In this document: positions 1-64,000 of the stretch, piece after piece
Layout: each line of letters opens with the position of its first letter
How positions within the stretch are numbered: the first letter of the stretch is position 1
Virus record (IMG/VR): IMGVR_UViG_3300030060_008074
Span: 1 to 64,000 of that record
Source of the DNA: a virus
Strand: one strand, 5' to 3'
DNA: 64,000 bases
Made by a program: the position numbers and the translations under genes
Notes under the pieces: model-generated
What the model saw: only the letters and a program-made list of their open reading frames with translations
The model's database searches: none
Told to the model about the DNA's origin: nothing

Positions 1-91
1 CAGTTGCCAAAAATATAACCAATGCTAGTGTACCTCCAAATATACAGAAAATACCTAGACTTGTCTTAAAAAATTTGCTTTCATGTATCAT
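1..91 (-). CDS. Small membrane protein, partial at window edge
   Basis: The frame opens at 91 and runs off the left edge with 30 residues visible. It begins MIHESKFFKTSLG and then has a hydrophobic segment (IFCIFGGTLALVIFLA) that looks like one membrane helix. An AAAGGAGA ribosome site lies just upstream of the ATG. It follows the 99-residue gene with a 13-nt gap. Function unknown. Confidence 0.6.
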   Translation of the reverse strand, partial: MIHESKFFKTSLGIFCIFGGTLALVIFLAT

Positions 92-104
92 AACTTTTCT
101 CCTT

Positions 105-404
105 TTAGTTTTCCCATACTACTTCGTGTTTTTCTTGTTGATGTAATATCTTGCCGTCTCTCTTTGCAAAATATAAATCGCCTAATTTAACTAGGCAGGT
201 ATCTCCATTTAATAAGTACCTCTTATCTTTTCCATCATAAGTCCATTTTGAAAATCCAGAACAATAATATCCTCTATTAGTCCACCAATCATACTTCTTA
301 CCTGGATTGTTGTGTTCAAAAATGAACTTCTGAATGTCTACGAATCTAGCTCCATCTTTTCCGTGGAGAGCTACAAAATCCACGATAAGGTCTTTTTTAG
401 TCAT
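105..404 (-). CDS. Hypothetical protein, 99 aa
   Basis: Unrecognised small protein. The N-terminal half (KDLIVDFVALHGKDGARF, then DIQKFIFEHNN) has the look of a helix-turn-helix or winged-helix fold. The middle is aromatic-rich (YDWWTNRGYYCSGFSKW), followed by short beta-like stretches. It overlaps the 43-residue gene upstream by 8 nt, so translation is probably coupled. A DNA-binding role is only a guess from secondary-structure appearance. Confidence 0.55.
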   Translation of the reverse strand: MTKKDLIVDFVALHGKDGARFVDIQKFIFEHNNPGKKYDWWTNRGYYCSGFSKWTYDGKDKRYLLNGDTCLVKLGDLYFAKRDGKILHQQEKHEVVWEN

Positions 405-528
405 AATTTTTTCTATTTTTTATTTTGTATAATATATATCCAACTACCGGGGTACCCATAAGTAATGTCCATAAATTTGGATGGGGTTCTCCACATAGTC
501 CTAGTGCATGTCTTAAAAATTCTATCAT
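397..528 (-). CDS. 43-aa membrane microprotein with CGEPHPN motif
   Basis: The frame opens at 528 and its ATG overlaps the TGA of the preceding gene (ATGA). It encodes MIEFLRHALGLCGEPHPN, then a hydrophobic stretch (LWTLLMGTPVVGYILY) and a basic tail KIKNRKNYD. This layout (amphipathic start, CGEPHPN turn, one membrane helix, positive tail) suggests a small inner-membrane protein with the tail in the cytoplasm. Similar tiny proteins with a CGE-x-HP motif are, from memory, frequent in large marine phages, but I cannot name a family. Confidence 0.6.
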   Translation of the reverse strand: MIEFLRHALGLCGEPHPNLWTLLMGTPVVGYILYKIKNRKNYD

Positions 529-1070
529 CTGTATACCTTTGAGTTTTTCCAGTTTCTAAATGCAAATTCTATCTCTTCGTCAATAACCTCTTCTTTTACT
601 GAATATTCTACAACTGGGTCAGGCATAAAGGTATTCACTATCTCTAACAACTGGCGACGATGAGAACCACTTATCATTCTAGACTCTAATGCTCCATCAA
701 GGTATTTAATTGCAGAATCTTTACCTTTTGAGTCCATAATAGACATTGCCATTTTACCAGCCCTTTCAAAGTCTTCTTGGGTTGGTATTCGCATTTCTCT
801 TCCAGAATTACCAACTATTTTAGTGGTTGACTTTGGAGTAGAACCACCACGCAGTCCACGCATTATACCGTATCCTGCTCTTTGAGCTAATTTATTGATA
901 CGCTTTGCTGTATCTTTATCTGTTATTTGTATGGTATTACCTGTCTTGTGATAACATATATCTACACAACCGACCTGTTCTGTGGTAGAACATTCTGTAC
1001 ACGTTTTTGTATTCGGAAGTGCTTGTAATCTTTGTTGTGGTATTTCTGTTTTACAATGTATGCAATTCAT
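525..1070 (-). CDS. Zinc-finger protein, DksA/TraR-like N-terminus, 181 aa
   Basis: The first 28 residues carry two CxxC pairs (CIHC at 3-6, CTEC at 24-27) separated by a stretch with QQRLQALPNTKT. This matches the four-Cys zinc finger of DksA/TraR-type proteins (C-x2-C-x17-C-x2-C, with R-L-x-A-x-P between). A third Cys cluster (GCVDIC) follows. The middle is basic and Gly-rich (RAGYGIMRGLRGGSTPKS) and the C-terminus is acidic. A regulator that touches host RNA polymerase is possible. The start at 1070 sits 18 nt after the -10 box of the upstream promoter and lacks a clear ribosome site. Confidence 0.55.
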   Translation of the reverse strand: MNCIHCKTEIPQQRLQALPNTKTCTECSTTEQVGCVDICYHKTGNTIQITDKDTAKRINKLAQRAGYGIMRGLRGGSTPKSTTKIVGNSGREMRIPTQEDFERAGKMAMSIMDSKGKDSAIKYLDGALESRMISGSHRRQLLEIVNTFMPDPVVEYSVKEEVIDEEIEFAFRNWKNSKVYR

Positions 1071-1088
1071 AATCTTTATTTATAGTTA

Positions 1089-1140
1089 AATATAATAAAA
1101 ATATTTGACCCGGTAAAATCCTGGCCAAAAAGTTATTAAC
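1089..1140 (-). promoter_or_regulatory. Promoter of the TTTACC-N17-TATATT family with GTTAATAAC box (P1)
   Basis: On the minus strand a TTTACC box (1117-1112) is followed after 17 nt by TATATT (1094-1089). GTTAATAAC lies at 1140-1132, 37 nt upstream of the -10 box. A TATAAATA sequence (1084-1077) lies between the -10 box and the ATG at 1070 and could be an overlapping T4-type late promoter. Confidence 0.6.
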
Positions 1141-1480
1141 AATTTTCAGCAATAACTTGCTTAATGTGTCTACATTTACCGTCCTTAGCTCTTCTAAAAC
1201 CTAGACAGTCACATGAATAAGAACCTGAGCTATTAAATTTTACAGTGTATAGATTACCAGTACTGCCTTCTATCGGCCACTCGTTCTCTTTTACAACTGG
1301 CTTGTACTTCATAGTATTTACTATCAACCCATCAGATAGAGCCTTGTCAAGGTCAAAATCTGCAGTTACCTCTAGCCAAATCGGTACTACAAAGTGTTTA
1401 CTACCAACTTTCATCATAGCTGGTCTCTGTATATTTGATTCAAATTCTGTCTTTGGTAATGTTTCGTTTGTATATGCCAT
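1136..1480 (-). CDS. SWIM zinc-finger protein, 114 aa
   Basis: The C-terminal 25 residues contain CDCLGFRRAKDGKCRHI, a clear SWIM zinc finger (C-x-C-x(n)-G-x-C-x-H). SWIM fingers bind DNA or protein and occur in transposases, SNF2 ATPases and small phage proteins. The N-terminal part is beta-rich and ends in a domain with LYTVKFNSSGSYSC leading into the finger. The stop codon abuts the GTTAATAAC element of the next promoter. The partner is unknown; a DNA-binding role is likely from the finger alone. Confidence 0.65.
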   Translation of the reverse strand: MAYTNETLPKTEFESNIQRPAMMKVGSKHFVVPIWLEVTADFDLDKALSDGLIVNTMKYKPVVKENEWPIEGSTGNLYTVKFNSSGSYSCDCLGFRRAKDGKCRHIKQVIAENC

Positions 1481-1481
1481 A

Positions 1482-1985
1482 TTATGAGTATTTTAATGTT
1501 GGTGTCCAATCTATTTCTATTTCGTCTTCAAACGGAGCAAAATCTGATAGTAGTTCTGTGTGTGTTTTGACAGCATAATCACATTTTTCCCAATCGAATC
1601 CAACCATCATAAAGGTTGTTCTTGGTACTAGACCTTTGAAACAAAGATAAGAATAATTTTCATGTAACTGCCAGTTGGCCATGGTTTCTAATTCGTTTCT
1701 AAACTCTTTGTCTACCATTTCTAAAGTATAACCATCACCAAATCCAGTAGAACAAATACCTTCTTGAAGTTTAACAATATCAAAAGATTTCCAAGAGAGT
1801 TCAGTCCACTCAGTTTCCATAGTTGTGTGACCATGCATCTTAATATTCAATAGAGCTTCCCATTTTTCAATAATGTTTGCTCTCATTTGATTAGCAACTT
1901 GATCGTTGTGGTCATACATTGCTTGTGAGAAAGGTTTTGTGATTTTTAATCCGTACTTAGTGGTGGTTTTCTTGCTTTTTGACAT
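1482..1985 (-). CDS. Hypothetical protein, 167 aa
   Basis: A soluble, acidic protein with a short basic N-terminus (SKSKKTTTKYG) and many Trp and aromatic residues. No motif or family recognised. It is the first gene after promoter P2 and is followed after 1 nt by the SWIM-finger gene, so the two probably form one unit. The ATG at 1985 follows an AT-only leader without a Shine-Dalgarno sequence. Confidence 0.55.
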   Translation of the reverse strand: MSKSKKTTTKYGLKITKPFSQAMYDHNDQVANQMRANIIEKWEALLNIKMHGHTTMETEWTELSWKSFDIVKLQEGICSTGFGDGYTLEMVDKEFRNELETMANWQLHENYSYLCFKGLVPRTTFMMVGFDWEKCDYAVKTHTELLSDFAPFEDEIEIDWTPTLKYS

Positions 1986-2012
1986 AGTTTAATTATTTTT
2001 ATTTATAGTATA

Positions 2013-2074
2013 AATATAATAAAAATATTTCAAACCGGAAAATCTGGCGTGATTATTTTCAAAAAGTTATTAAC
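2013..2074 (-). promoter_or_regulatory. Promoter of the TTTACC-N17-TATATT family with GTTAATAAC box (P2)
   Basis: Minus strand: TTTTCC (2042-2037), an 18-nt spacer, then TATATT (2018-2013). GTTAATAAC lies at 2074-2066, 47 nt upstream of the -10 box, one helical turn further than in P1 and P8. As in P1, a TATAAATA (2007-2000) follows the -10 box. The spacer shares AAATATTTTTAT with P1. Confidence 0.55.
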
Positions 2075-2076
2075 AA

Positions 2077-2154
2077 TTATAGAGTACCTAGATAGAATAC
2101 TACTATCATCATGAGTATATATACTGCTGGAGTTATGTCGATTTTATCTTTCAT
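2077..2154 (-). CDS. Possible 25-aa membrane microprotein
   Basis: A short frame encodes MKDKIDITPA, then a hydrophobic helix (VYILMMIVVFYLGTL), and ends three bases from the GTTAATAAC box of P2. No ribosome site is evident upstream, only AT-rich sequence with TATTTATTA. It occupies the only otherwise empty stretch of the 1986-2203 gap, and a charged head plus one membrane helix is typical of phage microproteins, but the call rests on little. Confidence 0.35.
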   Translation of the reverse strand: MKDKIDITPAVYILMMIVVFYLGTL

Positions 2155-2203
2155 ACAGTAATAAATACATTGGTGGTGTCCGTTATTTATTACGGCAGTA
2201 TTA

Positions 2204-2848
2204 TCATTGTGTTAACTGAATGTTAAAAAATCTATCCATATATTCTAATGGATCTGCTGTTCTACCGTCTCTTCTTATCTCATAGTGAAGATGTGGTCCA
2301 GTAACATTACCACTGTTACCTGCTCTACCAATTGCCTGTCCTGTAATTACTGAATCTCCTTCTTCTACAAACATCCTATATAAATGGGCGTAATAAGACT
2401 CATATCCTCCTGCATGGGTTATTACTATACACCTCCCATATCCGCCAAGCCAATAAGCCTTCTTAACTACACCATGTCCAGACGCGTGTACAGTATCGCT
2501 CCAAGCCGCATATATGTCTATTCCTCCATGAAAGCCATACCCTAATCCTAGCGGCCTTCTCCTCCAGCCATAATTTGAAGATATTCTCATAGTATCTAGT
2601 ATTGGAGAACCCAAAGGTAACGAATCCATCATTGCCAGGAGCCTTTCGTTATCACATAAGAGGTACTGATTTTCTTGTGTAATAAACTCAATATGTTCTT
2701 GTTGGTGTTTTAATTGCAGTTTTTGCAATTTTATCTGAGAGTTTCTTTTTTCTAAAATAAGACCAAATACTATTGCCGAGACTATAACTAGTACTAGTAT
2801 TCTTCTTCTTTTGTTTATTATTTTTAATAATTTATTAGTAAATATCAT
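2204..2848 (-). CDS. Membrane-anchored M23 (LytM-type) peptidase, 214 aa
   Basis: A zinc metalloendopeptidase of the M23 family, which cuts peptide cross-links of peptidoglycan. A basic patch (NKRRR) and one membrane helix (about 17-31) form an N-terminal anchor. A coiled coil follows (35-75), then the catalytic domain (85-205). The zinc ligands fit H107 and D111 in FHGGID and H188 in HLHYE, with H155 and H186 as further catalytic histidines. The coiled coil plus LytM arrangement resembles envelope M23 proteins of Gram-negative cells. It could act in lysis or in local wall remodelling from the periplasmic side. Its neighbours are small unknown genes, so no lysis cassette can be argued. Confidence 0.85.
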   Translation of the reverse strand: MIFTNKLLKIINKRRRILVLVIVSAIVFGLILEKRNSQIKLQKLQLKHQQEHIEFITQENQYLLCDNERLLAMMDSLPLGSPILDTMRISSNYGWRRRPLGLGYGFHGGIDIYAAWSDTVHASGHGVVKKAYWLGGYGRCIVITHAGGYESYYAHLYRMFVEEGDSVITGQAIGRAGNSGNVTGPHLHYEIRRDGRTADPLEYMDRFFNIQLTQ

Positions 2849-2869
2849 ATTGAAATAAATTAAAGTTAA

Positions 2870-3202
2870 TTATTTTTCAAAATATTTTGGTTTTTCATCT
2901 ATTATACCAGCCTTCCTACATGGAAGCCAAACTGTGTTTTCAAAGTCGTCATTTAACCTTGAAGATATTTCAGTTATTACTTGGTATTTCTTATCCTCAT
3001 ATCCCGCAATATCCATTTGTAGTATTTCAAATAATTTTTTTATGTTTTCATAATCGTCTTCAGTGTATAACTGGTGTACTGTAGAATTTATTTCGCTAAC
3101 CATCCTAGACGCTACTGCGTAATTTGGATTGTTAACGGCTTGTTTATCTCTTGAAATATTACGAAACTTCTTAAGTACTCTTCTTACTCTCCTCGATACC
3201 AT
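2870..3202 (-). CDS. Hypothetical protein, 110 aa
   Basis: Unrecognised. The N-terminus is basic (MVSRRVRRVLKKFRNISRDK) and the rest is predicted helical. The frame is open further upstream, but the first codon there is TTG without a ribosome site. The ATG at 3202 has GGAG nine bases upstream, and the ATG at 3217 has a purine run directly against it, so 3202 is preferred. The start overlaps the end of the HNH-like gene by 19 nt. Confidence 0.5.
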   Translation of the reverse strand: MVSRRVRRVLKKFRNISRDKQAVNNPNYAVASRMVSEINSTVHQLYTEDDYENIKKLFEILQMDIAGYEDKKYQVITEISSRLNDDFENTVWLPCRKAGIIDEKPKYFEK

Positions 3203-3693
3203 ATGTTTTGTCTCCATCCTTTCCAATTAAGAGAACCTATAGTTTGAAAGTGGCAATTATAGCACAACAAATATAAATTCTCAAGATTTCTATTGTCTAA
3301 ATTTTCATCCTTATATTCTAATATTAAAGGCACTTTATTGTCAGTTACTCTTTTTTCGCTATACCCACAGTTATGACAACACTCTTCTATGTATCCCATC
3401 CTAATCAGCCTATCCTTTAATCTCCAATCTTTATATTGTGGATACTTTCCTGCAAGAATATCATCTAATGGATATTTCTTATCGTAATCTACAATATGTT
3501 TTATGCCTTTACCGGTTGGATTTTTACATCCATCAAATAAAGTATTTCCATCTTTATCCTTGTATAGCTGTGCATATTTCTTAAATGTATTATATGATAC
3601 ACCAAGAAACCTAGAAGCAGCCTTTGCACTCTTAGTTTTTGATATCGCTAGCTCTACCTCAGCTTGAAGTAACGGCCTTCTCTTCCTTCTCAT
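3184..3693 (-). CDS. HNH-like endonuclease or zinc DNA-binding protein, 169 aa
   Basis: The N-terminal 50 residues look like a helix-turn-helix (ISKTKSAKAASRFLGVSYNT, then FKKY), as in DNA-binding phage proteins. The C-terminal part has CCHNC (104-109 region), a run ending in NRNLENLYLLCYNCH, and W-rich residues at the end. The paired C-x2-C elements around an N-x-x-N-L-x-x-L-C-x-x-C-H core are typical of phage HNH endonucleases, although the catalytic His usually seen before the N-rich segment is replaced by EYKDEN. It may be a free-standing homing-type endonuclease or a degenerate DNA binder. Overlaps its upstream neighbour by 35 nt. Confidence 0.6.
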   Translation of the reverse strand: MRRKRRPLLQAEVELAISKTKSAKAASRFLGVSYNTFKKYAQLYKDKDGNTLFDGCKNPTGKGIKHIVDYDKKYPLDDILAGKYPQYKDWRLKDRLIRMGYIEECCHNCGYSEKRVTDNKVPLILEYKDENLDNRNLENLYLLCYNCHFQTIGSLNWKGWRQNIWYRGE

Positions 3694-3925
3694 TATATCC
3701 TTTCTTTAATTTTTCACTAACGATAAGTCTTTCTATCTCTTCATCCTGTTCATCTTTTGTCAGTTGGTCTGTGTATAGAACATCTGATATATCCATTGAT
3801 AGTTTTCCTTGTGTAATTATGGCATCTACTCCTTTAATATACCATTCTACTACTCCTGCAATCCCTCTTGAACTGTGTATGTCCATAATCTGTTCATCAT
3901 CAATATATCTTTTATGAAAGCCCAT
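3659..3925 (-). CDS. Hypothetical protein, 88 aa
   Basis: A mixed charged protein with a helical, strongly acidic then basic C-terminus (DEQDEEIERLIVSEKLKKGY). No family recognised. Its start codon overlaps the stop of the lipoprotein gene by one base (TAATG), indicating translational coupling, and its end overlaps the HNH-like gene by 35 nt. Confidence 0.5.
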   Translation of the reverse strand: MGFHKRYIDDEQIMDIHSSRGIAGVVEWYIKGVDAIITQGKLSMDISDVLYTDQLTKDEQDEEIERLIVSEKLKKGYNEKEEKAVTSS

Positions 3926-4347
3926 TATTTTCTCCTCTTAATCGTAACCCTATTTTTATTTGGTTTTGTATATTTAACGTTTGAATATGAACCATTAATG
4001 ATTTTATTCAATTTAGGCCTATGAACCGGTTTATTTACAGGCCTCTTAACTATTACATGAGTAGTTTTATGGTAATGGGAAGGTGGACATGTCTTATAGT
4101 AATAATACCATGGATAGTAGTGCGGTTTACCATAGTAATAATAATATCCACTGTGCCATCCCCAATAAATTTGATTGTTATGAAAAGTATTTACAGCGTG
4201 TTCTTCCCTTAGGTCAGAGTATTCTGCGTCTGTAATATAATAGGTACCATGACACCCAGTAATAAGTAAGAATATTAAGCATAGTATTATTCCTATCCAT
4301 CCTATAAATGCTCCTGTAGCTGCGTTTTTGTATCTTCTTTTATTCAT
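3925..4347 (-). CDS. Tyr/His-rich putative lipoprotein, 140 aa
   Basis: A hydrophobic segment (about 12-31) ends in LITGC, which fits a lipobox with Cys32 as the lipidated residue. The mature part is extremely rich in Tyr, His and Trp (HSGYYYYYGKPHYYPWYYYY) and finishes in a basic tail with RRK. Such low-complexity aromatic stretches can bind surfaces, metals or polysaccharide, but no family is recognised. The leader is preceded by KRRYKNAATGAF, so the protein could instead be an inner-membrane protein with a periplasmic domain. It lies beside other envelope genes (M23 peptidase, T9SS-type protein). Confidence 0.6.
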   Translation of the reverse strand: MNKRRYKNAATGAFIGWIGIILCLIFLLITGCHGTYYITDAEYSDLREEHAVNTFHNNQIYWGWHSGYYYYYGKPHYYPWYYYYKTCPPSHYHKTTHVIVKRPVNKPVHRPKLNKIINGSYSNVKYTKPNKNRVTIKRRK

Positions 4348-4864
4348 ATCTAATATACTTCTTATTGTTTTTAATATACAGTTTACCTAATGGTATATCT
4401 CTTAATTCTCTACCAGTTAGGTCATATACTTTATTATCGTTAAATTTTTCAATTACAAGTTCTTCTATATTTGTTGGTAACATGTTAAGTAATACCCATG
4501 AAAAACTATTTTGATTAAATACTAACCACTCTTCTACACTACATACTTCTACTGAACCGTTCTCGTAAATATAAACATCATAACCAACTTTTACTGTATC
4601 AGCTGTTGTGATTTGTGGAAAATAATCATACATACCTGAACCTGTATAACAGATACCACCTCCTGAAAATCCAGTACATATTCCCCAATATACTGTCATA
4701 GAATCTGGATTGTGTACTATGTTTGTAGTATCTAATGATATATTGAATCCTTGGCTTTGGTCTATATTATATGTTATTGAATCACAACAAAAATATGGTG
4801 CTGCCTGTTGTGCTTGTGTTTGTAGTCCTATTAAGACTAATACTGCTAATAAAATTCTTTTCAT
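4340..4864 (-). CDS. Secreted protein with probable T9SS sorting domain, 174 aa
   Basis: A Sec signal peptide (MKRILLAVLVLIGLQTQAQQ) is followed by a small Thr- and Cys-containing domain. The last 40 residues (from about 135) read VYDLTGRELRDIPLGKLYI then KNNKKYIRYE. This matches the end of type A sorting domains used by the Bacteroidota type IX secretion system (v-y-D-l-x-G-R, then l-x-x-G-x-Y-i-x-x-x-k). The YPNP box that normally opens the domain is not obvious. Likely exported across the outer membrane by the host T9SS and held at the surface or released. Function of the passenger is unknown. Confidence 0.65.
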   Translation of the reverse strand: MKRILLAVLVLIGLQTQAQQAAPYFCCDSITYNIDQSQGFNISLDTTNIVHNPDSMTVYWGICTGFSGGGICYTGSGMYDYFPQITTADTVKVGYDVYIYENGSVEVCSVEEWLVFNQNSFSWVLLNMLPTNIEELVIEKFNDNKVYDLTGRELRDIPLGKLYIKNNKKYIRYE

Positions 4865-4929
4865 TTTTTATCTTCTCTAATTATGTAAATAAAAGGTTTA
4901 TCTCCAAAGGTTGTTGTAGTTGTCCACAT
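4861..4929 (-). CDS. 22-aa microprotein
   Basis: A very short frame (MWTTTTTFGDKPFIYIIRED, then KK) with GGAG eight bases before its ATG. The ATG overlaps the stop of the upstream gene (TAATG) and its TGA overlaps the ATG of the T9SS-type gene (ATGA), so it sits exactly where a gene is expected in the chain. No function can be suggested. It may be only a coupling leader for the downstream gene. Confidence 0.45.
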   Translation of the reverse strand: MWTTTTTFGDKPFIYIIREDKK

Positions 4930-5117
4930 TATTTATTCTCCAATGACTTTCTTTTTCTAGCACACCTAGAACGCAATTTTTTAGTTAAGTCTGTACATGT
5001 TTTATTATTTGAGAATAGCCTCTCAAAATTCCATATATAGTTAAACGCAGAATAGATTTGTTGAGTATTATTACAACTCTCTATTACTTCTATTGCTTTC
5101 TTGTATGCTTTATTCAT
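4929..5117 (-). CDS. Hypothetical basic protein, 62 aa
   Basis: Starts MNKAYKKAIEVIES and ends in a basic, Cys-containing tail (CTDLTKKLRSRCARKRKSLE). Mostly helical; no family recognised. The frame stays open to 5174, but that extension runs through promoter P3 and into the gene before it, so the ATG at 5117 is preferred. This ATG lies only 5 nt after the -10 box of P3, which implies a leaderless message. Confidence 0.55.
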   Translation of the reverse strand: MNKAYKKAIEVIESCNNTQQIYSAFNYIWNFERLFSNNKTCTDLTKKLRSRCARKRKSLENK

Positions 5118-5122
5118 ACTAT

Positions 5123-5151
5123 AATATAATAAATTTTTTTGAATCGGAAAA
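5123..5151 (-). promoter_or_regulatory. Promoter of the TTTACC-N17-TATATT family (P3)
   Basis: Minus strand: TTTTCC (5151-5146), 17 nt, TATATT (5128-5123), with the shared spacer end AAATTTAT. The next gene starts 5 nt after the -10 box. Confidence 0.6.
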
Positions 5152-5152
5152 A

Positions 5153-5371
5153 TTAAAAGGCACTTATTTTCCATTTCGGCTTCTTTGAAGTAGCTATAAA
5201 GTCATCAACATATTCAGCATTTGAAACCTTGTACTCTCTAGATAGTTTTGAGGAAGACTCAACTATTTCTTCCTTGGTATCTTTTATTTCTGCAAGTAAT
5301 GGCCTGCCCGTATGGTCTAATAAATAGGTTATATAACCTCCTGCTTTTAGTGGGTGAGCCAAAATTTTCAT
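5153..5371 (-). CDS. Hypothetical protein, 72 aa
   Basis: Starts MKILAHPLKAGGYITYLLDH and looks like a small alpha/beta domain followed by a charged helix (IKDTKEEIVESSSKLSREY). Not recognised. Its stop lies next to the -35 box of P3, and it is separated from the Cys-rich gene upstream by one base. Confidence 0.5.
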   Translation of the reverse strand: MKILAHPLKAGGYITYLLDHTGRPLLAEIKDTKEEIVESSSKLSREYKVSNAEYVDDFIATSKKPKWKISAF

Positions 5372-5372
5372 A

Positions 5373-5615
5373 TTACCATTTTCCTTGAGGGCATCTTTGT
5401 TTTTTCATTCCTGTTTTAAGTTTAAGAATACATCCACAAGTTAGCTGTTTGCCGTTATCATCCCATGTAGGCATAAGTATTGTACCGCAAGTAAGACCAG
5501 TAACAGAATTTTCCTTTGAATAGCTGCACTGTCTACACAGAAACATTCTAGATTCTGGATCAGTTATTACTATATCTCCAGCGTGTTTTTTACTTTTACC
5601 ACAATTACATCCCAT
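5373..5615 (-). CDS. Cys-rich putative zinc-binding protein, 80 aa
   Basis: Nine cysteines in 80 residues: MGCNCGKSKK at the N-terminus, then CRQCSYSKEN, CGTILMP, CGCILKLK and a final C. The pattern suggests one or two zinc sites. The Gly-Cys start (GCNCGKSKK) recurs in small proteins of large phages. Strong ribosome site AAAAGGAGA upstream. Role unknown. Confidence 0.55.
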   Translation of the reverse strand: MGCNCGKSKKHAGDIVITDPESRMFLCRQCSYSKENSVTGLTCGTILMPTWDDNGKQLTCGCILKLKTGMKKQRCPQGKW

Positions 5616-5638
5616 AACGTATTCTCCTTTTATATAAA

Positions 5639-5647
5639 ATAAATATA
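5639..5647 (-). promoter_or_regulatory. TATATTTAT motif, weak member of the possible late-promoter family (L1)
   Basis: Minus strand TATATTTAT with TTTATATAAAAGGAG after it, ahead of the Cys-rich gene. It lacks the GA start of the better copies at 7934, 15067 and 57276. Confidence 0.25.
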
Positions 5648-5687
5648 AAAGTTGGATGAATTTTTTCCAATTGGTTGACTAATAAAG

Positions 5688-5903
5688 TTATTTTTTTGAA
5701 AATTTTTCGATGCCTGCGATACCGAAGCAACCTAGAACAACCCATGTAAATGAGTCGTATATTGTCTCGTTAATTACTAGGTCTTTACCTAAATAGCCTG
5801 TCATCAAGTCTAATAAGGCAAATAATACCATTACCAAAAATGCTATAAATCCTACAACATTCTTCTCATTCCATTCGTTATTGTCTTTGAATATATTCCA
5901 CAT
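5688..5903 (-). CDS. Small two-helix membrane protein, possibly holin-like, 71 aa
   Basis: Two hydrophobic segments (VVGFIAFLVMVLFALLDLMT, and FTWVVLGCFGIAGI) are separated by a short polar loop (GKDLVINETIYDS). The N-terminus is charged and the C-terminus basic. Size and two-helix topology fit a small phage holin, but many phage membrane proteins look alike and no lysis enzyme is adjacent. It is the last gene of the leader-peptide block. Confidence 0.5.
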   Translation of the reverse strand: MWNIFKDNNEWNEKNVVGFIAFLVMVLFALLDLMTGYLGKDLVINETIYDSFTWVVLGCFGIAGIEKFSKK

Positions 5904-5905
5904 AA

Positions 5906-6202
5906 TTAACTCACATCCATAAAATCGTGGTGACTTGCTTTCACACCCGATATTTTAAGTTCTCTTACTATTTTATCTAAAGTATTCCTACCTGAACCGT
6001 ATCTTCTAGGCACTTCCATGTCTATACCCATACTCTTGAGGTATTTATTAGTATCGTCTAATCCTAATTTAGCAGTTCTTTGTTTTTGAGATTTGTTTTT
6101 GTGTACGTCTGTACCGTAGAATAGACCGCCCTGTTCTGTATAAACAAACTCAACCTTTTGATAAGGGCTCTTAATCTCATATAGTAAACTTTTTAATTTC
6201 AT
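5906..6202 (-). CDS. Leader-type (putative capsid-targeted) protein, 98 aa
   Basis: Begins MKLKSLLYE, a member of the leader family seen in this block, with a possible prohead-protease cut after L-Y-E (residue 9). The remainder is basic and folds unknown (VEFVYTEQGG, then RTAKLGLDDTNKYLKS). Stop/start overlap with the next leader gene (6202) suggests coupling. By analogy with T4 internal proteins it may be packed in the head; this is inference from the leader. Confidence 0.6.
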   Translation of the reverse strand: MKLKSLLYEIKSPYQKVEFVYTEQGGLFYGTDVHKNKSQKQRTAKLGLDDTNKYLKSMGIDMEVPRRYGSGRNTLDKIVRELKISGVKASHHDFMDVS

Positions 6203-6450
6203 TATTTTAGACCAAACATTTTACCCATTAGATCAGGGTAACCTTTAACAGTTCGTAGCGTCTGTATCATCTTACTTATAGTAGACTTGTCTGCACCTTT
6301 AGCCGTTTTAGCTTCATGTTCAAGGTGTCGAAGTAATATAGTACAATTCCTCTCGAATTCTTTTTTGAATTCTTTGTCCATTGGAGCCTCTGTTAATGTT
6401 CCAGCTGATAATTTTCTAAGCCATGCATGTTGATTAAATTTTTCTGCCAT
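6202..6450 (-). CDS. Putative capsid-targeted protein, 82 aa
   Basis: The leader is longer and divergent (MAEKFNQHAWLRKLSAGTLT, then E) but also ends in L-T-E, at residue 21, followed by Ala. The rest is helical and basic (FERNCTILLRHLEHEAKTAK). It sits between two clear leader proteins, overlapping both by one base. Membership of the family is plausible but weaker than for its neighbours. Confidence 0.5.
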   Translation of the reverse strand: MAEKFNQHAWLRKLSAGTLTEAPMDKEFKKEFERNCTILLRHLEHEAKTAKGADKSTISKMIQTLRTVKGYPDLMGKMFGLK

Positions 6451-7550
6451 TAGTATTGCTCCATCTTATCTAATTTAGCCATAAGTTTTTTGAACTCAGA
6501 TTTTTTCTTTTTATATTCTTTTTCTTTCTTTTCAATATCTCTACCATATCTAGTAGCTTTAGGTCCACCTTCTGGCTCTGCCTCTTGTTCCATATCTTTA
6601 TGAAGTTGACTTAAATCTTTATTTATCATCTTCATATCCATTTCAAGGTCCATTATTTCATCTTGCAATTTCATTTTTGCATCAAAATGTTTCCAAAGAC
6701 TAGTGGCTTCATTTACTTTATCCACATCAATAGTTTCCTTTATTTCTTTAGCCATCATTACAGAAAGACCTAAAGCATCAATTAACTTTTTAGCAGTATT
6801 AAAGTATTTTTTATCTAACTTCAATGCTGTTAAAGTTGTAGATAATCTATTCATTGAATAACCCTTAATTTTAGCTTTATCTAATGCTTTTTGTAAGTCT
6901 GCAGGCTTGAAGTTTCCAGTAGTTTTGATACCAATCATACTTTCATTTAATTTGCCTTCAGTAACTCTTCCGTTCGATACAAAAAATGAATGTGGTTTTT
7001 GATTCCAAGTTTTAGGGTCTCCTTGAAAGTCCATATCTTCTTTCTTACCAGTTGATTTCATACCGCTTGACGTTACTACTGGCTCGTTTTCATAATAGAA
7101 CCATTTACCATTTTTTTCTTGAGCCACAGCAGTTGCCCAACGTGGAGGTGTTGCAGTAAATTTTGATTTGAAAGCTTTATATTTCGCTGAAGCTTCATTT
7201 AATTTATCATATCCTGATCCGTACGGCGCTGCCTTTCCATCGTGGTCTGGAGCAACTGACTCTTCTTTTTCATATCTATGAGATTGATCCGCGCATATGG
7301 CTTCTGATATAAATACCTTTTTTCCCTTTCTTTTCTCTGAGCTAGGTTTCAATCCAGATACCATTACCGGGTCAAAGCTTGTGGCTCCCGTACTCGGAAA
7401 CTTTACATAGGCAACATTACCCTTAACCTTATTAACTACTCCATACTCACCGAATGATTTATCGTGTATGAAGTCGCCTTTTTTAGGCTTTTGCTCTGTT
7501 AATAGGCTTAATTCTTCTTTTATGATATTTATGATTTCTGACTTTTTCAT
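6450..7550 (-). CDS. Large leader-type protein, possible polyprotein, 366 aa
   Basis: Begins MKKSEIINIIKEELSLLTE, a longer leader ending in L-T-E at residue 19. A small beta-rich domain follows (about 24-75: KGDFIHDKSFGEYGVVNKVK), resembling KOW/SH3-like barrels. The middle domain has KWFYYENEPVV and a region around 130-200. The last 90 residues form a long charged coiled coil. Further L/I-x-E sites occur at residues 83 (ISE), 119 (LNE) and 203 (LNE), so it could be cut into several pieces during head maturation. No known family; function unknown. Confidence 0.6.
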   Translation of the reverse strand: MKKSEIINIIKEELSLLTEQKPKKGDFIHDKSFGEYGVVNKVKGNVAYVKFPSTGATSFDPVMVSGLKPSSEKRKGKKVFISEAICADQSHRYEKEESVAPDHDGKAAPYGSGYDKLNEASAKYKAFKSKFTATPPRWATAVAQEKNGKWFYYENEPVVTSSGMKSTGKKEDMDFQGDPKTWNQKPHSFFVSNGRVTEGKLNESMIGIKTTGNFKPADLQKALDKAKIKGYSMNRLSTTLTALKLDKKYFNTAKKLIDALGLSVMMAKEIKETIDVDKVNEATSLWKHFDAKMKLQDEIMDLEMDMKMINKDLSQLHKDMEQEAEPEGGPKATRYGRDIEKKEKEYKKKKSEFKKLMAKLDKMEQY

Positions 7551-7551
7551 G

Positions 7552-7917
7552 TTAAGATGGTATAGTAGCGCCTTTTCTATTAAGAGTATTTGTCAATTCA
7601 GCTACCCCTTTGTATGCTTTATTAAAAGCTCCCTTCAAGTGACTGTATCTAGAACTATCAGCTGCTTTCATTTGATTTTCCATTCTTTCAATTTGAGTTC
7701 TTAATTCTCTCATCTTTTCTACATAAGGGTCCTTTCTCATTTTTGGAGCCTCTTCTAATCCCATATCTTGAGGCGGTAAATCATCAGTACTACCTTTATG
7801 GTCTTGATCTGCTACATCCTCCTCTTCAGTTAATGGATTCCATTTCATTTTCATGAGCTTTGAAGAAGGAAGTTCTCCTAAATAAGCACTTTCTTGAATT
7901 ATCTTTTTAAGTTTCAT
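7552..7917 (-). CDS. Leader-type protein, 121 aa
   Basis: Begins MKLKKIIQE, with a possible cut after I-Q-E at residue 9 and a second L-x-E (L-G-E) a few residues on. The middle is acidic and disordered (EEEDVADQDHKGSTDDLPPQ), the C-terminal half a charged helix with coiled-coil character (MRELRTQIERMENQMKAADS). Gene spacing is one base from the next leader gene. A scaffold-like or head-internal role is possible. Confidence 0.55.
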   Translation of the reverse strand: MKLKKIIQESAYLGELPSSKLMKMKWNPLTEEEDVADQDHKGSTDDLPPQDMGLEEAPKMRKDPYVEKMRELRTQIERMENQMKAADSSRYSHLKGAFNKAYKGVAELTNTLNRKGATIPS

Positions 7918-7933
7918 TATTTCTCTCCTATAT

Positions 7934-7945
7934 TATATAAATATC
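7934..7945 (-). promoter_or_regulatory. GATATTTATATA motif, possible late promoter (L2)
   Basis: Minus-strand GATATTTATATA, 16 nt ahead of the ATG at 7917, with AGGAGAG between. Matches the copies at 15067 and 57276. Confidence 0.4.
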
Positions 7946-7954
7946 AAGGTATAC

Positions 7955-8311
7955 CTAAAAGGCATCCATTATTATCTCATCTATTTTACCCTGTACATCT
8001 TCAACAGTTGCTTCCATTGTCATCATAATATTTGCCTGAAACCTTGCAACTTCTTCTCCATCATTGTATATTACAATTGTTGGTACAACTACTATTTTAT
8101 ATTTAGCAGCAGCTTTTGTATCTTTTTGAATATCTATAAATTTTTTGCTACACTCTTTTAGTTCTCCTAACCATGGTACTTTATTAGCCTCATTAAACCC
8201 AGCATTAAATTGTACTACACATATTCCATCGCCTTTACATGGACTCTGAGCTTTTGTAGAAAAGCTACTAATAAAAAGTAATAATGCCAATATGTATCCC
8301 ATGTACTTCAT
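7955..8311 (-). CDS. Exported thioredoxin-fold protein lacking the CxxC site, 118 aa
   Basis: A signal peptide (MKYMGYILALLLFISSFSTK, cleavage near AQ) is followed by a compact thioredoxin-like domain. Visible are the first beta strand (ICVVQFNAGF), the segment where W-C-x-x-C should lie (NEANKVPWLGEL, no Cys), a helix with LKECSKKFIDI, and the cis-Pro strand VVVPTIVIYNDGEEVARF. The redox Cys pair is missing, although two other Cys precede the fold (SPCKGDGIC). Probably a periplasmic binding or adaptor protein rather than a disulfide oxidoreductase. Confidence 0.65.
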   Translation of the reverse strand: MKYMGYILALLLFISSFSTKAQSPCKGDGICVVQFNAGFNEANKVPWLGELKECSKKFIDIQKDTKAAAKYKIVVVPTIVIYNDGEEVARFQANIMMTMEATVEDVQGKIDEIIMDAF

Positions 8312-8320
8312 AACTCTCTC

Positions 8321-8605
8321 CTATCTTAGTTTGTCTATCTTTTCCTCTAATCTTTTTATAGATTCTTTTAATTCTTTGACATCTTCTTGAGTTGTCATAA
8401 TTGTTTGACGTACTAATTGGTCTTTCATATCAAATTCCATACGCGTTATTTCTGCTGGAGGAGGTTCTGGCAATAATTTTGCCTCTTCAATATCAGCCTG
8501 TAGAGCAAACCACATACCAACTATAGTAAAAATTAGAACCGCAATACCTGCTAAAGTCTTTATACTTAACTTTAACGTTGTGTCTTCATTTAACTCTTTT
8601 GCCAT
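8321..8605 (-). CDS. Single-helix membrane protein with coiled coil, 94 aa
   Basis: One membrane segment (about 14-35, LSIKTLAGIAVLIFTIVGMW), then a Pro-rich stretch (LPEPPPAE) and a C-terminal coiled coil (VKELKESIKRLEEKIDKLR). Topology resembles inner-membrane spanins or tail-tape accessory proteins, but neither can be shown. It lies between two exported-protein genes, so an envelope role is reasonable. Confidence 0.5.
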   Translation of the reverse strand: MAKELNEDTTLKLSIKTLAGIAVLIFTIVGMWFALQADIEEAKLLPEPPPAEITRMEFDMKDQLVRQTIMTTQEDVKELKESIKRLEEKIDKLR

Positions 8606-8616
8606 CTTTCTCTTCC

Positions 8617-9693
8617 TTAAAATACTCTATAGTTTATACCTGCACTAAATCCGTGCCAAGTTCTGTTCCAATATTTGTTGTAATTTCCTTCTACAAACAC
8701 TCCTAAATTTTTACTAAACCAGTGTCCTAATATTATACCACCAGAGTAGTCATTCCATTGGCCTTCATTAAAATTGTAATAACTAAATTCATTTTCATCA
8801 TCACTAAAATGTAATGGCATTAGGCTACCCCATGCATGTAACCAACTTGTTTTAGTGTATTTGTAATAATCAAATCCTACTACCCATGAGTGTGTCCATT
8901 GTACTGGTAGCTCGTTTCTCTTTTTCTCAGTGTAGTTCGCAAGTGCTTGTGGTATAACAACAGCTTCCCATACCTCTGTACTAGTTGCTACTGAATTTCC
9001 TGATGGATCAAAATATTCTGCTCCGCCTTGTCCATCAAATTCTACTGTATATCCTTCTTGTAGAGCTAATTGAGTATAATGTAAATTGCCATTTGATAGT
9101 AGCCACTCTTCTAGTGGATCAAATCCATAAGGCTCTGACATTCTCTGTGCTACACCAATATTAACAGATATACCCTTCCATTCCTTTCTGTACCTTAATG
9201 AAGATTCAAAGAATTTTACATCAGCAAAACCGTCACGTAAATATTCTGCTTTAACTAGCCAGTCGGTAGCTATATATCTGACCATATGATGATAGTCAAA
9301 ATATTCTTGGCCTTCTTGTCTTTTATATTCATGTTGAAATAAAAATTCTACTTGATTTGACCATCTACCTATTGTTGCTGCATCACTAAAACTATTTTCT
9401 GTTCCATTTTTGAATGCCTCTTTAGGTTCATATCCAAATCTCTTTATTTTTCTAGCGCCAAATAATACTGAATAATCATAAGGTGTTTTAATTGTTTGTG
9501 TCTCTAGTCCATTCGTAACACTATAAACATCTACGTCTGATACAGAAGTATTACCATTCACAGCTCCATAAACTGTTGAGTACTTAAAAAAGTCTTTAGT
9601 AAAAGTTTTAACATCTACTTGGCCACAGCATTTTTTAGGTGCTGCACAACCAGCTAAAACAACTAATAATATAATGAGTATCTTTTTCATCAT
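8617..9693 (-). CDS. Putative outer-membrane beta-barrel protein, 358 aa
   Basis: A hydrophobic leader ending in LVVLAGC suggests a lipoprotein or a Sec signal. The mature part is dominated by alternating amphipathic strands rich in Tyr and Trp (such as VEFLFQHEYKR and LGVFVEGNYNKYW), and the chain ends in INYRVF, a C-terminal aromatic typical of outer-membrane barrels recognised by the BAM machinery. No specific porin family recognised. Its gene precedes, in the direction of transcription, the thioredoxin-fold gene and follows the giant T9SS protein. It could change the infected cell surface or block receptors. Role inferred only. Confidence 0.6.
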   Translation of the reverse strand: MMKKILIILLVVLAGCAAPKKCCGQVDVKTFTKDFFKYSTVYGAVNGNTSVSDVDVYSVTNGLETQTIKTPYDYSVLFGARKIKRFGYEPKEAFKNGTENSFSDAATIGRWSNQVEFLFQHEYKRQEGQEYFDYHHMVRYIATDWLVKAEYLRDGFADVKFFESSLRYRKEWKGISVNIGVAQRMSEPYGFDPLEEWLLSNGNLHYTQLALQEGYTVEFDGQGGAEYFDPSGNSVATSTEVWEAVVIPQALANYTEKKRNELPVQWTHSWVVGFDYYKYTKTSWLHAWGSLMPLHFSDDENEFSYYNFNEGQWNDYSGGIILGHWFSKNLGVFVEGNYNKYWNRTWHGFSAGINYRVF

Positions 9694-9704
9694 CTTCTCC
9701 TAGT

Positions 9705-10130
9705 TTACATCGCCTTGTCTAGTATCTTAACGCGATTAAGTCCTTTTAAGAATTTTTTTGTTGGTACCAGTGCATTTCCTATGTCAGTACGCTTGGCGCT
9801 TGTCTTTCCTTGATAGTCATCATATTTTTCTATTGATACTTTAGTGACATCAACAGTGCTGTCGTTTAAGTAGTGTTGTGTTTGATATATAAAATAAACT
9901 TCAGGTGGATAGCCACTTCCTTGTACGACATGATATTGCATGTGCTTAAACATTTTACCACCTTCATATGTTTTAAGTCGTTTATTTGCAGCTGCAACGT
10001 CGCCTCTTCCAACTCCAAAGCCTAAGCCTTGTAATACGTCGATAACTTTGTTAGCATTTTTATCTTTCACATACTTCATTTCAAAATTATAGTCTGTGAA
10101 TTCTTTTAGTATTTTCTGTAGTTTTATCAT
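9705..10130 (-). CDS. Leader-type protein, 141 aa
   Basis: Begins MIKLQKILKE, a clear family leader with a possible cut after L-K-E at residue 10. The rest is a basic alpha/beta protein (VIDVLQGLGFGVGRGDVAAA, then MQYHVVQGSGYPPEVYFIYQ). No family recognised. Its ATG overlaps the stop of the giant T9SS protein by four bases. Note that this leader protein is co-transcribed with exported proteins, so expression alone does not separate the two classes. Confidence 0.6.
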   Translation of the reverse strand: MIKLQKILKEFTDYNFEMKYVKDKNANKVIDVLQGLGFGVGRGDVAAANKRLKTYEGGKMFKHMQYHVVQGSGYPPEVYFIYQTQHYLNDSTVDVTKVSIEKYDDYQGKTSAKRTDIGNALVPTKKFLKGLNRVKILDKAM

Positions 10131-13100
10131 TGTTTTACCACTCTCGTATTAAATTTTCTATCATTATATATAAGTATCAAGTTGTACACCCCGTTTGGAT
10201 AGTCTGATAAATCAATTCTCTTAGAAGTTTCTCTCGTCATCAATTTACCCATAATATCGTATATCTCTACCTCAACTTCTAATCTTGTATCTATATTTAT
10301 CATATCTCCTGTAGGATTAGGATAAATCATTATTCCCATAGAGCTTATATCTTCTACTGATGTTGGCCAACCTAATTGACAGTAATCATACATTGATTGA
10401 CAACTAGCATCCCAATCGTCAGTACAGCAATATGAATCTACATCTATTACCCAAGCATAGCACCCATCGTTTAACCAATAAGGAACTCCTGGTCCTCCAT
10501 AACAACCTGCATCATATAAACAAGCTGAAGAATCTGAAACATTTGCTGCTGGATTGTAGTTATATGCACCTACATCTGTACATCCAAGAACTGCTGTTAT
10601 ACATGAACCGTCGTCATAACATGCGTTTGAATTATAGTTAACCGCTAATGGATCTGTACAACCTCCAATATAACAACAAGAATTATCTAGTGTATTAGCT
10701 AAAGGATCGAAGTTAAGTGCAGTATTATCTGTACAACCATAGATAAATGGTATACATGTTCCATTGTCCGTGTTGGCAGTTGGGTCATAATTGTACTGTG
10801 TAGAATCTGTACAACCATAGATAAATGGTATACAACTTCCGTTATCTGTGTTAGCTCCAGCATCATAATTAAACATTGTTGGGTCTGTACAACCATAGAT
10901 AAATGGTACACAGCTTCCGTCATCTGTATTTGCCGATGGATCGTAATTAAACTGGCTAGGATCAGTGCATCCATAAATATATGGTACGCAACTTCCGTCA
11001 TCTGTATTTGCTGTTGGCATATAATTGTAAGCACTTGAATCTGTACAACCATAAATATATGGTATACAGCTTCCGTCATCAGTGTTAGCAAGAGAATTGT
11101 AATTCAATGCTGTAGAGTCTGTACATCCTAATAACTCTGCTATACAAGTACCATCATCAGTATTTGCTAAAGCGTTGTAATTTATTGCTGTTGAATCTGT
11201 ACATCCGTAAAGATATGGTATACAGCTTCCATCATTTGTATTTGATAAAGCATCATAATTAAGAGCTGTTGAGTCTGTACAGCCATAAATGAATGGAATA
11301 CAAGAACCATTGTCTGTGTTAGCTGATGGGTCGTAGTTCCACATTGTCATATCCATACATCCATAGATAAACGGTATACATGAATAGTCTTCTGTATTTG
11401 CTAGTGGGTCATAATTAAATGCCGTTGGGTCTAGACAACCAAATACCTTTGCTATGCATGGGTCAGTTTGGTCTACTACCGAAGTCCATTGTACTGTAGC
11501 ATATTGGTCATAATTGTATTGAGTAGAATCCATACAGCCAAATATTGCATAATTAAGACAATAGCTTCCGTCATCGTAGTCTGCTACAAATCCTTGCGTA
11601 TGATATTCTAAATAGGCTGCATCTGTGCAACCAGGATTGTAATAACAAGAGTTATCTGTTGTATTTGCAAATTGATTATAGTTAACTGCTAAAGAATCTA
11701 TACATCCATATATTTTAGGAATACAGTTATTTCCACAAAATGCTAAATCATCATAAATCATTCCGTATTGATTATATGATAATAGTGGGTCAGTAAATGA
11801 ATTTGTACCTCCTTCAGAAATAACTAAACCAATTGGATTTGTTATCTGGAACATACATTGATTTGATGTTGGTACAGACTGTCCAAATGAGTAAAAATAA
11901 GTTTTTATTTCTTGTTGAGTATTAAGATATATTGCTGTATCTAATATTAGGTCGTTAGGTCCTAAAGTAAACGGACCCCAAAAATTATTTCCTTGAGTTA
12001 CAACTAAGAATGAGCCTGCCCAGCCATTATCAGCCCAGTCAGTTAATGTTAAAGTATTCATGCAACCAGGATTTTGTAATTGTGCTGTAGCATTAGGGTC
12101 ATAATTAAATGCGTTTGTATCAACACAGCCAAATACATTTAGTGTAGCACATGAACTATCATCTACAGTTGCCATTGGATTAAATTCTTGATATGCAGGG
12201 TCTGTGCAACCTAATATAGGTGTCTGTACACATTCATTGACGAATCCTACATCTGAATAAGTATTACCAAAATCTCCTATACCTTGAGATATAGTATCAC
12301 ATTCAGTATAAACTATCCATGTTCCATCAATACCACCAAATTGAGCACCACCTAAACCATCACCAAAATCGTCATCAATTGTAAATTGTATTTCTGTGCC
12401 ATAATCAATACAAAGATATTTTGTTACTATTGCTCCCATTGGCTGACCTGAATAAGAACCAATAGGCTGCTCGTGTATTAAAGTTCCACCTATTGTATAA
12501 ATATCCCATCCAATTTCTTCTGCATATTGGTCTAACATTATCTCTACTGTTACTAACTCTTTGCCAGGCGAACAAGATATAGGACCGCCTCCACCACAAC
12601 TATTATCGTCTAATGTTGCAGCTGGATTATAGTTTGCTGAAGTAGAATCCATACAACCAGGAATATTGATACATGAACCATCATCTACACCTGCTAAAGG
12701 ATTATAGTTTAGAGCGTTTGGTTGAGTACATCCATAAATGAATATACATGGATCAACCAACCAGTCTTCACCAACAACCGCATTTACGTTTAATCCTGGT
12801 ACAAAAGTTCCTGTATTTCCATCAGCTTGAGCTTCAGTTGGCACAACATAAATTAAAACTGCTGGCGCATTACAGTTTGTAGGAAAGTTAACCCCATCTA
12901 CGAACCACTGTTGACCTGATATGTAGATTCTAGTACCAGCCGACCATAGTGAAGGGTCATTCCAATAATCTACTGAATCTATTCCAAAATAGTTTTGATT
13001 CCATGAAGTTAAATTACAACTACCTCCTGGTACAATTACACCGTTTGGTAATTCACCTGCCGTAGAATCATAGTTTGTTGCATTAGGGTTCATACAGCCC

Positions 13101-13588
13101 TGTATATACTGACATGACCCATCGTCGTAAGAAGCCAATGAGTCATAGTTTATTGCAATAGGGTCCGTACATCCATATACTGGAGGAGCACAAGGCAAAA
13201 TATTAACTAGCGTATCTAGTGTTGAAAAGCCTATAAGTGCTGCTGAATCAAGATAAAATATCATACCTTGACAATCATTCTGCATCTTGAATTCAGAATA
13301 AGGTCCCATAAGTTGACCTGATTGATATGATGCCCACCCATCTCCATAAGAATCATTTAACGTTACTAAATAATCGCCTGAATTACAATTTATTACTGTG
13401 TCTAGATATTCCCATGGCTGTGTAGGCTCATGGAATAGTAAAGTATCTCCGTTTGAATTAGATACAAATGTAAAACCTGACTCTTGATTTGCCCAATAAT
13501 CATACTGAACTGCAAATCTAACCCAACTATCTGTTTGGGCAAATAGAAAAGTTGGTATTAACAGCAGTAAAAATAAAAATTTTTTCAT
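10127..13588 (-). CDS. Giant Cys-rich repeat protein with T9SS type A sorting domain, 1153 aa
   Basis: A signal peptide (MKKFLFLLLLIPTFLFAQ) opens the protein. At least twenty copies of a unit built around GC-T/M-D-x-x-A-x-N-Y-x-x-x-A-N-x-D-D-G-S-C follow. The early copies are interrupted by beta-rich inserts (19-120, 165-285, 340-450, 500-630); from about residue 720 they run in tandem with a 26-residue period. Each unit has two Cys and an Asp/Asn-rich loop, which suggests disulfide-locked, perhaps calcium-binding modules. The last 76 residues (from IMIYPNPTGDMINI) are a textbook T9SS type A sorting domain: YPNPT, YDIMGKL, IDLSDYPNGVYNLI, final VVKQ. The product should be exported by the host T9SS to the cell surface. 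Similar repeats are common in flavobacterial surface proteins, so acquisition from a host is plausible. Confidence 0.85.
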   Translation of the reverse strand: MKKFLFLLLLIPTFLFAQTDSWVRFAVQYDYWANQESGFTFVSNSNGDTLLFHEPTQPWEYLDTVINCNSGDYLVTLNDSYGDGWASYQSGQLMGPYSEFKMQNDCQGMIFYLDSAALIGFSTLDTLVNILPCAPPVYGCTDPIAINYDSLASYDDGSCQYIQGCMNPNATNYDSTAGELPNGVIVPGGSCNLTSWNQNYFGIDSVDYWNDPSLWSAGTRIYISGQQWFVDGVNFPTNCNAPAVLIYVVPTEAQADGNTGTFVPGLNVNAVVGEDWLVDPCIFIYGCTQPNALNYNPLAGVDDGSCINIPGCMDSTSANYNPAATLDDNSCGGGGPISCSPGKELVTVEIMLDQYAEEIGWDIYTIGGTLIHEQPIGSYSGQPMGAIVTKYLCIDYGTEIQFTIDDDFGDGLGGAQFGGIDGTWIVYTECDTISQGIGDFGNTYSDVGFVNECVQTPILGCTDPAYQEFNPMATVDDSSCATLNVFGCVDTNAFNYDPNATAQLQNPGCMNTLTLTDWADNGWAGSFLVVTQGNNFWGPFTLGPNDLILDTAIYLNTQQEIKTYFYSFGQSVPTSNQCMFQITNPIGLVISEGGTNSFTDPLLSYNQYGMIYDDLAFCGNNCIPKIYGCIDSLAVNYNQFANTTDNSCYYNPGCTDAAYLEYHTQGFVADYDDGSYCLNYAIFGCMDSTQYNYDQYATVQWTSVVDQTDPCIAKVFGCLDPTAFNYDPLANTEDYSCIPFIYGCMDMTMWNYDPSANTDNGSCIPFIYGCTDSTALNYDALSNTNDGSCIPYLYGCTDSTAINYNALANTDDGTCIAELLGCTDSTALNYNSLANTDDGSCIPYIYGCTDSSAYNYMPTANTDDGSCVPYIYGCTDPSQFNYDPSANTDDGSCVPFIYGCTDPTMFNYDAGANTDNGSCIPFIYGCTDSTQYNYDPTANTDNGTCIPFIYGCTDNTALNFDPLANTLDNSCCYIGGCTDPLAVNYNSNACYDDGSCITAVLGCTDVGAYNYNPAANVSDSSACLYDAGCYGGPGVPYWLNDGCYAWVIDVDSYCCTDDWDASCQSMYDYCQLGWPTSVEDISSMGIMIYPNPTGDMINIDTRLEVEVEIYDIMGKLMTRETSKRIDLSDYPNGVYNLILIYNDRKFNTRVVKQ
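10640..11450 (-). repeat. Tandem 78-bp coding repeat inside the T9SS protein gene
   Basis: About ten near-identical 78-bp units, each coding for one 26-residue Cys-rich module. On the plus strand the phrase ACCATAGATAAATGG or a variant recurs at each unit boundary. Units differ at scattered positions, so the array is diverged rather than freshly duplicated. Confidence 0.75.
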
Positions 13589-13731
13589 AGTTCAAATCCC
13601 AAATTACATATCATAAATCGAAACTTACCTTTTTCGACCTTTATTTCCAATACTGTAAAAGTACCTAGTCGACATGTTAGACTGTACTTTTCTTTTTTAT
13701 TTCCTGCGTCAAATCCGTTTATCCAATTCAT
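13585..13731 (-). CDS. Hypothetical protein, 48 aa
   Basis: A short gene with a strong AAAGGAGAAATTGTT ribosome site and a TGA that overlaps the ATG of the giant T9SS protein. It encodes MNWINGFDAGNKKEKYSLTC, then RLGTFTVLEIKVEKGKFRFM and ICNLGFEL, which looks like a small beta-sheet protein. Its placement and coupling argue it is real. No function known; it could set the translation level of the large gene behind it. Confidence 0.65.
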   Translation of the reverse strand: MNWINGFDAGNKKEKYSLTCRLGTFTVLEIKVEKGKFRFMICNLGFEL

Positions 13732-13747
13732 AACAATTTCTCCTTTA

Positions 13748-14323
13748 TTACTTTTTAATAATATCTGTCAATTTACTAGATACTGACTCTTTCATACTCT
13801 TATATATAGCCTTAAATTCTTTTTTAGTTTTACCATCTAAATACCTATCCAAACCAAATGCATTTGCCGGCCTAATTAGAGATGCTATTTTGCCCTTATT
13901 TATGAATTTACCATATTTTTTACCGTATGGAGACATTCTAATCCAAGTCTGTATACCATCTGCTAGGTCTTTAGACATCTTAATACCTTCTATTGAAGAA
14001 GTTTTTCCTTTTACTATGTCTTCTAAGCCTTGCTTTGCAGTTAGTCCTCTTCCTCCTGATGAACCTTTATCTGCCTTTCTCTGGAAAAAAGATGCATCTC
14101 GCTTTTGTGGCTTTTCTTTTTTACCTTTATCCTTTAAAAATTTATCAGATACTTTCTTTTCTTTATTGTATGCTATCTTAGCTGGATGGTCGTCTGGTAA
14201 TTTTTTAGCAGATCCTGCAGGCATTAAATCATTTTCTCCAGTTTTAGGGTCTTTATATCTTATCATGGTTTTATCTTTCAAACCAGTATATTCAAATTCA
14301 TTTAGCATGCTTTTTAGTTTCAT
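13748..14323 (-). CDS. Leader-type protein, 191 aa
   Basis: The preferred start at 14323 gives MKLKSMLNE, a family leader with a possible cut after L-N-E at residue 9, and has AAGGGAT upstream. The frame is open 17 codons further, but those lie inside the nuclease gene. The mature part is Lys-rich (DKFLKDKGKKEKPQKRDASF), with a central ordered domain around KMSKDLADGIQTWIRMSPYG. No family recognised. High positive charge would suit DNA contact inside a head. Confidence 0.6.
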   Translation of the reverse strand: MKLKSMLNEFEYTGLKDKTMIRYKDPKTGENDLMPAGSAKKLPDDHPAKIAYNKEKKVSDKFLKDKGKKEKPQKRDASFFQRKADKGSSGGRGLTAKQGLEDIVKGKTSSIEGIKMSKDLADGIQTWIRMSPYGKKYGKFINKGKIASLIRPANAFGLDRYLDGKTKKEFKAIYKSMKESVSSKLTDIIKK

Positions 14324-14327
14324 ATTA

Positions 14328-14717
14328 CTATCCCTTAAATACTTTCTTTTTACCTCCATCATAAACATATGCATGACCTTCAGTAATCAATTGGTTATTT
14401 ACACAAATGGTATTTTCATTTTCGTCTTGTATAAAAATTTCACCAAGAACTCTACCGTACTTACCAACTCCATACGATTTAAGTCTAAAATATCCTGGTT
14501 TAGAACTAACCTCCTCTAAAAGCTTTTTATTTCTTTCTTTGGCTGCTAATCCTTTTTTCTTTTCATCAAGGTCTCTTGTCCTGCTTTCCCAGCAGTCTAT
14601 ACCTTTGTATCTAATTCTTTTTTTAACCCAAATGTCAAATCCTACATCGATAAGAGCATCGATAGTGTCTCCATCAACTACTCTTTCTAACTTACCTCGA
14701 TATATGTACTTTTCCAT
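14328..14717 (-). CDS. Staphylococcal-nuclease-like (SNase) protein, 129 aa
   Basis: A small OB-fold nuclease of the thermonuclease family, which cuts DNA and RNA with calcium. Family motifs are in order: RVVDGDTIDALIDVGFD (metal-binding Asp), RIRYKGIDCWESR (Arg and Glu of the active site), GKYGRVLGEIFI (second Arg) and INxxLITEGHAYVY near the end. No signal peptide or leader of the block's type, so it is predicted to be cytoplasmic. It may degrade host nucleic acid or process phage DNA. It sits one base from the membrane Cys-rich gene. Confidence 0.85.
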   Translation of the reverse strand: MEKYIYRGKLERVVDGDTIDALIDVGFDIWVKKRIRYKGIDCWESRTRDLDEKKKGLAAKERNKKLLEEVSSKPGYFRLKSYGVGKYGRVLGEIFIQDENENTICVNNQLITEGHAYVYDGGKKKVFKG

Positions 14718-15038
14718 CTAGCAACTTTCTTTACAGCAAGTTTTACTATTAACTTTACAAGCTTTACATTTACATACTTGCCAGTATGCCCATCCACCTG
14801 CTGCTAATAAAAGCACTGTACCAAATAATAGGTTAGCGCCAAATGTACATCCAGCTCCAACTGCAAGGAGATAACCTCCGTAACATTTAGTATAGCATAC
14901 GATTTTATCGTAAACTGACTGATTTTCTTTATATTCAGCTACTAGCTTTTCATCTATAGTAGTTGAGTCTAATACTTTTTTTACAACCTTCTTGGCTGTT
15001 TTTTTAACTGCTTTTTTAGCTGTTGTTTTCTTTGCCAT
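14718..15038 (-). CDS. Basic-tailed membrane protein with Cys-rich end, 106 aa
   Basis: Three parts are visible. Residues 1-22 are AKK repeats like the tail of histone H1 (MAKKTTAKKAVKKTAKKVVK). The middle has a hydrophobic hairpin of two helices (YGGYLLAVGAGCTFGANLLF and GTVLLLAAGGWAYW). The last 20 residues carry six Cys (CKCKACKVNSKTCCKESC). The combination of a nucleic-acid-binding tail and a membrane domain is unusual. Function unknown; it may tether DNA or charged proteins at the membrane. Ribosome site AAAGGAG. Confidence 0.6.
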   Translation of the reverse strand: MAKKTTAKKAVKKTAKKVVKKVLDSTTIDEKLVAEYKENQSVYDKIVCYTKCYGGYLLAVGAGCTFGANLLFGTVLLLAAGGWAYWQVCKCKACKVNSKTCCKESC

Positions 15039-15066
15039 GTTTTATTCTCCTTTGTTAATTCTTCTA

Positions 15067-15078
15067 AGTATAAATATC
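15067..15078 (-). promoter_or_regulatory. GATATTTATACT motif, possible late promoter (L3)
   Basis: Minus-strand GATATTTATACT preceded by TTTT, 28 nt ahead of the ATG at 15038, with an AAAGGAG ribosome site between. Confidence 0.4.
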
Positions 15079-15101
15079 AAAATTTCTGGTTTAATACATC
15101 T

Positions 15102-15626
15102 CTACTTAACCAATTTTGTGATTATAGTGGTATCAGGATACTTTTTCCTAAGTTTATTTACTGCCTTTATATTTTTAGGGCTGTCATCCATAAAGTATAT
15201 CGGATCGTAACCTTTTAGTATTTCTGTCTCTATGTATTCTGCCTTTTTCTGTGGATTTGCATCACCTAAAGGTACTACGTATGGCTGTATACCTATGGTT
15301 TTGAAGAAATGATTTATTGGTGCACCAAGTCTTCTGGCAGTTAATATCGTCACTTTTCTGCCACCCTTCTTTAATTGCTTGCGTAACAAATCAACATTCT
15401 TTTTGATAATTTTTGGATTTCTTAACTTTTTATCAAAATCTCTAAAATCATATTCTTGTCCTTTTTCTAGTCTGTGTACTGCAAATTCAGCAGGGTCAAG
15501 CTTTTCTACCTCTACTCCATTAGCAGTTACGTACACCCATGAATCTGACTTAGCTAGGGTATCATCAAAGTCAAATATACTTAAAAGCTTCTTCTCTAGT
15601 AGTATGTCTTTTAATTTTATCGCCAT
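15102..15626 (-). CDS. Leader-type HAD-family phosphatase, 174 aa
   Basis: Begins MAIKLKDILLE, a family leader with a possible cut after L-L-E at residue 11. A haloacid-dehalogenase phosphatase follows: motif I LSIFDFDDTLA (D19 nucleophile, D21), motif II VTILTAR, motif III lysine in NPQKKAEYIE and motif IV YFMDDSPKN. These are the full catalytic set. Related small HADs in phages act on nucleotides or 3'-phosphates of nucleic acid, but the substrate cannot be read. If the leader targets heads, the enzyme would be inside the virion and released with the DNA. Confidence 0.75.
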   Translation of the reverse strand: MAIKLKDILLEKKLLSIFDFDDTLAKSDSWVYVTANGVEVEKLDPAEFAVHRLEKGQEYDFRDFDKKLRNPKIIKKNVDLLRKQLKKGGRKVTILTARRLGAPINHFFKTIGIQPYVVPLGDANPQKKAEYIETEILKGYDPIYFMDDSPKNIKAVNKLRKKYPDTTIITKLVK

Positions 15627-15853
15627 GGTAGCATTGTCATTCCTATTAAATTAAGTAAAACTTCTATTATGATAACTGCTATCAAACCTGGACCTAATTG
15701 CCAAGCCCACCATTTCCATCCTTCTAATCCTAACGCCCATTCACGTATTGAAGACTTTCTTGCCTTATCATATAAACCAGACCTTTCACCAATCTTACTA
15801 GACCAATAATTTGGGTCTATTATATCTTTTAATTTTTTTAATAATTTAAGCAT
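15617..15853 (-). CDS. Small membrane protein, 78 aa
   Basis: A basic, amphipathic N-terminus (MLKLLKKLKDIIDPNYWSSK) leads to a Trp-rich segment (WKWWAWQLG) and one membrane helix (GPGLIAVIIIEVLLNLIGMT). The first residues resemble a degenerate leader (LKKLKDIID), though no L-x-E site follows. Overlaps the HAD gene by 10 nt. Role unknown. Confidence 0.5.
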   Translation of the reverse strand: MLKLLKKLKDIIDPNYWSSKIGERSGLYDKARKSSIREWALGLEGWKWWAWQLGPGLIAVIIIEVLLNLIGMTMLPWR

Positions 15854-16193
15854 CCTTAGTTTTCTTCTTTAATTTTTCTAAGTGTGCAGACCAAATTTTG
15901 TATGCGGCGTTTAGATTTTTCTTTTTTTCTGGGTCTTTAGTTCTTTCTTTTGCAACCTTTGCTCTTTGTTTCATAACCAATGTAGCTTGTACTTTATGAG
16001 CGTGTTTACGACTAGCTTTATTTATTATTCCTACACCCTTTCTGGCGGTTGCAGCATCTTTGAATCCTAGTCCATGTATTGTTCCTTTTGGGTCTTCATC
16101 AGTATATAGGTCTGAATGTTTTGAAGAACCTTTTTTCTGTCCCTTTTTTCTAGCAGTTCTTGAAGCCTCGTATATGTCTTTTAACTTTATCAT
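15846..16193 (-). CDS. Leader-type very basic protein, 115 aa
   Basis: Begins MIKLKDIYEAS: a family leader with a possible cut after I-Y-E at residue 9. The rest is rich in Lys, Arg and His (SRTARKKGQKKGSSKHSDLY) and ends in a helical segment (AYKIWSAHLEKLKKKTKDA). The middle has GLGFKDAATARKGVGIINKA, which is also met in small phage proteins of unknown role. Strongly basic, as T4 internal proteins are. The ATG overlaps the neighbouring gene's stop by 4 nt. Confidence 0.65.
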   Translation of the reverse strand: MIKLKDIYEASRTARKKGQKKGSSKHSDLYTDEDPKGTIHGLGFKDAATARKGVGIINKASRKHAHKVQATLVMKQRAKVAKERTKDPEKKKNLNAAYKIWSAHLEKLKKKTKDA

Positions 16194-16594
16194 ACGTATT
16201 TTTTCCAGTTTTTCTCTGCTCTCCTAGCTTCCTTTTCTGTAGGATTATTTTTGTATCCTTTTTCTCTTCCTGACTTTATCTTTTTTGGGTCTTGTTTTGC
16301 ATGAGTGTATTCATGTAATATAGACCTAATAACGTCCTCTTCTGAATTTAATGCTGAACTATAAAGGTATATCGTATTATCTTCATGTACAAATTCAGCC
16401 TTTTCTCTTTCTCCTCCTGGGTGATCCTCGATTCCACTATATCTTGCATAGATATTACTGCCAATTTTAATTTTTGGTATACCCTTTCTAGCCTTTCCAA
16501 GGTCCTTTACTATTTTAGGATATACTCTAGATACAATTTTGTTTATATCATTTTTAGACATTCCTTCTGAGAGTATGTCTTTTAATCGTATCAC
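16190..16594 (-). CDS. Leader-type HExxH metalloprotease-like protein, 134 aa
   Basis: Begins MIRLKDILSE, with a possible cut after L-S-E at residue 10. The domain contains IRSILHEYTHAKQD, a zinc-peptidase HExxH motif at residues 94-98, and a later Glu in NPTEKEARRAEKNW that could be the third ligand. The fold before it includes TIYLYSSALNSEED, the usual beta-hairpin of small M-clan peptidases. A protease that would enter the cell with the DNA is an attractive idea but unproven; the size is near the minimum for such a domain. Overlaps neighbours by 4 nt on both sides. Confidence 0.65.
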   Translation of the reverse strand: MIRLKDILSEGMSKNDINKIVSRVYPKIVKDLGKARKGIPKIKIGSNIYARYSGIEDHPGGEREKAEFVHEDNTIYLYSSALNSEEDVIRSILHEYTHAKQDPKKIKSGREKGYKNNPTEKEARRAEKNWKKYV

Positions 16595-17241
16595 TTTTTC
16601 TTCTTTTTAGCTTTTCTTGCTTTTGCCGCTAAATCTTTATCTGCTCCACCCCAAGTTCCCTTTCCTTTTGTTGCAAAGCTATTTACTCTAGCATGGGCCC
16701 ATTGTTGTTGTCCTGCACCAGGACGATGTCCAGTTTTCCAAGCAGCCATTCCTCTATCATATACTTTCTTAAGTATTCCCTTTGGTATACCTGTTTTTTT
16801 AGCTTTTTTTGCTAAAGACTTATCTGCTGGAGATTCCTTTAGGGTTTTTGATTCCTTCCAAACCTCTCTTAGTGCTTTCCAACCGTTTTCCCCAAACATC
16901 TGCTTGAATTTTTTTGTGTGTTTTGATGGTTTTGTTTTTTCACCCTTGTCTGTATCAAAATCTTTATACGCATCTGGGTCGTCGTCATCCATCTTACTTC
17001 TTCTAGCTATAACCCTTTCCCTCTCTTTTTTCTCTTCTGGAGATAATCCTTTGAAATAAGCAGGATTACTTTTAGCTGTCGCTGAAGCCTCATCTAAACC
17101 GAATCTCATGGCTCTAAGCTGGAACTCAATAATTCCTTCACCTCTTCTTCTGTTTTGATTTCCAATGAGCTTCGCGAATACAAGCTTATCAAATATTACC
17201 TTTGCTGCCTTTTTAGGGCTAAGTCCTTCATTTAGTTTCAT
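16591..17241 (-). CDS. Leader-type protein of DUF5824 type, 216 aa
   Basis: Begins MKLNEG, a shortened leader with L-N-E at residues 3-5. The C-terminal 80 residues (SLAKKAKKTGIPKGILKKVY, then RPGAGQQQWAHARVNSFATK and GTWGGADKDLA) match, as I recall it, the DUF5824 domain common in marine phages. Ends in a poly-basic tail (AKARKAKKKKK). The middle is acidic and disordered (SKMDDDDPDAYKDFDTDKGE). A nucleic-acid-related role is likely from the charge; the domain is uncharacterised. Confidence 0.65.
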   Translation of the reverse strand: MKLNEGLSPKKAAKVIFDKLVFAKLIGNQNRRRGEGIIEFQLRAMRFGLDEASATAKSNPAYFKGLSPEEKKERERVIARRSKMDDDDPDAYKDFDTDKGEKTKPSKHTKKFKQMFGENGWKALREVWKESKTLKESPADKSLAKKAKKTGIPKGILKKVYDRGMAAWKTGHRPGAGQQQWAHARVNSFATKGKGTWGGADKDLAAKARKAKKKKK

Positions 17242-17251
17242 AATATATCTC

Positions 17252-17719
17252 CTATCTTGGCGGTGCCTCTATAGCTGCTATTTGTCCTTTTGCTCTTTTC
17301 TTTGAAGTATGACAGGCACTTCTCTTTTTACCTTTTTTATCTGTATAATATAGTACAGTATTTCCTCTATCTCCATCAGATTGTTTACAGCTCTGACTTC
17401 TTATATTATATTTTTCTTCTAATTCTTCATCATCTGGGTTTAGAAGATAATCTCTACACTTATTTAGAGAGTTAGATGCAATTGCAATTTTACTCATCCA
17501 CCAACTAGGTAAATCTCCTTCTGAGTCCATCGTTTCTAATTTTTCTAGCATTTGCCTTGCATCTTCTATTGCAAGCTTCATTTTTCTCTTTGCAGAAGCC
17601 ACGTCAGTATGTCCATCTTCGTTTAACTCATCATCCTTTTTAGGCGCGCCCTTTATTGTTCCATCAGGTTCGACTAGAGCTGGGTTTTGCTCACTTAATA
17701 TATTTTTTAATTTAATCAT
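17252..17719 (-). CDS. Leader-type protein, 155 aa
   Basis: Begins MIKLKNILSE, with a possible cut after L-S-E at residue 10. A second L-N-E falls at residue 34, followed by DGHTDVASAKRKMKLAIEDA, a helical region that recurs in marine phage head-associated proteins as I remember them. The C-terminal third has two Cys and a short beta region (DRGNTVLYYTDKKGKKRSAC). The ATG overlaps the PAP2 gene's stop by 4 nt. Function unknown. Confidence 0.6.
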   Translation of the reverse strand: MIKLKNILSEQNPALVEPDGTIKGAPKKDDELNEDGHTDVASAKRKMKLAIEDARQMLEKLETMDSEGDLPSWWMSKIAIASNSLNKCRDYLLNPDDEELEEKYNIRSQSCKQSDGDRGNTVLYYTDKKGKKRSACHTSKKRAKGQIAAIEAPPR

Positions 17720-18552
17720 CTTATTCTCCTATTAAAAAAGTCAAACAATGCATCACCAACCTCTAATCCAAATATAGAGTCTGATGGATAATGCACCTTT
17801 GCGACAAGTCTTGCGTTAGATATTTCATCAGCCAATTTCATTATTTCGTTAGAATGCTCAGGATATTTTGTTGCTAAAAATTTTCCAATCAATCTTCCTT
17901 GGCTCGAGTGGCCACTAGGATACGAAGGAGTTTTTGCAGTATCTAGAGGCTCTTGATGGAATTCTAATCCCATAGCTGAAGCCAGTTGGGCTGGTCTTGG
18001 CCTATTGTAGTGATATTTTAGTTTATATAATATACCCTTTGTATCTTTTATCAGTGTTTCTACCTCCTCCTTTGGATAATCTAATCCAGCACTCTTGAAA
18101 TATTCTTCAAAATATTTTGTAATATCATCTGCCTTTTTTACATCAATAGTGCTTACTATAGTCTCTAGCTCTCTCATTTCAGCTAAAGTTTTTTGGCTAC
18201 TGTTAGAAAAGGGTGGATTTGACATGAATGGAGATATATCAAAGTCTTGAAATATACTATCATTTCTGTCCATATGTTTTTGATGAGATTTTTTAACTGT
18301 GTCTCCATATTTTAGAGAATCTACATCTGATACAATTTCTTTTAACTTAATAGATTCTTTTTTGGGCATAAGTTTTTTTATTCTAAAAGACAGCATCTTT
18401 TTACCATTTATAGTTGGTTGTCCATGCTCATCTGTTCCAAACTCTTTTACAACAACAGGCTTGTTCTTAAATTTTCCACGTAAAATAGTATCACCTACTT
18501 CTAGGTCAATTTCAAACTTTTCAGATAATATGTCTTTTAACTTTATTCCCAT
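17716..18552 (-). CDS. Leader-type PAP2 (acid phosphatase family) protein, 278 aa
   Basis: Begins MGIKLKDILSE, with a possible cut after L-S-E at residue 11. Residues 13-60 form a small beta domain (EVGDTILRGKFKNKPVVVKE). A second, leader-like IKLKEIVSD stands at 68-76. The C-terminal 120 residues are a PAP2-family phosphatase: NRPRP at 183-187, PSGH at 212-215, then R248, H254 and D258 in NARLVAKVHYPSDS. All catalytic positions are present. PAP2 enzymes remove phosphate from lipids, sugars or nucleotides. No membrane helices are visible, so this is the soluble type. The doubled leader suggests that two leader genes fused. Confidence 0.75.
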   Translation of the reverse strand: MGIKLKDILSEKFEIDLEVGDTILRGKFKNKPVVVKEFGTDEHGQPTINGKKMLSFRIKKLMPKKESIKLKEIVSDVDSLKYGDTVKKSHQKHMDRNDSIFQDFDISPFMSNPPFSNSSQKTLAEMRELETIVSTIDVKKADDITKYFEEYFKSAGLDYPKEEVETLIKDTKGILYKLKYHYNRPRPAQLASAMGLEFHQEPLDTAKTPSYPSGHSSQGRLIGKFLATKYPEHSNEIMKLADEISNARLVAKVHYPSDSIFGLEVGDALFDFFNRRIR

Positions 18553-18731
18553 TTTCTTTGATATTTTTCTCTTTGGTCTATGAGTACGTACTCTACAGCA
18601 TCATATTCACCACAATGTGGACATCTAAGTTTTTCTAAATTACTTGCTTCATTTATTTTCCATTCACCACCACATTTCTTATTACTACATTTGTAAATAT
18701 ACGTATGTCTAATGAATACCTTGTGTCCCAC
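18543..18731 (-). CDS. Zinc-ribbon protein, 62 aa
   Basis: Two Cys knuckles (YKCSNKKCGGEW and LRCPHCGEYD) form a small zinc ribbon. Adjacent sequence includes a basic start (GHKVFIRHTYI) and an Asp/Glu-rich middle. No family leader. It overlaps the PAP2 gene by 10 nt. Likely a nucleic-acid or protein-binding ribbon, as found widely in phages. Confidence 0.6.
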   Translation of the reverse strand: MGHKVFIRHTYIYKCSNKKCGGEWKINEASNLEKLRCPHCGEYDAVEYVLIDQREKYQRKWE

Positions 18732-18743
18732 TAAAATTCTCCG

Positions 18744-19226
18744 CTACCAGTTTTTACAGCTCCAGTATCTTGCTTTATGTCTTGGACCAGGACTATCGCA
18801 ATTATGTCTTGCTCTAAAACTTGCTCTTGCTCCTGGATCAGATCTTTTAATTCTATTCTTTTTACCTTTGGCTCCAAAGTTTACTTTAACAACATTCCCC
18901 TTTGGATTCTTAACATAAACCTTAAACTTACCAGTATCACCTCTTGTAGGCTTTCCAAGTTTTACCTTTCTTCCTTGATACTCTGCTTCAGTTATATTCT
19001 GCATTTGGTTTGTTAAGTATTCCATAAAACAATCATAGTCTTCTGTTTTAACTTCATATTCAGGAATTACTGATTCTGAGGCAGATCTGAAATTTTTATC
19101 AGATGGTGCCCCTTTTTCTCCCTTCTTTCTCATCCTTTTTCCAGATTTTCTTCTCTTATGTATATTGGCCCATAATCCAGGACCCTTTTCATTTAGATTT
19201 TCTAAAATTTTTCTTAGATTTATCAT
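18744..19226 (-). CDS. Leader-type protein with KRRKSGKR motif, 160 aa
   Basis: Begins MINLRKILENLNE, with L/I-x-E at residues 9 and 13. Then comes GLWANIHKRRKSGKRMRKKG, a motif I recall from conserved marine phage proteins (often placed in domains of unknown function), and a second basic domain ending in SFRARHNCDSPGPRHKARYW then SCKNW. The middle (AEYQGRKVKLGKPTRGDTGK) looks like a beta-barrel. Strongly basic, so DNA or RNA contact is likely. It is the first leader gene in this transcriptional direction. Confidence 0.65.
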   Translation of the reverse strand: MINLRKILENLNEKGPGLWANIHKRRKSGKRMRKKGEKGAPSDKNFRSASESVIPEYEVKTEDYDCFMEYLTNQMQNITEAEYQGRKVKLGKPTRGDTGKFKVYVKNPKGNVVKVNFGAKGKKNRIKRSDPGARASFRARHNCDSPGPRHKARYWSCKNW

Positions 19227-19227
19227 G

Positions 19228-19845
19228 TTATCCCTCTAAATCTTCTGATTCTAATAATGTATATGAAAATGAATTACCATGAATTTCTCTAGCTGCTTGA
19301 CAAATATCTAAAAATTCATGCCAATCATCGTTATCTGCAATTACTTGGCAACCTGCTGACCATTTATCTACTCTTGTAGATTTTCCTCCTGACCTACCAG
19401 TAGCTCTATGGATGTTGATTCCTATAAGCTCTTCTCTTACTGACTCTTCTATTAAATCATATTTGCCGTCTAGGTTTGCATCTCTGTATATTTTCATAGG
19501 CTTCTTTTGGCCTAAAGCTAAATATTTTCCTTGATGAAGTCTTAATTTATGAGAGCCTCTGTACTGACCAGGTTTTAATATTGCAACACCTCTATCATTC
19601 AGTATATTTTCAACCCAGTGAGTTCCTGGATCGGTTGTACATGCATATTCATGATACATCCAATTGCCATCTTCATTTTTATATGAGATAGTTATTAGAT
19701 CGTCAAATGCATTTGTAACCCTGCCCTTTGTTTTTGAATTTCTAATTCCTATGATATTTACATCATAAGATTTATTGCTGTTGTCGTGAAAGTATTTGTA
19801 ACCTTTTTCTTCGACAGTTGATTGAATCTGTTCTCTTGTGTACAT
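19228..19845 (-). CDS. L,D-transpeptidase-like (YkuD-type) protein, 205 aa
   Basis: The C-terminal half contains IHRATGRSGG then DKWSAGCQVI. This fits the H...S-x-G-C signature of L,D-transpeptidase catalytic domains, with H145, S163 and C166 as candidates. The N-terminal half has beta strands and GTHWVENILNDRGVAILKPG. No signal peptide is visible, which differs from host enzymes. It may be a virion-borne or lysis-time peptidoglycan enzyme, or a related amidase of the same fold. The call rests on the short motif and is moderate. Confidence 0.5.
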   Translation of the reverse strand: MYTREQIQSTVEEKGYKYFHDNSNKSYDVNIIGIRNSKTKGRVTNAFDDLITISYKNEDGNWMYHEYACTTDPGTHWVENILNDRGVAILKPGQYRGSHKLRLHQGKYLALGQKKPMKIYRDANLDGKYDLIEESVREELIGINIHRATGRSGGKSTRVDKWSAGCQVIADNDDWHEFLDICQAAREIHGNSFSYTLLESEDLEG

Positions 19846-19884
19846 TTAATAGCTCTCCCTTTATCTTTCAAAGTGTATTATTCT

Positions 19885-19896
19885 TATATAAATATA
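19885..19896 (-). promoter_or_regulatory. TATATTTATATA motif, possible late promoter (L4)
   Basis: Minus strand TATATTTATATA, 39 nt ahead of the ATG at 19845. It also sits 23 nt downstream of the stop of the 59-residue gene. Confidence 0.35.
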
Positions 19897-19918
19897 AAGT
19901 TTGAACTATAAAATATCA

Positions 19919-20098
19919 TCAAATGAGTGTTATATCTGCTTCGGAGAACCAATATATTCTTCCTCCTAAATCTGTGACCTTTATACCTTTAGAAGTAATC
20001 TCTTTAACTATTAACTTGTCGCCCTTATATATGGCTCCATTATGACCGTAATAATCTTTTTTTAGAATTGCGTACCTAAGATTTGTTGTGTTTTTCAT
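19919..20098 (-). CDS. Hypothetical protein, 59 aa
   Basis: Encodes MKNTTNLRYAILKKDYYGHN followed by a beta-rich stretch (IYKGDKLIVKEITSKGIKV) that looks like a small barrel, and ends in DITLI. GAGGG lies eight bases before the ATG. It overlaps the end of the 78-residue gene by 23 nt. No family known. Confidence 0.6.
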   Translation of the reverse strand: MKNTTNLRYAILKKDYYGHNGAIYKGDKLIVKEITSKGIKVTDLGGRIYWFSEADITLI

Positions 20099-20312
20099 AT
20101 TTTATACCCTCTATAGACATACTAATAGCTATTTCAGCAGCCTTTTCTCTGCTCTTAATACCATCCTTTATTACATTTTTAGCGTGCACTATTCTGTACT
20201 CAGAAGACTGTACTTTTCCCTTTCTATCTTTATTAAATTTTTGATATAGGTCAAAGTATTTAATCTTTGTTACATAATTTCCAAGGGTTTCTTTTTTTGT
20301 TTTTCTGGCCAT
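20076..20312 (-). CDS. Hypothetical basic protein, 78 aa
   Basis: A Lys-rich N-terminus (MARKTKKETLG) and a helical body (SREKAAEIAISMSIEGIKYE). No family recognised. The ATG follows the TATATTTATATA motif directly with no ribosome site, so the message may be leaderless. The product is likely nucleic-acid-binding given its charge. Confidence 0.5.
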   Translation of the reverse strand: MARKTKKETLGNYVTKIKYFDLYQKFNKDRKGKVQSSEYRIVHAKNVIKDGIKSREKAAEIAISMSIEGIKYEKHNKS

Positions 20313-20313
20313 A

Positions 20314-20325
20314 TATATAAATATA
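20314..20325 (-). promoter_or_regulatory. TATATTTATATA motif abutting a start codon (L5)
   Basis: Minus strand TATATTTATATA ends one base before the ATG at 20312. If it acts as a -10 element the transcript would start at or inside the codon. It lacks the TTTACC box of the main family. It may simply be AT-rich leader. Confidence 0.25.
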
Positions 20326-20327
20326 TC

Positions 20328-20453
20328 CTACTTTTGCCTACTACTATTTTTTTGCTGAGGATTTTCTTGCTTTTCCTTTCTTTTTCTTATTTTTTTCTTT
20401 TTTGGGTAGTCATCCATGTATTTGTCTAACCTTCTAATGTCTATCTTAGCCAT
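20328..20453 (-). CDS. Basic microprotein, 41 aa
   Basis: Encodes MAKIDIRRLDKYMDDYPKKK, then KIRKRKEKQENPQQKNSSRQ and K. Highly basic in the second half. AAGGG lies six bases before the ATG, and the start overlaps the end of the 78-residue gene upstream by 8 nt. Function unknown; it could bind nucleic acid. Confidence 0.55.
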   Translation of the reverse strand: MAKIDIRRLDKYMDDYPKKKKIRKRKEKQENPQQKNSSRQK

Positions 20454-20682
20454 TTTGCACCCTTACCTTTAACTTATCTATATTTTCTAAAAATTGTGAA
20501 ATATCTAATGATTGATTCTGATCAGTTTTTATTTGCATTTCTGTTAATTTATGAGGTTCTTTGTCTACAACGTTCATTAGCGCAGACAGTCCTTGGTCTG
20601 CCCAAAATACTCCAAAACCGTTGTCTGTTCCTATGAGTAATCTAGCCTCTGGTTGTGATTTATCTATTAAGTAGTAATCCAT
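20446..20682 (-). CDS. Hypothetical protein, 78 aa
   Basis: Starts MDYYLIDKSQPEARLLIGTD, an acidic alpha/beta protein with no family match I can name. It overlaps the epimerase gene by 16 nt and the basic microprotein by 8 nt, marking the end of the glycan block in the transcriptional direction. Confidence 0.5.
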   Translation of the reverse strand: MDYYLIDKSQPEARLLIGTDNGFGVFWADQGLSALMNVVDKEPHKLTEMQIKTDQNQSLDISQFLENIDKLKVRVQNG

Positions 20683-21566
20683 TTATGTATCCAATCTTTG
20701 AGTTCATTATTAGGCCTAAAATCTAAATCTAAATCAATCTTTGCAGTGCAAGCCAAAGTTTCTTTTGGTTCTATTACTCCTTCATTATATACTTTATCGC
20801 CACCAAACATACCTGCTATCTCGTTAACAGAATAATTTTTACCTGAACCTACGTTATAGCACTCACCATTTAATTTTGGCGTGTATTTAGCAGCAGCAAT
20901 ATTTGCTCTTACAACATCTTTCACGTGTATAAAATCTCTTCGCTGTTCTCCATCGTTATTTATTGTCAGTGGTAAACCTTTATTTTTCAAATCCTTAAAT
21001 ATTGGAAATAATAATCTGTATCCTCCTTCATTATTCATTCTATCACCATACACATTAAAGTACCTCAGGCAAACAGTATCTAAATCATACACTTCACTAA
21101 AAAGTTTACAATATTGTTCGCCAATAAGTTTGGTTAAAGCATATGGAGATACTGGCTTTTTTTCAGTTGATTCTGAAGTTGGAAGTTCAGTGGTTTCTCC
21201 ATAAACAGAACTTGAAGAACTAAAAACAAATCTTTTAACTCCAACACTAGAGCTAGCCCTAATAATATTTAGTAACCCTAAACAGTTTATTATTTCATAA
21301 ATTTCTGGGTTAACCAAAGATTCTTGAACTGCTGTTTTTGCTGCTAAATGAAAAACATATTCTGATCCTTCAATTATTGATTCTAGTCTTTGTGAAGCGG
21401 CTGATGATATGTCTAAATTGAAGTGGGTAGCTTTTGGATTTATATTTTCTACTTTGCCAGTAGACAAGTCGTCTATTATATAAACTTTATAGTCATAATC
21501 TACTAGTTTGTCTACTAAATTAGAACCTATAAACCCAGCACCACCAACAACCACAGCTTTTTTCAT
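20667..21566 (-). CDS. NAD-dependent sugar epimerase/dehydratase, 299 aa
   Basis: An extended short-chain dehydrogenase of the UDP-glucose 4-epimerase type. The Rossmann GGAGFIGSNLVDKL is at 8-21, and the active site reads SSSSVYGET then SPYALTKLIGEQYC (Y and K of Y-x-x-x-K). The C-terminal substrate domain is present. At about 300 residues it is slightly shorter than GalE. It probably makes UDP-galactose or a related sugar for the block; the UDP-galactopyranose mutase three genes away fits. The exact substrate cannot be read. Confidence 0.85.
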   Translation of the reverse strand: MKKAVVVGGAGFIGSNLVDKLVDYDYKVYIIDDLSTGKVENINPKATHFNLDISSAASQRLESIIEGSEYVFHLAAKTAVQESLVNPEIYEIINCLGLLNIIRASSSVGVKRFVFSSSSSVYGETTELPTSESTEKKPVSPYALTKLIGEQYCKLFSEVYDLDTVCLRYFNVYGDRMNNEGGYRLLFPIFKDLKNKGLPLTINNDGEQRRDFIHVKDVVRANIAAAKYTPKLNGECYNVGSGKNYSVNEIAGMFGGDKVYNEGVIEPKETLACTAKIDLDLDFRPNNELKDWIHKWITT

Positions 21567-21748
21567 TACTTATTATCCGTTGTTTCCCAGTTATTTTCAA
21601 TATCAAAAATTATTTTGAAAATGTGCTCTAACTGAGGTTGAATAGCGTTTAGTACACCTTTGCTTTCTGCAGTTTCAGCTAGTGATTCTAATGCAGTTTT
21701 TACCTGTGTACTAATGATGTGCTTTCCATCTTTATCTATTTTTGCCAT
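21566..21748 (-). CDS. Hypothetical protein, 60 aa
   Basis: A short helical protein (STQVKTALESLAETAESKGV) that ends in an acidic stretch. Its stop overlaps the epimerase start by one base. No family recognised. Confidence 0.45.
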   Translation of the reverse strand: MAKIDKDGKHIISTQVKTALESLAETAESKGVLNAIQPQLEHIFKIIFDIENNWETTDNK

Positions 21749-21761
21749 CTTTTTTCTCCTT

Positions 21762-22958
21762 TTAATTAGTTATTAAATTATTTTCATATGTTTCCATATT
21801 TTTTATACTTACCTCTAAGGTACCTAAATTAAATGTACCTATATCTCCACTATCTGATATTATTTCAGATAACTTTTGAATGTAACCGAATTCGCTGTTT
21901 GCAAACCTACTTCCATCAACTCTTATCTCTACATTATTATTTACCTGGCTATGTATTCCATAGACTCTTTCTTTCATATCGAATTTTGTATTTTTTTGTT
22001 CACTTTCTATATAATAATCATAATCCATATCAACAAATATTTGGTCACACCACGGTTCTAGCGCATGTAATATTTGTGAAGTACAATTTTTAACTACAAT
22101 TCCAACTCCATATTTCTTAGGAACTATTGGTTTCAAAAACTTATCGTGTTTTACAAAGTGGCCCCATTTACGAATAAAGTTTCTAGAAGCCTTTTCATTT
22201 TGCGCCAACCATTCATCTGTTTCTCTGTTTTTCATAAATACTTTACCATCTGGATTTCTAACAGCTCCACCCGCAAATCTACTGCCTCTACACGTCATGT
22301 GGTATACACAACCTCCCCATGTTTGAACAAACTTAATACCATTCAAATGAAACCTATTAAATATATCTGAATCTTCTTTTGATTGAGGAGCATATAATTC
22401 ATCATGGCCTCCTATCTCCTGAAAATCCTTTTTATAGAATGCCCATGGAGCAAATATACCTTCAGTTATTTTAGTTAATTGATTTAATCGTATATCCTTA
22501 AACCAATCTAATAATTGTTGTTCTTTGAACTCTTCAGGCTCAATACCAAAATCCATTAACATCTTTTCTGGACCTGGTGGATGCAAAGGTGGTTCAATTC
22601 TTGTTAAAGAAACAATAGTTTTATCTTTCATTTTATGTTCTATCTGATCTATTGCTCCTGGCATTAAATACATATCAGCATGATATATCATACAAACATC
22701 GTGTTTTGCAACTTCATTTACTAGTTTATCATAAAGAATAGTATGGCCTAATCTTTGTTCACTAAAATTACATATTGCGTCAAAGTTTTCATCCTTTTCC
22801 ATCATCTCAAGACACCATTCCCATGTACCATCAGTAGAAGCATCTGAAGCAACGCATATCTGTACTTCATGGTCTCCTTGATTTTTTCTAATTGAATCAT
22901 AAGACCATTTTAGATACTTAAGATTATTTCTACTAGGTTGTATTAAACTAATTTTCAT
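21762..22958 (-). CDS. GT2-like glycosyltransferase, 398 aa
   Basis: The N-terminal 220 residues follow the GT-A plan of family 2 enzymes. They open with ISLIQPSRNNLKYLKWSYDS and CVASDASTDGTWEW, which is the nucleotide-binding site. MIYHADMYLMPGAIDQIEHK holds the D-x-D-like acidic pair, and a later HDELYAPQSKEDSDIFNRFH carries the ED-type acceptor motif. The C-terminal 150 residues are an extra domain of unknown role. It transfers a sugar from a nucleotide donor, probably within an extracellular glycan. The start overlaps the next gene's stop (ATGA). Confidence 0.8.
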   Translation of the reverse strand: MKISLIQPSRNNLKYLKWSYDSIRKNQGDHEVQICVASDASTDGTWEWCLEMMEKDENFDAICNFSEQRLGHTILYDKLVNEVAKHDVCMIYHADMYLMPGAIDQIEHKMKDKTIVSLTRIEPPLHPPGPEKMLMDFGIEPEEFKEQQLLDWFKDIRLNQLTKITEGIFAPWAFYKKDFQEIGGHDELYAPQSKEDSDIFNRFHLNGIKFVQTWGGCVYHMTCRGSRFAGGAVRNPDGKVFMKNRETDEWLAQNEKASRNFIRKWGHFVKHDKFLKPIVPKKYGVGIVVKNCTSQILHALEPWCDQIFVDMDYDYYIESEQKNTKFDMKERVYGIHSQVNNNVEIRVDGSRFANSEFGYIQKLSEIISDSGDIGTFNLGTLEVSIKNMETYENNLITN

Positions 22959-23824
22959 TGTAAATCCTCCTTTACTGATTCTATAACTTCCGCATAACTT
23001 TTTGCGTGAACCATCTGTGCACAGGAAAATAAAGGGAAGTAAGTTTCATAAACAGACCATTTTACCTCCATTCCTTTTACTGCATAAACTATGTTTTTTC
23101 CTCCAAAATAACTACAAAGAACTGAATTACCTCCCTGTACAGATATAAAATTAGAGCAATTTGCATAAAGATACATCTGTAGTTCATTGAATGATAATTG
23201 TGGAGCCATGCTCTGTAAGTCTTGTATCAAGGTCACTCTTCCCTTATATTTGTTTCCGATTAAATCAAAATCTCCAAAGTCCATTAGTGTGCTATGGTCT
23301 TCGACAATGTTTGAAGGTTTAGGCCTATTATATATTACCTTAAAGTTTGGAGACAACATCTCAAATATTTTATCTAAGGTTTCTAAATCAATAAAATTTA
23401 CCGGTCCACCATCCCATTCTGATTGATACTTATTAGATATTATATATAACGGCTTTTCAAATCTAAAAAAATTATTTTTGTAGTAGGCAGAATATGGAGG
23501 TGGAGTCCACTGATCATGCCAAAATAATTTATCTGGTAAATGGTCTAAGTCTTCGTGTAGATTTTTATCATGCGATAGAGTTTTCCAATGTAGGCCTACT
23601 GAGTGATTGTGCCTTTTAACTCTATATTTACCATCAACCTTCATTTCATAGCACATGTCTCTCTTCATATCTAATTCTTTATGTTTTTCTGAAAAGAAAT
23701 AAAATGGCTTAGTATCTTTAACGTTTATTGTTTCAAATTCTACTCCATTTATATACTGATGATAGGCAAACGGTGCTCCTAAAGTTAAATCGTATCCAAA
23801 TTCTCCTAACATTTCTATTTTCAT
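22955..23824 (-). CDS. Putative glycosyltransferase, 289 aa
   Basis: No clear family. The C-terminal third has FISVQGGNSVLCSYFGGKNI, reminiscent of the second half of GT-B transferases where a Gly-rich loop binds the donor phosphate. The N-terminal part is rich in His and Trp (HDQWTPPPYSAYY). Context strongly supports a sugar transferase: the gene lies between a GT2 enzyme and the mutase, with 4-nt and 2-nt junctions. It could also be a carbohydrate-binding protein. Confidence 0.5.
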   Translation of the reverse strand: MKIEMLGEFGYDLTLGAPFAYHQYINGVEFETINVKDTKPFYFFSEKHKELDMKRDMCYEMKVDGKYRVKRHNHSVGLHWKTLSHDKNLHEDLDHLPDKLFWHDQWTPPPYSAYYKNNFFRFEKPLYIISNKYQSEWDGGPVNFIDLETLDKIFEMLSPNFKVIYNRPKPSNIVEDHSTLMDFGDFDLIGNKYKGRVTLIQDLQSMAPQLSFNELQMYLYANCSNFISVQGGNSVLCSYFGGKNIVYAVKGMEVKWSVYETYFPLFSCAQMVHAKSYAEVIESVKEDLQ

Positions 23825-23826
23825 AA

Positions 23827-24927
23827 CTATTTTTTCTCTAACTTATTATACTTTGACCAAGCTGAACCTATTATCTGATGCATATCATAATATTTATATT
23901 CTGCTAGTCTTCCGCCAAAAATAACCTTTTCTTGTTGTTTTGATAACGTTTTATATTTACTATAAATATCATTATTGATTGTATTATTTACAGGATAGTA
24001 TGGAATTTTTTCCTTTGTAAACTCAACTGGATATTCATATGTTATTACAGTCTTTTCCTGTTTACCAAACTGAAAATGTTTGTGCTCGCATATTCTAGTA
24101 TATGGAACATCTTCAGAAGTATAATTTACAACAGCATTGCCTTGAAAATCTTTCTTATCTAATAACTTGCTATAAAATCTTAAAGTTTTATATTCTAGCT
24201 CTCCAAACCTGTAATCATAAAATTCATCTATCTTACCTGTAAACACAACCTTTTCTGCTAAATTGTCAAAGTAATCCTTATCACTGAAATAGTCTGTATT
24301 TAATTTTACCTCTATATCTCCTAACATTTTTTTCATCATTTTGGTATATCCTCCTATAGGAATTCCTTGATACTTATCATTAAAATAGTTATCATCAAAC
24401 GTTAATCTTATAGGAAGCCTTTTTATTATGGCTGAAGGTAAATCTTTTGGGTCCATCATCCACTGTTTTTTAGTGTATCCTTTAATGAAAGTCTCGTATA
24501 TTTCTTTACCAACTTGTGAAAGGGCCCATTCCTCCAAGTTTTTAGGATTATCTATTTTTTCTCTAGAAGACTCTATCTTTGCAATTGCGTCTTCAGGAGT
24601 CGTTACTCCCCATAACTGATATAAAGTCATCAAATTTATAGGAAAAGAGTAAATTTTTCCGTTGTAATTTACTTTTGGCCTGTTTACATAGTGATTGAAT
24701 TCAGCATATTCATTCACATAATCCCAAATCCTTTTATCACTGGTATGGAATATGTGAGGTCCATAAACATGTACGTCTATACCTTCTATGTCTTCAGTAT
24801 AACAGTTTCCTCCTATATGGTGTCTCTTATCTATTATTAGACATTTCTTACCATCAGCAATTGCCTTTTTTGCAAAAGTTATACCGAATAAACCGCAACC
24901 AACTATTAAATAATCATAATTTTTCAA
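23827..24927 (-). CDS. glf: UDP-galactopyranose mutase, 366 aa
   Basis: An FAD enzyme that turns UDP-galactopyranose into UDP-galactofuranose. DYLIVGCGLFGITFAKKA (4-21) is the dinucleotide-binding fold, followed by GGNCYTEDIEGIDVHVYGPH. Active-site residues appear in VNRPKVNYNGKIYSFPIN and GYTKKQWMMDPKDLP, and the C-terminal part has VIFGGRLAEYKYYDMHQIIG. The length is normal for the family. Galactofuranose occurs in bacterial surface glycans but not in most host core metabolism, so the product is most likely for a polymer built by this block. Confidence 0.9.
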   Translation of the reverse strand: MKNYDYLIVGCGLFGITFAKKAIADGKKCLIIDKRHHIGGNCYTEDIEGIDVHVYGPHIFHTSDKRIWDYVNEYAEFNHYVNRPKVNYNGKIYSFPINLMTLYQLWGVTTPEDAIAKIESSREKIDNPKNLEEWALSQVGKEIYETFIKGYTKKQWMMDPKDLPSAIIKRLPIRLTFDDNYFNDKYQGIPIGGYTKMMKKMLGDIEVKLNTDYFSDKDYFDNLAEKVVFTGKIDEFYDYRFGELEYKTLRFYSKLLDKKDFQGNAVVNYTSEDVPYTRICEHKHFQFGKQEKTVITYEYPVEFTKEKIPYYPVNNTINNDIYSKYKTLSKQQEKVIFGGRLAEYKYYDMHQIIGSAWSKYNKLEKK

Positions 24928-25858
24928 CTATTTTTCTCCATTTTTGTAAAAAGGCTTTTTCTGTATAAGATTCTTGGTAAATCATCTTTGATACTTCTAC
25001 ATTCATATCATAAAAATCTTTATCTGTTTGTAATCTAGAAGCCAATTGCCTAGCAGAAAATACATCTCCTCTTTCAACACTTAAATCAGGAAACAAATCT
25101 CTCTGAGTATTTATATCGTTATATCCTATACAAGGAATTCCTAAGTATGCGCAATTCAATGGAAACTGGCCAGCTGAAGATTGATATGTCTGTATTCCAT
25201 ACTTACATTTAGATAGTTCAAGCATAAACTCGTACCAATCCATCCATGGCAAGTAATTTATTCCGTTTATTTCTTCTCCATCTTTATATTTTCCAGACTT
25301 AAATCCATACTTTGGTAAATCAAATTCATTTGATATTACCCAAGCGTCAAATCCTCTATAAGTAAGGTGCCAATTTCCTGCTACAAATACTCTATCTTCT
25401 TTTTTAGCAGTTTTTATATTGTCTTCTATCATTAAAGTAGGTAATACCATAGAAGTCTTATCAGTTATTCCTCTAAAATATTTTACGTCTGCATCGTTAT
25501 GGCATAATAATAAATCAGCCTCTAACAATTGATTATAGAACCACACCATTACTTCTACAGAATCCTCTTGCCAATCCCAGTGGCAGCTTTCCTGCATTAT
25601 TAGTACTTTATTACAATGTTTTCTAACGTTTGATATTAAAGGATAGTCAGCTTTAGCTAAATCTTGCCTATTTTTTTCTTTAGGAATAATTACTACTCCT
25701 ATATCATATGATGCATTTAACTTATCTAGAGTAAACACGCAATGGTGTGTTGCTCCTAATGCACACATCCACGCCTGATCTGTTCTCATTGGAACATCTC
25801 TAGGTATATTGCCTTCATAACCTCCTTCAGTAAAAAATGCTATACTATTCTTCGTCAT
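24914..25858 (-). CDS. GT-B-type glycosyltransferase-like protein, 314 aa
   Basis: Contains a DxxWxxxxLGATHH-like start and a C-terminal donor site (GIQTYQSSAGQFPLNCAYLG, then IPCIGYND), which resembles GT-B transferases. Overlaps the mutase by 14 nt. No family name is certain. The C-terminal Asp/Arg-rich segment (RDLFPDLSVERGDVFSARQL) suits an enzyme that binds a charged donor. Confidence 0.55.
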   Translation of the reverse strand: MTKNSIAFFTEGGYEGNIPRDVPMRTDQAWMCALGATHHCVFTLDKLNASYDIGVVIIPKEKNRQDLAKADYPLISNVRKHCNKVLIMQESCHWDWQEDSVEVMVWFYNQLLEADLLLCHNDADVKYFRGITDKTSMVLPTLMIEDNIKTAKKEDRVFVAGNWHLTYRGFDAWVISNEFDLPKYGFKSGKYKDGEEINGINYLPWMDWYEFMLELSKCKYGIQTYQSSAGQFPLNCAYLGIPCIGYNDINTQRDLFPDLSVERGDVFSARQLASRLQTDKDFYDMNVEVSKMIYQESYTEKAFLQKWRKIVEKL

Positions 25859-26576
25859 ATTCTATTTCTCCTAACATTTCTTTTGATTTTGGTCCGTAAT
25901 TAAATAATAAATCTATGAAAGACATATGAGATTCGAATCCTTCATATCTTTGATTATATTTCGGGTGAGAAAATTTTTGAAAAACATAATTTATATTTTC
26001 ATTATCAAATTTATCTTTTTCAATGTATGTCTTTCCATCTTGTCCAAAAACAAATGTTCTAGCTCCAGCAGACTTACACATTTTAATAATTAAATCTGAT
26101 TTTTTACCTGAAATATCTTTTCCATTCTCTATAAGTTTTGAGGTTCTATAAATAGGAATGTTAATATCGAACTTTTTGAAAGCATATCTTATTATTTCTT
26201 CTGAAAAATCTATCAGATATTCATAATCTTTTGAGTATATTTCTTCTAGTTCTGAAAATATATCTTCAAAATACTCTGCCCTAGAATAGCACATTCTTAT
26301 AGAGTTTAATTGCTTTCTTTTCCAATTCTTAGAATTATCTATCCTAGCCTCAGGCCACATTAAAAGTTTACTCTTAGATTGTAATACTGGAGTACTAATC
26401 CATAACCATCCATCCTTTTTTCTTATTTTGTTTCTGCTATGCCAGTGCTCTTTCATGAATTGAACAGTATCTAATATATAATAAACGTCTCCCATTCTAG
26501 CTTTAGATATAAAACCTAGCCATGGAAAAAACTCTGGCTGATGTGCTACTAATATTGGCGATTTTATATTATCCAT
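25845..26576 (-). CDS. WbqC-family protein, 243 aa
   Basis: Opens with VAHQPEFFPWLGFISKARMG and continues VYYILDTVQFMKEHWHSRNK, the signature start of WbqC-like proteins (H-Q-P-x-F/Y-x-P-W-x-G). The mid part holds ISGKKSDLIIKMCKSAGART. The family occurs in O-antigen and capsule clusters, often beside aminotransferases and formyltransferases, and is suspected to act as an acyl or amino-sugar-modifying enzyme. Here it is next to a DegT-like aminotransferase, which fits. Confidence 0.8.
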   Translation of the reverse strand: MDNIKSPILVAHQPEFFPWLGFISKARMGDVYYILDTVQFMKEHWHSRNKIRKKDGWLWISTPVLQSKSKLLMWPEARIDNSKNWKRKQLNSIRMCYSRAEYFEDIFSELEEIYSKDYEYLIDFSEEIIRYAFKKFDINIPIYRTSKLIENGKDISGKKSDLIIKMCKSAGARTFVFGQDGKTYIEKDKFDNENINYVFQKFSHPKYNQRYEGFESHMSFIDLLFNYGPKSKEMLGEIEYDEE

Positions 26577-27366
26577 TTGGAAAAACTGATACCCATTCTA
26601 AATTATTTTTAATTGAATCTACCGTTGGACAATCAAAATTAACATCTTCTCCTAACCATATTGTTCCATTATATTTGTCATGTAAAGGAGTATATGGTAC
26701 CCTTTTTTGGTTCTGAGTAAAATACATTGCTCTAAGCCAAGAATTTGGTTGATTATCTCCAATAAATCTTAATCCTGTATTTCTTATTTCATCAACCCTT
26801 TCTTTTCTACTATTATATATTTTGTCTATATCTTGAAACATTACGTTTGTTTTGTGTATTGCAGTAGGATTATCGTGCCACTCTACATCATTACCATCAT
26901 AAGCAATTACTGCTCCGCCTTTTTCCTTGTCTACTCCAGAAGGTAACCACTTTGTTGGGCCTAATGAAGCTATAACTATGTCAGAATATTTACCTAATCC
27001 TTCTAAGCCTAAACACTGAGAACAGTCTTCAATAATCATGTATCCTTTTTCTTTTAAGTACTTTATTTGATTTTGGGCCTGTATACCAAACATGTGTGGA
27101 ACTATTACTGTGTCTACGTCCTTAAAATTTTCAACTAACTTTTCATCTATCTGTAAATCATGCGCGCAGTCAACTATTCTAGGTTTACAATTGGTGTTTA
27201 GTGTTGCCTCATATACTCTATGACATGTATAAGTTGGCATTGCCACACAATAAGAACCAAGTTGTTTAAGAGCCTTTTCAATAGCAGTTTTACCGTTTAC
27301 TAAATATGCAGCATTAGTTTTACCAAAGTAATTTGACCAATTGTTCTTAAAAAGTTTAGTCGCCAT
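26569..27366 (-). CDS. DegT/DnrJ-type aminotransferase-like protein, short, 265 aa
   Basis: Sugar aminotransferases of this family use PLP. The N-terminal part (AYLVNGKTAIEKALKQLGSY, then PTYTCHRVY) and the cofactor segment IIEDCSQCLG with the nearby lysine in ASLGPTKWLPSG are all present. The chain stops at 265 residues instead of about 370, so most of the C-terminal small domain is missing or reduced. It may be a small form of the family or a nonfunctional partner. It lies beside WbqC and a PIG-L deacetylase, which together suit an N-acylated amino sugar. Confidence 0.7.
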   Translation of the reverse strand: MATKLFKNNWSNYFGKTNAAYLVNGKTAIEKALKQLGSYCVAMPTYTCHRVYEATLNTNCKPRIVDCAHDLQIDEKLVENFKDVDTVIVPHMFGIQAQNQIKYLKEKGYMIIEDCSQCLGLEGLGKYSDIVIASLGPTKWLPSGVDKEKGGAVIAYDGNDVEWHDNPTAIHKTNVMFQDIDKIYNSRKERVDEIRNTGLRFIGDNQPNSWLRAMYFTQNQKRVPYTPLHDKYNGTIWLGEDVNFDCPTVDSIKNNLEWVSVFPNG

Positions 27367-27994
27367 TAGTTGTCCATTTCTTTATTTTGTATATATCATA
27401 ATATTCAGATTTATACTTTGCACAGTTTTCCATAACATATGCCATTCCAATATTCCAATGTTCACTGAGATAGTATCCTACCTTTGAATAAGATTGGTCC
27501 TTTTTTATATCATAACATTCTATAGCTTCAGTTTTTATTTTATACTGTTCTTTTGATAACTCTATAAAGTAGTTTGGTTCAAAATTAAGAGAGCTAGGAG
27601 AATAATAAGTAATAAATCTATCGCTTAGTTTGTACAAACCCATCATTATCTCGTTACATACCTGATGGTCTGTGTGTAAATCATTACTGTCATGAGAAAG
27701 TACTTCAAAGTTTCTACCAAAGTCTATCATATTGTATACAGAATCTTTTAGATCGTCCATTTCTGACCTCAATCTTGTAGAATTAAAATTATGATTTTTG
27801 TATATTAAAGGTCTGCATATTTCATCTTCTAACCGTCTTAAATTGTGCCTTGTTATAGGATTCTTGTAATCATTTTTTGTTGCAACATGCACGTATATAT
27901 TTTCATACTTTGAATGGTGTTTGAAAACATAACCGTAACAAGATATTTCAAAATCATCTAAATGCGCGCATAGTATATGTAAGTCTTTATCCAT
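27356..27994 (-). CDS. PIG-L-family deacetylase, 212 aa
   Basis: Zinc-dependent N-acetyl-sugar deacetylases of the PIG-L/LmbE family. ILCAHLDDFEISCYG corresponds to the A-H-P-D-D-E site, and LSHDSNDLHTDHQVCNEI carries the H-x-x-D-H motif, so all metal ligands are present. The ATG at 27994 is preferred: TAGGGAATTGT precedes it, and the frame continues upstream only into the neighbouring gene. Likely removes an acetyl group from an amino sugar in the same pathway as the aminotransferase. Confidence 0.8.
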   Translation of the reverse strand: MDKDLHILCAHLDDFEISCYGYVFKHHSKYENIYVHVATKNDYKNPITRHNLRRLEDEICRPLIYKNHNFNSTRLRSEMDDLKDSVYNMIDFGRNFEVLSHDSNDLHTDHQVCNEIMMGLYKLSDRFITYYSPSSLNFEPNYFIELSKEQYKIKTEAIECYDIKKDQSYSKVGYYLSEHWNIGMAYVMENCAKYKSEYYDIYKIKKWTTNGD

Positions 27995-28751
27995 ACAATT
28001 CCCTATAAGTTTGTTCCATCCATTGTTTAGTATCTCCCATATTTGCTGGTATAGCATTGAAGTGATACACCCATCCAGCCTTTATATACAACGGTAATTT
28101 TGACCAGTTTTTGTATCCCAGGGTAAATAAATTTTTTCTAGGCATATCTTGTAAATTATAGCAGCCCGGTAATAACTTGACTTCTACTCCAAACTTTTTT
28201 ACAAAATAATTTAGGGGAGTTTGGTCGTTTCCAACATAGAAACTTTTTGCATGTATAAATTTATCTACATTTTCTTCATAATAATTTATCACCTTATCAA
28301 AAAATTCTCTGTGAGACTTGTTTACAACTATAAATCCACTATTAAAATATTCCCACGTTTTTATTTTAGGTATTTCTGGAAATATATAATCTCCATAATT
28401 TTCTATACTTCTAGTTACCCACTCATAACATCCATCGTTCATTACAGCGCAAAACTTATTTTCTGTATCTTCGAAAAAATTAGGACAGTCTGGGTGTACT
28501 ATTGTATCGGCATCGACTATCAAAACCTGATTGTATTTTATATTGTTATCGTCAAGTAGCTGTAGAGCTAAAGATTTATGCCAATTAGCATTCATATATT
28601 CTTCAGGATACACTCTTTCTGTTAATACAAATACTTCACAATTATTTTTAATTGCCCACTTCTTCCAACTAGATACACCTAGCCTATAAGGCTCGTTTCT
28701 ACCCTTTTTGTTTTCTTCTTCTATGTTTACTATAAAAATTGTATTTTTCAT
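27987..28751 (-). CDS. Glycosyltransferase with D-x-D motif, GT8-like, 254 aa
   Basis: Shows VLIVDADTIVHPDCPNFFED, the nucleotide-sugar D-A-D motif, and EYFNSGFIVVNKSHREFFDK plus YVGNDQTPLNYFVKKFG further on, all characteristic of GT8-like retaining transferases. The product ends at the PIG-L gene with an 8-nt overlap. It is the first gene after promoter P4 and starts 8 nt after the -10 box, so the message may be leaderless. Donor and acceptor unknown. Confidence 0.75.
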   Translation of the reverse strand: MKNTIFIVNIEEENKKGRNEPYRLGVSSWKKWAIKNNCEVFVLTERVYPEEYMNANWHKSLALQLLDDNNIKYNQVLIVDADTIVHPDCPNFFEDTENKFCAVMNDGCYEWVTRSIENYGDYIFPEIPKIKTWEYFNSGFIVVNKSHREFFDKVINYYEENVDKFIHAKSFYVGNDQTPLNYFVKKFGVEVKLLPGCYNLQDMPRKNLFTLGYKNWSKLPLYIKAGWVYHFNAIPANMGDTKQWMEQTYRELYG

Positions 28752-28759
28752 ATTAGTAT

Positions 28760-28788
28760 AATATAATAAAATTTATTCAATCTGTAAA
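28760..28788 (-). promoter_or_regulatory. Promoter of the TTTACC-N17-TATATT family (P4)
   Basis: Minus strand: TTTACA (28788-28783), 17 nt, TATATT (28765-28760). The next ATG (28751) is 8 nt after the -10 box. An inverted repeat CTGTAAAAT/ATTTTACAG (28782-28809) overlaps the -35 box and the stop of the kinase gene. Confidence 0.65.
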
Positions 28789-28800
28789 ATTTTCTCAATG

Positions 28801-29568
28801 TTATTTTACAGTTGCTACTCCTGGTTTTTGAACCACTATTGTAGTGCACTCTTGAGCAAACCCTATCGCCTTTTCTATATCGTTACTTTTTATGTATTCA
28901 TAAACCAATCCTGCTAAAAAAGTATCTCCTGCTCCTGACACATCTTTAACAGGTACTTCCTTAGTTGGAAATATTTTTTCGTTATATATACAACCATTTT
29001 TACCTTTAGTTATTATCAACTTTTCCTTTAACTTTGGATATTTAGGTATTCTTTCAAAATTCTTTTCGTGCTCTGAATTATTGATTTTAATAAAATCTAT
29101 ATCATTACACCATTCACCTAAAAACTTTTTAGTATCTAGAAATACTGGACAACTAGCCATTTCTGCTATTTGTTCTATATCGTATGTTTGAAGAAACCCT
29201 TTACAATAATCTGATACAATTATTGCGTCGTATTTATCAGCAGTTTTCATTATGTGATGAGGCATTGCTTTTCCTGTACTTGCTAGTGATTGTATTGGTT
29301 TACACCTATCATTTTCATCAACACGCAATACCATTTGATTATATCTTTCATCAACATATCTAATCTTTTTAATAGGGTCTTCGTTTGTAATTAAATCAAC
29401 TTCAGCTCCCAAGGCTCTTAAATTTGACGCTACATTTCCTGCCATTCCTGGATTACCTACTTCTTTATTAGGCTTTATTACTGGAACAGGGGCCTCTGGA
29501 GCTATTCTACTTATATCGCCATAGATAAAAATATCCTCACAACTATCTCCAATAACTAATATTTTCAT
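28801..29568 (-). CDS. PfkB-family heptose kinase (HldE N-terminal domain type), 255 aa
   Basis: A ribokinase-fold enzyme very like the kinase half of HldE, which phosphorylates heptose-7-phosphate at C1. MKILVIGDSCEDIFIYGDIS and VGNPGMAGNVASNLRALG form the substrate pocket, DDRYNQMVLRVDENDR-like segments follow, and VSGAGDTFLAGLVYEY near the C-terminus is the catalytic GAGD motif. It is shorter than the usual 315 residues. A separate nucleotidyltransferase gene lies three genes upstream, so together they would match a split HldE. See the SIS-HAD gene for the remaining steps. Confidence 0.8.
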   Translation of the reverse strand: MKILVIGDSCEDIFIYGDISRIAPEAPVPVIKPNKEVGNPGMAGNVASNLRALGAEVDLITNEDPIKKIRYVDERYNQMVLRVDENDRCKPIQSLASTGKAMPHHIMKTADKYDAIIVSDYCKGFLQTYDIEQIAEMASCPVFLDTKKFLGEWCNDIDFIKINNSEHEKNFERIPKYPKLKEKLIITKGKNGCIYNEKIFPTKEVPVKDVSGAGDTFLAGLVYEYIKSNDIEKAIGFAQECTTIVVQKPGVATVK

Positions 29569-30098
29569 AAAACCTCTTCTTCAAATTTTAATATTCCATC
29601 AGCTAAATTTTTTTCCCAATCGCTTGGAGAATCATCATCTGCATTATCACTTATGTATTTATATGATACAAATGGTACATTAAATACGTAACAAACCTTT
29701 GCTAATGCGTATGCCTCCATGTCAAAAACGTCTATAATATCAAGTTCTTTATTAACATCCTGTACGAAATTGTCTCCTGTTCCGCAAGTTAGTCCTTCCC
29801 CGTAGTCTATTATCATAGGAACATCTGTTTCATAAGCAGTTTCTCCTAGCTTAAAACCTAAGGCTGTTTTATCCATATCTCTTTGTACAAATTTTGTACA
29901 CTTTACCAATTCTCCTACTGGAATATTTCTACTCCCTGCAGTTCCATAATTTATTACTTCTTTAACATCTTTTGTAGTTAAGAAATTAGTTAAAGCCATT
30001 GTTGCGTTTACTTTTCCTACTCCTGTGTGTAATAAATCGTAATTACCTGAACCATTAGAAGTTTCCATCTTTAATGCTGATACTACTAATCTATCCAT
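29565..30098 (-). CDS. Nucleoside phosphorylase/MTA-SAH nucleosidase-like, 177 aa
   Basis: Matches the PNP/UDP phosphorylase fold: LHTGVGKVNATMALTNFL (ribose and phosphate site), EVINYGTAGSRNIPVGELV, and the nucleoside site VFDMEAYALAKVC with the family's M-E pair. The final D-x-S-x-S-D-W region (SDNADDDSPSDWEKNLADGI) carries the catalytic Asp. Shorter than typical MTAN (about 230). It probably removes an adenine or other base, or degrades 5'-methylthioadenosine from the SAM-using enzymes in the block. Why it sits between the heptose genes is unclear. Confidence 0.7.
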   Translation of the reverse strand: MDRLVVSALKMETSNGSGNYDLLHTGVGKVNATMALTNFLTTKDVKEVINYGTAGSRNIPVGELVKCTKFVQRDMDKTALGFKLGETAYETDVPMIIDYGEGLTCGTGDNFVQDVNKELDIIDVFDMEAYALAKVCYVFNVPFVSYKYISDNADDDSPSDWEKNLADGILKFEEEVL

Positions 30099-30480
30099 CT
30101 AAAGTATCTCCCTTCCATATTCTATATGAATCTTCATCAAAGTGTTGAGTAGAAACTTCAAACACCGTTGCATCTGTTATTGCTTCTAATTGGTGAGGTT
30201 GACCTGGAGGTACTCTCACAGCATCGCCTGGATATAAAGTTTGACTGTTAGTTTCAGCTTTTTCTGTATCAATCCATGTGTATAGGAATTTACCCTCCTG
30301 TACATACCATGTTTCATCTTTAATCATATGATAGTGCATTGAAAATTTACGTCCTTTCTTAAATACTAATAATTTACCGCAATACAGTTCGTTGTTTTCA
30401 AATATAATTTCATGTCCCCAACCTTTTTCTACTCTAGATTCTGAACATTCTTTTGCATTAAATATTATCGGTTTTTCCAT
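30091..30480 (-). CDS. Cupin-domain protein, mannose-6-P isomerase C-terminal type, 129 aa
   Basis: A single cupin barrel with GKLLVFKKGRKFSMHYHMIK, the first metal-binding motif (H-x-H, then E in DETWYVQEGKFL), and PGDAVRVPPGQPHQLEAITD, the second. This layout is that of the mannose-6-phosphate isomerase/GDP-mannose pyrophosphorylase C-terminal cupins. It could be a sugar-phosphate isomerase or a regulator of an adjacent enzyme. Overlaps the nucleotidyltransferase by 16 nt. Confidence 0.75.
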   Translation of the reverse strand: MEKPIIFNAKECSESRVEKGWGHEIIFENNELYCGKLLVFKKGRKFSMHYHMIKDETWYVQEGKFLYTWIDTEKAETNSQTLYPGDAVRVPPGQPHQLEAITDATVFEVSTQHFDEDSYRIWKGDTLDG

Positions 30481-30866
30481 TCTAATATCTCAGTTGTAGA
30501 ATATCTATCTATCCTATTAAAAAATTTAAGTTCTTTGGTGTATTCTTCTCCAATAACTGTTTTACCTTTCCAATCTGAACCTATTACCATTATATCTGGA
30601 GAAATCTTTTTTATTAGTTGCTCTAGCTCATGGGTTGAATCAAAAACATGGGTACTGTCTACATATGATATTGAGTTAACCATGAATCTTCTATCATCTT
30701 CACTAAAAACAGGTCTAGTTGGTCCTTTATCTTTATTTACTTTGTGATCTGAATCTATGCCTACATGAAGTTTACCACCTAAAGATTTAGCATACCTAAA
30801 TAATTCAACGTGTCCTCTATGAAGTACATCAAAACATCCATTTGTCCAAATTATTTTTTGTTCCAT
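30465..30866 (-). CDS. Heptose-1-phosphate nucleotidyltransferase (HldE C-terminal domain type), 133 aa
   Basis: A cytidylyltransferase-fold enzyme like the C-terminal half of HldE, which joins ADP (or GDP) to heptose-1-phosphate. IIWTNGCFDVLHRGHVELFR holds the H-x-G-H nucleotide site, LHVGIDSDHKVNKDKGPTRP follows, and RYSTTEILEWKNR (S/T-T-x-I/L near the end) closes the fold. The ATG at 30866 has GGGA upstream; the frame is open four codons further only from a TTG. Works with the PfkB kinase downstream. Confidence 0.85.
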   Translation of the reverse strand: MEQKIIWTNGCFDVLHRGHVELFRYAKSLGGKLHVGIDSDHKVNKDKGPTRPVFSEDDRRFMVNSISYVDSTHVFDSTHELEQLIKKISPDIMVIGSDWKGKTVIGEEYTKELKFFNRIDRYSTTEILEWKNR

Positions 30867-31243
30867 GATATTTCCCAATCCTTAAAATCAGCTGCTAAAC
30901 AATCTATTTTGTAATCTTTTCTACCGCCTACCTTTTCTTGAATCATGTTTTTAGCAGTGTTTCTTATTCCATTTAATCCGTGAGTAAGTTCTAAATTATT
31001 TCCGTCCTTAATACCTTTTCTATAATTAGATTCATTGTGCCAAATATGTAAGTTCATCTGTGACAAAACAACTACTGCTCTAATTAGTTCAGCATCTACT
31101 CCTTCTAAATTTATATCGTGTAATATGTCCTGTATTTCTTTTGCATATTCTTCTTTATGCTCAGGAATAAATACCTCTTTTAGTTGGGCAATAGATAATC
31201 TATCTATAAGCTCAGATAGTGTTGGTAAATATTTTCTTTCCAT
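30851..31243 (-). CDS. Hypothetical phage protein, 130 aa
   Basis: The start at 31243 gives MERKYLPTLSELIDRLSIAQ and has GAGAAG upstream, with TAATG stop/start coupling to the dehydratase. The start PTLSELIDRLSIAQLKEVFI is a conserved phage pattern I recall but cannot name. Helical, acidic then basic. Probably a small accessory protein; whether it belongs to sugar synthesis is unknown. Confidence 0.5.
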   Translation of the reverse strand: MERKYLPTLSELIDRLSIAQLKEVFIPEHKEEYAKEIQDILHDINLEGVDAELIRAVVVLSQMNLHIWHNESNYRKGIKDGNNLELTHGLNGIRNTAKNMIQEKVGGRKDYKIDCLAADFKDWEISWNKK

Positions 31244-32316
31244 TATCTTCTCAAAAATTTTCTTCCGGAGCCTATTCTGTTTCTCCAATAAGTTAATAAA
31301 TCGTCCATAGTTTTTTCAAATCTTATTTCAGGCTTCCATCCAGTATGTCTTGTAAATTTATCAGTGTTTGGTACCTGTAAATCTGCATCTATAGGCCTAA
31401 GTCTGGATTTATCTGTAACTACCTCTATATTTTCAACTGTTGACTTGCTCAACAGGTAATCTAACATTTCCTTTATAGAGCAAGAATAAGAACCACCTAT
31501 ATTATAGTACTCTCCTCCTTTAGGGTTAACAGTAACTAACATGTGGTATGCTCTAACTGCATCTCTAACGTCAGACCAGGTTCTTAAAGAATCCAAGTTT
31601 CCAACATGTAATTTTGGTTCAATTAACCCAGCTTCTATCATGGCAATTTGTTTAGCAAAAGTAGATTCAGCAAATACATCTCCTCTTCTTGGCCCTGTAT
31701 GTGTAAACATTCTAGTTGTCATTATAGTCATATCATAAGCTTCTGCATAATATCTACCAACTAGGTCTGTTCCAACTTTAGATATTGCATAAGGAGATGC
31801 AGGATGAAATTTACATTCTTCATCTATTGGTATAAACTCTTTTGGTACTCTACCAAATACTTCTGATGATGCACAAACATGTATAACTGGATTATATTTA
31901 GATTTATGAATAGTATCTAATAATTTAGCAGTACCTATAATGTTTGTATCTAGGGTTTCAAATGGAGCATCAAAACTTGTTTGTGGATATGATTGAGCTG
32001 CTAAATGGAATACAAAATCAGGTCTTGATTTACCTATTGCAGTATGTAGAGATGCTATGTCATTCAAATCTCCATATATCAATTGTATCCTGTCTTGATT
32101 ATTTATTTCATCTGACAGGTGCTCTATATTTTCTAAAGAATCATTCCATCTACAAAAACCATATATGTCCCAATCAGTATTTTTTAGCAAGAAATCTGCC
32201 ATATGTGAGCCAACCATTCCAGTTATTCCTGTTATTAAAACTCTTTCTCTTCTCACATGCATTTCACCTACGTCTATAACCTCCATACCAGATTCTTCTG
32301 GACTAATTATTTTCAT
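31243..32316 (-). CDS. GDP-mannose 4,6-dehydratase family protein, 357 aa
   Basis: An extended short-chain dehydrogenase: ERVLITGITGMVGSHMADFL is the NAD(P) site, FVFHLAAQSYPQTSFDAPFE follows, and HPASPYAISKVGTDLVGRYY holds Y-x-x-x-K; a later GPRRGDVFAESTFAKQIAMI matches GDP-mannose 4,6-dehydratases. Such enzymes make 4-keto-6-deoxy sugars. Here the heptose genes suggest a GDP-heptose dehydratase as in Campylobacter and Yersinia 6-deoxyheptose pathways. The substrate cannot be read from sequence. Overlaps the transketolase subunit by 4 nt. Confidence 0.85.
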   Translation of the reverse strand: MKIISPEESGMEVIDVGEMHVRRERVLITGITGMVGSHMADFLLKNTDWDIYGFCRWNDSLENIEHLSDEINNQDRIQLIYGDLNDIASLHTAIGKSRPDFVFHLAAQSYPQTSFDAPFETLDTNIIGTAKLLDTIHKSKYNPVIHVCASSEVFGRVPKEFIPIDEECKFHPASPYAISKVGTDLVGRYYAEAYDMTIMTTRMFTHTGPRRGDVFAESTFAKQIAMIEAGLIEPKLHVGNLDSLRTWSDVRDAVRAYHMLVTVNPKGGEYYNIGGSYSCSIKEMLDYLLSKSTVENIEVVTDKSRLRPIDADLQVPNTDKFTRHTGWKPEIRFEKTMDDLLTYWRNRIGSGRKFLRR

Positions 32317-33281
32317 GATATAAAATCCTTAATCTTACTATGAATATCATCTACAGAAAGTCCATTATTATCTAGATGGTAATCTCTACTTCCGTTTTCA
32401 AAAATGTATCTCTCAGGCAAACCTATTCTTAAAATTGGTTTTTGAACATTTTCATCAGCTAAAGCTTCACAAACTGCTGAACCAAATCCTCCTGAAAGGG
32501 TTTGTTCTTCTAGTGTCACAACATAATCGTATCCAGAAAGATTTCTTGCTATCAATTCTGAGTCTAGCGGCTTTATTTTCCATAAATCATATAGAGTTAT
32601 TTCAACGCCTCCATCCTCTATAAACTTATCCCAAACCTTTCCACCTCTACCTAGCATGTAACCATAAGAAAGTAATGCAACTTTTGGCATAGTAGATTGA
32701 GGATTATCACTTAATCCAGGTTTTACAGGGTACATTCCTGCCTCTACAAAATTTGTTGAAGCGTTTGATAAATTGTAGCATCCTTCAAATTCTTCAGCAT
32801 ACTTCCTTTCTAGTCTTATGTATCTTACCTTTGGGTCATTGTATGTTAAATGTACTAAAGACTTTGCCATCTCATTATTTGTTGGAGAGTAAATCTCTAT
32901 TCCTAAAAGAGAACGCATATATGCTATATCGTCATTTGTTTCATGAGCTGGTCCTGCTGGTGCATAACCTAATGCTACTCCATTACCTAAAACAGTTATT
33001 GGATTATTTGCCATACAACAGGAATATCTTATTTGTTCAAAGCATCTAGCTGCCCATGAAGCCATGAAATAAACATAAGGCTTTTTTCCTTCTGCTGCTA
33101 ATCCTGCAGCAAAATTTATTGCGTGTTGTTCAGAAATACCTGCAGACATGAACTGATCTGGTAAATCACTTCTCCATCTGTCTAGGGCTGGTGCTCCCAT
33201 ATCAACTGAAATTAAATATACGTCTTTGTCGTTTTTAGCTATTTCAAATAGCTCTGCTATAAATGTGTCTCTTTGTGTCAT
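32313..33281 (-). CDS. Transketolase, C-terminal (pyrimidine-binding) subunit, 322 aa
   Basis: The half of transketolase that binds the thiamine pyrimidine ring. MSAGISEQHAINFAAGLAAE contains the conserved Glu, ANNPITVLGNGVALGYAPAG and GPAHETNDDIAYMRSLLG follow, and GGFGSAVCEALADENVQKPI near the end belongs to the C-terminal domain. It pairs with the adjacent N-terminal subunit (4-nt overlap) to make a split transketolase like that of many nucleotide-sugar clusters. Sedoheptulose-7-phosphate, its usual product, is the first precursor of heptoses. Confidence 0.9.
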   Translation of the reverse strand: MTQRDTFIAELFEIAKNDKDVYLISVDMGAPALDRWRSDLPDQFMSAGISEQHAINFAAGLAAEGKKPYVYFMASWAARCFEQIRYSCCMANNPITVLGNGVALGYAPAGPAHETNDDIAYMRSLLGIEIYSPTNNEMAKSLVHLTYNDPKVRYIRLERKYAEEFEGCYNLSNASTNFVEAGMYPVKPGLSDNPQSTMPKVALLSYGYMLGRGGKVWDKFIEDGGVEITLYDLWKIKPLDSELIARNLSGYDYVVTLEEQTLSGGFGSAVCEALADENVQKPILRIGLPERYIFENGSRDYHLDNNGLSVDDIHSKIKDFIS

Positions 33282-34048
33282 GATAAATCCTCCAATCCTT
33301 GTTTAATGTCTTCGTCACTACTAGGTACAATTGTATGGTATTTCCATTTTCCTTCCATATAACTAACACCCTTTCCTTTTATTGTATTTGCTAATACTAC
33401 CTGTACTCCACTGTCTTCAGAGAAAACCTCTCTTAATTCATCGAAACTATGACCATCTACAACCTTTACGTTAGGTACAAAACCTTCAAATTTTTCTTTT
33501 AATGGCTCTAATTTTAGTAACTTTTCAGTTTCACCAATAGTTCCCATTCCATTTCTATCAACTATTATTTTTAGGTTAGTTAAATTATGGTGGGTTATTG
33601 AAATCAAACTTTCCCATACTGAACCTTCATATAACTCTGCATCACCTAGTATTACATAAACATCTTTGTCTCTATTTGCAAATGCTACTCCAGACGCATA
33701 ACCAATACCATTTCCTAAAGAACCTCCTACAAAATGGCAGCCTGGTATTGAACCATCTGAATGTAGTCTCAATATTCCTCCAACCCTACAATATTTATCA
33801 AGCTCATCCTTTGGAAAGAAGTCGAAATCTGCTAGTATTGGATATATTGATGGAGAGCCATGGGCTTTTCCAAAAATAACAATATCTTTTTCATGATTAA
33901 ACGTTGTATCCTCATCATAGAATAACGATACTAAAATATCTACTGGAGATAAAGAGCTATGTAAATGTCCTATCCCATCTCTTGTTTTAATTTCAAAAAC
34001 AGTTTTTCTAACTGATTTTGCTATTTTTTCTAATTCTTTATTTTTCAT
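33278..34048 (-). CDS. Transketolase, N-terminal (pyrophosphate-binding) subunit, 256 aa
   Basis: Binds the diphosphate of thiamine: IKTRDGIGHLHSSLSPVDIL and SLGNGIGYASGVAFANRDKD are the start, and VILGDAELYEGSVWESLIS is the G-D-x-E-x-x-E-G metal site, with the following NLKIIVDRNGMGTIG. About half the normal transketolase length, as expected for the split enzyme. It overlaps the radical-SAM gene by 4 nt. Confidence 0.9.
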   Translation of the reverse strand: MKNKELEKIAKSVRKTVFEIKTRDGIGHLHSSLSPVDILVSLFYDEDTTFNHEKDIVIFGKAHGSPSIYPILADFDFFPKDELDKYCRVGGILRLHSDGSIPGCHFVGGSLGNGIGYASGVAFANRDKDVYVILGDAELYEGSVWESLISITHHNLTNLKIIVDRNGMGTIGETEKLLKLEPLKEKFEGFVPNVKVVDGHSFDELREVFSEDSGVQVVLANTIKGKGVSYMEGKWKYHTIVPSSDEDIKQGLEDLS

Positions 34049-35595
34049 AACTTATCTCCTAATATTTTTCTCTTTAATTTAAGTTTACTTTGTTCAATTA
34101 TATTATCTACTGCTACCTGTCCATATCTTTTTTTAACCCTTTCTAGGAACGGAGGATATGCATGATATTTATCGAAAGCCTCATCTCTAAATTTTAACAC
34201 TTCGGCTGGAGTGCAGTATTTTGTTGGCATTGGTTTAGTCGTGTACGCGTGGAAAGAATAACCAGCATAATCCTCTGGTAAGTCGTATCCAGCCTCAACT
34301 GCATCTTTATATAATTTACTTCCAGGTAGTGGCATCACGGCGTACGCATTCCATGCAACTGTACATAATTCTTCGCTTAAATCATATGTTTTTTGCATGG
34401 TTTCTATATTATCTGTAGGTAATCCAAATAGATAATTCGCCATTATTTCTATGTCTGCATCATGTACCTGTTGTACAACGTTTCTAATATCTACATCTTC
34501 AAATCTTCCTTTAGAAACCTCAAGCCTAACGTCTTTATCACCGCTTTCTATTCCTAAACAAAGCCATTTAATTCCTGCCTTTCTAACTAAATCTAGTATT
34601 TCAGGTCTTCTTACAGTGTCTATTCTAGAATAAGCCCACATTCTTAATTTGTCGTCTTTATTTCTTTCAGCCAACATTTCACAAAGTGGCTTATAGTACT
34701 TTGGAGCCAATAAAAACATTTCATCACTTATTCTTATCGTTTCTACCCCCATATCTATTACCTTGTCAAATTCTTTTATGATAAATTCAGGGGACCAATA
34801 TCTCATCGTATTATAGTTTGATGCAACTCCTATTTCGTCTTTATCATCTCTATTAAGAATGTTAATCATACAAAATTCACACTTAAATCTACATCCTAGT
34901 GAAGTGTATATTGCAGCGTAAGGACTTCTTTTTTCATGGTCATATTCTCCATGCCATAATGGAGACCTATATAAATCAAAAGGTTTTTTATCGTATGGCA
35001 ACAAATCCCAAGCATAACCTGGTAAATCTTCATCCATCCTACTTTGTGGAACTATTTTTTCAGGGTCTGTCAATATCGATTTTCCATCCTTTCTAAACCC
35101 TATACCCTTTATATGTTCTAATTTTGTTATGTCACTTAAATCTTCTTTTAATATATTCCATAGCGCATAAACTGCCTCATTGGTAAAAATAAAATCTAGA
35201 AAAGGTTCATTTTCCAAAACCTCGTATGGTAAAGCTTGAACATGAGAACCTGCAACAGAAATAGGAATAGTTACCCCTGCCTTCTTTATATTTTCAGCTA
35301 ATAAAACTGTACCAGACATTTGAGTAGTTCCTGAATTACAATTTTCACCGTAAACTACAAAACATATTAGTTTTGGATTGAGTTCCTTTATTCTATTTAT
35401 TGCCTGTTCGTGATTCATCCTTTCAGCTAATACATCTAGTATGGCAACATTGTATCCCTGTTTTCTACATGATTGTGCAAGTAGTAGAGCCCATGTTGGT
35501 GTACCTATACCAGAATATTTATCTGCAAGGCATTGATAAACATGTTTAGCACTACCAGGACTAATAAATAATACGTCTAATTTATTTTCTTCCAT
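34045..35595 (-). CDS. B12-binding radical SAM protein, 516 aa
   Basis: The N-terminal 150 residues have the cobalamin-binding pattern (VLFISPGSAKHVYQCLADKY then SVAGSHVQALPYEVLENEPF). The radical SAM core holds YTSLGCRFKCEFCMINIL with the C-x3-C-x2-C iron-sulfur triad, followed by DEMFLLAPKYYKPLCEMLAE and WLCLGIESGDKDVRLEVSKG. Proteins of this layout methylate unreactive carbons or rearrange skeletons in natural-product and sugar pathways. In this block it may C-methylate a sugar or its lipid carrier; it is not a standard nucleotide-sugar gene. The chemistry is inferred. Confidence 0.85.
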   Translation of the reverse strand: MEENKLDVLFISPGSAKHVYQCLADKYSGIGTPTWALLLAQSCRKQGYNVAILDVLAERMNHEQAINRIKELNPKLICFVVYGENCNSGTTQMSGTVLLAENIKKAGVTIPISVAGSHVQALPYEVLENEPFLDFIFTNEAVYALWNILKEDLSDITKLEHIKGIGFRKDGKSILTDPEKIVPQSRMDEDLPGYAWDLLPYDKKPFDLYRSPLWHGEYDHEKRSPYAAIYTSLGCRFKCEFCMINILNRDDKDEIGVASNYNTMRYWSPEFIIKEFDKVIDMGVETIRISDEMFLLAPKYYKPLCEMLAERNKDDKLRMWAYSRIDTVRRPEILDLVRKAGIKWLCLGIESGDKDVRLEVSKGRFEDVDIRNVVQQVHDADIEIMANYLFGLPTDNIETMQKTYDLSEELCTVAWNAYAVMPLPGSKLYKDAVEAGYDLPEDYAGYSFHAYTTKPMPTKYCTPAEVLKFRDEAFDKYHAYPPFLERVKKRYGQVAVDNIIEQSKLKLKRKILGDKL

Positions 35596-35610
35596 AATTT
35601 TCCTCTTTGT

Positions 35611-36123
35611 TTATGAATACATTCCTTTTGTATCTCTAACAGACAATATAGGATTTTTTATTGGCCACCAAAAGTTCCAATTTGGATCGTCCCATTTTAT
35701 TGTGAATTGCCTACCATCTACGAAGTGTGTATCTTGTTTGTAATAGTATATAGTATTATCCTCTAAAGCTAGCATAGAATTACCTATTCCTGCTGGAACA
35801 TATAGTTGATTCATATTAGAAGAACTTAAAGTAAAAGCCTGCCATTGTTTATAGGTTGGAGAATCCTTCCTATTATCTGCAAGTATAGAATAAACTGAAC
35901 CATTCAATACTGAAACTAATTTTGTTGTTTTATCATCTCCGTGTAAACCTCTCAAAACATTTTTCTTAGACACGGATATATCATCTTGAATAAACTTAGT
36001 ATTGCTACAAGCTTGTTTATGATTTTCGCTATCATATAATTCTAGATAAGTACCCCTATGGTCTTCAAAATTATCTAATACTATTCTTTTTACGCCATGT
36101 AATTTTGTATCATAACATTTCAA
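35611..36123 (-). CDS. RmlC-like sugar 3,5-epimerase family protein, 170 aa
   Basis: A cupin of the dTDP-4-dehydrorhamnose 3,5-epimerase family. LDNFEDHRGTYLELYDSENH, DISVSKKNVLRGLHGDDKTT (catalytic His) and LVSVLNGSVYSILADNRKDS are characteristic, with the Tyr in IYYYKQDTHF toward the end. Probably epimerises the 4-keto-6-deoxy sugar made by the dehydratase in the same unit. The true substrate, perhaps a heptose derivative, is inferred from context. Confidence 0.85.
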   Translation of the reverse strand: MKCYDTKLHGVKRIVLDNFEDHRGTYLELYDSENHKQACSNTKFIQDDISVSKKNVLRGLHGDDKTTKLVSVLNGSVYSILADNRKDSPTYKQWQAFTLSSSNMNQLYVPAGIGNSMLALEDNTIYYYKQDTHFVDGRQFTIKWDDPNWNFWWPIKNPILSVRDTKGMYS

Positions 36124-37067
36124 TTTTTTTCTCCTTCGTAATAACTTATTGTCTTTGGTCCTCTATAAATATCTTGGCCAAATATCTTTTTTTGAACTGA
36201 CTCATTATATTCATGTTTATGTTGGCAATTTCTAGAAAAGGCCTTTCTTATTTTATCTTCTCCATTATGGGCTCCCCATGGCCAATTCCATTTTTTTGCG
36301 AATCTTTTTTTACCTTCTTCAAAACCTATTCCAGACATACTACTATATCCAGTAAATTTTCTCTTTCCACCTATGTCATGGATATATGTCAAATTTGGAA
36401 AACAAACATTATATATTCCATTCAACATGAATTGGTGGCTAATATCATCGTCAGCATGATTAAGGTGGTAGCCTTTATCTATTTTTATATGCTCTTTCAT
36501 TAGTTTTATATTGTATCCTTTTGCCCAATCTAGTGGAGACTCTACTACAAAATAATCTTTTGACTTGTACTCTTCATATTTTGGAAGGTTAACGTACCAG
36601 CCACCGTGCTTTGATATAATATTTTTCTCTAAGCATCCTCTTCCAAATCTACCGTTTTTATCAGAGTCTGCAAAGCCAAAGCTTCCAACCTTTTCCAATA
36701 AAGTGTCTTCATGCTTAGATAATATATCATCTAGTTTATTCCAAAAGTCTTTAGTCTTAGGAAATGCATCATCGTGTACTCTAATAATCCAGTCAAAGTC
36801 GTGGTTATTTTTTTCTAGCCAATCTATTGCTTCAAACATCAGCTCATGGTGTGTTAGTCCTGAAACACTTTCTTCGTTCATCCAATGAATTCCATATTTA
36901 GCACAAACCTCTTTAGCCTTGTCTAACTGTTTTTTGTCAGAACCTACGTCATGGTTAATCATTAAAACATCCTTAAAAGAAACAGAAGAATTCTTAAATA
37001 CCATGTTTTCAAATAACTGATAATGATTTTTTGTTTGAAAATATATACAATACTTTCTATTATTCAT
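36120..37067 (-). CDS. Putative glycosyltransferase, 315 aa
   Basis: Resembles a GT-A enzyme: DWIIRVHDDAFPKTKDFWNK carries an H-D-D pair like the D-x-D donor site, GSFGFADSDKNGRFGRGCLE follows, and HLNHADDDISHQFMLNGIYN has a second acidic cluster. No family name is certain. Overlaps the HAD phosphatase by one base (TAATG) and the epimerase by 4 nt. Confidence 0.6.
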   Translation of the reverse strand: MNNRKYCIYFQTKNHYQLFENMVFKNSSVSFKDVLMINHDVGSDKKQLDKAKEVCAKYGIHWMNEESVSGLTHHELMFEAIDWLEKNNHDFDWIIRVHDDAFPKTKDFWNKLDDILSKHEDTLLEKVGSFGFADSDKNGRFGRGCLEKNIISKHGGWYVNLPKYEEYKSKDYFVVESPLDWAKGYNIKLMKEHIKIDKGYHLNHADDDISHQFMLNGIYNVCFPNLTYIHDIGGKRKFTGYSSMSGIGFEEGKKRFAKKWNWPWGAHNGEDKIRKAFSRNCQHKHEYNESVQKKIFGQDIYRGPKTISYYEGEKN

Positions 37068-37360
37068 TATATTTCCTCTATCCTCTTAGTTTTATCGCAA
37101 ATGAGTAAATCATAATCTGGCTTTTCACCTACGCTCAATTCATGGTATTGACATCCCCATTCATCTAATTGATTTGCAGTTGTCTCTAACCAATCCAATC
37201 CTGTTACTGCACCTCTTGCTGTCCAATACTTAATATAATGTCCTTTATCATATAGTTTATTTATCTTAGCTATATTTTCCATGTTAGGAATGGCATCTGG
37301 ATAATGCCTTTCTCCTTCATAAAAACAAATTGTTTCGTCTATGTCTACGTATATCTTCAT
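37067..37360 (-). CDS. HAD-type phosphatase, small, 97 aa
   Basis: MKIYVDIDETICFYEGERHY is motif I (D-x-D-x-T), YWTARGAVTG is motif II, and KPDYDLLICDK is motif III/IV. Only about 100 residues, with no cap. Phosphatases of this kind occur in capsule clusters and could dephosphorylate the 9-phosphate of a sialic acid or the heptose bisphosphate. The gene follows promoter P5 and starts 7 nt after its -10 box. Confidence 0.75.
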   Translation of the reverse strand: MKIYVDIDETICFYEGERHYPDAIPNMENIAKINKLYDKGHYIKYWTARGAVTGLDWLETTANQLDEWGCQYHELSVGEKPDYDLLICDKTKRIEEI

Positions 37361-37367
37361 ATTATTT

Positions 37368-37396
37368 AATATAACAAATTTATTTCAATCTGTAAA
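37368..37396 (-). promoter_or_regulatory. Promoter of the TTTACC-N17-TATATT family (P5)
   Basis: Minus strand: TTTACA (37396-37391), 17 nt, TATATT (37373-37368). The -35 box falls inside the last codons of the cytidylyltransferase gene (SFTD, stop). The next ATG (37360) is 7 nt after the -10 box. Confidence 0.65.
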
Positions 37397-38032
37397 ACTT
37401 TTTATGTAATTTTTTAATCTTTTTAAGTCTTCTTTATCATCTATATCAACAGAATCCTCTGAAGCCATTTCAACAAAACCAACTTTTCCAGAATAAAGAG
37501 AATTAGTTTTGATAAATGATTCTGTTTTTGTTATATAGAAAGCTCCATTTTCCTTATACCATGGTAACATATCTTGAGTCCTAGGCCGAGAACCCGGTAT
37601 AAAATTAACAGGTTCTCCGTAACTATCCCAATAAAATCCTTTTTCATTTGTGACAGATATTACAGAATCAAACCTATTCATCATTTCTATACCTTCACTA
37701 ATGTGTTTATTCGTTACCAAAGGAGTAGTTGCCTGCATTACAACTATTATTTCAGTTTTTTCTTCATCTAAAAAATGTTTTACGGCCTCTTCTGTTTTTG
37801 ATGTATCTGTGCTTATGTTTTCGGGTCTTTCAACAACCATTGCACCATATTCCTTTGCTACAGCTGATATTTTTTTACTATCTGTACTGACATACACCTC
37901 ATCAGTTAATTTTTTAGCAGTTTCTATTGAATAGGCCAATAAAGGTTTTCCATTCACATCGATAATATTTTTGTTTGGTATTCTTTTTGAACCACCCCTT
38001 GCAGGTATCAATATCTTAAAATTGCATTTCAT
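37385..38032 (-). CDS. CMP-sialic acid synthetase-like cytidylyltransferase, 215 aa
   Basis: Transfers CMP from CTP to an acidic sugar. ILIPARGGSKRIPNKNIIDV is the N-terminal nucleotide signature of NeuA and related enzymes; VSTDSKKISAVAKEYGAMVV, MQATTPLVTNKHISEGIEMM and SVDIDDKEDLKRL follow, with the metal Asp in the last. The ATG at 38032 has GGAGGTAAAT before it and is preferred to the frame's earlier ATG. The NeuB-like and GT29-like genes in the same unit make CMP-sialic acid the best guess. Confidence 0.85.
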   Translation of the reverse strand: MKCNFKILIPARGGSKRIPNKNIIDVNGKPLLAYSIETAKKLTDEVYVSTDSKKISAVAKEYGAMVVERPENISTDTSKTEEAVKHFLDEEKTEIIVVMQATTPLVTNKHISEGIEMMNRFDSVISVTNEKGFYWDSYGEPVNFIPGSRPRTQDMLPWYKENGAFYITKTESFIKTNSLYSGKVGFVEMASEDSVDIDDKEDLKRLKNYIKSFTD

Positions 38033-38948
38033 ATTTACCTCCAAATATTTCTGTAGTATCATATCTTTTTATTTGATATGGTTTTTCAAAAATGTCTCTA
38101 ATATTATTTAATCCTCTTTCCATAGTAAATCCTGAAGATAGATTTAGCTCTCTGCATGATTCAAATAATTCTTCACTTATAGCAGTTTGTTCTCCAAACG
38201 GATAACTTATAGAAGAAATTTGTTTTCCAGTTATATTATTTATGTAGTTAATTGAATCAGATATATTTTCCTTTATTTGTTTTTTATCAAGTGTACCAAA
38301 AGAAACATGATTTTTCCCATGAGTTCCTAGGCAGCCAGCTCTAGATAATTCTATTATATTTTCTTTGGACATAAATAATTCTTCACATACATCTGATTCA
38401 CTCTTTTCAGAATATTTATTAAAAGCTTCATCAATGTCTTGATAATTAGCAACAAAATTTAATAAGTATTTTATTTTTGAAGTTTCCAAATTATCAAAAG
38501 GATATTGCGACTTTACATGTTCTAAGTCTAGTGATTCTATTTCTTTTTGATATTTTTCTCTAAAGTATTCAAATATTAAATTATCACCTATATTACTTCT
38601 AAGATAGTGTATCTTATGTGTGTGAGGAATTTTTTTGTATTCTATAGTATCTGATATAGCATAAAATACGGCTGGAATACCTTTTTCTTTCAGTATACTA
38701 TACCCTGTTTCAAAAGACTCTAATAATCCATCATCAAATGTTATTAAGCAAGACTTGCTTGGCATTGAATCATTATCTAAGGTTGAAATTGCTGTGTCTA
38801 GTTCATCTATGGATATAAAATCATAACCGTTAGCGTTTATCAAATCTAACTGTTCTGTGAAGTGCTCTGGTGTGATAGGATATATCCCTTTACTAGGCAT
38901 TATTTTTCTTATGTAGTGATAATTTACAACTAATAAAACTTTATCCAT
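38016..38948 (-). CDS. Polysaccharide deacetylase (NodB-type), 310 aa
   Basis: A CE4-family zinc deacetylase. CLITFDDGLLESFETGYSIL (catalytic Asp, D-D pair) and LGTHGKNHVSFGTLDKKQIK (metal His pair H-x3-H) are the key motifs, and SISYPFGEQTAISEELF near the end is the motif-5 segment. N-terminal residues show no signal peptide, so it acts in the cytoplasm, probably on a nucleotide-linked or lipid-linked amino sugar. Works well beside the PIG-L enzyme and the formyltransferase in the same block. Confidence 0.8.
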   Translation of the reverse strand: MDKVLLVVNYHYIRKIMPSKGIYPITPEHFTEQLDLINANGYDFISIDELDTAISTLDNDSMPSKSCLITFDDGLLESFETGYSILKEKGIPAVFYAISDTIEYKKIPHTHKIHYLRSNIGDNLIFEYFREKYQKEIESLDLEHVKSQYPFDNLETSKIKYLLNFVANYQDIDEAFNKYSEKSESDVCEELFMSKENIIELSRAGCLGTHGKNHVSFGTLDKKQIKENISDSINYINNITGKQISSISYPFGEQTAISEELFESCRELNLSSGFTMERGLNNIRDIFEKPYQIKRYDTTEIFGGKYEMQF

Positions 38949-39654
38949 AGTACTTTTCCAAAACTTTTCTCAAAGATTCTTCATTAAAATCTTTTTTCTT
39001 ATAGTAAAACTTTTGTTTAATTTTATCCTGTTTTTTTGGTTGTATACTATTTTTACTATATGCTTCTAATACTCCCGGGATATTTTTTACAGATTTCATA
39101 AATAGTTTATTTGTTGTATCGTAGTAATTATCTCCATCTTCCATATCTATTTTAACAGTTTCTAATATATCTCCTCCATCAACAATCGTGTTTGCTAAAT
39201 GTATCGTTGTTCCTAAATTTTTAAGGTCATCGTTAAAAAATGTCCAAAAAAGAGTTGCTGCTCCTCTGTATCTAGGGCTCAAACCTAAATGTAAATTTAT
39301 TATCCTGTCTTTGAACGCATTACACCATTCGTCTTTTAATAATCCTGCTCCATACAATAATATATAATCAGGATTTAATTTTTTTGCCCAATCTATATTT
39401 TCTATGTCATTTACTCTGCCTGCAGGAATGCACCTTACATCACAATTAGGATAGCCGTTATATTTATTTAGATATTTTTCTTCGTACATTTTCATCTTAG
39501 AAAAATGTTCATTTACAAAACTATTTTTTCTTTGAGAATTAAAGTAGTCTGAATGGGGTTCTGTAATTATTCCTGCTACATCTAAGGTTTCGCTTAGATA
39601 ATTACAGTAATACCTATGTCTTATTTGACTTCCTGTTAAAATAACTACTTTCAT
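38941..39654 (-). CDS. Formyltransferase-family protein, 237 aa
   Basis: Has the hallmarks of folate-dependent formyltransferases: IINLHLGLSPRYRGAATLFW (the S-x-L-P-x-Y-R-G loop), LGTTIHLANTIVDGGDILE and an N-terminal LYGAGLLKDEW. Such enzymes formylate amino sugars in lipopolysaccharide and capsules (for example dTDP-4-amino-4,6-dideoxy sugars). The amino-sugar genes nearby fit. Overlaps the deacetylase by 8 nt. Confidence 0.8.
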   Translation of the reverse strand: MKVVILTGSQIRHRYYCNYLSETLDVAGIITEPHSDYFNSQRKNSFVNEHFSKMKMYEEKYLNKYNGYPNCDVRCIPAGRVNDIENIDWAKKLNPDYILLYGAGLLKDEWCNAFKDRIINLHLGLSPRYRGAATLFWTFFNDDLKNLGTTIHLANTIVDGGDILETVKIDMEDGDNYYDTTNKLFMKSVKNIPGVLEAYSKNSIQPKKQDKIKQKFYYKKKDFNEESLRKVLEKYYG

Positions 39655-40385
39655 GTTCTTATACTCAAATAGCCTTCAGACTCTAAATTTTTTGTAGCTT
39701 CTAGTTCTCCCTTAAAGCTATGAATCAATCCTCCGCATGAAAGTGGAGCCATTGTATAGTATTTAGAAGATGGAAACTCTGCATCCTGTCTTCCACCATA
39801 AAAACTATATCCATATATATTAACCTTTTTGAATAGCATTACAGCTAAAATTATGGCTATAAAACCAGTAGTTGATTCTTTACCGTTTGTTAAGGCATTA
39901 GAATATGTTTCTAGTTCTCTATCTATATAGCTTATTTTATTATTTCCATTCATATGTAAATCTAATATTCCAAATACCCTATCTAAATTTGAAGGGTAAG
40001 GTCTAACGATAAAATGTTCATTCTTTAATCTTGGAAACCATGTTGCTGAAGGAAGTCCTAATGTTCCACCTGTTTCAAAACTTATGCTAGAAAAAGTTTT
40101 TCCAGATATTAACCGTAAATCTGTTCTACTTCCAACCCAATCTTCAAAACCTTCTATTCTAGCAGCGTTTGACCTTATTATGAAATCATGGCTGTCTATT
40201 TCTTTACCTAGTTTTTTATCTAGTATGTTTGGAGCACTACCAATAACTGCACATGATTTGTCAGAAAAATCAGAATCGAAACTGTTTATACCTGTAAAGT
40301 ATGATATTACTTCATCTTTTGAGTATTTGCCATTATATTTTTTTAAGGCTTCTGCTAATTCTGTATTTTTTACAAACGTATTCAT
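39651..40385 (-). CDS. GT29-like sialyltransferase, 244 aa
   Basis: Shows both sialylmotifs. Motif L: SCAVIGSAPNILDKKLGKEI then SHDFIIRSNAARIEGFEDWV, which parallels G-N-x-x-S and the D-x-V-x-R-x-N segment. Motif S: ESTTGFIAIILAVMLFKKVN then IYGYSF. Family 29 is best known from animals and plants, with bacterial and phage relatives seen more recently. It should transfer sialic acid from CMP-sialic acid, supplied by the neighbouring genes. Two in-frame ATGs exist; 40385 follows the upstream stop by one base and is preferred to 40400. Confidence 0.7.
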   Translation of the reverse strand: MNTFVKNTELAEALKKYNGKYSKDEVISYFTGINSFDSDFSDKSCAVIGSAPNILDKKLGKEIDSHDFIIRSNAARIEGFEDWVGSRTDLRLISGKTFSSISFETGGTLGLPSATWFPRLKNEHFIVRPYPSNLDRVFGILDLHMNGNNKISYIDRELETYSNALTNGKESTTGFIAIILAVMLFKKVNIYGYSFYGGRQDAEFPSSKYYTMAPLSCGGLIHSFKGELEATKNLESEGYLSIRT

Positions 40386-40386
40386 A

Positions 40387-40980
40387 TTATTTATATGCAT
40401 TTACACACAATTGACCGTCTTGTTTGTGTGGGTCCATACTCTCTATTCCTGTTCTCTCAACTTTAGAAAAACCAACATGCTTTAATAAATTTTCTAACAT
40501 ATCATATGTCCAACCTGCCACGTGGCTTATAGAACCGTAAACATTTCCATTTTTATCTGTTAAGTAAGTTTCTGGTCTAGCAGCATTTGCTTCACTACCA
40601 CAAACCCCAGCCATTAACATTCCTCCTACACCCATTATTGGATATATTCCTCTATTTGCCATAGAACCCCAATGATTTTTACTCCTGCTCCACTGAGATG
40701 GGTCGTTATTGTTGTATGCCTCTATCATTTTTCCTAGGTCTGGACAAACAGTTCTAAATTTTCCACCTATTTCTAGCTTTCTATATATCTTATTTATCAC
40801 TAATTCTATATTGCAATACGGTATATGCTCTATTACGTGAGACCAATAAACATCCGTTAAGTATCCATCTGAGCAAGATATTTCATCAAAGACTATGTTT
40901 GCTCCTCCATTATTGTATCCAAATTCTGTCCATCCTGGAAGGTTTCTATTTCCGCCTATCTCTAGTTTCTTATTCAACAC
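40387..40980 (-). CDS. SAM-dependent methyltransferase, 197 aa
   Basis: A class I methyltransferase: LEIGGNRNLPGWTEFGYNNG at the start (glycine-rich SAM site), SDGYLTDVYWSHVIEHIPYC (motif with the H-V-I-E-H sequence of type 11 enzymes), and KIYRKLEIGGKFRTVCPDLG (motif III). The remaining part has GWTYDMLENLLKHVGFSKVE. Likely methylates a sugar in the glycan. Its start overlaps NeuB's stop by one base. Confidence 0.8.
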   Translation of the reverse strand: MLNKKLEIGGNRNLPGWTEFGYNNGGANIVFDEISCSDGYLTDVYWSHVIEHIPYCNIELVINKIYRKLEIGGKFRTVCPDLGKMIEAYNNNDPSQWSRSKNHWGSMANRGIYPIMGVGGMLMAGVCGSEANAARPETYLTDKNGNVYGSISHVAGWTYDMLENLLKHVGFSKVERTGIESMDPHKQDGQLCVNAYK

Positions 40981-41831
40981 TAATCTCCTTTATATTTTTT
41001 TCTAGCTCCCTCTTCACATGGTAAAACATATTTTTGTGTTATCCCAAGAGCTTCTTCTAGATTTCTAACAGACTCACAAACTCTTTTCATTCCACCAGGT
41101 TCTAAAGATGCTGCCTGATCAGAGCCTTTCATAGTTCTATCAGTTGTAAAGTGTCTTTCTAACCACGTTGCTCCTAAAGCCACTGCTCCAGCTTCAACTC
41201 CTCCATTTGCTGACCTAAAGTGTCCAGAGAATCCAATTTTTGCCCAAGGAAATTCTTCTTTATATGTTTTAAGTACATTTAGATTAACATCCTTTTCATC
41301 ACATGGGTATGTAGAAGTACATTGCATAACCACAACATCATTTGTGTGAGATTTTAATATATTCATAGTTTCTTCGACTTCTTCCATAATACACATACCA
41401 GTTGAAACAAGTATTGGCTTATTAAAAGTCATAACATGTTTTATTAAGTCGTGCTTAGACGTTTCAGCTGAGCCAAACTTATATATTTCTTGCCCTAATT
41501 CTTCCATTTCATTTGCACTATTTATATCAAAAACAGTATTAAATGCTTTCAACCCTAAACTATTAGCATAGTCAAATAATTCTTTCCATTGTTCTTTACT
41601 AAATTCTAGAGCCTCTTTGTGTTCTCCATATGTTTTTCCAAAACTGTTTGGATTATCGTATGGACGATTATATTGTTCTTCAGTCAAACATTCTGAAGGC
41701 GTTCTTTTTTGGCCTTTAATATAATCTACGCCACATTTTGCCGCTGCCTTAATAATTTTTTTGGCCAACTTCATATCACCACAGTGATTGATTCCCATTT
41801 CTGCAATTATTTTAGTATTAAATTTCATCAA
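40980..41831 (-). CDS. Sialic acid (NeuB/NANS-type) synthase, 283 aa
   Basis: Condenses phosphoenolpyruvate with an N-acyl-mannosamine or its 6-phosphate. AEMGINHCGDMKLAKKIIKA is the N-terminal signature (A-E-x-G-x-N-H-x-G), VDYIKGQKRTPSECLT follows with the PEP-binding K-x-Q, and FGSAETSKHDLIKHVMTFNK then KPILVSTGM are typical; a further metal His is in ERHFTTDRTMKGSD. The 340-360-residue family has a C-terminal SAF/antifreeze domain, which is missing here (283 aa). The enzyme may therefore use another subunit or do without it. Confidence 0.85.
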   Translation of the reverse strand: MMKFNTKIIAEMGINHCGDMKLAKKIIKAAAKCGVDYIKGQKRTPSECLTEEQYNRPYDNPNSFGKTYGEHKEALEFSKEQWKELFDYANSLGLKAFNTVFDINSANEMEELGQEIYKFGSAETSKHDLIKHVMTFNKPILVSTGMCIMEEVEETMNILKSHTNDVVVMQCTSTYPCDEKDVNLNVLKTYKEEFPWAKIGFSGHFRSANGGVEAGAVALGATWLERHFTTDRTMKGSDQAASLEPGGMKRVCESVRNLEEALGITQKYVLPCEEGARKKYKGD

Positions 41832-42495
41832 AATTCTCCTTAAACCTTTTCGTTATTAGATGCGGTCTAGTTATGGCTGTTCCTATAACTATATTACTGG
41901 CACCGTTTTGTTTTGCAAAATATACATGTTCCTTTGTTGAATACCTACCTTCAGCTATTATTGGTAATATAGATTTTTCTGACAAAAGTTTTAGAAAATC
42001 AAAGTCAGGTTCTTCAGTAGGTTCGCAATATTCAGTATATCCACTAAGTGTTGTAGAAAGCATTTTACATCCACATTTTTCAGCCATATGTATGTGTTTA
42101 TTCATAAGGCCAGGATAAGCCATATCTCCTATTACAGGCACACTAGTCAGTTCACAAATATCTCTTAAATTTTTCCAACCATCTTTTACGGTTAATGCAT
42201 CCTTTCTACCAGTTGCATCAGCTGCTATGTAATCTGCACCTGCGGCTTCTATTAGTTTAGCCTCCAAGATAGAAGGAGTTATCCACACTTTACCTGTAGT
42301 GTATTTCTTTTTTATTAGTCCTATTACAGGTATATCTACCTCTTTCTTAACTGCTGATATATTATCTACACCTTCTATTCTTACTGCAACTGCTCCTCCT
42401 CTCTCAGCCTCTTTTGCTAGAGCAACAATAGACTGAATGTTATTAAGATAACTACCTTCTTCTGCTTGACAGGATACTATTATTCCTTTATCCAT
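41818..42495 (-). CDS. N-acetylmannosamine-6-phosphate 2-epimerase (NanE-like), 225 aa
   Basis: A TIM-barrel enzyme: IIVSCQAEEGSYLNNIQSIV (start with the S-C-Q-A loop), AVAVRIEGVDNISAVKKEVD, PVIGLIKKKY, and later SEKSILPIIAEGRYSTKEHV then GASNIVIGTAITRP match NanE. It converts GlcNAc-6-phosphate to ManNAc-6-phosphate. With the adjacent synthase, the small HAD phosphatase and the NeuA-like enzyme this gives a route through sialic acid 9-phosphate, as in animals and some Bacteroidota, rather than the UDP-GlcNAc route. The assignment of substrate is inference. Confidence 0.85.
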   Translation of the reverse strand: MDKGIIVSCQAEEGSYLNNIQSIVALAKEAERGGAVAVRIEGVDNISAVKKEVDIPVIGLIKKKYTTGKVWITPSILEAKLIEAAGADYIAADATGRKDALTVKDGWKNLRDICELTSVPVIGDMAYPGLMNKHIHMAEKCGCKMLSTTLSGYTEYCEPTEEPDFDFLKLLSEKSILPIIAEGRYSTKEHVYFAKQNGASNIVIGTAITRPHLITKRFKENFDEI

Positions 42496-43507
42496 TTCTT
42501 TCCTTTCTCTGTCTTTTTACTGCCTCTGAAAAAGCATAATCCTTATATTCAGGCTTTCTAGCATCTTCCCATGTAAAAGATTTCCAACTAGGATTAAAAA
42601 GATTATAGCAGTTCGCCTCTGACATTTGATGAGCGGTTAGATACCAATCACTAGCCTCTCTTCTACCTTGCATGGATATATCCATATCTTCTCCTTGTAC
42701 ATACATTCTCTTTTTAGGGTGTTTTCTATTATGAACAAGTAGTATATTTTTTATTACGTATTGAGGTATATTTCCTAAAACTCTATTGGTCATGTGTTGA
42801 AAAGCAGTATCTTCATGTACAAAGAATACAGATTTTGGAATGTTTACGCCCGCCTTTATTACTTCTGAAGATATAACCAATCCGCATCCGTTAAATTTAT
42901 GTGGAGAAACTATCCTAACGTCTAAATCTTCTACACCTTCATTTATATTATCCATCTCTTGCTTATTCATAGTATATTTCAAGCTCCACCATTTATCACT
43001 GTCATCTGTGTGGTCTACAAAAGGTTTATCAGTAAAGTCTGGGTGCTCTAATACTTTCCAACTATCATCCCACATTTTGCATGTACCAAAAAATGATAGG
43101 TATTTTGGATTTTTATCCTTTATACCTTGGTGTAATATATCTAATACTTGAAAGGTTTGTCTAGGTATTAAAGAGTCAGATTCTCCCCACATTAAAACGT
43201 CTACCTTATTACAGTATCTAGTGTTAAATCTTCTCCTATAATCTGCTATCGTTACTAACTTACAACTGATTTTAATTTTAATATCCTCACCTAAAATAGC
43301 TATAGCACTCTTTATTTTACGTTCACAGTATTTCATTTTCTCTGCAGATACAGGTTTTTCTAGCTCTTCATTTGTAGTTACGTGAAAATCAACAATGACT
43401 TCTCCATCATAAGATTTTATAGCATCCAATAGAGATATAACATATTCTTCTATTATTTCTGCTTCATACCACTGTACTAAACATCCTATTGCAAATTTTG
43501 TTTTCAT
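42488..43507 (-). CDS. Putative glycosyltransferase, 339 aa
   Basis: A GT-A-like protein: the centre has DVLMWGESDSLIPRQTFQVL (acidic E-S-D at the donor site) and the part from FNGCGLVISSEVIKAGVNIP holds the acceptor segment, followed by VFFVHEDTAFQHMTNRVLGN. No family assigned with certainty. It overlaps NanE by 8 nt and its upstream neighbour by 4 nt. Confidence 0.6.
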   Translation of the reverse strand: MKTKFAIGCLVQWYEAEIIEEYVISLLDAIKSYDGEVIVDFHVTTNEELEKPVSAEKMKYCERKIKSAIAILGEDIKIKISCKLVTIADYRRRFNTRYCNKVDVLMWGESDSLIPRQTFQVLDILHQGIKDKNPKYLSFFGTCKMWDDSWKVLEHPDFTDKPFVDHTDDSDKWWSLKYTMNKQEMDNINEGVEDLDVRIVSPHKFNGCGLVISSEVIKAGVNIPKSVFFVHEDTAFQHMTNRVLGNIPQYVIKNILLVHNRKHPKKRMYVQGEDMDISMQGRREASDWYLTAHQMSEANCYNLFNPSWKSFTWEDARKPEYKDYAFSEAVKRQRKERNG

Positions 43508-44283
43508 AATTCTATCCTAGGTATACCAGTATAACCTGGATTTATTTTAGACGTCATTTCTAATTCTATTCCTTTATCCTTCAACCAATAAAATAGGTTT
43601 TTGGTAGAATCTGCTACTAGTAATATTTCTTCTTTTGTCATTTCAAACTTTCCAAACTGAACCCTAGAAGGGTCATAACTATGTTCTTGCCATACACATC
43701 TAGTTTTATCAAACTCTTCCATGTTTGGGTCTCCTATATCCCAGCCAACCAATACAAACTTTTTAACTCCCATCAAGATACCGGTAGGTATACACATCTC
43801 ATACATAGTTCCAGGACCCCAAGGCCTTTCAAATTGAGAGTCAAACAATAACGAATCAAAGTCTCCTTTAGCACAAACTGAAGAATCAAATTTTGGAAAG
43901 CTATCATTTCTAAAATTAGGAATCATAAAATCACACCTAATATTATTTTGCATGATTATATGTGGGTGTTGCTGGTCCCATATAATAAATGGAACGATTG
44001 TATGAAGGTTGTCTCCATAATCATAATTTGTGAAATTAACAAAGTTATTAAAATGAAAATCTACTGTATCCTTCAGTACATCAAAAGACTGTTTTATTGA
44101 AAAAACTAATTTATCAGAAAGTACATCGTTCAAATATTCAGGAGTATAATCTTTGAGAGATGGACCAGCCGCTACTATGTACGCAGTTTCTCCTTCAAAG
44201 GCTCCTCTTAAAACTTCAAGTCTTTCTTGACTAGTTTCAAGCATCAACATTTTTTTTCTTAATTCTAATGTTTTGCTTTTCAT
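43504..44283 (-). CDS. DUF115/MptE-like protein, 259 aa
   Basis: Contains GETAYIVAAGPSLKDYTPEY, the glycine-rich start of the DUF115 (6-hydroxymethylpterin pyrophosphokinase MptE-like) family, with KKFVLVGWDIGDPNMEEFDK later. Family members appear in flagellin glycosylation (motility-associated factors) and in sugar clusters of bacteria. The most likely job is a nucleotidyl- or glycosyl-transfer step; unproven. Confidence 0.65.
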   Translation of the reverse strand: MKSKTLELRKKMLMLETSQERLEVLRGAFEGETAYIVAAGPSLKDYTPEYLNDVLSDKLVFSIKQSFDVLKDTVDFHFNNFVNFTNYDYGDNLHTIVPFIIWDQQHPHIIMQNNIRCDFMIPNFRNDSFPKFDSSVCAKGDFDSLLFDSQFERPWGPGTMYEMCIPTGILMGVKKFVLVGWDIGDPNMEEFDKTRCVWQEHSYDPSRVQFGKFEMTKEEILLVADSTKNLFYWLKDKGIELEMTSKINPGYTGIPRIEL

Positions 44284-44285
44284 AA

Positions 44286-45323
44286 TTATCTCGTCTGTAA
44301 ATAAGGGTCTATTCCATGTTTTAAGCAGTATTCATCACTTGTTAAATTGCTGTCTACTAAACGTTCAACAAGTCTCAGCGCATTATCCCAGTTTCTAAAT
44401 TCAACCGCTTTATCATCAATATATGCCACCGCTCTAGGCTTTTCAGAAGTTACCTTTGATACAAATTTTGCCATATCGTATTTCTTTAACCATTCCCAAA
44501 CAAGTTCAGTACCTGTTTTTCCATTAACTAATCCTCTATCTGGTTTTGCCTTTGCAGTAAATATTATTACAGTATATTTTTTAGATAATTCTTCCAATGC
44601 CTCATACGAGCCTTCTATAGGTTCGTCATATATAGTACCATCATAAAATCCTTTACTATTTTTATGTATAACTCCATCAAAGTCTACTCCTATATTTGTT
44701 AACTCGTCTGGGTAAGAATTTGCTCTAATCTTATCTCCTTTCCAGTTTAATCTAGCTAATTCTTCAGGAGTATTTTTGCCTATAGGAGGGCATTCATTAC
44801 CTGAGCCGTGAGTAAGCTGGTATTGTAATAGTAAACTTAAGCATTCAGCTGTATGATAATAATCTACACCTAATATTACTTGTGTTAAACCTTTTATAGA
44901 TTCAGCTATAGGCTTAGCTGTTATTAAACAAGTTTCCATTCCATTATCAGATGCCCACTGTAAAGCTTTGTTTACGTCTTTTGATTTACCTGATGAAGAT
45001 ATTCCATATACCAAAGACTTTTTCATTTGTGATTTAGTACGGGTTGAGGTTCTTTGTTGTAGCCATGCAACCATCCATTGGTCAAAGTTTGTATCATTTA
45101 TTAGTGAAGTTGCAACAACACAACTACCTGGACACATTGCGTTCTTTGTACCATTTGAAAGTCTTGTCATATCAACAGCAGTATGGTCAGCTACTCCCAT
45201 ATTACCACCATGACCAAGTACATAAATGTCATTGCACTTATTATATTTTTTTTGTAATTCTTGCCATTCTGGTCCAGAAACTATTTCTGTAAATCTATGG
45301 CCAATGTTTTCAATATTCATCAT
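44286..45323 (-). CDS. SIS-HAD fusion: heptose isomerase plus phosphatase, 345 aa
   Basis: Residues 1-195 are a SIS domain like GmhA, which turns sedoheptulose-7-phosphate into heptose-7-phosphate: YVLGHGGNMGVADHTAVDMT near the start, SLVYGISSSGKSKDVNKALQ in the middle and VDYYHTAECLSLLLQYQLTH at the end. Residues 205-345 are a HAD phosphatase, as GmhB: NIGVDFDGVIHKNSKGFYDG (motif I), VIIFTAKAKPDRG (motif II) and VAYIDDKAVEFRNWD (motif IV). In one protein it would thus supply the isomerase and the bisphosphatase steps. It is the first gene of promoter P6's unit. Confidence 0.8.
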   Translation of the reverse strand: MMNIENIGHRFTEIVSGPEWQELQKKYNKCNDIYVLGHGGNMGVADHTAVDMTRLSNGTKNAMCPGSCVVATSLINDTNFDQWMVAWLQQRTSTRTKSQMKKSLVYGISSSGKSKDVNKALQWASDNGMETCLITAKPIAESIKGLTQVILGVDYYHTAECLSLLLQYQLTHGSGNECPPIGKNTPEELARLNWKGDKIRANSYPDELTNIGVDFDGVIHKNSKGFYDGTIYDEPIEGSYEALEELSKKYTVIIFTAKAKPDRGLVNGKTGTELVWEWLKKYDMAKFVSKVTSEKPRAVAYIDDKAVEFRNWDNALRLVERLVDSNLTSDEYCLKHGIDPYLQTR

Positions 45324-45348
45324 AATTTTATTCTCCTATTTATTATAT

Positions 45349-45377
45349 AATATAATAAAATTTTTTGACATGGTAAA
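45349..45377 (-). promoter_or_regulatory. Promoter of the TTTACC-N17-TATATT family (P6)
   Basis: Minus strand: TTTACC (45377-45372), 17 nt, TATATT (45354-45349), then TATAATAAATAGGAG leading to the ATG at 45323. Unlike P3-P5 and P7 this one has room for a ribosome site. Confidence 0.65.
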
Positions 45378-46055
45378 TTATTTGTCTAATTTTTTTATTG
45401 CATCTATTAACATTGTTGTGTCCATTCCTAGAGCATAGAATCCATATCCATCTAAGTCATGAGATTTTATATCTTCTGTTTTTACTAAATGTACTCCTCT
45501 AAGCTCTTTTGGTATCATGTTAATTTTTTCTAAATACTCTTTGTATTCTTTATTATCCCATTCTCCAACACAACCTAAGCTAGCAGATAAATCGTATGGT
45601 CCAACTAAGTAATAATCAAATGGCATATTATACAATTCCTCTAAGTTATCAACAGCCTCTTTTGTTTCTATCTGTGCTATAACTATTGGCATAATATTTT
45701 GCAGTTTGTCTTTACCCCAAAAATTTTCTCTAACTAATCCTTGGCCTCTTTTACCTCCGTGTTTAGGGTATTTACAGTAATCAATGATTTCCTGTGCCTG
45801 ATTTTCATTTTCAACTGTAGAAAATATTATTCCTGTTGCACCTGCGTCTAAACACATTCTAACCAGGGCCTTATCTAAATGGGAAACTCTAACAAAGCAA
45901 TTTTTTCTTCTAAGAGTTATTATCTGTATTGAAGTATAAAGGTTTTCATTATTAAAGGCTCCATGTTCTGTATCTAACACGATGCCGTCATAGTCTGAAT
46001 CTGCATATATTTCAGATATTATTGTAGATGATATTTGTTGCCAAAGTAGTTTCAT
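45378..46055 (-). CDS. HpcH/HpaI-type aldolase, 225 aa
   Basis: A divalent-metal TIM-barrel aldolase of the HpcH/HpaI family: DYDGIVLDTEHGAFNNENLY (Glu/His site), CFVRVSHLDKALVRMCLDAG, GIIFSTVENENQAQEIIDYC, KYPKHGGKRGQGLVRENFWG, and PFDYYLVGPYDLSASLGCVG are the classic motifs. These enzymes join pyruvate to aldehydes to make 2-keto-3-deoxy acids. Adjacent to a CMP-Kdo synthetase, it may provide the 3-deoxy acid for that enzyme by an aldol route instead of KdsA. It overlaps that gene by one base. Confidence 0.85.
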   Translation of the reverse strand: MKLLWQQISSTIISEIYADSDYDGIVLDTEHGAFNNENLYTSIQIITLRRKNCFVRVSHLDKALVRMCLDAGATGIIFSTVENENQAQEIIDYCKYPKHGGKRGQGLVRENFWGKDKLQNIMPIVIAQIETKEAVDNLEELYNMPFDYYLVGPYDLSASLGCVGEWDNKEYKEYLEKINMIPKELRGVHLVKTEDIKSHDLDGYGFYALGMDTTMLIDAIKKLDK

Positions 46056-46780
46056 TATTTTTTCTCAACTAAACTTAGTCTATCTTCTTCTGTGTCTACA
46101 CTTTTACTATCGTGATCGGTATATTTCATAGAAACTTCTATATCATTTTCTAATAGCCTTAATAATCCTATGCCTTCCATATTTTCTAAATATGTTGGTT
46201 CTAGTTTTACGTATCGTTGAAGGCTATCATAGTCAAAAGAATAAACACCTAATTGTTTATACACTTTTTCTTTCAAATTTTTTCTACGAGTTTTTTCATC
46301 TCTAAACGGTATAGAATATCTAGAAAAATAAATTGCTTTTCCTGAATTACTGATTACTACCTTTACACAATTTGGGTCAAATATTTCTTCTATATCTTTT
46401 ACTTCTGTATAAAAATTTGTTATTTCGTTTGATAAATCAACGTTCAACGTATCAACATTAAAAAATGGCTCATCTCCTTGAATAATAATATACCTATCTG
46501 CATTTTCAGCCCTGTGCTTTAATATTTTAGCTGTTTCAGCGGCTCTATCGATACAATCAGGATGATTTGGATCTGTGTAAACATAATCTATATTATACTT
46601 CTCGCATACATCTGCTATTCTCTTATCGTCTAAGGCAACATATACCTTTTTCCAATTATTCCACTTTTTAACTGAATTATACACGTGCCATATCATGGGT
46701 TTACCATTTATATCACATAAAGGTTTTCCAGGCAATCTAGATGAGCCGTATCTGGCAGGTATTATTCCTATATATTCCAT
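46055..46780 (-). CDS. CMP-Kdo synthetase (KdsB-like), 241 aa
   Basis: Activates 3-deoxy-octulosonate with CTP: GIIPARYGSSRLPGKPLCDI (nucleotide site), VYTDPNHPDCIDRAAETAKI, YIIIQGDEPFFNVDTLNVDL (metal Asp/Glu in G-D-E-P) and FSRYSIPFRDEKTRRK, then YKQLGVYSFDYDSLQRYVKL, match KdsB throughout. Length is normal (about 245). The sugar could be Kdo or another 3-deoxy acid, given the aldolase. Confidence 0.9.
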   Translation of the reverse strand: MEYIGIIPARYGSSRLPGKPLCDINGKPMIWHVYNSVKKWNNWKKVYVALDDKRIADVCEKYNIDYVYTDPNHPDCIDRAAETAKILKHRAENADRYIIIQGDEPFFNVDTLNVDLSNEITNFYTEVKDIEEIFDPNCVKVVISNSGKAIYFSRYSIPFRDEKTRRKNLKEKVYKQLGVYSFDYDSLQRYVKLEPTYLENMEGIGLLRLLENDIEVSMKYTDHDSKSVDTEEDRLSLVEKK

Positions 46781-46782
46781 AA

Positions 46783-47409
46783 TTATATTGTGTCGTAAAA
46801 TGCGTTTTGTTTCTCTTGTCTTCCTATGTCCTTTGGGTGATACAATGCATACTTTTCCTCAGCTGGAAGATTTGCAAATTTAGTATAACCTTTCAATTGT
46901 TCATGGACTGGTTTTATCCAGTAGATTTCTTCTTTGTTTCTATATATTCTCATCTGCCAGTCTGGAAAGTTTACCCATCCCATATCATCAACTCTCCAAC
47001 CCCATTTGGCAATATGCGCATCTGTTATTCCTGCGACTGTGTTTACTCTAGGAACCCAATATGCTTGAACATCGTCATTCGCTTCTAATATAAACGGTAA
47101 AGCTTCTATCAGATATTCGTTTGGTATTTCATCTGCGTCTATTTGAAATATCCAGTTACCATTGCAACTTTTGTTTAATTTATTTTTGTATTCTGCAAAA
47201 TTCTTATTTAATGCATATTGATTAAGAGAATATTCTGACGCGGGTTTAGTTTCAAATCTTTCACATACGCCTATTACCTCTTGAGTTGAATTCATATCCA
47301 TTTGAACCACTACCTCATCTTGTTTTCTTTTGTGCTCGAATAAAAATGTTAATAACTTTTCTATTTCTTTATGTTCATTACATACTGTAATTGCATAACT
47401 AATTTTCAT
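46783..47409 (-). CDS. GT2-family glycosyltransferase, small, 208 aa
   Basis: A family 2 GT-A enzyme: MKISYAITVCNEHKEIEKLL, then QDEVVVQMDMNSTQEV, and SCNGNWIFQIDADEIPNEYL with the D-x-D motif (D-A-D). A later GWVNFPDWQMRIYRNKEEIY and VHEQLKGY are the acceptor parts, as in lipopolysaccharide core Kdo transferase-linked enzymes such as WaaE. Given its position it could add a sugar to the Kdo-containing core, though the acceptor is unknown. Confidence 0.8.
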   Translation of the reverse strand: MKISYAITVCNEHKEIEKLLTFLFEHKRKQDEVVVQMDMNSTQEVIGVCERFETKPASEYSLNQYALNKNFAEYKNKLNKSCNGNWIFQIDADEIPNEYLIEALPFILEANDDVQAYWVPRVNTVAGITDAHIAKWGWRVDDMGWVNFPDWQMRIYRNKEEIYWIKPVHEQLKGYTKFANLPAEEKYALYHPKDIGRQEKQNAFYDTI

Positions 47410-47415
47410 AACCTA

Positions 47416-47907
47416 TTACTCCTGTTTTGTTTTACCGTCTCTATCTTCCAATAAAAATTTATTTTCTATTGTATCACTAAATTTATAGTCAACTAAAAAC
47501 ATCTTGTTAAAATGTTGTATATCAAATGTCCTATAACTTGCTCCCCATTTTGTTTGCATATCTTTTTTTAGAAAAGAGGCATAAAATCTCTGTGAAGATG
47601 TTCTCATTTCTAGTTTTGGAATGTTTAATTTTCTCTTCTTTTGAAACTGTGGTATATAAACTAATCCAACATCTTCTGCAAGTTGATTTAATCTAACATT
47701 AGAAAAATTATCTAAAGTTAGCGCATGAACCTTTTTCTTAAAAAATGGATTCAAAACCAATATCATATATTCTCTTGCAGAATCTCTAGTTTTTCCTGAA
47801 AGTATAGGTGAATATCTAATTCTTAGAATCATTCCTTTTTCTATTCTACTTTTACTAACCTGTACTTGAGAATTTATTCTTACCCTATGTTCATTCAGTT
47901 TACCCAT
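47416..47907 (-). CDS. Hypothetical phage protein, 163 aa
   Basis: Basic, beta-rich protein with YMILVLNPFFKKKVHALTLD and a long basic C-terminal part. The sentence-like pattern (KGMILRIRYSPILSG... then ILVLNP) is one I associate with proteins of unknown role in T4-like marine phages. It is between glycosyltransferase genes but shows no sign of being an enzyme. Confidence 0.45.
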   Translation of the reverse strand: MGKLNEHRVRINSQVQVSKSRIEKGMILRIRYSPILSGKTRDSAREYMILVLNPFFKKKVHALTLDNFSNVRLNQLAEDVGLVYIPQFQKKRKLNIPKLEMRTSSQRFYASFLKKDMQTKWGASYRTFDIQHFNKMFLVDYKFSDTIENKFLLEDRDGKTKQE

Positions 47908-47908
47908 A

Positions 47909-48373
47909 TTAAACGTTCTTTGCCATTCCTACTCTTTTGCATACATCTTGGAAAGCTGTTGGTACGTAGTATTCTGCAACATCTGTAGCTAACCTAGTAG
48001 TATAGTATTCTCCAGGCTTTCCTGGTATAGGATACTTTTCTTTTTCTTCTTCAGGTACCTCTACAATTGGAGCATATACCCAATTCCATTGTTCAGTTGT
48101 TCCTTCTGGATAAATCATTCCAGTTGAAAACATGGCTGTTGTAGGATACCAATATTGTCCTAAAGAATCATCTGTATATCTCAATTCCCTTATCAGTTGA
48201 GTTGTTGACTTCTCTACCTCTTCTATTTTATCACTACCAATTTTATATTCAGAATTTGTAGTAAACCCCGTATCCATACATATTCTAGTTTCTATCCCAG
48301 CAGCTGTTTTTTCAACAATTACTGATTTTTTGCCTGTAAAAGGGCTAATATCTGTTAAATCTGACTCTATCAT
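47909..48373 (-). CDS. Hypothetical protein, 154 aa
   Basis: Begins MIESDLTDISPFTGKKSVIV and has CMDTGFTTNSEYKIGSD, GQYWYPTTAMFSTGMIYPEG and PGKPGEYYTTRLATDVAEYY. The first part resembles a short metal-free zinc-ribbon-like start (SPFTGKKSVIVEK). Unrecognised; similar small proteins occur in T4-like phages. Overlaps the glycosyltransferase by 4 nt. Confidence 0.45.
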   Translation of the reverse strand: MIESDLTDISPFTGKKSVIVEKTAAGIETRICMDTGFTTNSEYKIGSDKIEEVEKSTTQLIRELRYTDDSLGQYWYPTTAMFSTGMIYPEGTTEQWNWVYAPIVEVPEEEKEKYPIPGKPGEYYTTRLATDVAEYYVPTAFQDVCKRVGMAKNV

Positions 48374-49680
48374 GTTGTTATCTTCTTTAATTTAGGTAAT
48401 TTTACCTTTGGTGGTTTGTTTAACTGTTGTAATTTAGGTAATTTTATATCAACCTTTTCTACCATATAAGAATCTAATATCCTCTTAAATTCTTCTGTCA
48501 TTGCAGAAAGACTAAATTTTTCTCTAGATAATCTTGCCTGCTTTCTAGAACCGTCTAAGAATACTTTGTAATTCTTAAATACCTCTTTTAGAACCTTGCT
48601 AGCATATCCATAATTTACATAAAACCACTTAGAACCTTTAATTATTACATCTTTCCACTGGGCTGACTGATGCACCTCTTTTATTTCCCCAGGTAATAAA
48701 GTTGAATGAGGAGTTAAAAAGTCTATATGGCCAGACCAATTAGAAGCTATCACTGGTTTACCAGTTACGCTAAATTCTAATAAAGGTCTTCCAAATCCTT
48801 CTCCATGAGTAAAGCTAACCATAGCCTTTATTTTAGGGTGATTATATAAACTATTCATTTCATCGTCTGTTAAATCGCCGTGTAAAAGATATATATTTGG
48901 ACAATTTTTTCCGTATTGTTGTCTCAGTCGTTTAATATTTTGCAATATCATCTCTCTATCAGTTACACTAAAAGTTGCTGAACTTGTTTTCATTACTAAA
49001 GCTGGACGAGTTGAGCTTGGATTATTTTTGAAAGTTTCTATAAATGTTTTAACTGTCATCCCTGTATCTTTTCTGTCATGTCCAAGAGCTCCATTAAGCC
49101 AGTGGCCGCAATATAAAAAGCAAAACTTTTCTTTTACTACACTCATTTGTTCTTGTACGGAGTTTTCAATGTCTGTAGTTTTATTAAATACTTCAAGATT
49201 CAGGCCTTCAAATAAAACCTCTACTGGAGTTGTACACTTAACCTCAGCAACTTTTTGCTGTGTTCTTTCATCTACCTTATCAAAAATAGTTGACTCAAAA
49301 ACCTTCTTTGCATGATTAGAAGGTACAAGAATAAGCTGCATTCTATTTAGACCTTCTATCCAACCAGCAGAACAAACATCTGTTTCTATACCTGCAGTTA
49401 TACCTATATTGTATTTTCCAATAGGATTAAACTCATTAGGAACACTAACCTGTATAAATACGTCTGGTTGTTGTGTTATTGATTGAGGATTAACTATTAA
49501 AGATTTAATATTATTATCCTTTTCTAATATTCCATTTCTTGGACAATCTCCCCATCTTAAATCAACTATTTTAATTATATACTTGTCCATGTTTATTAAA
49601 GATTTTAATAAATCTCTAGAATGGTCTCCATAGCCTGATCTAGAGCTTACTGGACCTTGAAATACTAATACTTTTTTCAT
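48370..49680 (-). CDS. GT4-type glycosyltransferase, 436 aa
   Basis: A GT-B enzyme of family 4. The donor domain near residues 290-325 reads SFTHGEGFGRPLLEFSVTGK then PVIASNWSGHIDFL, the E-x7-E motif typical of retaining GT4 enzymes. The N-terminal domain (VLVFQGPVSSRSGYGDHSRD) has the Gly-rich start. The C-terminal 40 residues are Lys/Pro-rich repeats (LPKLQQLNKPPKVKLPKLKK) that look like an unstructured tail. Similar tails occur in the next gene, so they may be functional tethers. Confidence 0.8.
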   Translation of the reverse strand: MKKVLVFQGPVSSRSGYGDHSRDLLKSLINMDKYIIKIVDLRWGDCPRNGILEKDNNIKSLIVNPQSITQQPDVFIQVSVPNEFNPIGKYNIGITAGIETDVCSAGWIEGLNRMQLILVPSNHAKKVFESTIFDKVDERTQQKVAEVKCTTPVEVLFEGLNLEVFNKTTDIENSVQEQMSVVKEKFCFLYCGHWLNGALGHDRKDTGMTVKTFIETFKNNPSSTRPALVMKTSSATFSVTDREMILQNIKRLRQQYGKNCPNIYLLHGDLTDDEMNSLYNHPKIKAMVSFTHGEGFGRPLLEFSVTGKPVIASNWSGHIDFLTPHSTLLPGEIKEVHQSAQWKDVIIKGSKWFYVNYGYASKVLKEVFKNYKVFLDGSRKQARLSREKFSLSAMTEEFKRILDSYMVEKVDIKLPKLQQLNKPPKVKLPKLKKITT

Positions 49681-49698
49681 ATTTTATTCTCCTATAAC

Positions 49699-51891
49699 CT
49701 ACTTTAACATTATTCCGTCTGGATAAATTACATCTTCCATATCTGTGTTAATAACTGTGAACCTCTCTCTAGGCTTCCATGATTCTAACATATTGTTTAC
49801 TTGTTCAATAAATGAAGTACCCATATTTTTTGCAGTCATTTTTATTTTTGGATCTGTCACATATTCTCTACCTGAGTTTCCTCTTCTTTCCAATTCTTTT
49901 GTTCCAAGTTTGTATGTTTCTAACATTCTATCCTTTATATCATTTATGTTTATTATAGAATCATAAATGTAAGGTGTTTGAGGAGAACCTTGTAGTGTTA
50001 CCGTTGGCCACATAGGAAAAGCCCATTCTCCATGTTTTGTATATCTCTTATCAGCATTGGATGGCCAGTCAGTTGTATAGTCTTTTTCAGTTAAATATGT
50101 TCCATCTTCTTTCATGAATCCCATCTGGTCTTGTAGTCCTCCTATGCAACTAGCAATAATAGGTGTCCCAGTCATTAGTGATTCACAAACACTCAAACCA
50201 AAACCTTCAGCAGTACTAGGCTGACAAGTTACGTCTGCCATATTGTATAAATAATTTAATTCATTTGTAGGAAATTTTGCATCTGTAAATTTAACGTTAT
50301 AGTCTGAAGCAAGGGCCCTGTGTACTGCTGGTAAGTCTGTTCCATTTGGGTCTACTCTTTCACAATGTAATAATAAGCAAGTATTCTTAGCTTCTTCTTT
50401 TCCTATTGTGTCACAAAATAACCTATATCCTAATATAAGATTTGATACACCCTTTCTACGTATATTTCTACTATTAAAGAAGAATGTAAAATCTGGGTCT
50501 AAATTCATTTTATTAGTCATCTTTTCTCTAAAAGTATAATATCTAGAAAATTCAGGATGATTGGGCCCTATTTTGAAAAATTTATTTTCACATATTCCAT
50601 GTGGCAAATATGTTAAGTCTAAACCTTCTACCCTAGGCTTTCTTTGGCAAACATTTTTGTTGATATTATATGTTTGTTTTGAAATTGCCATTAATAGGTC
50701 ACAAGATTCATATGCATTTTCATTCCAGTGAGGATAAGGAAGGTCATCCCATATATTAAGATATATCAATGGCATAGTTTGTCTTATTTCATGCTCCATA
50801 TTGTATAGCCAACCCCAGAACCTTGGATCTGTAAAGTGCATAATAATATCTATTTTTTCGTGAGAAATCAATTGTCTTAAAAGATCCGGATTACCGTATC
50901 CATCAGTTGGGTACACTATTACACTAGCGTCCTGTACCCCTGTTTCTTTTTGAATATCTGAAGATATATCTATTCTTTTTCCTTGATCAGGGTGCTTAAT
51001 GGCTCCTCCTATTTGTACCCAGTCATATTCTTTACAAGAATTTAGAACTATTTCTCTACTCATTGTTCCAACGCCAGAATGCAATCTCATATCGTCAGAC
51101 AGCAGTAGAATTTTTTTCTTTTTTGGTTTATTCAAGTCTATTTTTTTCAATTTTGGTAATGATATATTAGAATTCATATCTTTTTTCTCTCCCTTTATTA
51201 TCCATTGATTAGAAAATACTTCATGTAATAAATTATGCCTATTACAAAACTCTAAGACTGCTTGTTTTACACCTTCTCCAGTTTCATAATCATCTCCGCA
51301 TAAAACTGTGTCTGGAAATAAATTATAGCTTTTTTCAATGTCACTTAAACAATCCTCAAACGTATGAGATGCATCTATATAAATTACATCTGGTACTACG
51401 TCGTGAGATTTTACTATATCTAAACCATCAACTGTATATTGTTGTATTGGTATAACTCTATCTTTATATTCAAAAAGCCTATTTGAAAATATAGAATAAG
51501 GACCGTAATTAGGGTCTTCTATAATGTTTTTAAGCTCTGGCCAAGTACTTATATGTTTTTTTGGCCAATAGTCTACAGAAATAACTGTAGCAGTTTCAAA
51601 ATTCTCTAAAATTTCTTTTGCACTACTACCTAGTTCTGCACCTAATTCAAGATATATTGGATTTTCTTTATTTTTAAGAAGTTCTTTTACTTTATTAAAG
51701 CCAAATCTAGGCCTTCTTTTTGTATTCCATTTTTCTTTATTTTTCTTAAAGTATGAATCAAACTCTTCTTCTATAATGCCTATTTTTCCATGGGAGCGTG
51801 TTCCCTCTTTTCCCCAAGAAAGTAATTTTTCATCTAACTCTTTATATTGCTCTGTTAAATGATAAGATTTTTTTAATTTATCTAAGCCCAT
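49699..51891 (-). CDS. Methyltransferase-GT4 fusion protein, 730 aa
   Basis: Residues 55-240 form a SAM-dependent methyltransferase: PIYLELGAELGSSAKEILEN, VISVDYWPKKHISTWPELKN and DVIYIDASHTFEDCLSDIEK (a methyltransferase_24-type pattern). A Lys/Pro linker (ISLPKLKKIDLNKPKKKKIL) leads to a GT-B transferase (255-730) with FTFFFNSRNIRRKGVSNLIL and STAEGFGLSVCESLMTGTPI then IASCIGG, the GT4 donor motif. Both domains are complete. It may add a sugar and methylate it, thereby capping a chain. The linker resembles the tail of the adjacent GT4 protein, so one may derive from the other. Confidence 0.8.
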   Translation of the reverse strand: MGLDKLKKSYHLTEQYKELDEKLLSWGKEGTRSHGKIGIIEEEFDSYFKKNKEKWNTKRRPRFGFNKVKELLKNKENPIYLELGAELGSSAKEILENFETATVISVDYWPKKHISTWPELKNIIEDPNYGPYSIFSNRLFEYKDRVIPIQQYTVDGLDIVKSHDVVPDVIYIDASHTFEDCLSDIEKSYNLFPDTVLCGDDYETGEGVKQAVLEFCNRHNLLHEVFSNQWIIKGEKKDMNSNISLPKLKKIDLNKPKKKKILLLSDDMRLHSGVGTMSREIVLNSCKEYDWVQIGGAIKHPDQGKRIDISSDIQKETGVQDASVIVYPTDGYGNPDLLRQLISHEKIDIIMHFTDPRFWGWLYNMEHEIRQTMPLIYLNIWDDLPYPHWNENAYESCDLLMAISKQTYNINKNVCQRKPRVEGLDLTYLPHGICENKFFKIGPNHPEFSRYYTFREKMTNKMNLDPDFTFFFNSRNIRRKGVSNLILGYRLFCDTIGKEEAKNTCLLLHCERVDPNGTDLPAVHRALASDYNVKFTDAKFPTNELNYLYNMADVTCQPSTAEGFGLSVCESLMTGTPIIASCIGGLQDQMGFMKEDGTYLTEKDYTTDWPSNADKRYTKHGEWAFPMWPTVTLQGSPQTPYIYDSIININDIKDRMLETYKLGTKELERRGNSGREYVTDPKIKMTAKNMGTSFIEQVNNMLESWKPRERFTVINTDMEDVIYPDGIMLK

Positions 51892-51909
51892 AACCTTTAT
51901 TCCTCTTTA

Positions 51910-52095
51910 TTATACTTTTGTACCTAACTGCTTTGTTTTGTCTATACTATCTCTAAATGTTTTATCATTATTGTAAAGGTATAGAGACCTATTTACTAGC
52001 TTCTGAAAATTCATTCCATTTTCTAGGCATATTTTTTTGAAGGTGTTTTGTTCAACTTTGCAAACCTTAACCGAAGTTAATTTTAATTTCTCCAT
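51910..52095 (-). CDS. Ribbon-helix-helix-like protein, 61 aa
   Basis: Fits the ribbon-helix-helix DNA-binding plan: a beta strand (KLTSVKVCKVEQ) then two helices (NTFKKICLENGMNFQKLVNR and SLYLYNNDKTFRDSIDK). A small transcriptional regulator is plausible, and it follows a TATATTTATATA motif. AGGAGAATAGTT precedes the ATG. Confidence 0.55.
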   Translation of the reverse strand: MEKLKLTSVKVCKVEQNTFKKICLENGMNFQKLVNRSLYLYNNDKTFRDSIDKTKQLGTKV

Positions 52096-52113
52096 AACTA
52101 TTCTCCTATTGTA

Positions 52114-52125
52114 TATATAAATATA
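52114..52125 (-). promoter_or_regulatory. TATATTTATATA motif, possible late promoter (L6)
   Basis: Minus strand TATATTTATATA, 18 nt ahead of the ATG at 52095 with an AGGAGA ribosome site between. Confidence 0.35.
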
Positions 52126-52143
52126 TGTATATACATAAAAAAA

Positions 52144-52545
52144 TCAAGTTATCACAACAACTTTTTTATTATATTCAACTGCATAGTTTACAGTGTTTGC
52201 TGTTCCCTTTGCTGAATCTCCTTCAGGTACAAAAGCGATTAGTCTATCTATACTCTTAGCTAAAATTTTATTTCTAACATAAAAATTCTTAGGACTATAT
52301 TGTTTACCATACCACTCTTCTTTCATATACGAATACAAATTTTTAGGAGTATGAGAAGGATTGACTTCTATATATTTACAGTCCAATTCTAAAGCATATT
52401 TTTTAGCATACCTGTCTGCTCCATTTGGACTTCCACCACTAAAAATAACTAATTCTTTTCCAAACTTTTGTTTAAGACTAAAAATCGTCTCCTTAATCTT
52501 TCTTTTATTTTCATATTTTCTACTTCCAACTATCCCTATTTTCAT
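52144..52545 (-). CDS. SLOG-family protein (DUF2493/YspA-like), 133 aa
   Basis: MKIGIVGSRKYENKRKIKET is the Rossmann-type start of SLOG proteins (G-S-R), LVIFSGGSPNGADRYAKKYA is the G-G-x-x-G-A-D motif, and SIDRLIAFVPEGDSAKGTAN ends the nucleotide-binding fold. The family binds nucleotides or their derivatives and is frequent in phages and defence systems. The ATG at 52545 has GGGAAAAG upstream, overlaps the next gene's TGA and is preferred to 52557. Function in the phage unknown. Confidence 0.75.
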   Translation of the reverse strand: MKIGIVGSRKYENKRKIKETIFSLKQKFGKELVIFSGGSPNGADRYAKKYALELDCKYIEVNPSHTPKNLYSYMKEEWYGKQYSPKNFYVRNKILAKSIDRLIAFVPEGDSAKGTANTVNYAVEYNKKVVVIT

Positions 52546-53030
52546 ATCTTTTCCCATTTACCATTATTCAATAACTTAAATGTTCCAATATATGATTTGC
52601 TCCATTCATTAGGACTAATTAAACTTAAAAATAGATTTTTATACTCATCCTCATACAAATAATAAGGTTCTCCTAATATTGGCTGAAAATTGTACCTTGA
52701 TTCATATACTAGGCTTGTCCAATTGTATTCTTCAACTAATTTTTTATACTCATCTCTTAACTCACTCAATTTAGATTCAAAATATTTATTTGCTTTAAGA
52801 GAATCACTTTTATCGACCTTTATGGGTTCAAACTTTTGTGAACCTACCGTGGTAGGATACTGTTTTAAGTTAGCGTCAAATTTATCTAACTCTTCATTAT
52901 GAACTATATTATCTGGATATTTCTTTTTCATCTTATCTTTATATTCATACCATGATGGGTTAGGTAACTCTGAATAATGGTCCCATAATTCTTTTTTTAC
53001 TATTTCAGGTTCCTTTTTACTCACAAGCAA
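52542..53030 (-). CDS. DUF2452-like protein, 162 aa
   Basis: The C-terminal two-thirds match the pattern I recall for DUF2452 of Bacteroidota: QYPTTVGSQKFEPIKVDKSD, then LVYESRYNFQPILGEPYYLY and LFLSLISPNEW. An N-terminal basic helix precedes. If right, it is a gene shared with Bacteroidota hosts, in line with the T9SS evidence. Function of the family unknown. Confidence 0.6.
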   Translation of the reverse strand: MLVSKKEPEIVKKELWDHYSELPNPSWYEYKDKMKKKYPDNIVHNEELDKFDANLKQYPTTVGSQKFEPIKVDKSDSLKANKYFESKLSELRDEYKKLVEEYNWTSLVYESRYNFQPILGEPYYLYEDEYKNLFLSLISPNEWSKSYIGTFKLLNNGKWEKI

Positions 53031-53914
53031 CTAAAATATCTTTCGCCCCTATCACAAAGTATCGTAATAGCATTTTGTTTATTATTTTGGTTTAACCAAT
53101 TTTCTGCTGCTAAAGTATTTGCTCCTGCACTTATTCCAACAAATAATCCATACTCTTTTGCCAACTGTCTTGCTTTGATTCTTGCTTGTTCAGTTTTAAC
53201 AGTGACAACTTCATCAACAAAATCAAGGTCAACTAAAAATTTACTACCATCACCTATTCCCTGTATTCCATGAAGACCTGCTTCTCCACCGCTCATTACC
53301 GGAGATTCCGCTGGTTCTAATGCTACTATCTTAATATTTGGCCACATCTCTTTTAAGAATTTTCCAGTTCCCATTATAGTACCACCTGTTCCTGTACCCA
53401 TAATAAGTACATCTGGTTGTTTATCTTCACCATTTATATTTTTATACTCATTCCAAATCTCTGGACCAGTAGTTTTGTAGTGAGCCTCTATATTTAGTGG
53501 ATTATGGAATTGATTGCAATTAAAATAACCGTGTCGTTCACACAGTGTATCTCTCCGTTCAATTGCTCCATCAAAATCACCTGCCTCTACCGTATGTAAG
53601 TATGCACCATAGAATTGAAACATCTTTTTTCTTTCTATGCTCATATTCATAGGCATAACTATTACCATCTTATATCCTCGTTCGGCTGCTAACATTGCAA
53701 AAGATATTCCAGTATTACCTGAAGTTGCTTCACAAAGATAGTCTCCAGGTTTTATTAAACCTTTTTCTTCTGCGTCATTAAGAATAAAGGTTGCCATCCT
53801 ATCTTTTACAGAGCCGCCTGGATTCATGAGTTCTGCTTTCCCCCAAACAGTTCTATCTTCTGATTTTATTGGAATTAGTGGGGTTTTTCCTACATAGTTT
53901 GATAATTTTAGCAT
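53021..53914 (-). CDS. Cysteine synthase (CysK/CysM family), 297 aa
   Basis: A PLP enzyme that forms cysteine from O-acetylserine (or phosphoserine) and sulfide. GGSVKDRMATFILNDAEEKG carries the cofactor lysine (S-V-K-D-R), EATSGNTGISFAMLAAERGY the substrate loop (T-S-G-N-T-G), and IMGTGTGGTIMGTGKFLKE the phosphate-binding Gly-rich loop. The length is standard. Its substrate specificity cannot be read. Cysteine demand fits the Cys-rich giant protein, and no other sulfur gene is visible. Confidence 0.9.
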   Translation of the reverse strand: MLKLSNYVGKTPLIPIKSEDRTVWGKAELMNPGGSVKDRMATFILNDAEEKGLIKPGDYLCEATSGNTGISFAMLAAERGYKMVIVMPMNMSIERKKMFQFYGAYLHTVEAGDFDGAIERRDTLCERHGYFNCNQFHNPLNIEAHYKTTGPEIWNEYKNINGEDKQPDVLIMGTGTGGTIMGTGKFLKEMWPNIKIVALEPAESPVMSGGEAGLHGIQGIGDGSKFLVDLDFVDEVVTVKTEQARIKARQLAKEYGLFVGISAGANTLAAENWLNQNNKQNAITILCDRGERYFSCL

Positions 53915-54831
53915 GGCTTTAATATTCTACTTTTTGGTGGACATAAGTCGTGTTCTTTTTTGAATGGGCAATAAGTACAGTCATTTTTATACGCTGGATA
54001 ATCACCTTCTTTATTATATGTACCGTCAGCATTAAATACATTTTCCACAAAGGCTTTTAATAATTTATCTACTTTGTTTATTGACGGCTTTCCTGCAGCT
54101 GGCCTATATTGTTGTATTCTTTTCTGTGGAAAATCACAGTTTTCATATAACTTTCTTTTAACTATAAAATATTCTACTTCTATATTTTTTATATCTGTTC
54201 CATATTGCTCAGCAAAATACTTTTTATACAATCTTAATTGATTACCTTCTTTCTTCTTCTTTTTATCTTTCCATCCCATAAATGAAGTTTTAATATCTAT
54301 AATCTTTATTGTATCATGTTCCTTCATTACCAAGTCCATGAAACCCATAAACATTATATTTTTATTGTATTCAACTTCACTAAATATTGGCATTTCAATA
54401 CCAACTAATTCTGTATATTTTTTTGAAAAGTATGCGCCTCTTTTCTTTTTGAACCACTCTAATATTGCTACACCATCTGAATAAAAGTCTGACATTTCTT
54501 CTTGACAACTAAAATGTTTGCCTTCTGTTTCGTCTAGCCTTTTTTTATATTCACTAGCCATATTGTCTTTTAGTAATTTTTTTAAGTCTATCCTATCAGC
54601 AGCTACCGCTGTTTCTTTATACATTGTATCTAAATAAAACTGTAAGGTTTCATGAAAAGCTGTACCAAATACTAGAAACATGTTTGGTTCGAATCTTGAT
54701 TGTTTATCTATTTTTTCAAGTTTCCATTGGTGTGGACAATTTGTATATGTGCTTATTTGTGAGTAAGATATGGTTTTCTTACCCATCTTTCTTGCTTTGA
54801 CAGCAAAGTCGTATGGTGTTTTTAATTGCAT
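53908..54831 (-). CDS. Cas4/RecB-like PD-(D/E)XK nuclease, 307 aa
   Basis: Typical of Cas4/RecB-type nucleases: SYSQISTYTNCPHQWKLEKI at the start, VFGTAFHETLQFYLD (metal Asp/Glu region), KIIDIKTSFMGWKDKKKKKE carrying the D-x-K core, QLRLYKKYFAEQYGTDIKNI (Q-motif), and a Cys cluster (CTYCPFKKEHDLC) at the C-terminus for the iron-sulfur cluster with the earlier Cys. Probably an exonuclease for recombination or end processing. It is the first gene of promoter P7 and starts 6 nt after its -10 box. Confidence 0.8.
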   Translation of the reverse strand: MQLKTPYDFAVKARKMGKKTISYSQISTYTNCPHQWKLEKIDKQSRFEPNMFLVFGTAFHETLQFYLDTMYKETAVAADRIDLKKLLKDNMASEYKKRLDETEGKHFSCQEEMSDFYSDGVAILEWFKKKRGAYFSKKYTELVGIEMPIFSEVEYNKNIMFMGFMDLVMKEHDTIKIIDIKTSFMGWKDKKKKKEGNQLRLYKKYFAEQYGTDIKNIEVEYFIVKRKLYENCDFPQKRIQQYRPAAGKPSINKVDKLLKAFVENVFNADGTYNKEGDYPAYKNDCTYCPFKKEHDLCPPKSRILKPC

Positions 54832-54837
54832 ATATTA

Positions 54838-54866
54838 AATATAATAAAAATACACGATATAAAAAA
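54838..54866 (-). promoter_or_regulatory. Promoter of the TTTACC-N17-TATATT family, weak -35 (P7)
   Basis: Minus strand: TTTTTT (54866-54861) in place of TTTACC, 17 nt, TATATT (54843-54838), then a 6-nt gap to the ATG at 54831. The -35 position coincides with the T-run of the preceding terminator. Confidence 0.5.
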
Positions 54867-54896
54867 ATTCTGGTGAATTTATTTTTCACCAGAATC
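54861..54896 (-). terminator. Rho-independent terminator
   Basis: Minus strand: ATTCTGGTGAA, a short loop, TTCACCAGAAT (11-bp stem), then seven Ts. The 5' arm overlaps the end of the 64-residue gene (SGEK, stop). Confidence 0.8.
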
Positions 54897-55073
54897 TTTA
54901 TTGTTAATAACTTTTTCTATGTATACTATGGCATCCATTAGTTCTTCTTGGAGGTGGGTCATCCACTCTATGAAGTTTAAGTCTTCTCTTTCCATGGTGA
55001 CGCCATATTTATCTTTACCAACCTTAGCCCTATCCTGTATTTTCTTACAGACTGAATCTTCTATCTTACTCAT
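54879..55073 (-). CDS. MazG-like/dNTP-pyrophosphohydrolase-like small protein, 64 aa
   Basis: The core reads KVGKDKYGVTMEREDLNFIE then WMTHLQEELMDAIVYIEKV. The E-E-x-x-D-A helix is the metal-binding half of all-alpha (MazG-type) nucleotide pyrophosphohydrolases, in a very short form common in phages. Such enzymes trim nucleotide pools. Only one helix pair is present, so activity would require oligomers. The end forms the terminator stem. Confidence 0.6.
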   Translation of the reverse strand: MSKIEDSVCKKIQDRAKVGKDKYGVTMEREDLNFIEWMTHLQEELMDAIVYIEKVINNKDSGEK

Positions 55074-55311
55074 CTTCTGTTCTTGGCATTAGTTCTTCGT
55101 TAATATGTCCACAAGAAGCACATTGAAAAATTGGAACAGGTAGAAAACCGCCTTTACCATTAGGAGAAAGTACTGCTGATATTTTTCTTAATAGGTGTAC
55201 CTGTATAAATGTAGGATTTCCACACTGTTCACACTCAACTCCATCTAAATCTTTTATTTTAAGGCCCTTTAGTTTTCTATTAAATTCGCTTTTTAACTCT
55301 TGATTGTCCAT
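55066..55311 (-). CDS. Zinc-ribbon protein, 81 aa
   Basis: Two CxxC pairs (VECEQCGNPT and FQCASCGHIN) flank a beta-rich segment (FIQVHLLRKISAVLSPNGKG) in a typical zinc ribbon. The N-terminal helix is basic. Overlaps the small MazG-like gene by 8 nt. A nucleic-acid-related role is likely but unproven. Confidence 0.6.
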   Translation of the reverse strand: MDNQELKSEFNRKLKGLKIKDLDGVECEQCGNPTFIQVHLLRKISAVLSPNGKGGFLPVPIFQCASCGHINEELMPRTEDE

Positions 55312-55322
55312 ATATTATCTCC

Positions 55323-56945
55323 TTATCCAAGTCCAAATCCTCCACCCATCATCGGTGGCTCTGCATCAGAATCTTCTGGTTTTTTTGTTATTACACACTC
55401 AGTTGTAAGCATTGTACCAGCAACAGAAGCAGCTTTTTCCAGTGCAACTCTAGTTACCTTTGCAGGGTCAATAATACCAGCGTCGTACATATCTACAACC
55501 ATTTCTCTTCTAGCATCAAACCCTTGAGTGCTTGTCAAATCTTTTATATCTTTCCATACTACCTCAGGATTAAGTCCTGCATTTTCCATTATATATCCAA
55601 ACGGTGCACCACAAGCCTTAATAACTATTTCTCTTCCTGCTAGCTGATCGTCATTTTCAAAATCTTTTACATCTGGCTCCAAACATCTCATCAGGGCAAT
55701 ACCACCACCTGGAATAATACCTTCATCTAAAGCTGCTCTTGTTGCATTTAGGGCATCTTCTACTCTATCTTTCTTTTCTTTCATTTCTATTTCAGATTCT
55801 GCGCCTATTCTTAAAATAGCAACTCCTCCTGCAAGTTTTGCTAATCTTTCTTGAGTTTGTTCTTTGTCATAGTTTGAAGAAGCATTTTCTATGTCATGTT
55901 TTATTTGAGAAACTCTATTTTCTATTTCCTCAGCTGTTCCTGCTCCATCAACTATTGTTGTATATTTGTTATTTATTGTAACGAGTCTTGCCGTACCAAA
56001 AGATTTTGTAGTAATCTTATCTAATCTCATTCCTCTATGATATGAAACAACCTCTCCTCCTGTTAGAGCTGCAATATCCTCTAAATATTGATTTCTTTTA
56101 TCACCAAACCCTGGAGCTTTAACTGCAGCAACCTTACACGTGCCTCTCATTTTATTTACAATAAGTCCAGCAAGAGCTTCTCCATCTACGTCTTCTGCAA
56201 TAATAAGTAAAGGTTTGTCTTGTTGAATAGCTGCTTCTAAAATTTTTACTATTTCCTTTATAGAAGTAATTTTTTTGTCATAAAGTAATATCCATGGGTT
56301 TTCAAGCTCTACCTGCATTTCTGTATTATTTGTTATGAAGTACGGGGATAGATATTTACTCTCAAACTGCATACCTTCTACTATTTCTAATCTAGTATCT
56401 CCTGTTTGAGATTCTTCTACAGTCACAACTCCTTCTCTACCAACTTTAGATATTGCCTCTGATATTAAATTTCCAACCTCTCCATCGTTATTTGCAGATA
56501 TTTTTGCTATATTTCTAATATCTTCGTCAGTACTTACATCTTTACTACAGTCTCTTAGGCTTTTTACTATTGATTTTACAGACTTATCAATACCCCTTTT
56601 TAATTCTATAGGGTGTCTACCTGATTCTATGTTTCTTATTCCTAATTTTATTATTTCAGAAGCCAATACTGTAGCTGTTGTTGTTCCATCACCAGCTTCA
56701 TCATTAGTTTGTTGTGCAACTTCTTTTACTATTTGAGCACCTGCGTTTTCTAACGTGTCCTCAAGTTCAATTTCTTTTGCTACCGTTACTCCATCCTTTG
56801 TGGAGTGATATTCTCCATATTCTTTTTCAATGATAACAGTTCTACCTCTCGGTCCTAATGTAGACTTTACGGCATCAGCTAGTTTATTAACTCCACTGTT
56901 TATACCGTTTCTAGCATCTCTATTAAATGATAAATCTTTTGCCAT
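55323..56945 (-). CDS. groEL: Chaperonin GroEL, 540 aa
   Basis: The 60-kDa chaperonin. Recognisable elements: VKSTLGPRGRTVIIEKEYGE near the start, NDEAGDGTTTATVLASEIIK (ATP-binding GDGTT), the apical domain with a DIAALTGGEVV element, and EGIIPGGGIALMRCLEP in the C-terminal equatorial domain. The end is Gly/Met-rich (PMMGGGFGLG). Length is normal for GroEL. Encoded together with its co-chaperonin (5-nt gap). A phage-borne pair would fold large amounts of late structural protein. Confidence 0.95.
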   Translation of the reverse strand: MAKDLSFNRDARNGINSGVNKLADAVKSTLGPRGRTVIIEKEYGEYHSTKDGVTVAKEIELEDTLENAGAQIVKEVAQQTNDEAGDGTTTATVLASEIIKLGIRNIESGRHPIELKRGIDKSVKSIVKSLRDCSKDVSTDEDIRNIAKISANNDGEVGNLISEAISKVGREGVVTVEESQTGDTRLEIVEGMQFESKYLSPYFITNNTEMQVELENPWILLYDKKITSIKEIVKILEAAIQQDKPLLIIAEDVDGEALAGLIVNKMRGTCKVAAVKAPGFGDKRNQYLEDIAALTGGEVVSYHRGMRLDKITTKSFGTARLVTINNKYTTIVDGAGTAEEIENRVSQIKHDIENASSNYDKEQTQERLAKLAGGVAILRIGAESEIEMKEKKDRVEDALNATRAALDEGIIPGGGIALMRCLEPDVKDFENDDQLAGREIVIKACGAPFGYIMENAGLNPEVVWKDIKDLTSTQGFDARREMVVDMYDAGIIDPAKVTRVALEKAASVAGTMLTTECVITKKPEDSDAEPPMMGGGFGLG

Positions 56946-56950
56946 AACCT

Positions 56951-57241
56951 TTATTCTCCTCTCTTAATTATACAATGAATGTCTAGTTCGTTTATTACAA
57001 AAACTTCTTCTTCATCAACCTCTATAGAGTATGCTCCTCTCTTAGGGTATGCAACTAAGTCTCCAATATTGCAAAGTGGTTCAACTGTATTTCCATAATT
57101 AACTGCTCCTGGGCCTACTGCTAATATTCTACCTCTACTAACACCTTCCTGAGAAATGTCAGGCATAATAACTCCTCCTGAAGTCATCTCTTCTGGGTCT
57201 ACTGGTTTAATTGCTACTTTTCCTCTCATTGGTTCTATCAT
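56951..57241 (-). CDS. groES: Co-chaperonin GroES, 96 aa
   Basis: The 10-kDa partner of GroEL. MRGKVAIKPVDPEEMTSGGV opens the barrel, PDISQEGVSRGRILAVGPGA is the mobile loop and strand region (the loop normally reads IVL; here IMPDISQEG), and YPKRGAYSIEVDEEEVFVIN ends the fold. The ribosome site AAAGGAG precedes the ATG. It lies downstream of the DNA polymerase. Confidence 0.95.
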   Translation of the reverse strand: MIEPMRGKVAIKPVDPEEMTSGGVIMPDISQEGVSRGRILAVGPGAVNYGNTVEPLCNIGDLVAYPKRGAYSIEVDEEEVFVINELDIHCIIKRGE

Positions 57242-57275
57242 AATATAACTCCTTTATTGCGTAAATTCATAACTA

Positions 57276-57287
57276 TATATAAATATC
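57276..57287 (-). promoter_or_regulatory. GATATTTATATA motif, possible late promoter ahead of groES (L7)
   Basis: Minus strand GATATTTATATA, 34 nt ahead of the GroES ATG with an AAAGGAG ribosome site between. It would allow late expression of the chaperonins separately from PolB. Confidence 0.45.
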
Positions 57288-57290
57288 TTT

Positions 57291-59729
57291 TTAATTTGTT
57301 TCTTTATACTCTTCAAGTATATTTTTAACGCTGTCTATCTTATTAAATTCTTTTAGTTGGTCTAAAACTTGTTTCTTAAAAAATGTTTCATAGTCTAATT
57401 CAAATACATCTTTTCTTTCGTCTACTAAATGTAAATCTTCTTCATTAAGACATATTGCTGTCTGTCTATCTCTGGATTTCATATCTTCTTCGCAGTTGCT
57501 TTTTATGTAAAACAGATATGGATTATCAGTATTTTTAATTGCAGTATTTAACTTTTCATTGGCCCAAACAGAAGCTTTTACATGTTGAGGCATAGTTTTA
57601 ATATATTCATTGAATTTTTTAGTAAATGATTTTGATATACCTATTTCTTTGTAATTTACCGATTCTAGTTTTTTTCTAAGGGCAATTAAATGGTCTACTG
57701 ATAACTTTTCTCTAACAGCAAATTCAGCTATTTTATTAAGTGCACCTTTCATAAATTCTGGAGTATCTTTACGAATGATATTCATACCTCTAATATACTT
57801 TTTACCTGTATCTCTTACTATACCGTAATATCTTTTCTTTGAATCTCCAAAATATATCTTTTCCATATCGTATTCAAACTTTAGGTCCATCATCATGTAT
57901 TCGTCTTGCAATCCAGTGTTATATTTCTTTACAAGGTCTTCTTTTAGAGACTCGTTATATAATTCTAGTTGTTCTTCCATTTGTTCAGCGTTTTTACCCA
58001 TAGATTTAACAAATATAGAATCAGTATCACCGTATAAGGTTTTATGCCCATATTCATTAAATTTTAGTACTGCAAATTTAAGAGCCTGTCTAGCAAAATA
58101 AGTTATGGCATCAGCAACTTCTGGCTTATATAGTCTAAATTGACTGAAGCCCATTGCTCCATAAGCTGAATTAAGTATAATTTTGTATGCCCATTGCCTT
58201 TTTTCCATAGCCACTATTTCATCACCTTTGTATTCTCCAGCTTTAAGTGCTCTGTTTATTTCAACACGTTTTAAGAATAGCTTTTTAAGTACATAAGGCA
58301 ATAATCCTAGTTTATAGTCTTGAGCATAAAAAAGGTATCTATCTCCAAACAAGCTTTCATCATGGCCTGTATCTATATAGTTTATGTTGTCAGTCTTTAA
58401 TTGTTTAACAATTTCTTCTATGTCTATTCCTATTTGCTTACAACCTTTTTCTGAAGCAATAAATGTTTCAGGACTAAGATTAAATGACATTATTGAAGTA
58501 GGGTACAGAGAAGTATAATCCATTACTGTAACGTCATCATGAGCTCCTGGTTCAGTTGGATTAAATACAATTGCTCCTGCATATTGTTGTTTTTGGCCAT
58601 GTCTTCTTTTTGGAAATATTAGTTTTTTATGAAACTCTTTTAGTATATAGTTATCTACAATCATAGATTTGTAGAACACTAGACCTAAAGAATCTAGATT
58701 TGCAATACTTTGAATTGTTGTATATAATCCAAAAACGTTTATTTTATCATTTATTTCTTTTAGTATTTCAACGTCACGAATACCATATTCTATAAAGCCT
58801 TTGAAATTATCTTGCCAATCTTTCCAAGTTACGTCAGTTAATTTATCTAGGCCATCTTCTCCGACAATTTCTTTTACAGCAGTTGCCAATTTATAGTTTG
58901 GTAAATTATATCCCATATCTTGAACACTTTCCATCATATCAATATGGTCTAGACCTTTGATATTTACTTTCCAATATTCACCACGCTTTCTGATATATAC
59001 ATCCTTTATAGGAGACAAATTTTCATATGGTAATCCTAGAACCCTACACCTATTTACAATATATGGAAGGTCATAACCAGCAGAATACCATCCACTTATT
59101 ATATCTACCTTCATCATGTTTACCATGTTTATGAAGCCTAGTATCATGCTCTCTTCGTCTTTTGATAACATGAAAACATATTCATCTTTTTCTATTATTT
59201 TAGGGTCATCAAAGTCTTTTGTATGTTCAGGGTGCCAAGCAAATACAAAATATTTATTTTTACTAGGTAAATAACACTGTAAAGAAGTTATAGGTTGTTT
59301 TGCTTTTTCAGGCATATTGTCTCTTGGGTTTTCAGGGTCGTACCAAGTTTCAATATCAAAATACATTATGTTTCTATGCTGTGACCATTCTAAACCTTTA
59401 TCTAATACAAAATTAAATTCTGGACTTTTATCACATTCAAATATTCTATCTGGATATTTTTTAGATATTTCGTTTCTTATCTTTATAGAAGTGTATTCTA
59501 CCCTGTATACCTCTTCTTCATATAGAGAATTATATATTTTTGTGTCACTACAGTCAAATTGTTTAATATCTAGTATATCGTCAATATGCTTTGCAGAGTA
59601 GTAAAAATAATCTTTGAAGTTATCTACTTTAGTTACGAAATCACCGTTTTCGTCGTAGCCAAATTGGTATATTTTGTATATACCTCTGTCAAATTTTGAC
59701 GTTATTCTTGATAGTTTGAATGTACTCAT
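57291..59729 (-). CDS. Family B DNA polymerase (T4 gp43-like), 812 aa
   Basis: Replicative polymerase with proofreading. Exonuclease motif I is MYFDIETWYD (about residue 125), motif II lies in IISGWYSAGYDLPYIVNRCR (about 220) and motif III in YGIRDVEIL (about 317). Polymerase motif A is VMDYTSLYPTSIMSFNLSPE, motif B is the KxxxNSxYG helix (KIILNSAYGAMGF) and motif C is YGDTDSIF; the KKRYYG element follows. A little shorter than T4 gp43 (898). All catalytic residues are present. It drives phage genome replication and supports the view that this is a T4-type genome. Confidence 0.95.
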   Translation of the reverse strand: MSTFKLSRITSKFDRGIYKIYQFGYDENGDFVTKVDNFKDYFYYSAKHIDDILDIKQFDCSDTKIYNSLYEEEVYRVEYTSIKIRNEISKKYPDRIFECDKSPEFNFVLDKGLEWSQHRNIMYFDIETWYDPENPRDNMPEKAKQPITSLQCYLPSKNKYFVFAWHPEHTKDFDDPKIIEKDEYVFMLSKDEESMILGFINMVNMMKVDIISGWYSAGYDLPYIVNRCRVLGLPYENLSPIKDVYIRKRGEYWKVNIKGLDHIDMMESVQDMGYNLPNYKLATAVKEIVGEDGLDKLTDVTWKDWQDNFKGFIEYGIRDVEILKEINDKINVFGLYTTIQSIANLDSLGLVFYKSMIVDNYILKEFHKKLIFPKRRHGQKQQYAGAIVFNPTEPGAHDDVTVMDYTSLYPTSIMSFNLSPETFIASEKGCKQIGIDIEEIVKQLKTDNINYIDTGHDESLFGDRYLFYAQDYKLGLLPYVLKKLFLKRVEINRALKAGEYKGDEIVAMEKRQWAYKIILNSAYGAMGFSQFRLYKPEVADAITYFARQALKFAVLKFNEYGHKTLYGDTDSIFVKSMGKNAEQMEEQLELYNESLKEDLVKKYNTGLQDEYMMMDLKFEYDMEKIYFGDSKKRYYGIVRDTGKKYIRGMNIIRKDTPEFMKGALNKIAEFAVREKLSVDHLIALRKKLESVNYKEIGISKSFTKKFNEYIKTMPQHVKASVWANEKLNTAIKNTDNPYLFYIKSNCEEDMKSRDRQTAICLNEEDLHLVDERKDVFELDYETFFKKQVLDQLKEFNKIDSVKNILEEYKETN

Positions 59730-59750
59730 AGTTTATGTTTTTATATAGTA

Positions 59751-59802
59751 AATATAATAAATTTATTTCAATTAAAAAAATTCTGGGTGAAAAGTTATTA
59801 AC
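59751..59802 (-). promoter_or_regulatory. Promoter of the TTTACC-N17-TATATT family with GTTAATAAC box (P8)
   Basis: Minus strand: TTTTTT (59779-59774), 17 nt, TATATT (59756-59751), with the GTTAATAAC box at 59802-59794, 37 nt upstream of the -10, as in P1. Ahead of the PolB start at 59729. Confidence 0.55.
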
Positions 59803-59807
59803 AATTG

Positions 59808-59881
59808 TGGAGAATATCGGAGTCGAACCGATGACCTCTTGGATGCAAACCAAGCGCTCTAGCCAGCTGAGCTAATTCCCC
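59808..59881 (-). tRNA. tRNA-Ala (anticodon TGC)
   Basis: A 74-nt cloverleaf: acceptor GGGGAAT with ATTCTCC, D-arm GCTC..GAGC, anticodon stem CTTGG/CCAAG around TTTGCAT (anticodon TGC, reading GCA), T-arm ATCGG TTCGACT CCGAT, discriminator A. The acceptor has a G3:U70 pair, the alanine identity element. CCA is not encoded (ACA follows). It sits 4 nt downstream of the 487-residue gene. Confidence 0.95.
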
Positions 59882-59885
59882 ATAA

Positions 59886-61349
59886 CTATTTCAAGTCATA
59901 TGAACTGCCAGATTTATCTAGCATTCCAGCCTTAACCATTTCTTGCATTATTGCCCAACTCTCTTTCCAGTTAGAATCTAACTTTAATCCGTGGCCACCT
60001 TCAGATATAACAACTCTAAGTACCTGTTGGTGAGAAATACCTTTTCCACCAAGAGACTTCATAATTCTAGTTATTAAATCTACTCCTGTTTGACTAAGAG
60101 TTATCTTTTTTGTTTTTGCTTTCTTTATCTTTTTAACAATATTAGAAGAAGGCTTTTCTTCTTTAACCATTTTTACTTTGCAAGTTTCTCCTACAAGAAC
60201 TTCTTCCATTTCAACCTTTTCAGTTAATATTGGTTTTACAGGCTTTGGCGTGCTTCTAGCTACTTTTCTGTTTTTAATTAGATGAGGATTGTTTTTTAAC
60301 CTACAATATACAGAATACTGGCAAAGACTAACTTCTGTACCATAAGATTTTAGCTCATTTTGTTCATCTTCAAATATCTTTATGCCGTTTGTAGAGGTGT
60401 AATTCCATAGCTCTTTATGAAACTCTATATCCAATATTTCCTTTTGATTTTCTCTTATCCAAACAACTCTCTCGCCTAAAGGTACTTCCTTTTTAGATAA
60501 ATTTGGAAACATAAGTTCTAAGGTTTCAACTGCGCCTGGTCCTGGAGCAACAAATTTAGAGTCATGGCTAAAATTTAATTTAGGATTAACTGAATTAGAA
60601 GTTGAACAGTGATAACCATAATAATCTCCAATCATGTTTTCACCAGTAAGATACGCAAAACCTTCACTAAGGTCTTTAGCTTCTCTCATACCTTGCATTA
60701 CTGTTTTGTTTGCATTATATCCAGAAGGTAAATGCGTCCATGAAGCAATCCATTCAGATACATTTGACCATGTTCCTTTATCATCATGCCTTGCATTTCC
60801 TAAATACCATTCATTAACAAACCTTCTACCTGCAGTTTGTATGCTTGTATGTAATTCAGTTGTACCCCATACCTTTTGTTTATTTGCTTTGGCCTGTACT
60901 GCTAATTCTCTGAGTTGTTTTGTATATTCACCAACAACTTCAGTTTTCTTAAACTGTATTTGTTCCTGTCCTAGTTTAATAAAATCTATGTGGGCTTTTT
61001 TATCATCATCTATTCCTGTCAGTATGTTGTGTACGCCTCTTGCTCCATAGAAGTGAGATATGATGGTATTACCTATAACATTTTGCCATTTTAATCCTGG
61101 TACAGTGACAATATTTTCCATTATGTACACCATCCTATCGTCCGCAGTTATTGAAGGGTGAAAGTATTCTACTTCTAAACCTAGAGCAGGATCTGTAGGA
61201 TTATACGAATCAACTATTCCTTTTTGAAACAAAGTTCTTCTATTCACCATTTTAACAAAGTGTTCGTAGTCTTTTAGAACATCCCAGTCTAGACTATTTC
61301 TTAATAATTGGTCTTTTGTACTACCAGGCTGTATCAATAAACTATTCAT
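59886..61349 (-). CDS. Candidate DNA-base hypermodification enzyme (aGPT-PPlase-like), 487 aa
   Basis: Residues 30-360 show the pattern I recall for the alpha-glutamyl/putrescinyl thymine pyrophosphorylase (aGPT-PPlase) families, DNA-glycosylase-like proteins linked to hypermodified thymine in phage DNA. Elements: NRRTLFQKGIVDSYN at the start, MENIVTVPGLKWQNVIGNTI, EGFAYLTGENMIGDYYGYHC, SKFVAPGPGAVETLELMFPN (the GPGA-x-x-x-L segment) and TEVSLCQYSVYCRLKNNP (L-C-x-Y). A basic linker (370-420) and a C-terminal helical domain (QTGVDLITRIMKSLGGKGIS) resemble a winged helix. The match is from memory; if wrong it is an uncharacterised large protein. It is upstream of a tRNA and PolB. Confidence 0.5.
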   Translation of the reverse strand: MNSLLIQPGSTKDQLLRNSLDWDVLKDYEHFVKMVNRRTLFQKGIVDSYNPTDPALGLEVEYFHPSITADDRMVYIMENIVTVPGLKWQNVIGNTIISHFYGARGVHNILTGIDDDKKAHIDFIKLGQEQIQFKKTEVVGEYTKQLRELAVQAKANKQKVWGTTELHTSIQTAGRRFVNEWYLGNARHDDKGTWSNVSEWIASWTHLPSGYNANKTVMQGMREAKDLSEGFAYLTGENMIGDYYGYHCSTSNSVNPKLNFSHDSKFVAPGPGAVETLELMFPNLSKKEVPLGERVVWIRENQKEILDIEFHKELWNYTSTNGIKIFEDEQNELKSYGTEVSLCQYSVYCRLKNNPHLIKNRKVARSTPKPVKPILTEKVEMEEVLVGETCKVKMVKEEKPSSNIVKKIKKAKTKKITLSQTGVDLITRIMKSLGGKGISHQQVLRVVISEGGHGLKLDSNWKESWAIMQEMVKAGMLDKSGSSYDLK

Positions 61350-61737
61350 TCAAATCCTCCAGGTGTCTTACATTTTCTTTCTCTGTAAAGTCATGTGAGA
61401 TGTGTATTACCTTTCCAGTCCAATTCCTTTCAATTTCTTGTTTTTGTACTTCATCATCTTCAAAGAAAAATTGAACTTCGATTCCTTCTTCAATCTTTAA
61501 GAATCTAAGGGTATTTGCTTTATGCATCCCTGAAGTTGTTCTACTTTTCTCATCAAAAGGCAATGGATTAAAGTATACGTGATTTTTTATTCCATGCTTG
61601 TGTAAAAAAGCCTTTGTTTCTGGCTCTTCTTCATAACTTCTACCAGTTATTATTACATCATTTGGGCCAGGTCTTACACCACACACTCCATTTCCTAAAT
61701 GAATTACTCCGTCTATATCAAATCCATTAACTTTCAT
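61342..61737 (-). CDS. HAD-type phosphatase-like protein, 131 aa
   Basis: MKVNGFDIDGVIHLGNGVCG is motif I, NDVIITGRSYEEEPETKAFL is motif II, and EVQFFFEDDEVQKQEIERNW has the acidic motif IV. A small, capless HAD. Its substrate is unknown; nucleotide or sugar phosphates are equally possible. Overlaps the modification-enzyme gene by 8 nt. Confidence 0.7.
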   Translation of the reverse strand: MKVNGFDIDGVIHLGNGVCGVRPGPNDVIITGRSYEEEPETKAFLHKHGIKNHVYFNPLPFDEKSRTTSGMHKANTLRFLKIEEGIEVQFFFEDDEVQKQEIERNWTGKVIHISHDFTEKENVRHLEDLNE

Positions 61738-61739
61738 AA

Positions 61740-62927
61740 TTATTTATTCATTTGCTTTGAAGTAGATTCTGTCAATCTTCTGTTTGCTAATTCAGTACAC
61801 TCATAAACTGCATCTGAAAACATCATCTGGTCTGGTGGAGTTTTTTGAGTAAATGCAGAAGGTCCTCTTAATGCTCCAACAACTCCTAATTCTCTTGCCA
61901 CCTTTAAATATCTAATTGCGTCTATTACTACTCCTGCAGAATTTGGACTATCTTGAACACTTAACTGAGCGTCAAATATTACTGGGGAACCACCAAATCC
62001 TTCTAGTTCCAATCTAAAGTTTGCAACTTTGTTATCTCCATAGTAGTGAATATATTCAGAAGGTCCTGCATGTAGGAATGAATCTTCAGTTGATATATTT
62101 CTAATGTCATTTTGGGCTCTAATAACATTTTCTTTTGAAATCTTTTTTGAAGCTAATCTAGTTTTATCTTCCATATTTAAGAAATCAGTATTACCTCCTA
62201 CATTTCTTTGAATGTGGGCCTTTACATGGTGTCCTCTTTCAAAGGCTAATTCTTGTAGCATTTGGGATACAATACTTGCCCCGAATTGAGAACGCATATC
62301 ATCACCGATCAATGGTATACCTGCATCAATAAATCTTTGTTCCCATGCTGGGTCTGAGGCTATAAATACAGGAATACAATTTACAAAAGAAATTCCAGTT
62401 TCTAGACAAATTTCAGCCCAAAATTCTGTAGTCTTTTGCGAGCCGACAGGTAAGTAGTTGATAAGAATTTCTACATCTAAAGATTTTAACTTGTCGATAA
62501 TAGATGCTTTCCATTTTCTTTCTAATGTAGTCGTCCAAGATACTCTATTCATATCTGTAGAATTTCTTAGCTTTTCAGAAACTAAGAATCTATTTTCTTC
62601 AGGATAACTATCCATTAACCCTGCATAACCATCGATTACAGGAGATTCATATACTGGGGCTTTAGAATCAATAGTATCTACAATATTCCATGCTGAATTA
62701 GGTCTTTGCTGAAGAGCTTCTCCTAATGGTAAACCAACTTTACGCTCATCAATATCAAAACCTACTACAAATTCAACATCACCAGCTAAATAGCCTCCAA
62801 TGTCTGTTTTCATCACGCCAGTTTCTGCTTTATTATTTTCAGCATAGTATTGTACTCCTTCTACAAGTGATTTTGCACAATTACCTACACCAATAATTCC
62901 TACTTTAATTTTTTTGTTTTTTGCCAT
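61740..62927 (-). CDS. myo-Inositol-1-phosphate synthase, 395 aa
   Basis: Converts glucose-6-phosphate to inositol-3-phosphate using NAD. KVGIIGVGNCAKSLVEGVQY is the cofactor site (G-V-G-N-C-A) of the compact prokaryotic form. Other typical parts are VEFVVGFDIDERKVGLPLGE, EILINYLPVGSQKTTEFWAE, GISFVNCIPVFIASDPAWEQ and GIPLIGDDMRSQFGASIVSQ. The length fits actinobacterial/archaeal-type enzymes. It is the first gene of promoter P9's unit. It may feed an inositol-containing lipid or glycan, or act in modification of the phage surface; the reason for its presence here is not known. Confidence 0.9.
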   Translation of the reverse strand: MAKNKKIKVGIIGVGNCAKSLVEGVQYYAENNKAETGVMKTDIGGYLAGDVEFVVGFDIDERKVGLPLGEALQQRPNSAWNIVDTIDSKAPVYESPVIDGYAGLMDSYPEENRFLVSEKLRNSTDMNRVSWTTTLERKWKASIIDKLKSLDVEILINYLPVGSQKTTEFWAEICLETGISFVNCIPVFIASDPAWEQRFIDAGIPLIGDDMRSQFGASIVSQMLQELAFERGHHVKAHIQRNVGGNTDFLNMEDKTRLASKKISKENVIRAQNDIRNISTEDSFLHAGPSEYIHYYGDNKVANFRLELEGFGGSPVIFDAQLSVQDSPNSAGVVIDAIRYLKVARELGVVGALRGPSAFTQKTPPDQMMFSDAVYECTELANRRLTESTSKQMNK

Positions 62928-62962
62928 GTTTTAATCCTCTTTAATTTTTATTTCTTTTATAT

Positions 62963-62991
62963 AATATAATAAATTTTTTTTAATCGGTAAA
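62963..62991 (-). promoter_or_regulatory. Promoter of the TTTACC-N17-TATATT family (P9)
   Basis: Minus strand: TTTACC (62991-62986), 17 nt, TATATT (62968-62963), with a 35-nt leader carrying AGAGGA before the ATG at 62927. One of the best matches. Confidence 0.65.
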
Positions 62992-63029
62992 ATTATTTCA
63001 CTTTTAATTTTCCCATAATAAATACTAAG

Positions 63030-64000
63030 TTAGAATGAAAAAACTACACTTTTGTGATAATTATTTTCACAATTATTTTCCATATCCCATCTATAAAATT
63101 CTCTACTCAAGTGAACACTTTGTGGTTTTTCCATAGCATCAAACGATAGTTCACCTTTATTATTTAGTATATTTTCTGGCCAGGATAGAGCTTTCCACCC
63201 ATATTGTGCACAAACACTATCAACAGTATCATTGAATATTTTTACTAATTCTGTTCTTTCTTGCCAAGAACCGTAAAAAGGAGTATCTTTGTAATATCCT
63301 GTTTTTGGCAGCTTTCTACTTTCGTTCTCAATAGGTATAGCATGAGATATTTCTATGTTTGGTATGTTTAATTGACTTAACTGATCTGCTAAATATATAA
63401 CCATGACTCTAGTGGCCTTTTCTCTATCTTCTCTTCTACATAGATGGTGCCTAATATCTATATTACCTGCATAAAATGTAAGGTGTGTTAGGTCGTCTGT
63501 ATTTATACCAGATTTTTCCATTATCTTTTCTTTGACTCCATCTCTTAATATTGAGAAAAGTGTTAATCCATCATTTCTGCTTGTCATATATCCTGGTTGG
63601 TACATAGAAAACGAATGACTATCTCCAAAGCATAACTTTGTAGTTTTTTCTACTCTATCAAATTTTTCAGTTTTATCAATTGCCTTTTGTAATTCTTCTA
63701 AATCTATTATTTTTGCAAATGCTGAAGTTGAAGAGTTTTTAAGCCTCTTTGAAACCATATCAACTAAATCTGGCATTTCATGTTGAAGGCATAATAATTT
63801 ACCAGGATAACTCTCTAACTGAATCATTTTCTTACAAAAGTCATCTCCTAATCCACCAAAAAGATTTAGTGTTCCTTCGTAACTTATACCTAAATAAAGT
63901 ATTATGGCATCGTATTCATGCAGCTTCTCACCCTTATCTAGTATTCTTATATCGGTATATCCAGCGCTAATACACTGATTTAATACTTTATGGGCCCAAG
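63030..64000 (-). CDS. SGNH-hydrolase-like protein, partial at window edge
   Basis: The frame stays open to the right edge of the window (from WAHKVLNQCISAGYTDIRIL onward), so the ATG at 63827 is not the true start and the gene is truncated by the window. LCFGDSHSFSMYQPGYMTSR contains a G-D-S-H block like the nucleophile motif of SGNH/GDSL hydrolases, and a later PQSVHLSREFYRW could be the D/H catalytic segment. A hydrolase for acyl or sugar esters is possible; the upstream part looks like a Rossmann-type fold (DAIILYLGISYEGTLNLFGG). The family assignment is tentative. Confidence 0.55.
   Translation of the reverse strand, partial: WAHKVLNQCISAGYTDIRILDKGEKLHEYDAIILYLGISYEGTLNLFGGLGDDFCKKMIQLESYPGKLLCLQHEMPDLVDMVSKRLKNSSTSAFAKIIDLEELQKAIDKTEKFDRVEKTTKLCFGDSHSFSMYQPGYMTSRNDGLTLFSILRDGVKEKIMEKSGINTDDLTHLTFYAGNIDIRHHLCRREDREKATRVMVIYLADQLSQLNIPNIEISHAIPIENESRKLPKTGYYKDTPFYGSWQERTELVKIFNDTVDSVCAQYGWKALSWPENILNNKGELSFDAMEKPQSVHLSREFYRWDMENNCENNYHKSVVFSF

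Follow-up and report, generated by a model that had tools for sequence, protein, structure and literature searches.

A short leader in the register of the T4 capsid-targeting sequence, on two phosphatases and a predicted metalloprotease, suggests enzymatic virion cargo in a marine T4-like phage

In a phage represented by an IMG/VR virus record, a leader of about ten residues is shared by a predicted metalloprotease, two phosphatases and a number of further proteins. This leader is quite probably a capsid-targeting propeptide of the T4 kind, in which case virions would contain the tagged enzymes and bring them into the cell together with the DNA. Late in infection, the leader would direct the protein that carries it to the prohead core; a gp21-type protease of the phage would then cut behind the hydrophobic-x-Glu at the leader's end and so release the enzyme into the head interior, from where it would exit along with the DNA when the next cell is infected. 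The cargo would be a changeable one, with the HAD phosphatase, the zincin-like protease and the soluble PAP2 phosphatase as three of its items. The computed features are the tag with its register and spread, the sets of catalytic residues, cellular HAD homologues that lack the leader, cut sites retained at junctions, and gp21 in relatives. From these we infer that the proteins are packaged, cleaved, ejected and active in the newly infected host, the last of which would follow from packaging by a tag of this type.

Results and discussion

Genome context

The window analysed here comprises bases 1-64000 (64,000 nucleotides) of the 78,204-base record, which is itself a fragment. Nearly all genes of the window are on the minus strand, and bases 60000-78204 hold UvsX/RecA-like, gp41-like helicase, ribonucleotide reductase and ssDNA-binding-like genes, identified by eye. 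The phage is marine and T4-like, and its host is probably a member of the Bacteroidota. Two findings point to such a host: the 1153-aa product of 10127-13588 carries a type IX secretion sorting domain (PF18962, 1.8e-10), and HAD homologues occur on the chromosomes of marine Bacteroidota single-cell genomes. The features discussed below are collected in Table 1. Among the neighbours of the three enzymes, the DUF5824 protein shares its domain with the pelagiphage cytidyltransferase family phrog_3041, and the protein of 13748-14374 is homologous to a leader protein (MKLKNIINE) of relative G004.

Table 1. Leader proteins, predicted cut sites, catalytic motifs and promoter-like element in the window
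Feature	Position	Strand	Basis
HAD-type phosphatase, 174 aa, with leader	15102-15626	-	PHROG match, alignment, model
Leader MAIKLKDILLE of HAD protein; predicted cut after E11	15594-15626	-	pattern, alignment
HAD motif I DFDDT, residues 19-23	15558-15572	-	alignment
HAD motif IV DD, residues 147-148	15183-15188	-	alignment
HExxH zincin-like putative metalloprotease, 134 aa, with leader, GTG start	16190-16594	-	alignment, model
Leader MIRLKDILSE of HExxH protein; predicted cut after E10	16565-16594	-	alignment
HEYTH zinc motif, residues 94-98	16301-16315	-	alignment
E120, candidate third zinc ligand	16235-16237	-	invariant in 10 homologues
Leader, VGDTI module, internal leader remnant and PAP2 acid-phosphatase-type domain, 278 aa	17716-18552	-	Pfam, alignment
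Leader MGIKLKDILSE of PAP2 protein; predicted cut after E11	18520-18552	-	pattern, profile
Internal second leader remnant IKLKEIVSD, residues 68-76, Asp at cleavage position	18325-18351	-	orthologue starts
PAP2 catalytic region, residues 167-269: Kx6RP, PSGH, Rx5Hx3D	17746-18054	-	Pfam, alignment
Ten-gene operon, gaps of at most 12 bases, all three enzymes inside	15102-19845	-	gene spacing
Late-promoter-like ATATTTATA, 41 bases upstream of the first start codon of the operon	19887-19895	-	motif class
Leader protein MIKLKDIYE-ASRT; homologue in Pelagibacter phage Mosig	15846-16193	-	leader pattern and homology
DUF5824 protein, degenerate leader MKLNEGLS	16591-17241	-	profile matches
Leader protein MIKLKNILSE	17252-17719	-	leader pattern
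Leader protein MINLRKILENLNE	18744-19226	-	leader pattern and profile search
Leader protein MKLKSMLNE-FEYT, given start at internal Met	13748-14374	-	ORF translation
Leader protein MIKLQKILKE	9705-10130	-	leader pattern
Leader protein MKLKKIIQE, late-type promoter of its own	7552-7917	-	leader pattern and motif class
Leader protein MKLKSLLYE	5906-6202	-	leader pattern

The leader and its register

The initial annotation had placed a common leader on the HAD, HExxH and PAP2 proteins, and all three ORFs are indeed present on the minus strand with the leader at their start. In the phage and 15 relatives, the strict leader pattern was found at 57 of 1040 ORF starts, as against 1 of 4298 internal Met positions. 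A leader profile reached a score of at least 14 at 55 of 5892 N-terminal positions and at 13 of 229,859 others, and most of these 13 are leaders just downstream of an over-long start. The occurrence of the leader at ORF starts is far beyond chance. Nine ORFs of the window, all lying between 5.9 and 19.3 kb, have the pattern, with 13748-14374 to be added if its internal Met is the start, while none of the ORFs at 20-64 kb carries it. The consensus by position is K-L-K-D/N-I-L-x-E, with Glu as residue 10 in 37 of the 57 leaders and as residue 9 or 11 in 19 more. Codons differ while the leader residues hold (the Leu at -6 is written by five codons), which rules out a codon or translation effect as the origin of the pattern. 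In the HAD and HExxH models, the leader has a pLDDT below 50 and the folded domain starts directly after it.

In the T4 capsid-targeting sequence (CTS), targeting depends on residues 4 and 7 and processing on residues 8 and 10, and Asp at position 10 stops processing but leaves targeting intact (PMC9026906). The leader has the register of a T4-type CTS, i.e., about ten residues with hydrophobic positions 4, 7 and 8 and Glu at 10 (L4, I7, L8 and E10 in MIKLKDILSE), and it is followed by diverse mature proteins, as are the T4 sequences of IPII, IPIII and Alt. It differs from them in its KLKDIL core, the CTS of ipII and ipIII in the T4 record being MKTYQEFIAE. Here, moreover, more proteins of one phage are tagged, and the predicted cargo is enzymatic and includes fusions with internal cut sites. 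A profile of these leaders was also tried as a finder of T4 or S-CREM2 cargo and was rejected, since neither T4 ipII and ipIII nor the S-CREM2 enzymes were highly ranked. The leader is thus a dialect, which may work like a T4 internal protein leader rather than be one, and what ties it to T4 is its register, its chemistry and the machinery encoded nearby rather than its sequence.

Prohead genes and timing in the relatives

As in T4, where gp21 is the prohead protease, a gp21-family protease is encoded by relatives of the phage: PF03420 was matched in the three relatives that hold head genes (E 6e-30, 4e-28 and 2e-35), and gp23 was found in four. No gp21 was found on the 78-kb record, a genome fragment. 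In relative G015, a single short stretch holds two leader genes followed by gp17, portal, gp21, gp22 and gp23, of which gp17, portal and gp22 were named by eye. The gp23 proteins of the relatives have [IL]xE sites (QLIDE, QLLKE) upstream of the conserved shell domain, and in gp22, [ILM]xE was strongly enriched relative to shuffled controls in one of three relatives only. A leader-like site at the C terminus of gp21 was also sought; the suggestive IIRDILCE of G015 ranked 99 among internal matches and was left unused.

In G004, the promoter-like class to which ATATTTATA belongs stands at structural genes in 10 of 15 cases, versus 3 of 27 for the GTTATATT class (p = 4e-4), with the block boundaries and the two motif classes defined after inspection. 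The concentration of this promoter-like class at structural genes suggests late expression.

The HAD phosphatase

The N terminus of the HAD protein reads MAIKLKDILLE-KKLLSIFDFDDT, and its phage homologues likewise have a leader followed by KKLLSIFDFDDT. Motifs I (DxDxT), II (T), III (K) and IV (DD) are all present, and D19, D21, T23, T96, K109, K128, D147 and D148, as well as E11 at the end of the leader, are invariant among 15 homologues (43-77% identical), fusions included for E11. The protein matches PHROG 415 (polynucleotide kinase) at 1.4e-7. As Pfam matches of both the HAD and the zincin were below cut-offs, these two assignments rest on motifs, the PHROG 415 match and predicted folds. 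The HAD model has a pLDDT of 77, with MDP-1 among its best PDB fold matches, a weak one (E 4e-3, prob 0.98). Neither the HAD nor the HExxH protein had a homologue in 50,697 phage records or a match in a PDB sequence search.

Bacteroidota chromosomes encode HAD homologues of about 40-46% identity that start at MSYKRLRIFDFDDT, beginning M(S/G)YKRLRIFDFDDT or similar, without the leader; their length is that of the phage HAD minus the leader up to its Glu. They adjoin ordinary chromosomal genes, e.g., one for an amino-acid-permease-like protein (identity by eye). The leader has been added to an enzyme complete in itself, and a cut behind its Glu would bring the phage protein back to the cellular length.

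In relative L018, the HAD shares a polypeptide with a CCA/poly(A)-type nucleotidyltransferase (PF01743, 7e-31) and an HD domain, and in L020 with a cytidylyltransferase-like domain and an HExxH-like stretch; a fusion of HAD and HExxH domain is thus present in L020, and it is found in L015 as well. The nucleotidyltransferase and cytidylyltransferase fusions point rather to nucleotide or RNA-end chemistry, and our best guess for the activity is the cleanup of nucleotide or RNA ends. T4 polynucleotide kinase-phosphatase (phrog_415), which contains a HAD 3'-phosphatase domain, is the comparable known enzyme: it matches the phage HAD weakly in sequence, and the L018 fusion suggests end repair. It differs in having a packaging-type leader and no kinase domain, and its nearest predicted folds are MDP-1-like, with weak scores.

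The HExxH zincin

The HExxH protein reads MIRLKDILSE-GMSKND...HEYTH, and H94, E95, H98, Q101 and the downstream E120 are invariant in 10 homologues, as is E10 of its leader (10/10, fusions included). Its model (pLDDT 88) has SprT/IrrE-like nearest viral predicted folds (E 4e-7 to 9e-4) and weak matches to PDB structures. The HExxH motif, the downstream ligand candidate and the zincin fold of the model are together what is expected of a zincin, and the best guess for its activity is cutting of a host or co-packaged protein.

The PAP2 phosphatase

The PAP2 protein reads MGIKLKDILSE-KFEIDLEVGD...NRPRP...PSGH...HYPSD, and K179-x6-R186-P187, P212-S-G-H215 and R248-x5-H254-x3-D258 are invariant in 7 homologues. 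Profile (PF01569, 7e-12, a clear Pfam match) and motifs place it in the PAP2 superfamily; only weak or partial homologues were found in the 50,697 phage records. The initial annotation had described the catalytic motifs of the three enzymes as complete, and the alignments of 15, 10 and 7 homologues bear this out.

The nearest solved relatives are soluble acid phosphatases, and hydropathy revealed no membrane span. The complete Kx6RP/PSGH/Rx5Hx3D set and the lack of a membrane-spanning stretch are shared with the class A non-specific acid phosphatases (1iw8, 1d2t, PhoN); unlike these, the phage protein has no secretion signal, carrying the leader and an extra N-terminal module instead. By sequence, it is of the soluble acid-phosphatase type, not an obvious membrane-lipid phosphatase, and would at best guess dephosphorylate soluble phosphomonoesters such as nucleotides.

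The orthologues in L006 and L010 start precisely at the position of the internal IKLKEIVSD. As this copy ends in Asp, by the T4 rule the two modules may stay joined. In the orthologues of L006, L009, L010 and L011, the leader is degenerate and the cut site lacks Glu.

Fusion junctions

Modules that follow the leader in one phage recur inside longer proteins of others, the PAP2 gene of the window being one such fusion, and the cargo set varies between relatives. An [ILVMF]xE lies at most 3 residues upstream in 21 of 37 internal module copies versus 5.3% of random positions (p about 1e-17), an unadjusted count in which a few of the 37 rows are mis-set starts or duplicates. With junctions set by hand, including shifts of up to 3 residues, P1 is Glu in 25 of 30 and P3 hydrophobic in 19 of 30, and the targeting positions are at background. 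A simple relic of a fused leader is not expected to retain the cutting half alone. Retention of the cleavage half and loss of the targeting half suggest cargo polyproteins cut during head maturation.

We give about an even chance to a general cargo system, in which a portable ten-residue tag would load almost any captured gene and the prohead protease would cut fused polyproteins at hydrophobic-x-Glu, so that a single targeting tag would deliver several enzymes. The genes captured by such a system would include an enzyme with Bacteroidota chromosomal homologues. The polyvalent proteins of phages and conjugative elements (PMC5512222) similarly join unlike enzyme domains, zincins included, and are predicted to be injected with the DNA; similar fusions occur in relatives L015, L018 and L020. 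Here, in contrast, most modules are separate short genes, each tagged, and the junctions bear prohead-protease-like sites. The enzymes of the window carry a single enzymatic domain each and are not themselves polyvalent proteins.

Comparison with cyanophage virions

Cyanophage S-CREM2 particles have been analysed by mass spectrometry, with the detected proteins given in Table 3 of PMC10665884. A T4-derived leader pattern (M, one or two residues, aromatic, two residues, aromatic, hydrophobic, any, Glu), for which chance predicts 0.15 matches per proteome, was found in 4 of 28 non-structural proteins detected according to that table and in 1 of 167 undetected ones (p = 0.0016), while a looser first pattern gave p = 0.026; as the T4-derived pattern was fixed after the S-CREM2 N-termini were seen, both values are to be read in that light. 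The detected matches are a SAM hydrolase, an APH-like kinase, a cytidylyltransferase and gp136. The authors caution that the detected enzymes are possibly carry-over (PMC10665884). In the S-SZBM1 virion, the cytidylyltransferase is the single enzyme reported (PMC9146016), and in the examined stretch of that genome it is the only match to the pattern. These data support the use of T4-type leaders to predict which enzymes of marine T4-like phages are in the virion. In the open-access literature, the Black review was the only link found between capsid-targeting sequences and cyanophages.

Both cyanophages are T4-like marine phages whose virion enzymes have a T4-type leader (MKxFxxFLxE and variants), and they share cytidylyltransferase-like and DUF5824 modules with the relatives of the window. 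Their leader dialect is aromatic, and no HAD, zincin or PAP2 of these types is among their detected proteins that are named.

Alternative explanations

The tagged proteins might instead be in the prohead core mainly for building or maturing the head, as filler or as processing helpers, their domains acting in the head or not at all, so that none of them would have to enter the host. T4 internal proteins do belong to the prohead core (PMC9026906), the zincin domains within polyvalent proteins are proposed to cut these up, be it before or after they are injected (PMC5512222), and the fusions of HExxH to HAD in L015 and L020 would suit such a role. We nevertheless consider it unlikely, because three enzymes unrelated to one another all have invariant catalytic residues, relatives differ in the cargo that they encode, as essential assembly parts would not, and the HAD has chromosomal homologues in Bacteroidota. 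Less probable again is a docking peptide for another partner (host RNA polymerase, the membrane or a phage complex) or a translation-start feature. The failure of the profile to recover T4 CTS would fit that explanation; against it, the terminal hydrophobic-x-Glu alone is kept at junctions, as fits a cut site but not a docking helix, the leader codons vary, the enzyme operon has a late-type promoter, and leaders of the same register mark the S-CREM2 virion enzymes in the published table.

Phages often carry enzymes of these kinds for metabolism, and the late-type promoter of the operon would also agree with action late inside the infected cell only, in nucleotide salvage or protein turnover, the leader being a relic or tolerated. 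This is the least probable explanation, since a relic would decay, whereas the Glu at the cut site is invariant in 15/15 HAD and 10/10 HExxH proteins, fusions included. Capsid targeting of the T4 kind therefore remains the preferred reading. The initial annotation had proposed that, if the leaders act in packaging, the three enzymes enter with the DNA, as T4 Alt does, and would suit early attack on host defence or signalling molecules. The first part is well supported, though indirectly, by the CTS register, the gp21 of the relatives, the late-type promoter, the leader-less homologues, the junction sites and the cyanophage virion enzymes; the proposed targets fared less well, as the HAD fusions point rather to nucleotide or RNA-end chemistry and the PAP2 protein is not an obvious lipid phosphatase.

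Implications

New here are the dialect of the leader, the range of enzymes that carry it and the probable polyproteins among the cargo. Given a tag whose register is exact and whose cut site can be tested, phage virion cargo may become readable from sequence alone. Cyanophage particle enzymes, whose packaging route was unexplained in the sources available, would be tied to a T4-type leader, and in uncultured marine phages the leader would predict which enzymes are active in the first minutes of infection.

Leader-bearing proteins and gp21

A P-loop kinase of the zeta-toxin type carries the leader in relatives of the phage (table), and its copy in L006 matches PF06414 (1.7e-8). A Glu is kept ahead of GVYDPGIFKA in these kinases; the corresponding form in pelagiphage HTVC008M reads MIPFILKE-GLYDPGIF. 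Another leader-bearing family, with the signature GDCYxAxG...GHxWVE, may be a cysteine peptidase, and the members searched against Pfam gave no convincing match. A second leader class, M-x-x-x-E-I-x-x-I-I-x-E-E-x, was observed in this gene cluster too, where it starts long proteins.

Positions of leader-bearing proteins in the window and in relatives
Protein	Positions
Zeta-toxin-type P-loop kinase	L006 1944-2648; L010 2046-2747; G004 105415-106116
GDCYxAxG...GHxWVE family	L012 872-1486; L013 10372-10818; L015 9941-10387; L017 1771-2772
Second leader class	window 6450-7550; L006 4130-5779; L010 4414-5955

In relative G015, gp21, the prohead protease (L035, 11390-12019), ends in IIRDILCE-MTG, which resembles the leader core and may mark a site of self-cleavage at the C-terminus.

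Other genes and promoter-like motifs

The window also holds a GroEL/GroES-like pair (ORFs 55323-56945 and 56951-57241; 55323-57241) and a long island (20667-47409) of sugar-nucleotide, glycosyltransferase and surface-polysaccharide-like genes. The 1153-aa product of 10127-13588, with GCTDxxAxNYNxxANTDDGSC-type repeats, bears a sorting domain for type IX secretion (PF18962, 1.8e-10); this phage-encoded protein is apparently secreted by a route of the host. In L001, ORFs 6174-6728 and 9360-10697, near tail-like genes, contain undetermined bases (XXXX in translations).

The intergenic regions of relative G004 (stretches L036-L044) contain promoter-like motifs of two kinds: GTTATATT, at non-structural genes that include those of DNA metabolism, and ATATTTATA, which lacks GTT, at structural genes. 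These probably represent early/middle and late classes, respectively.
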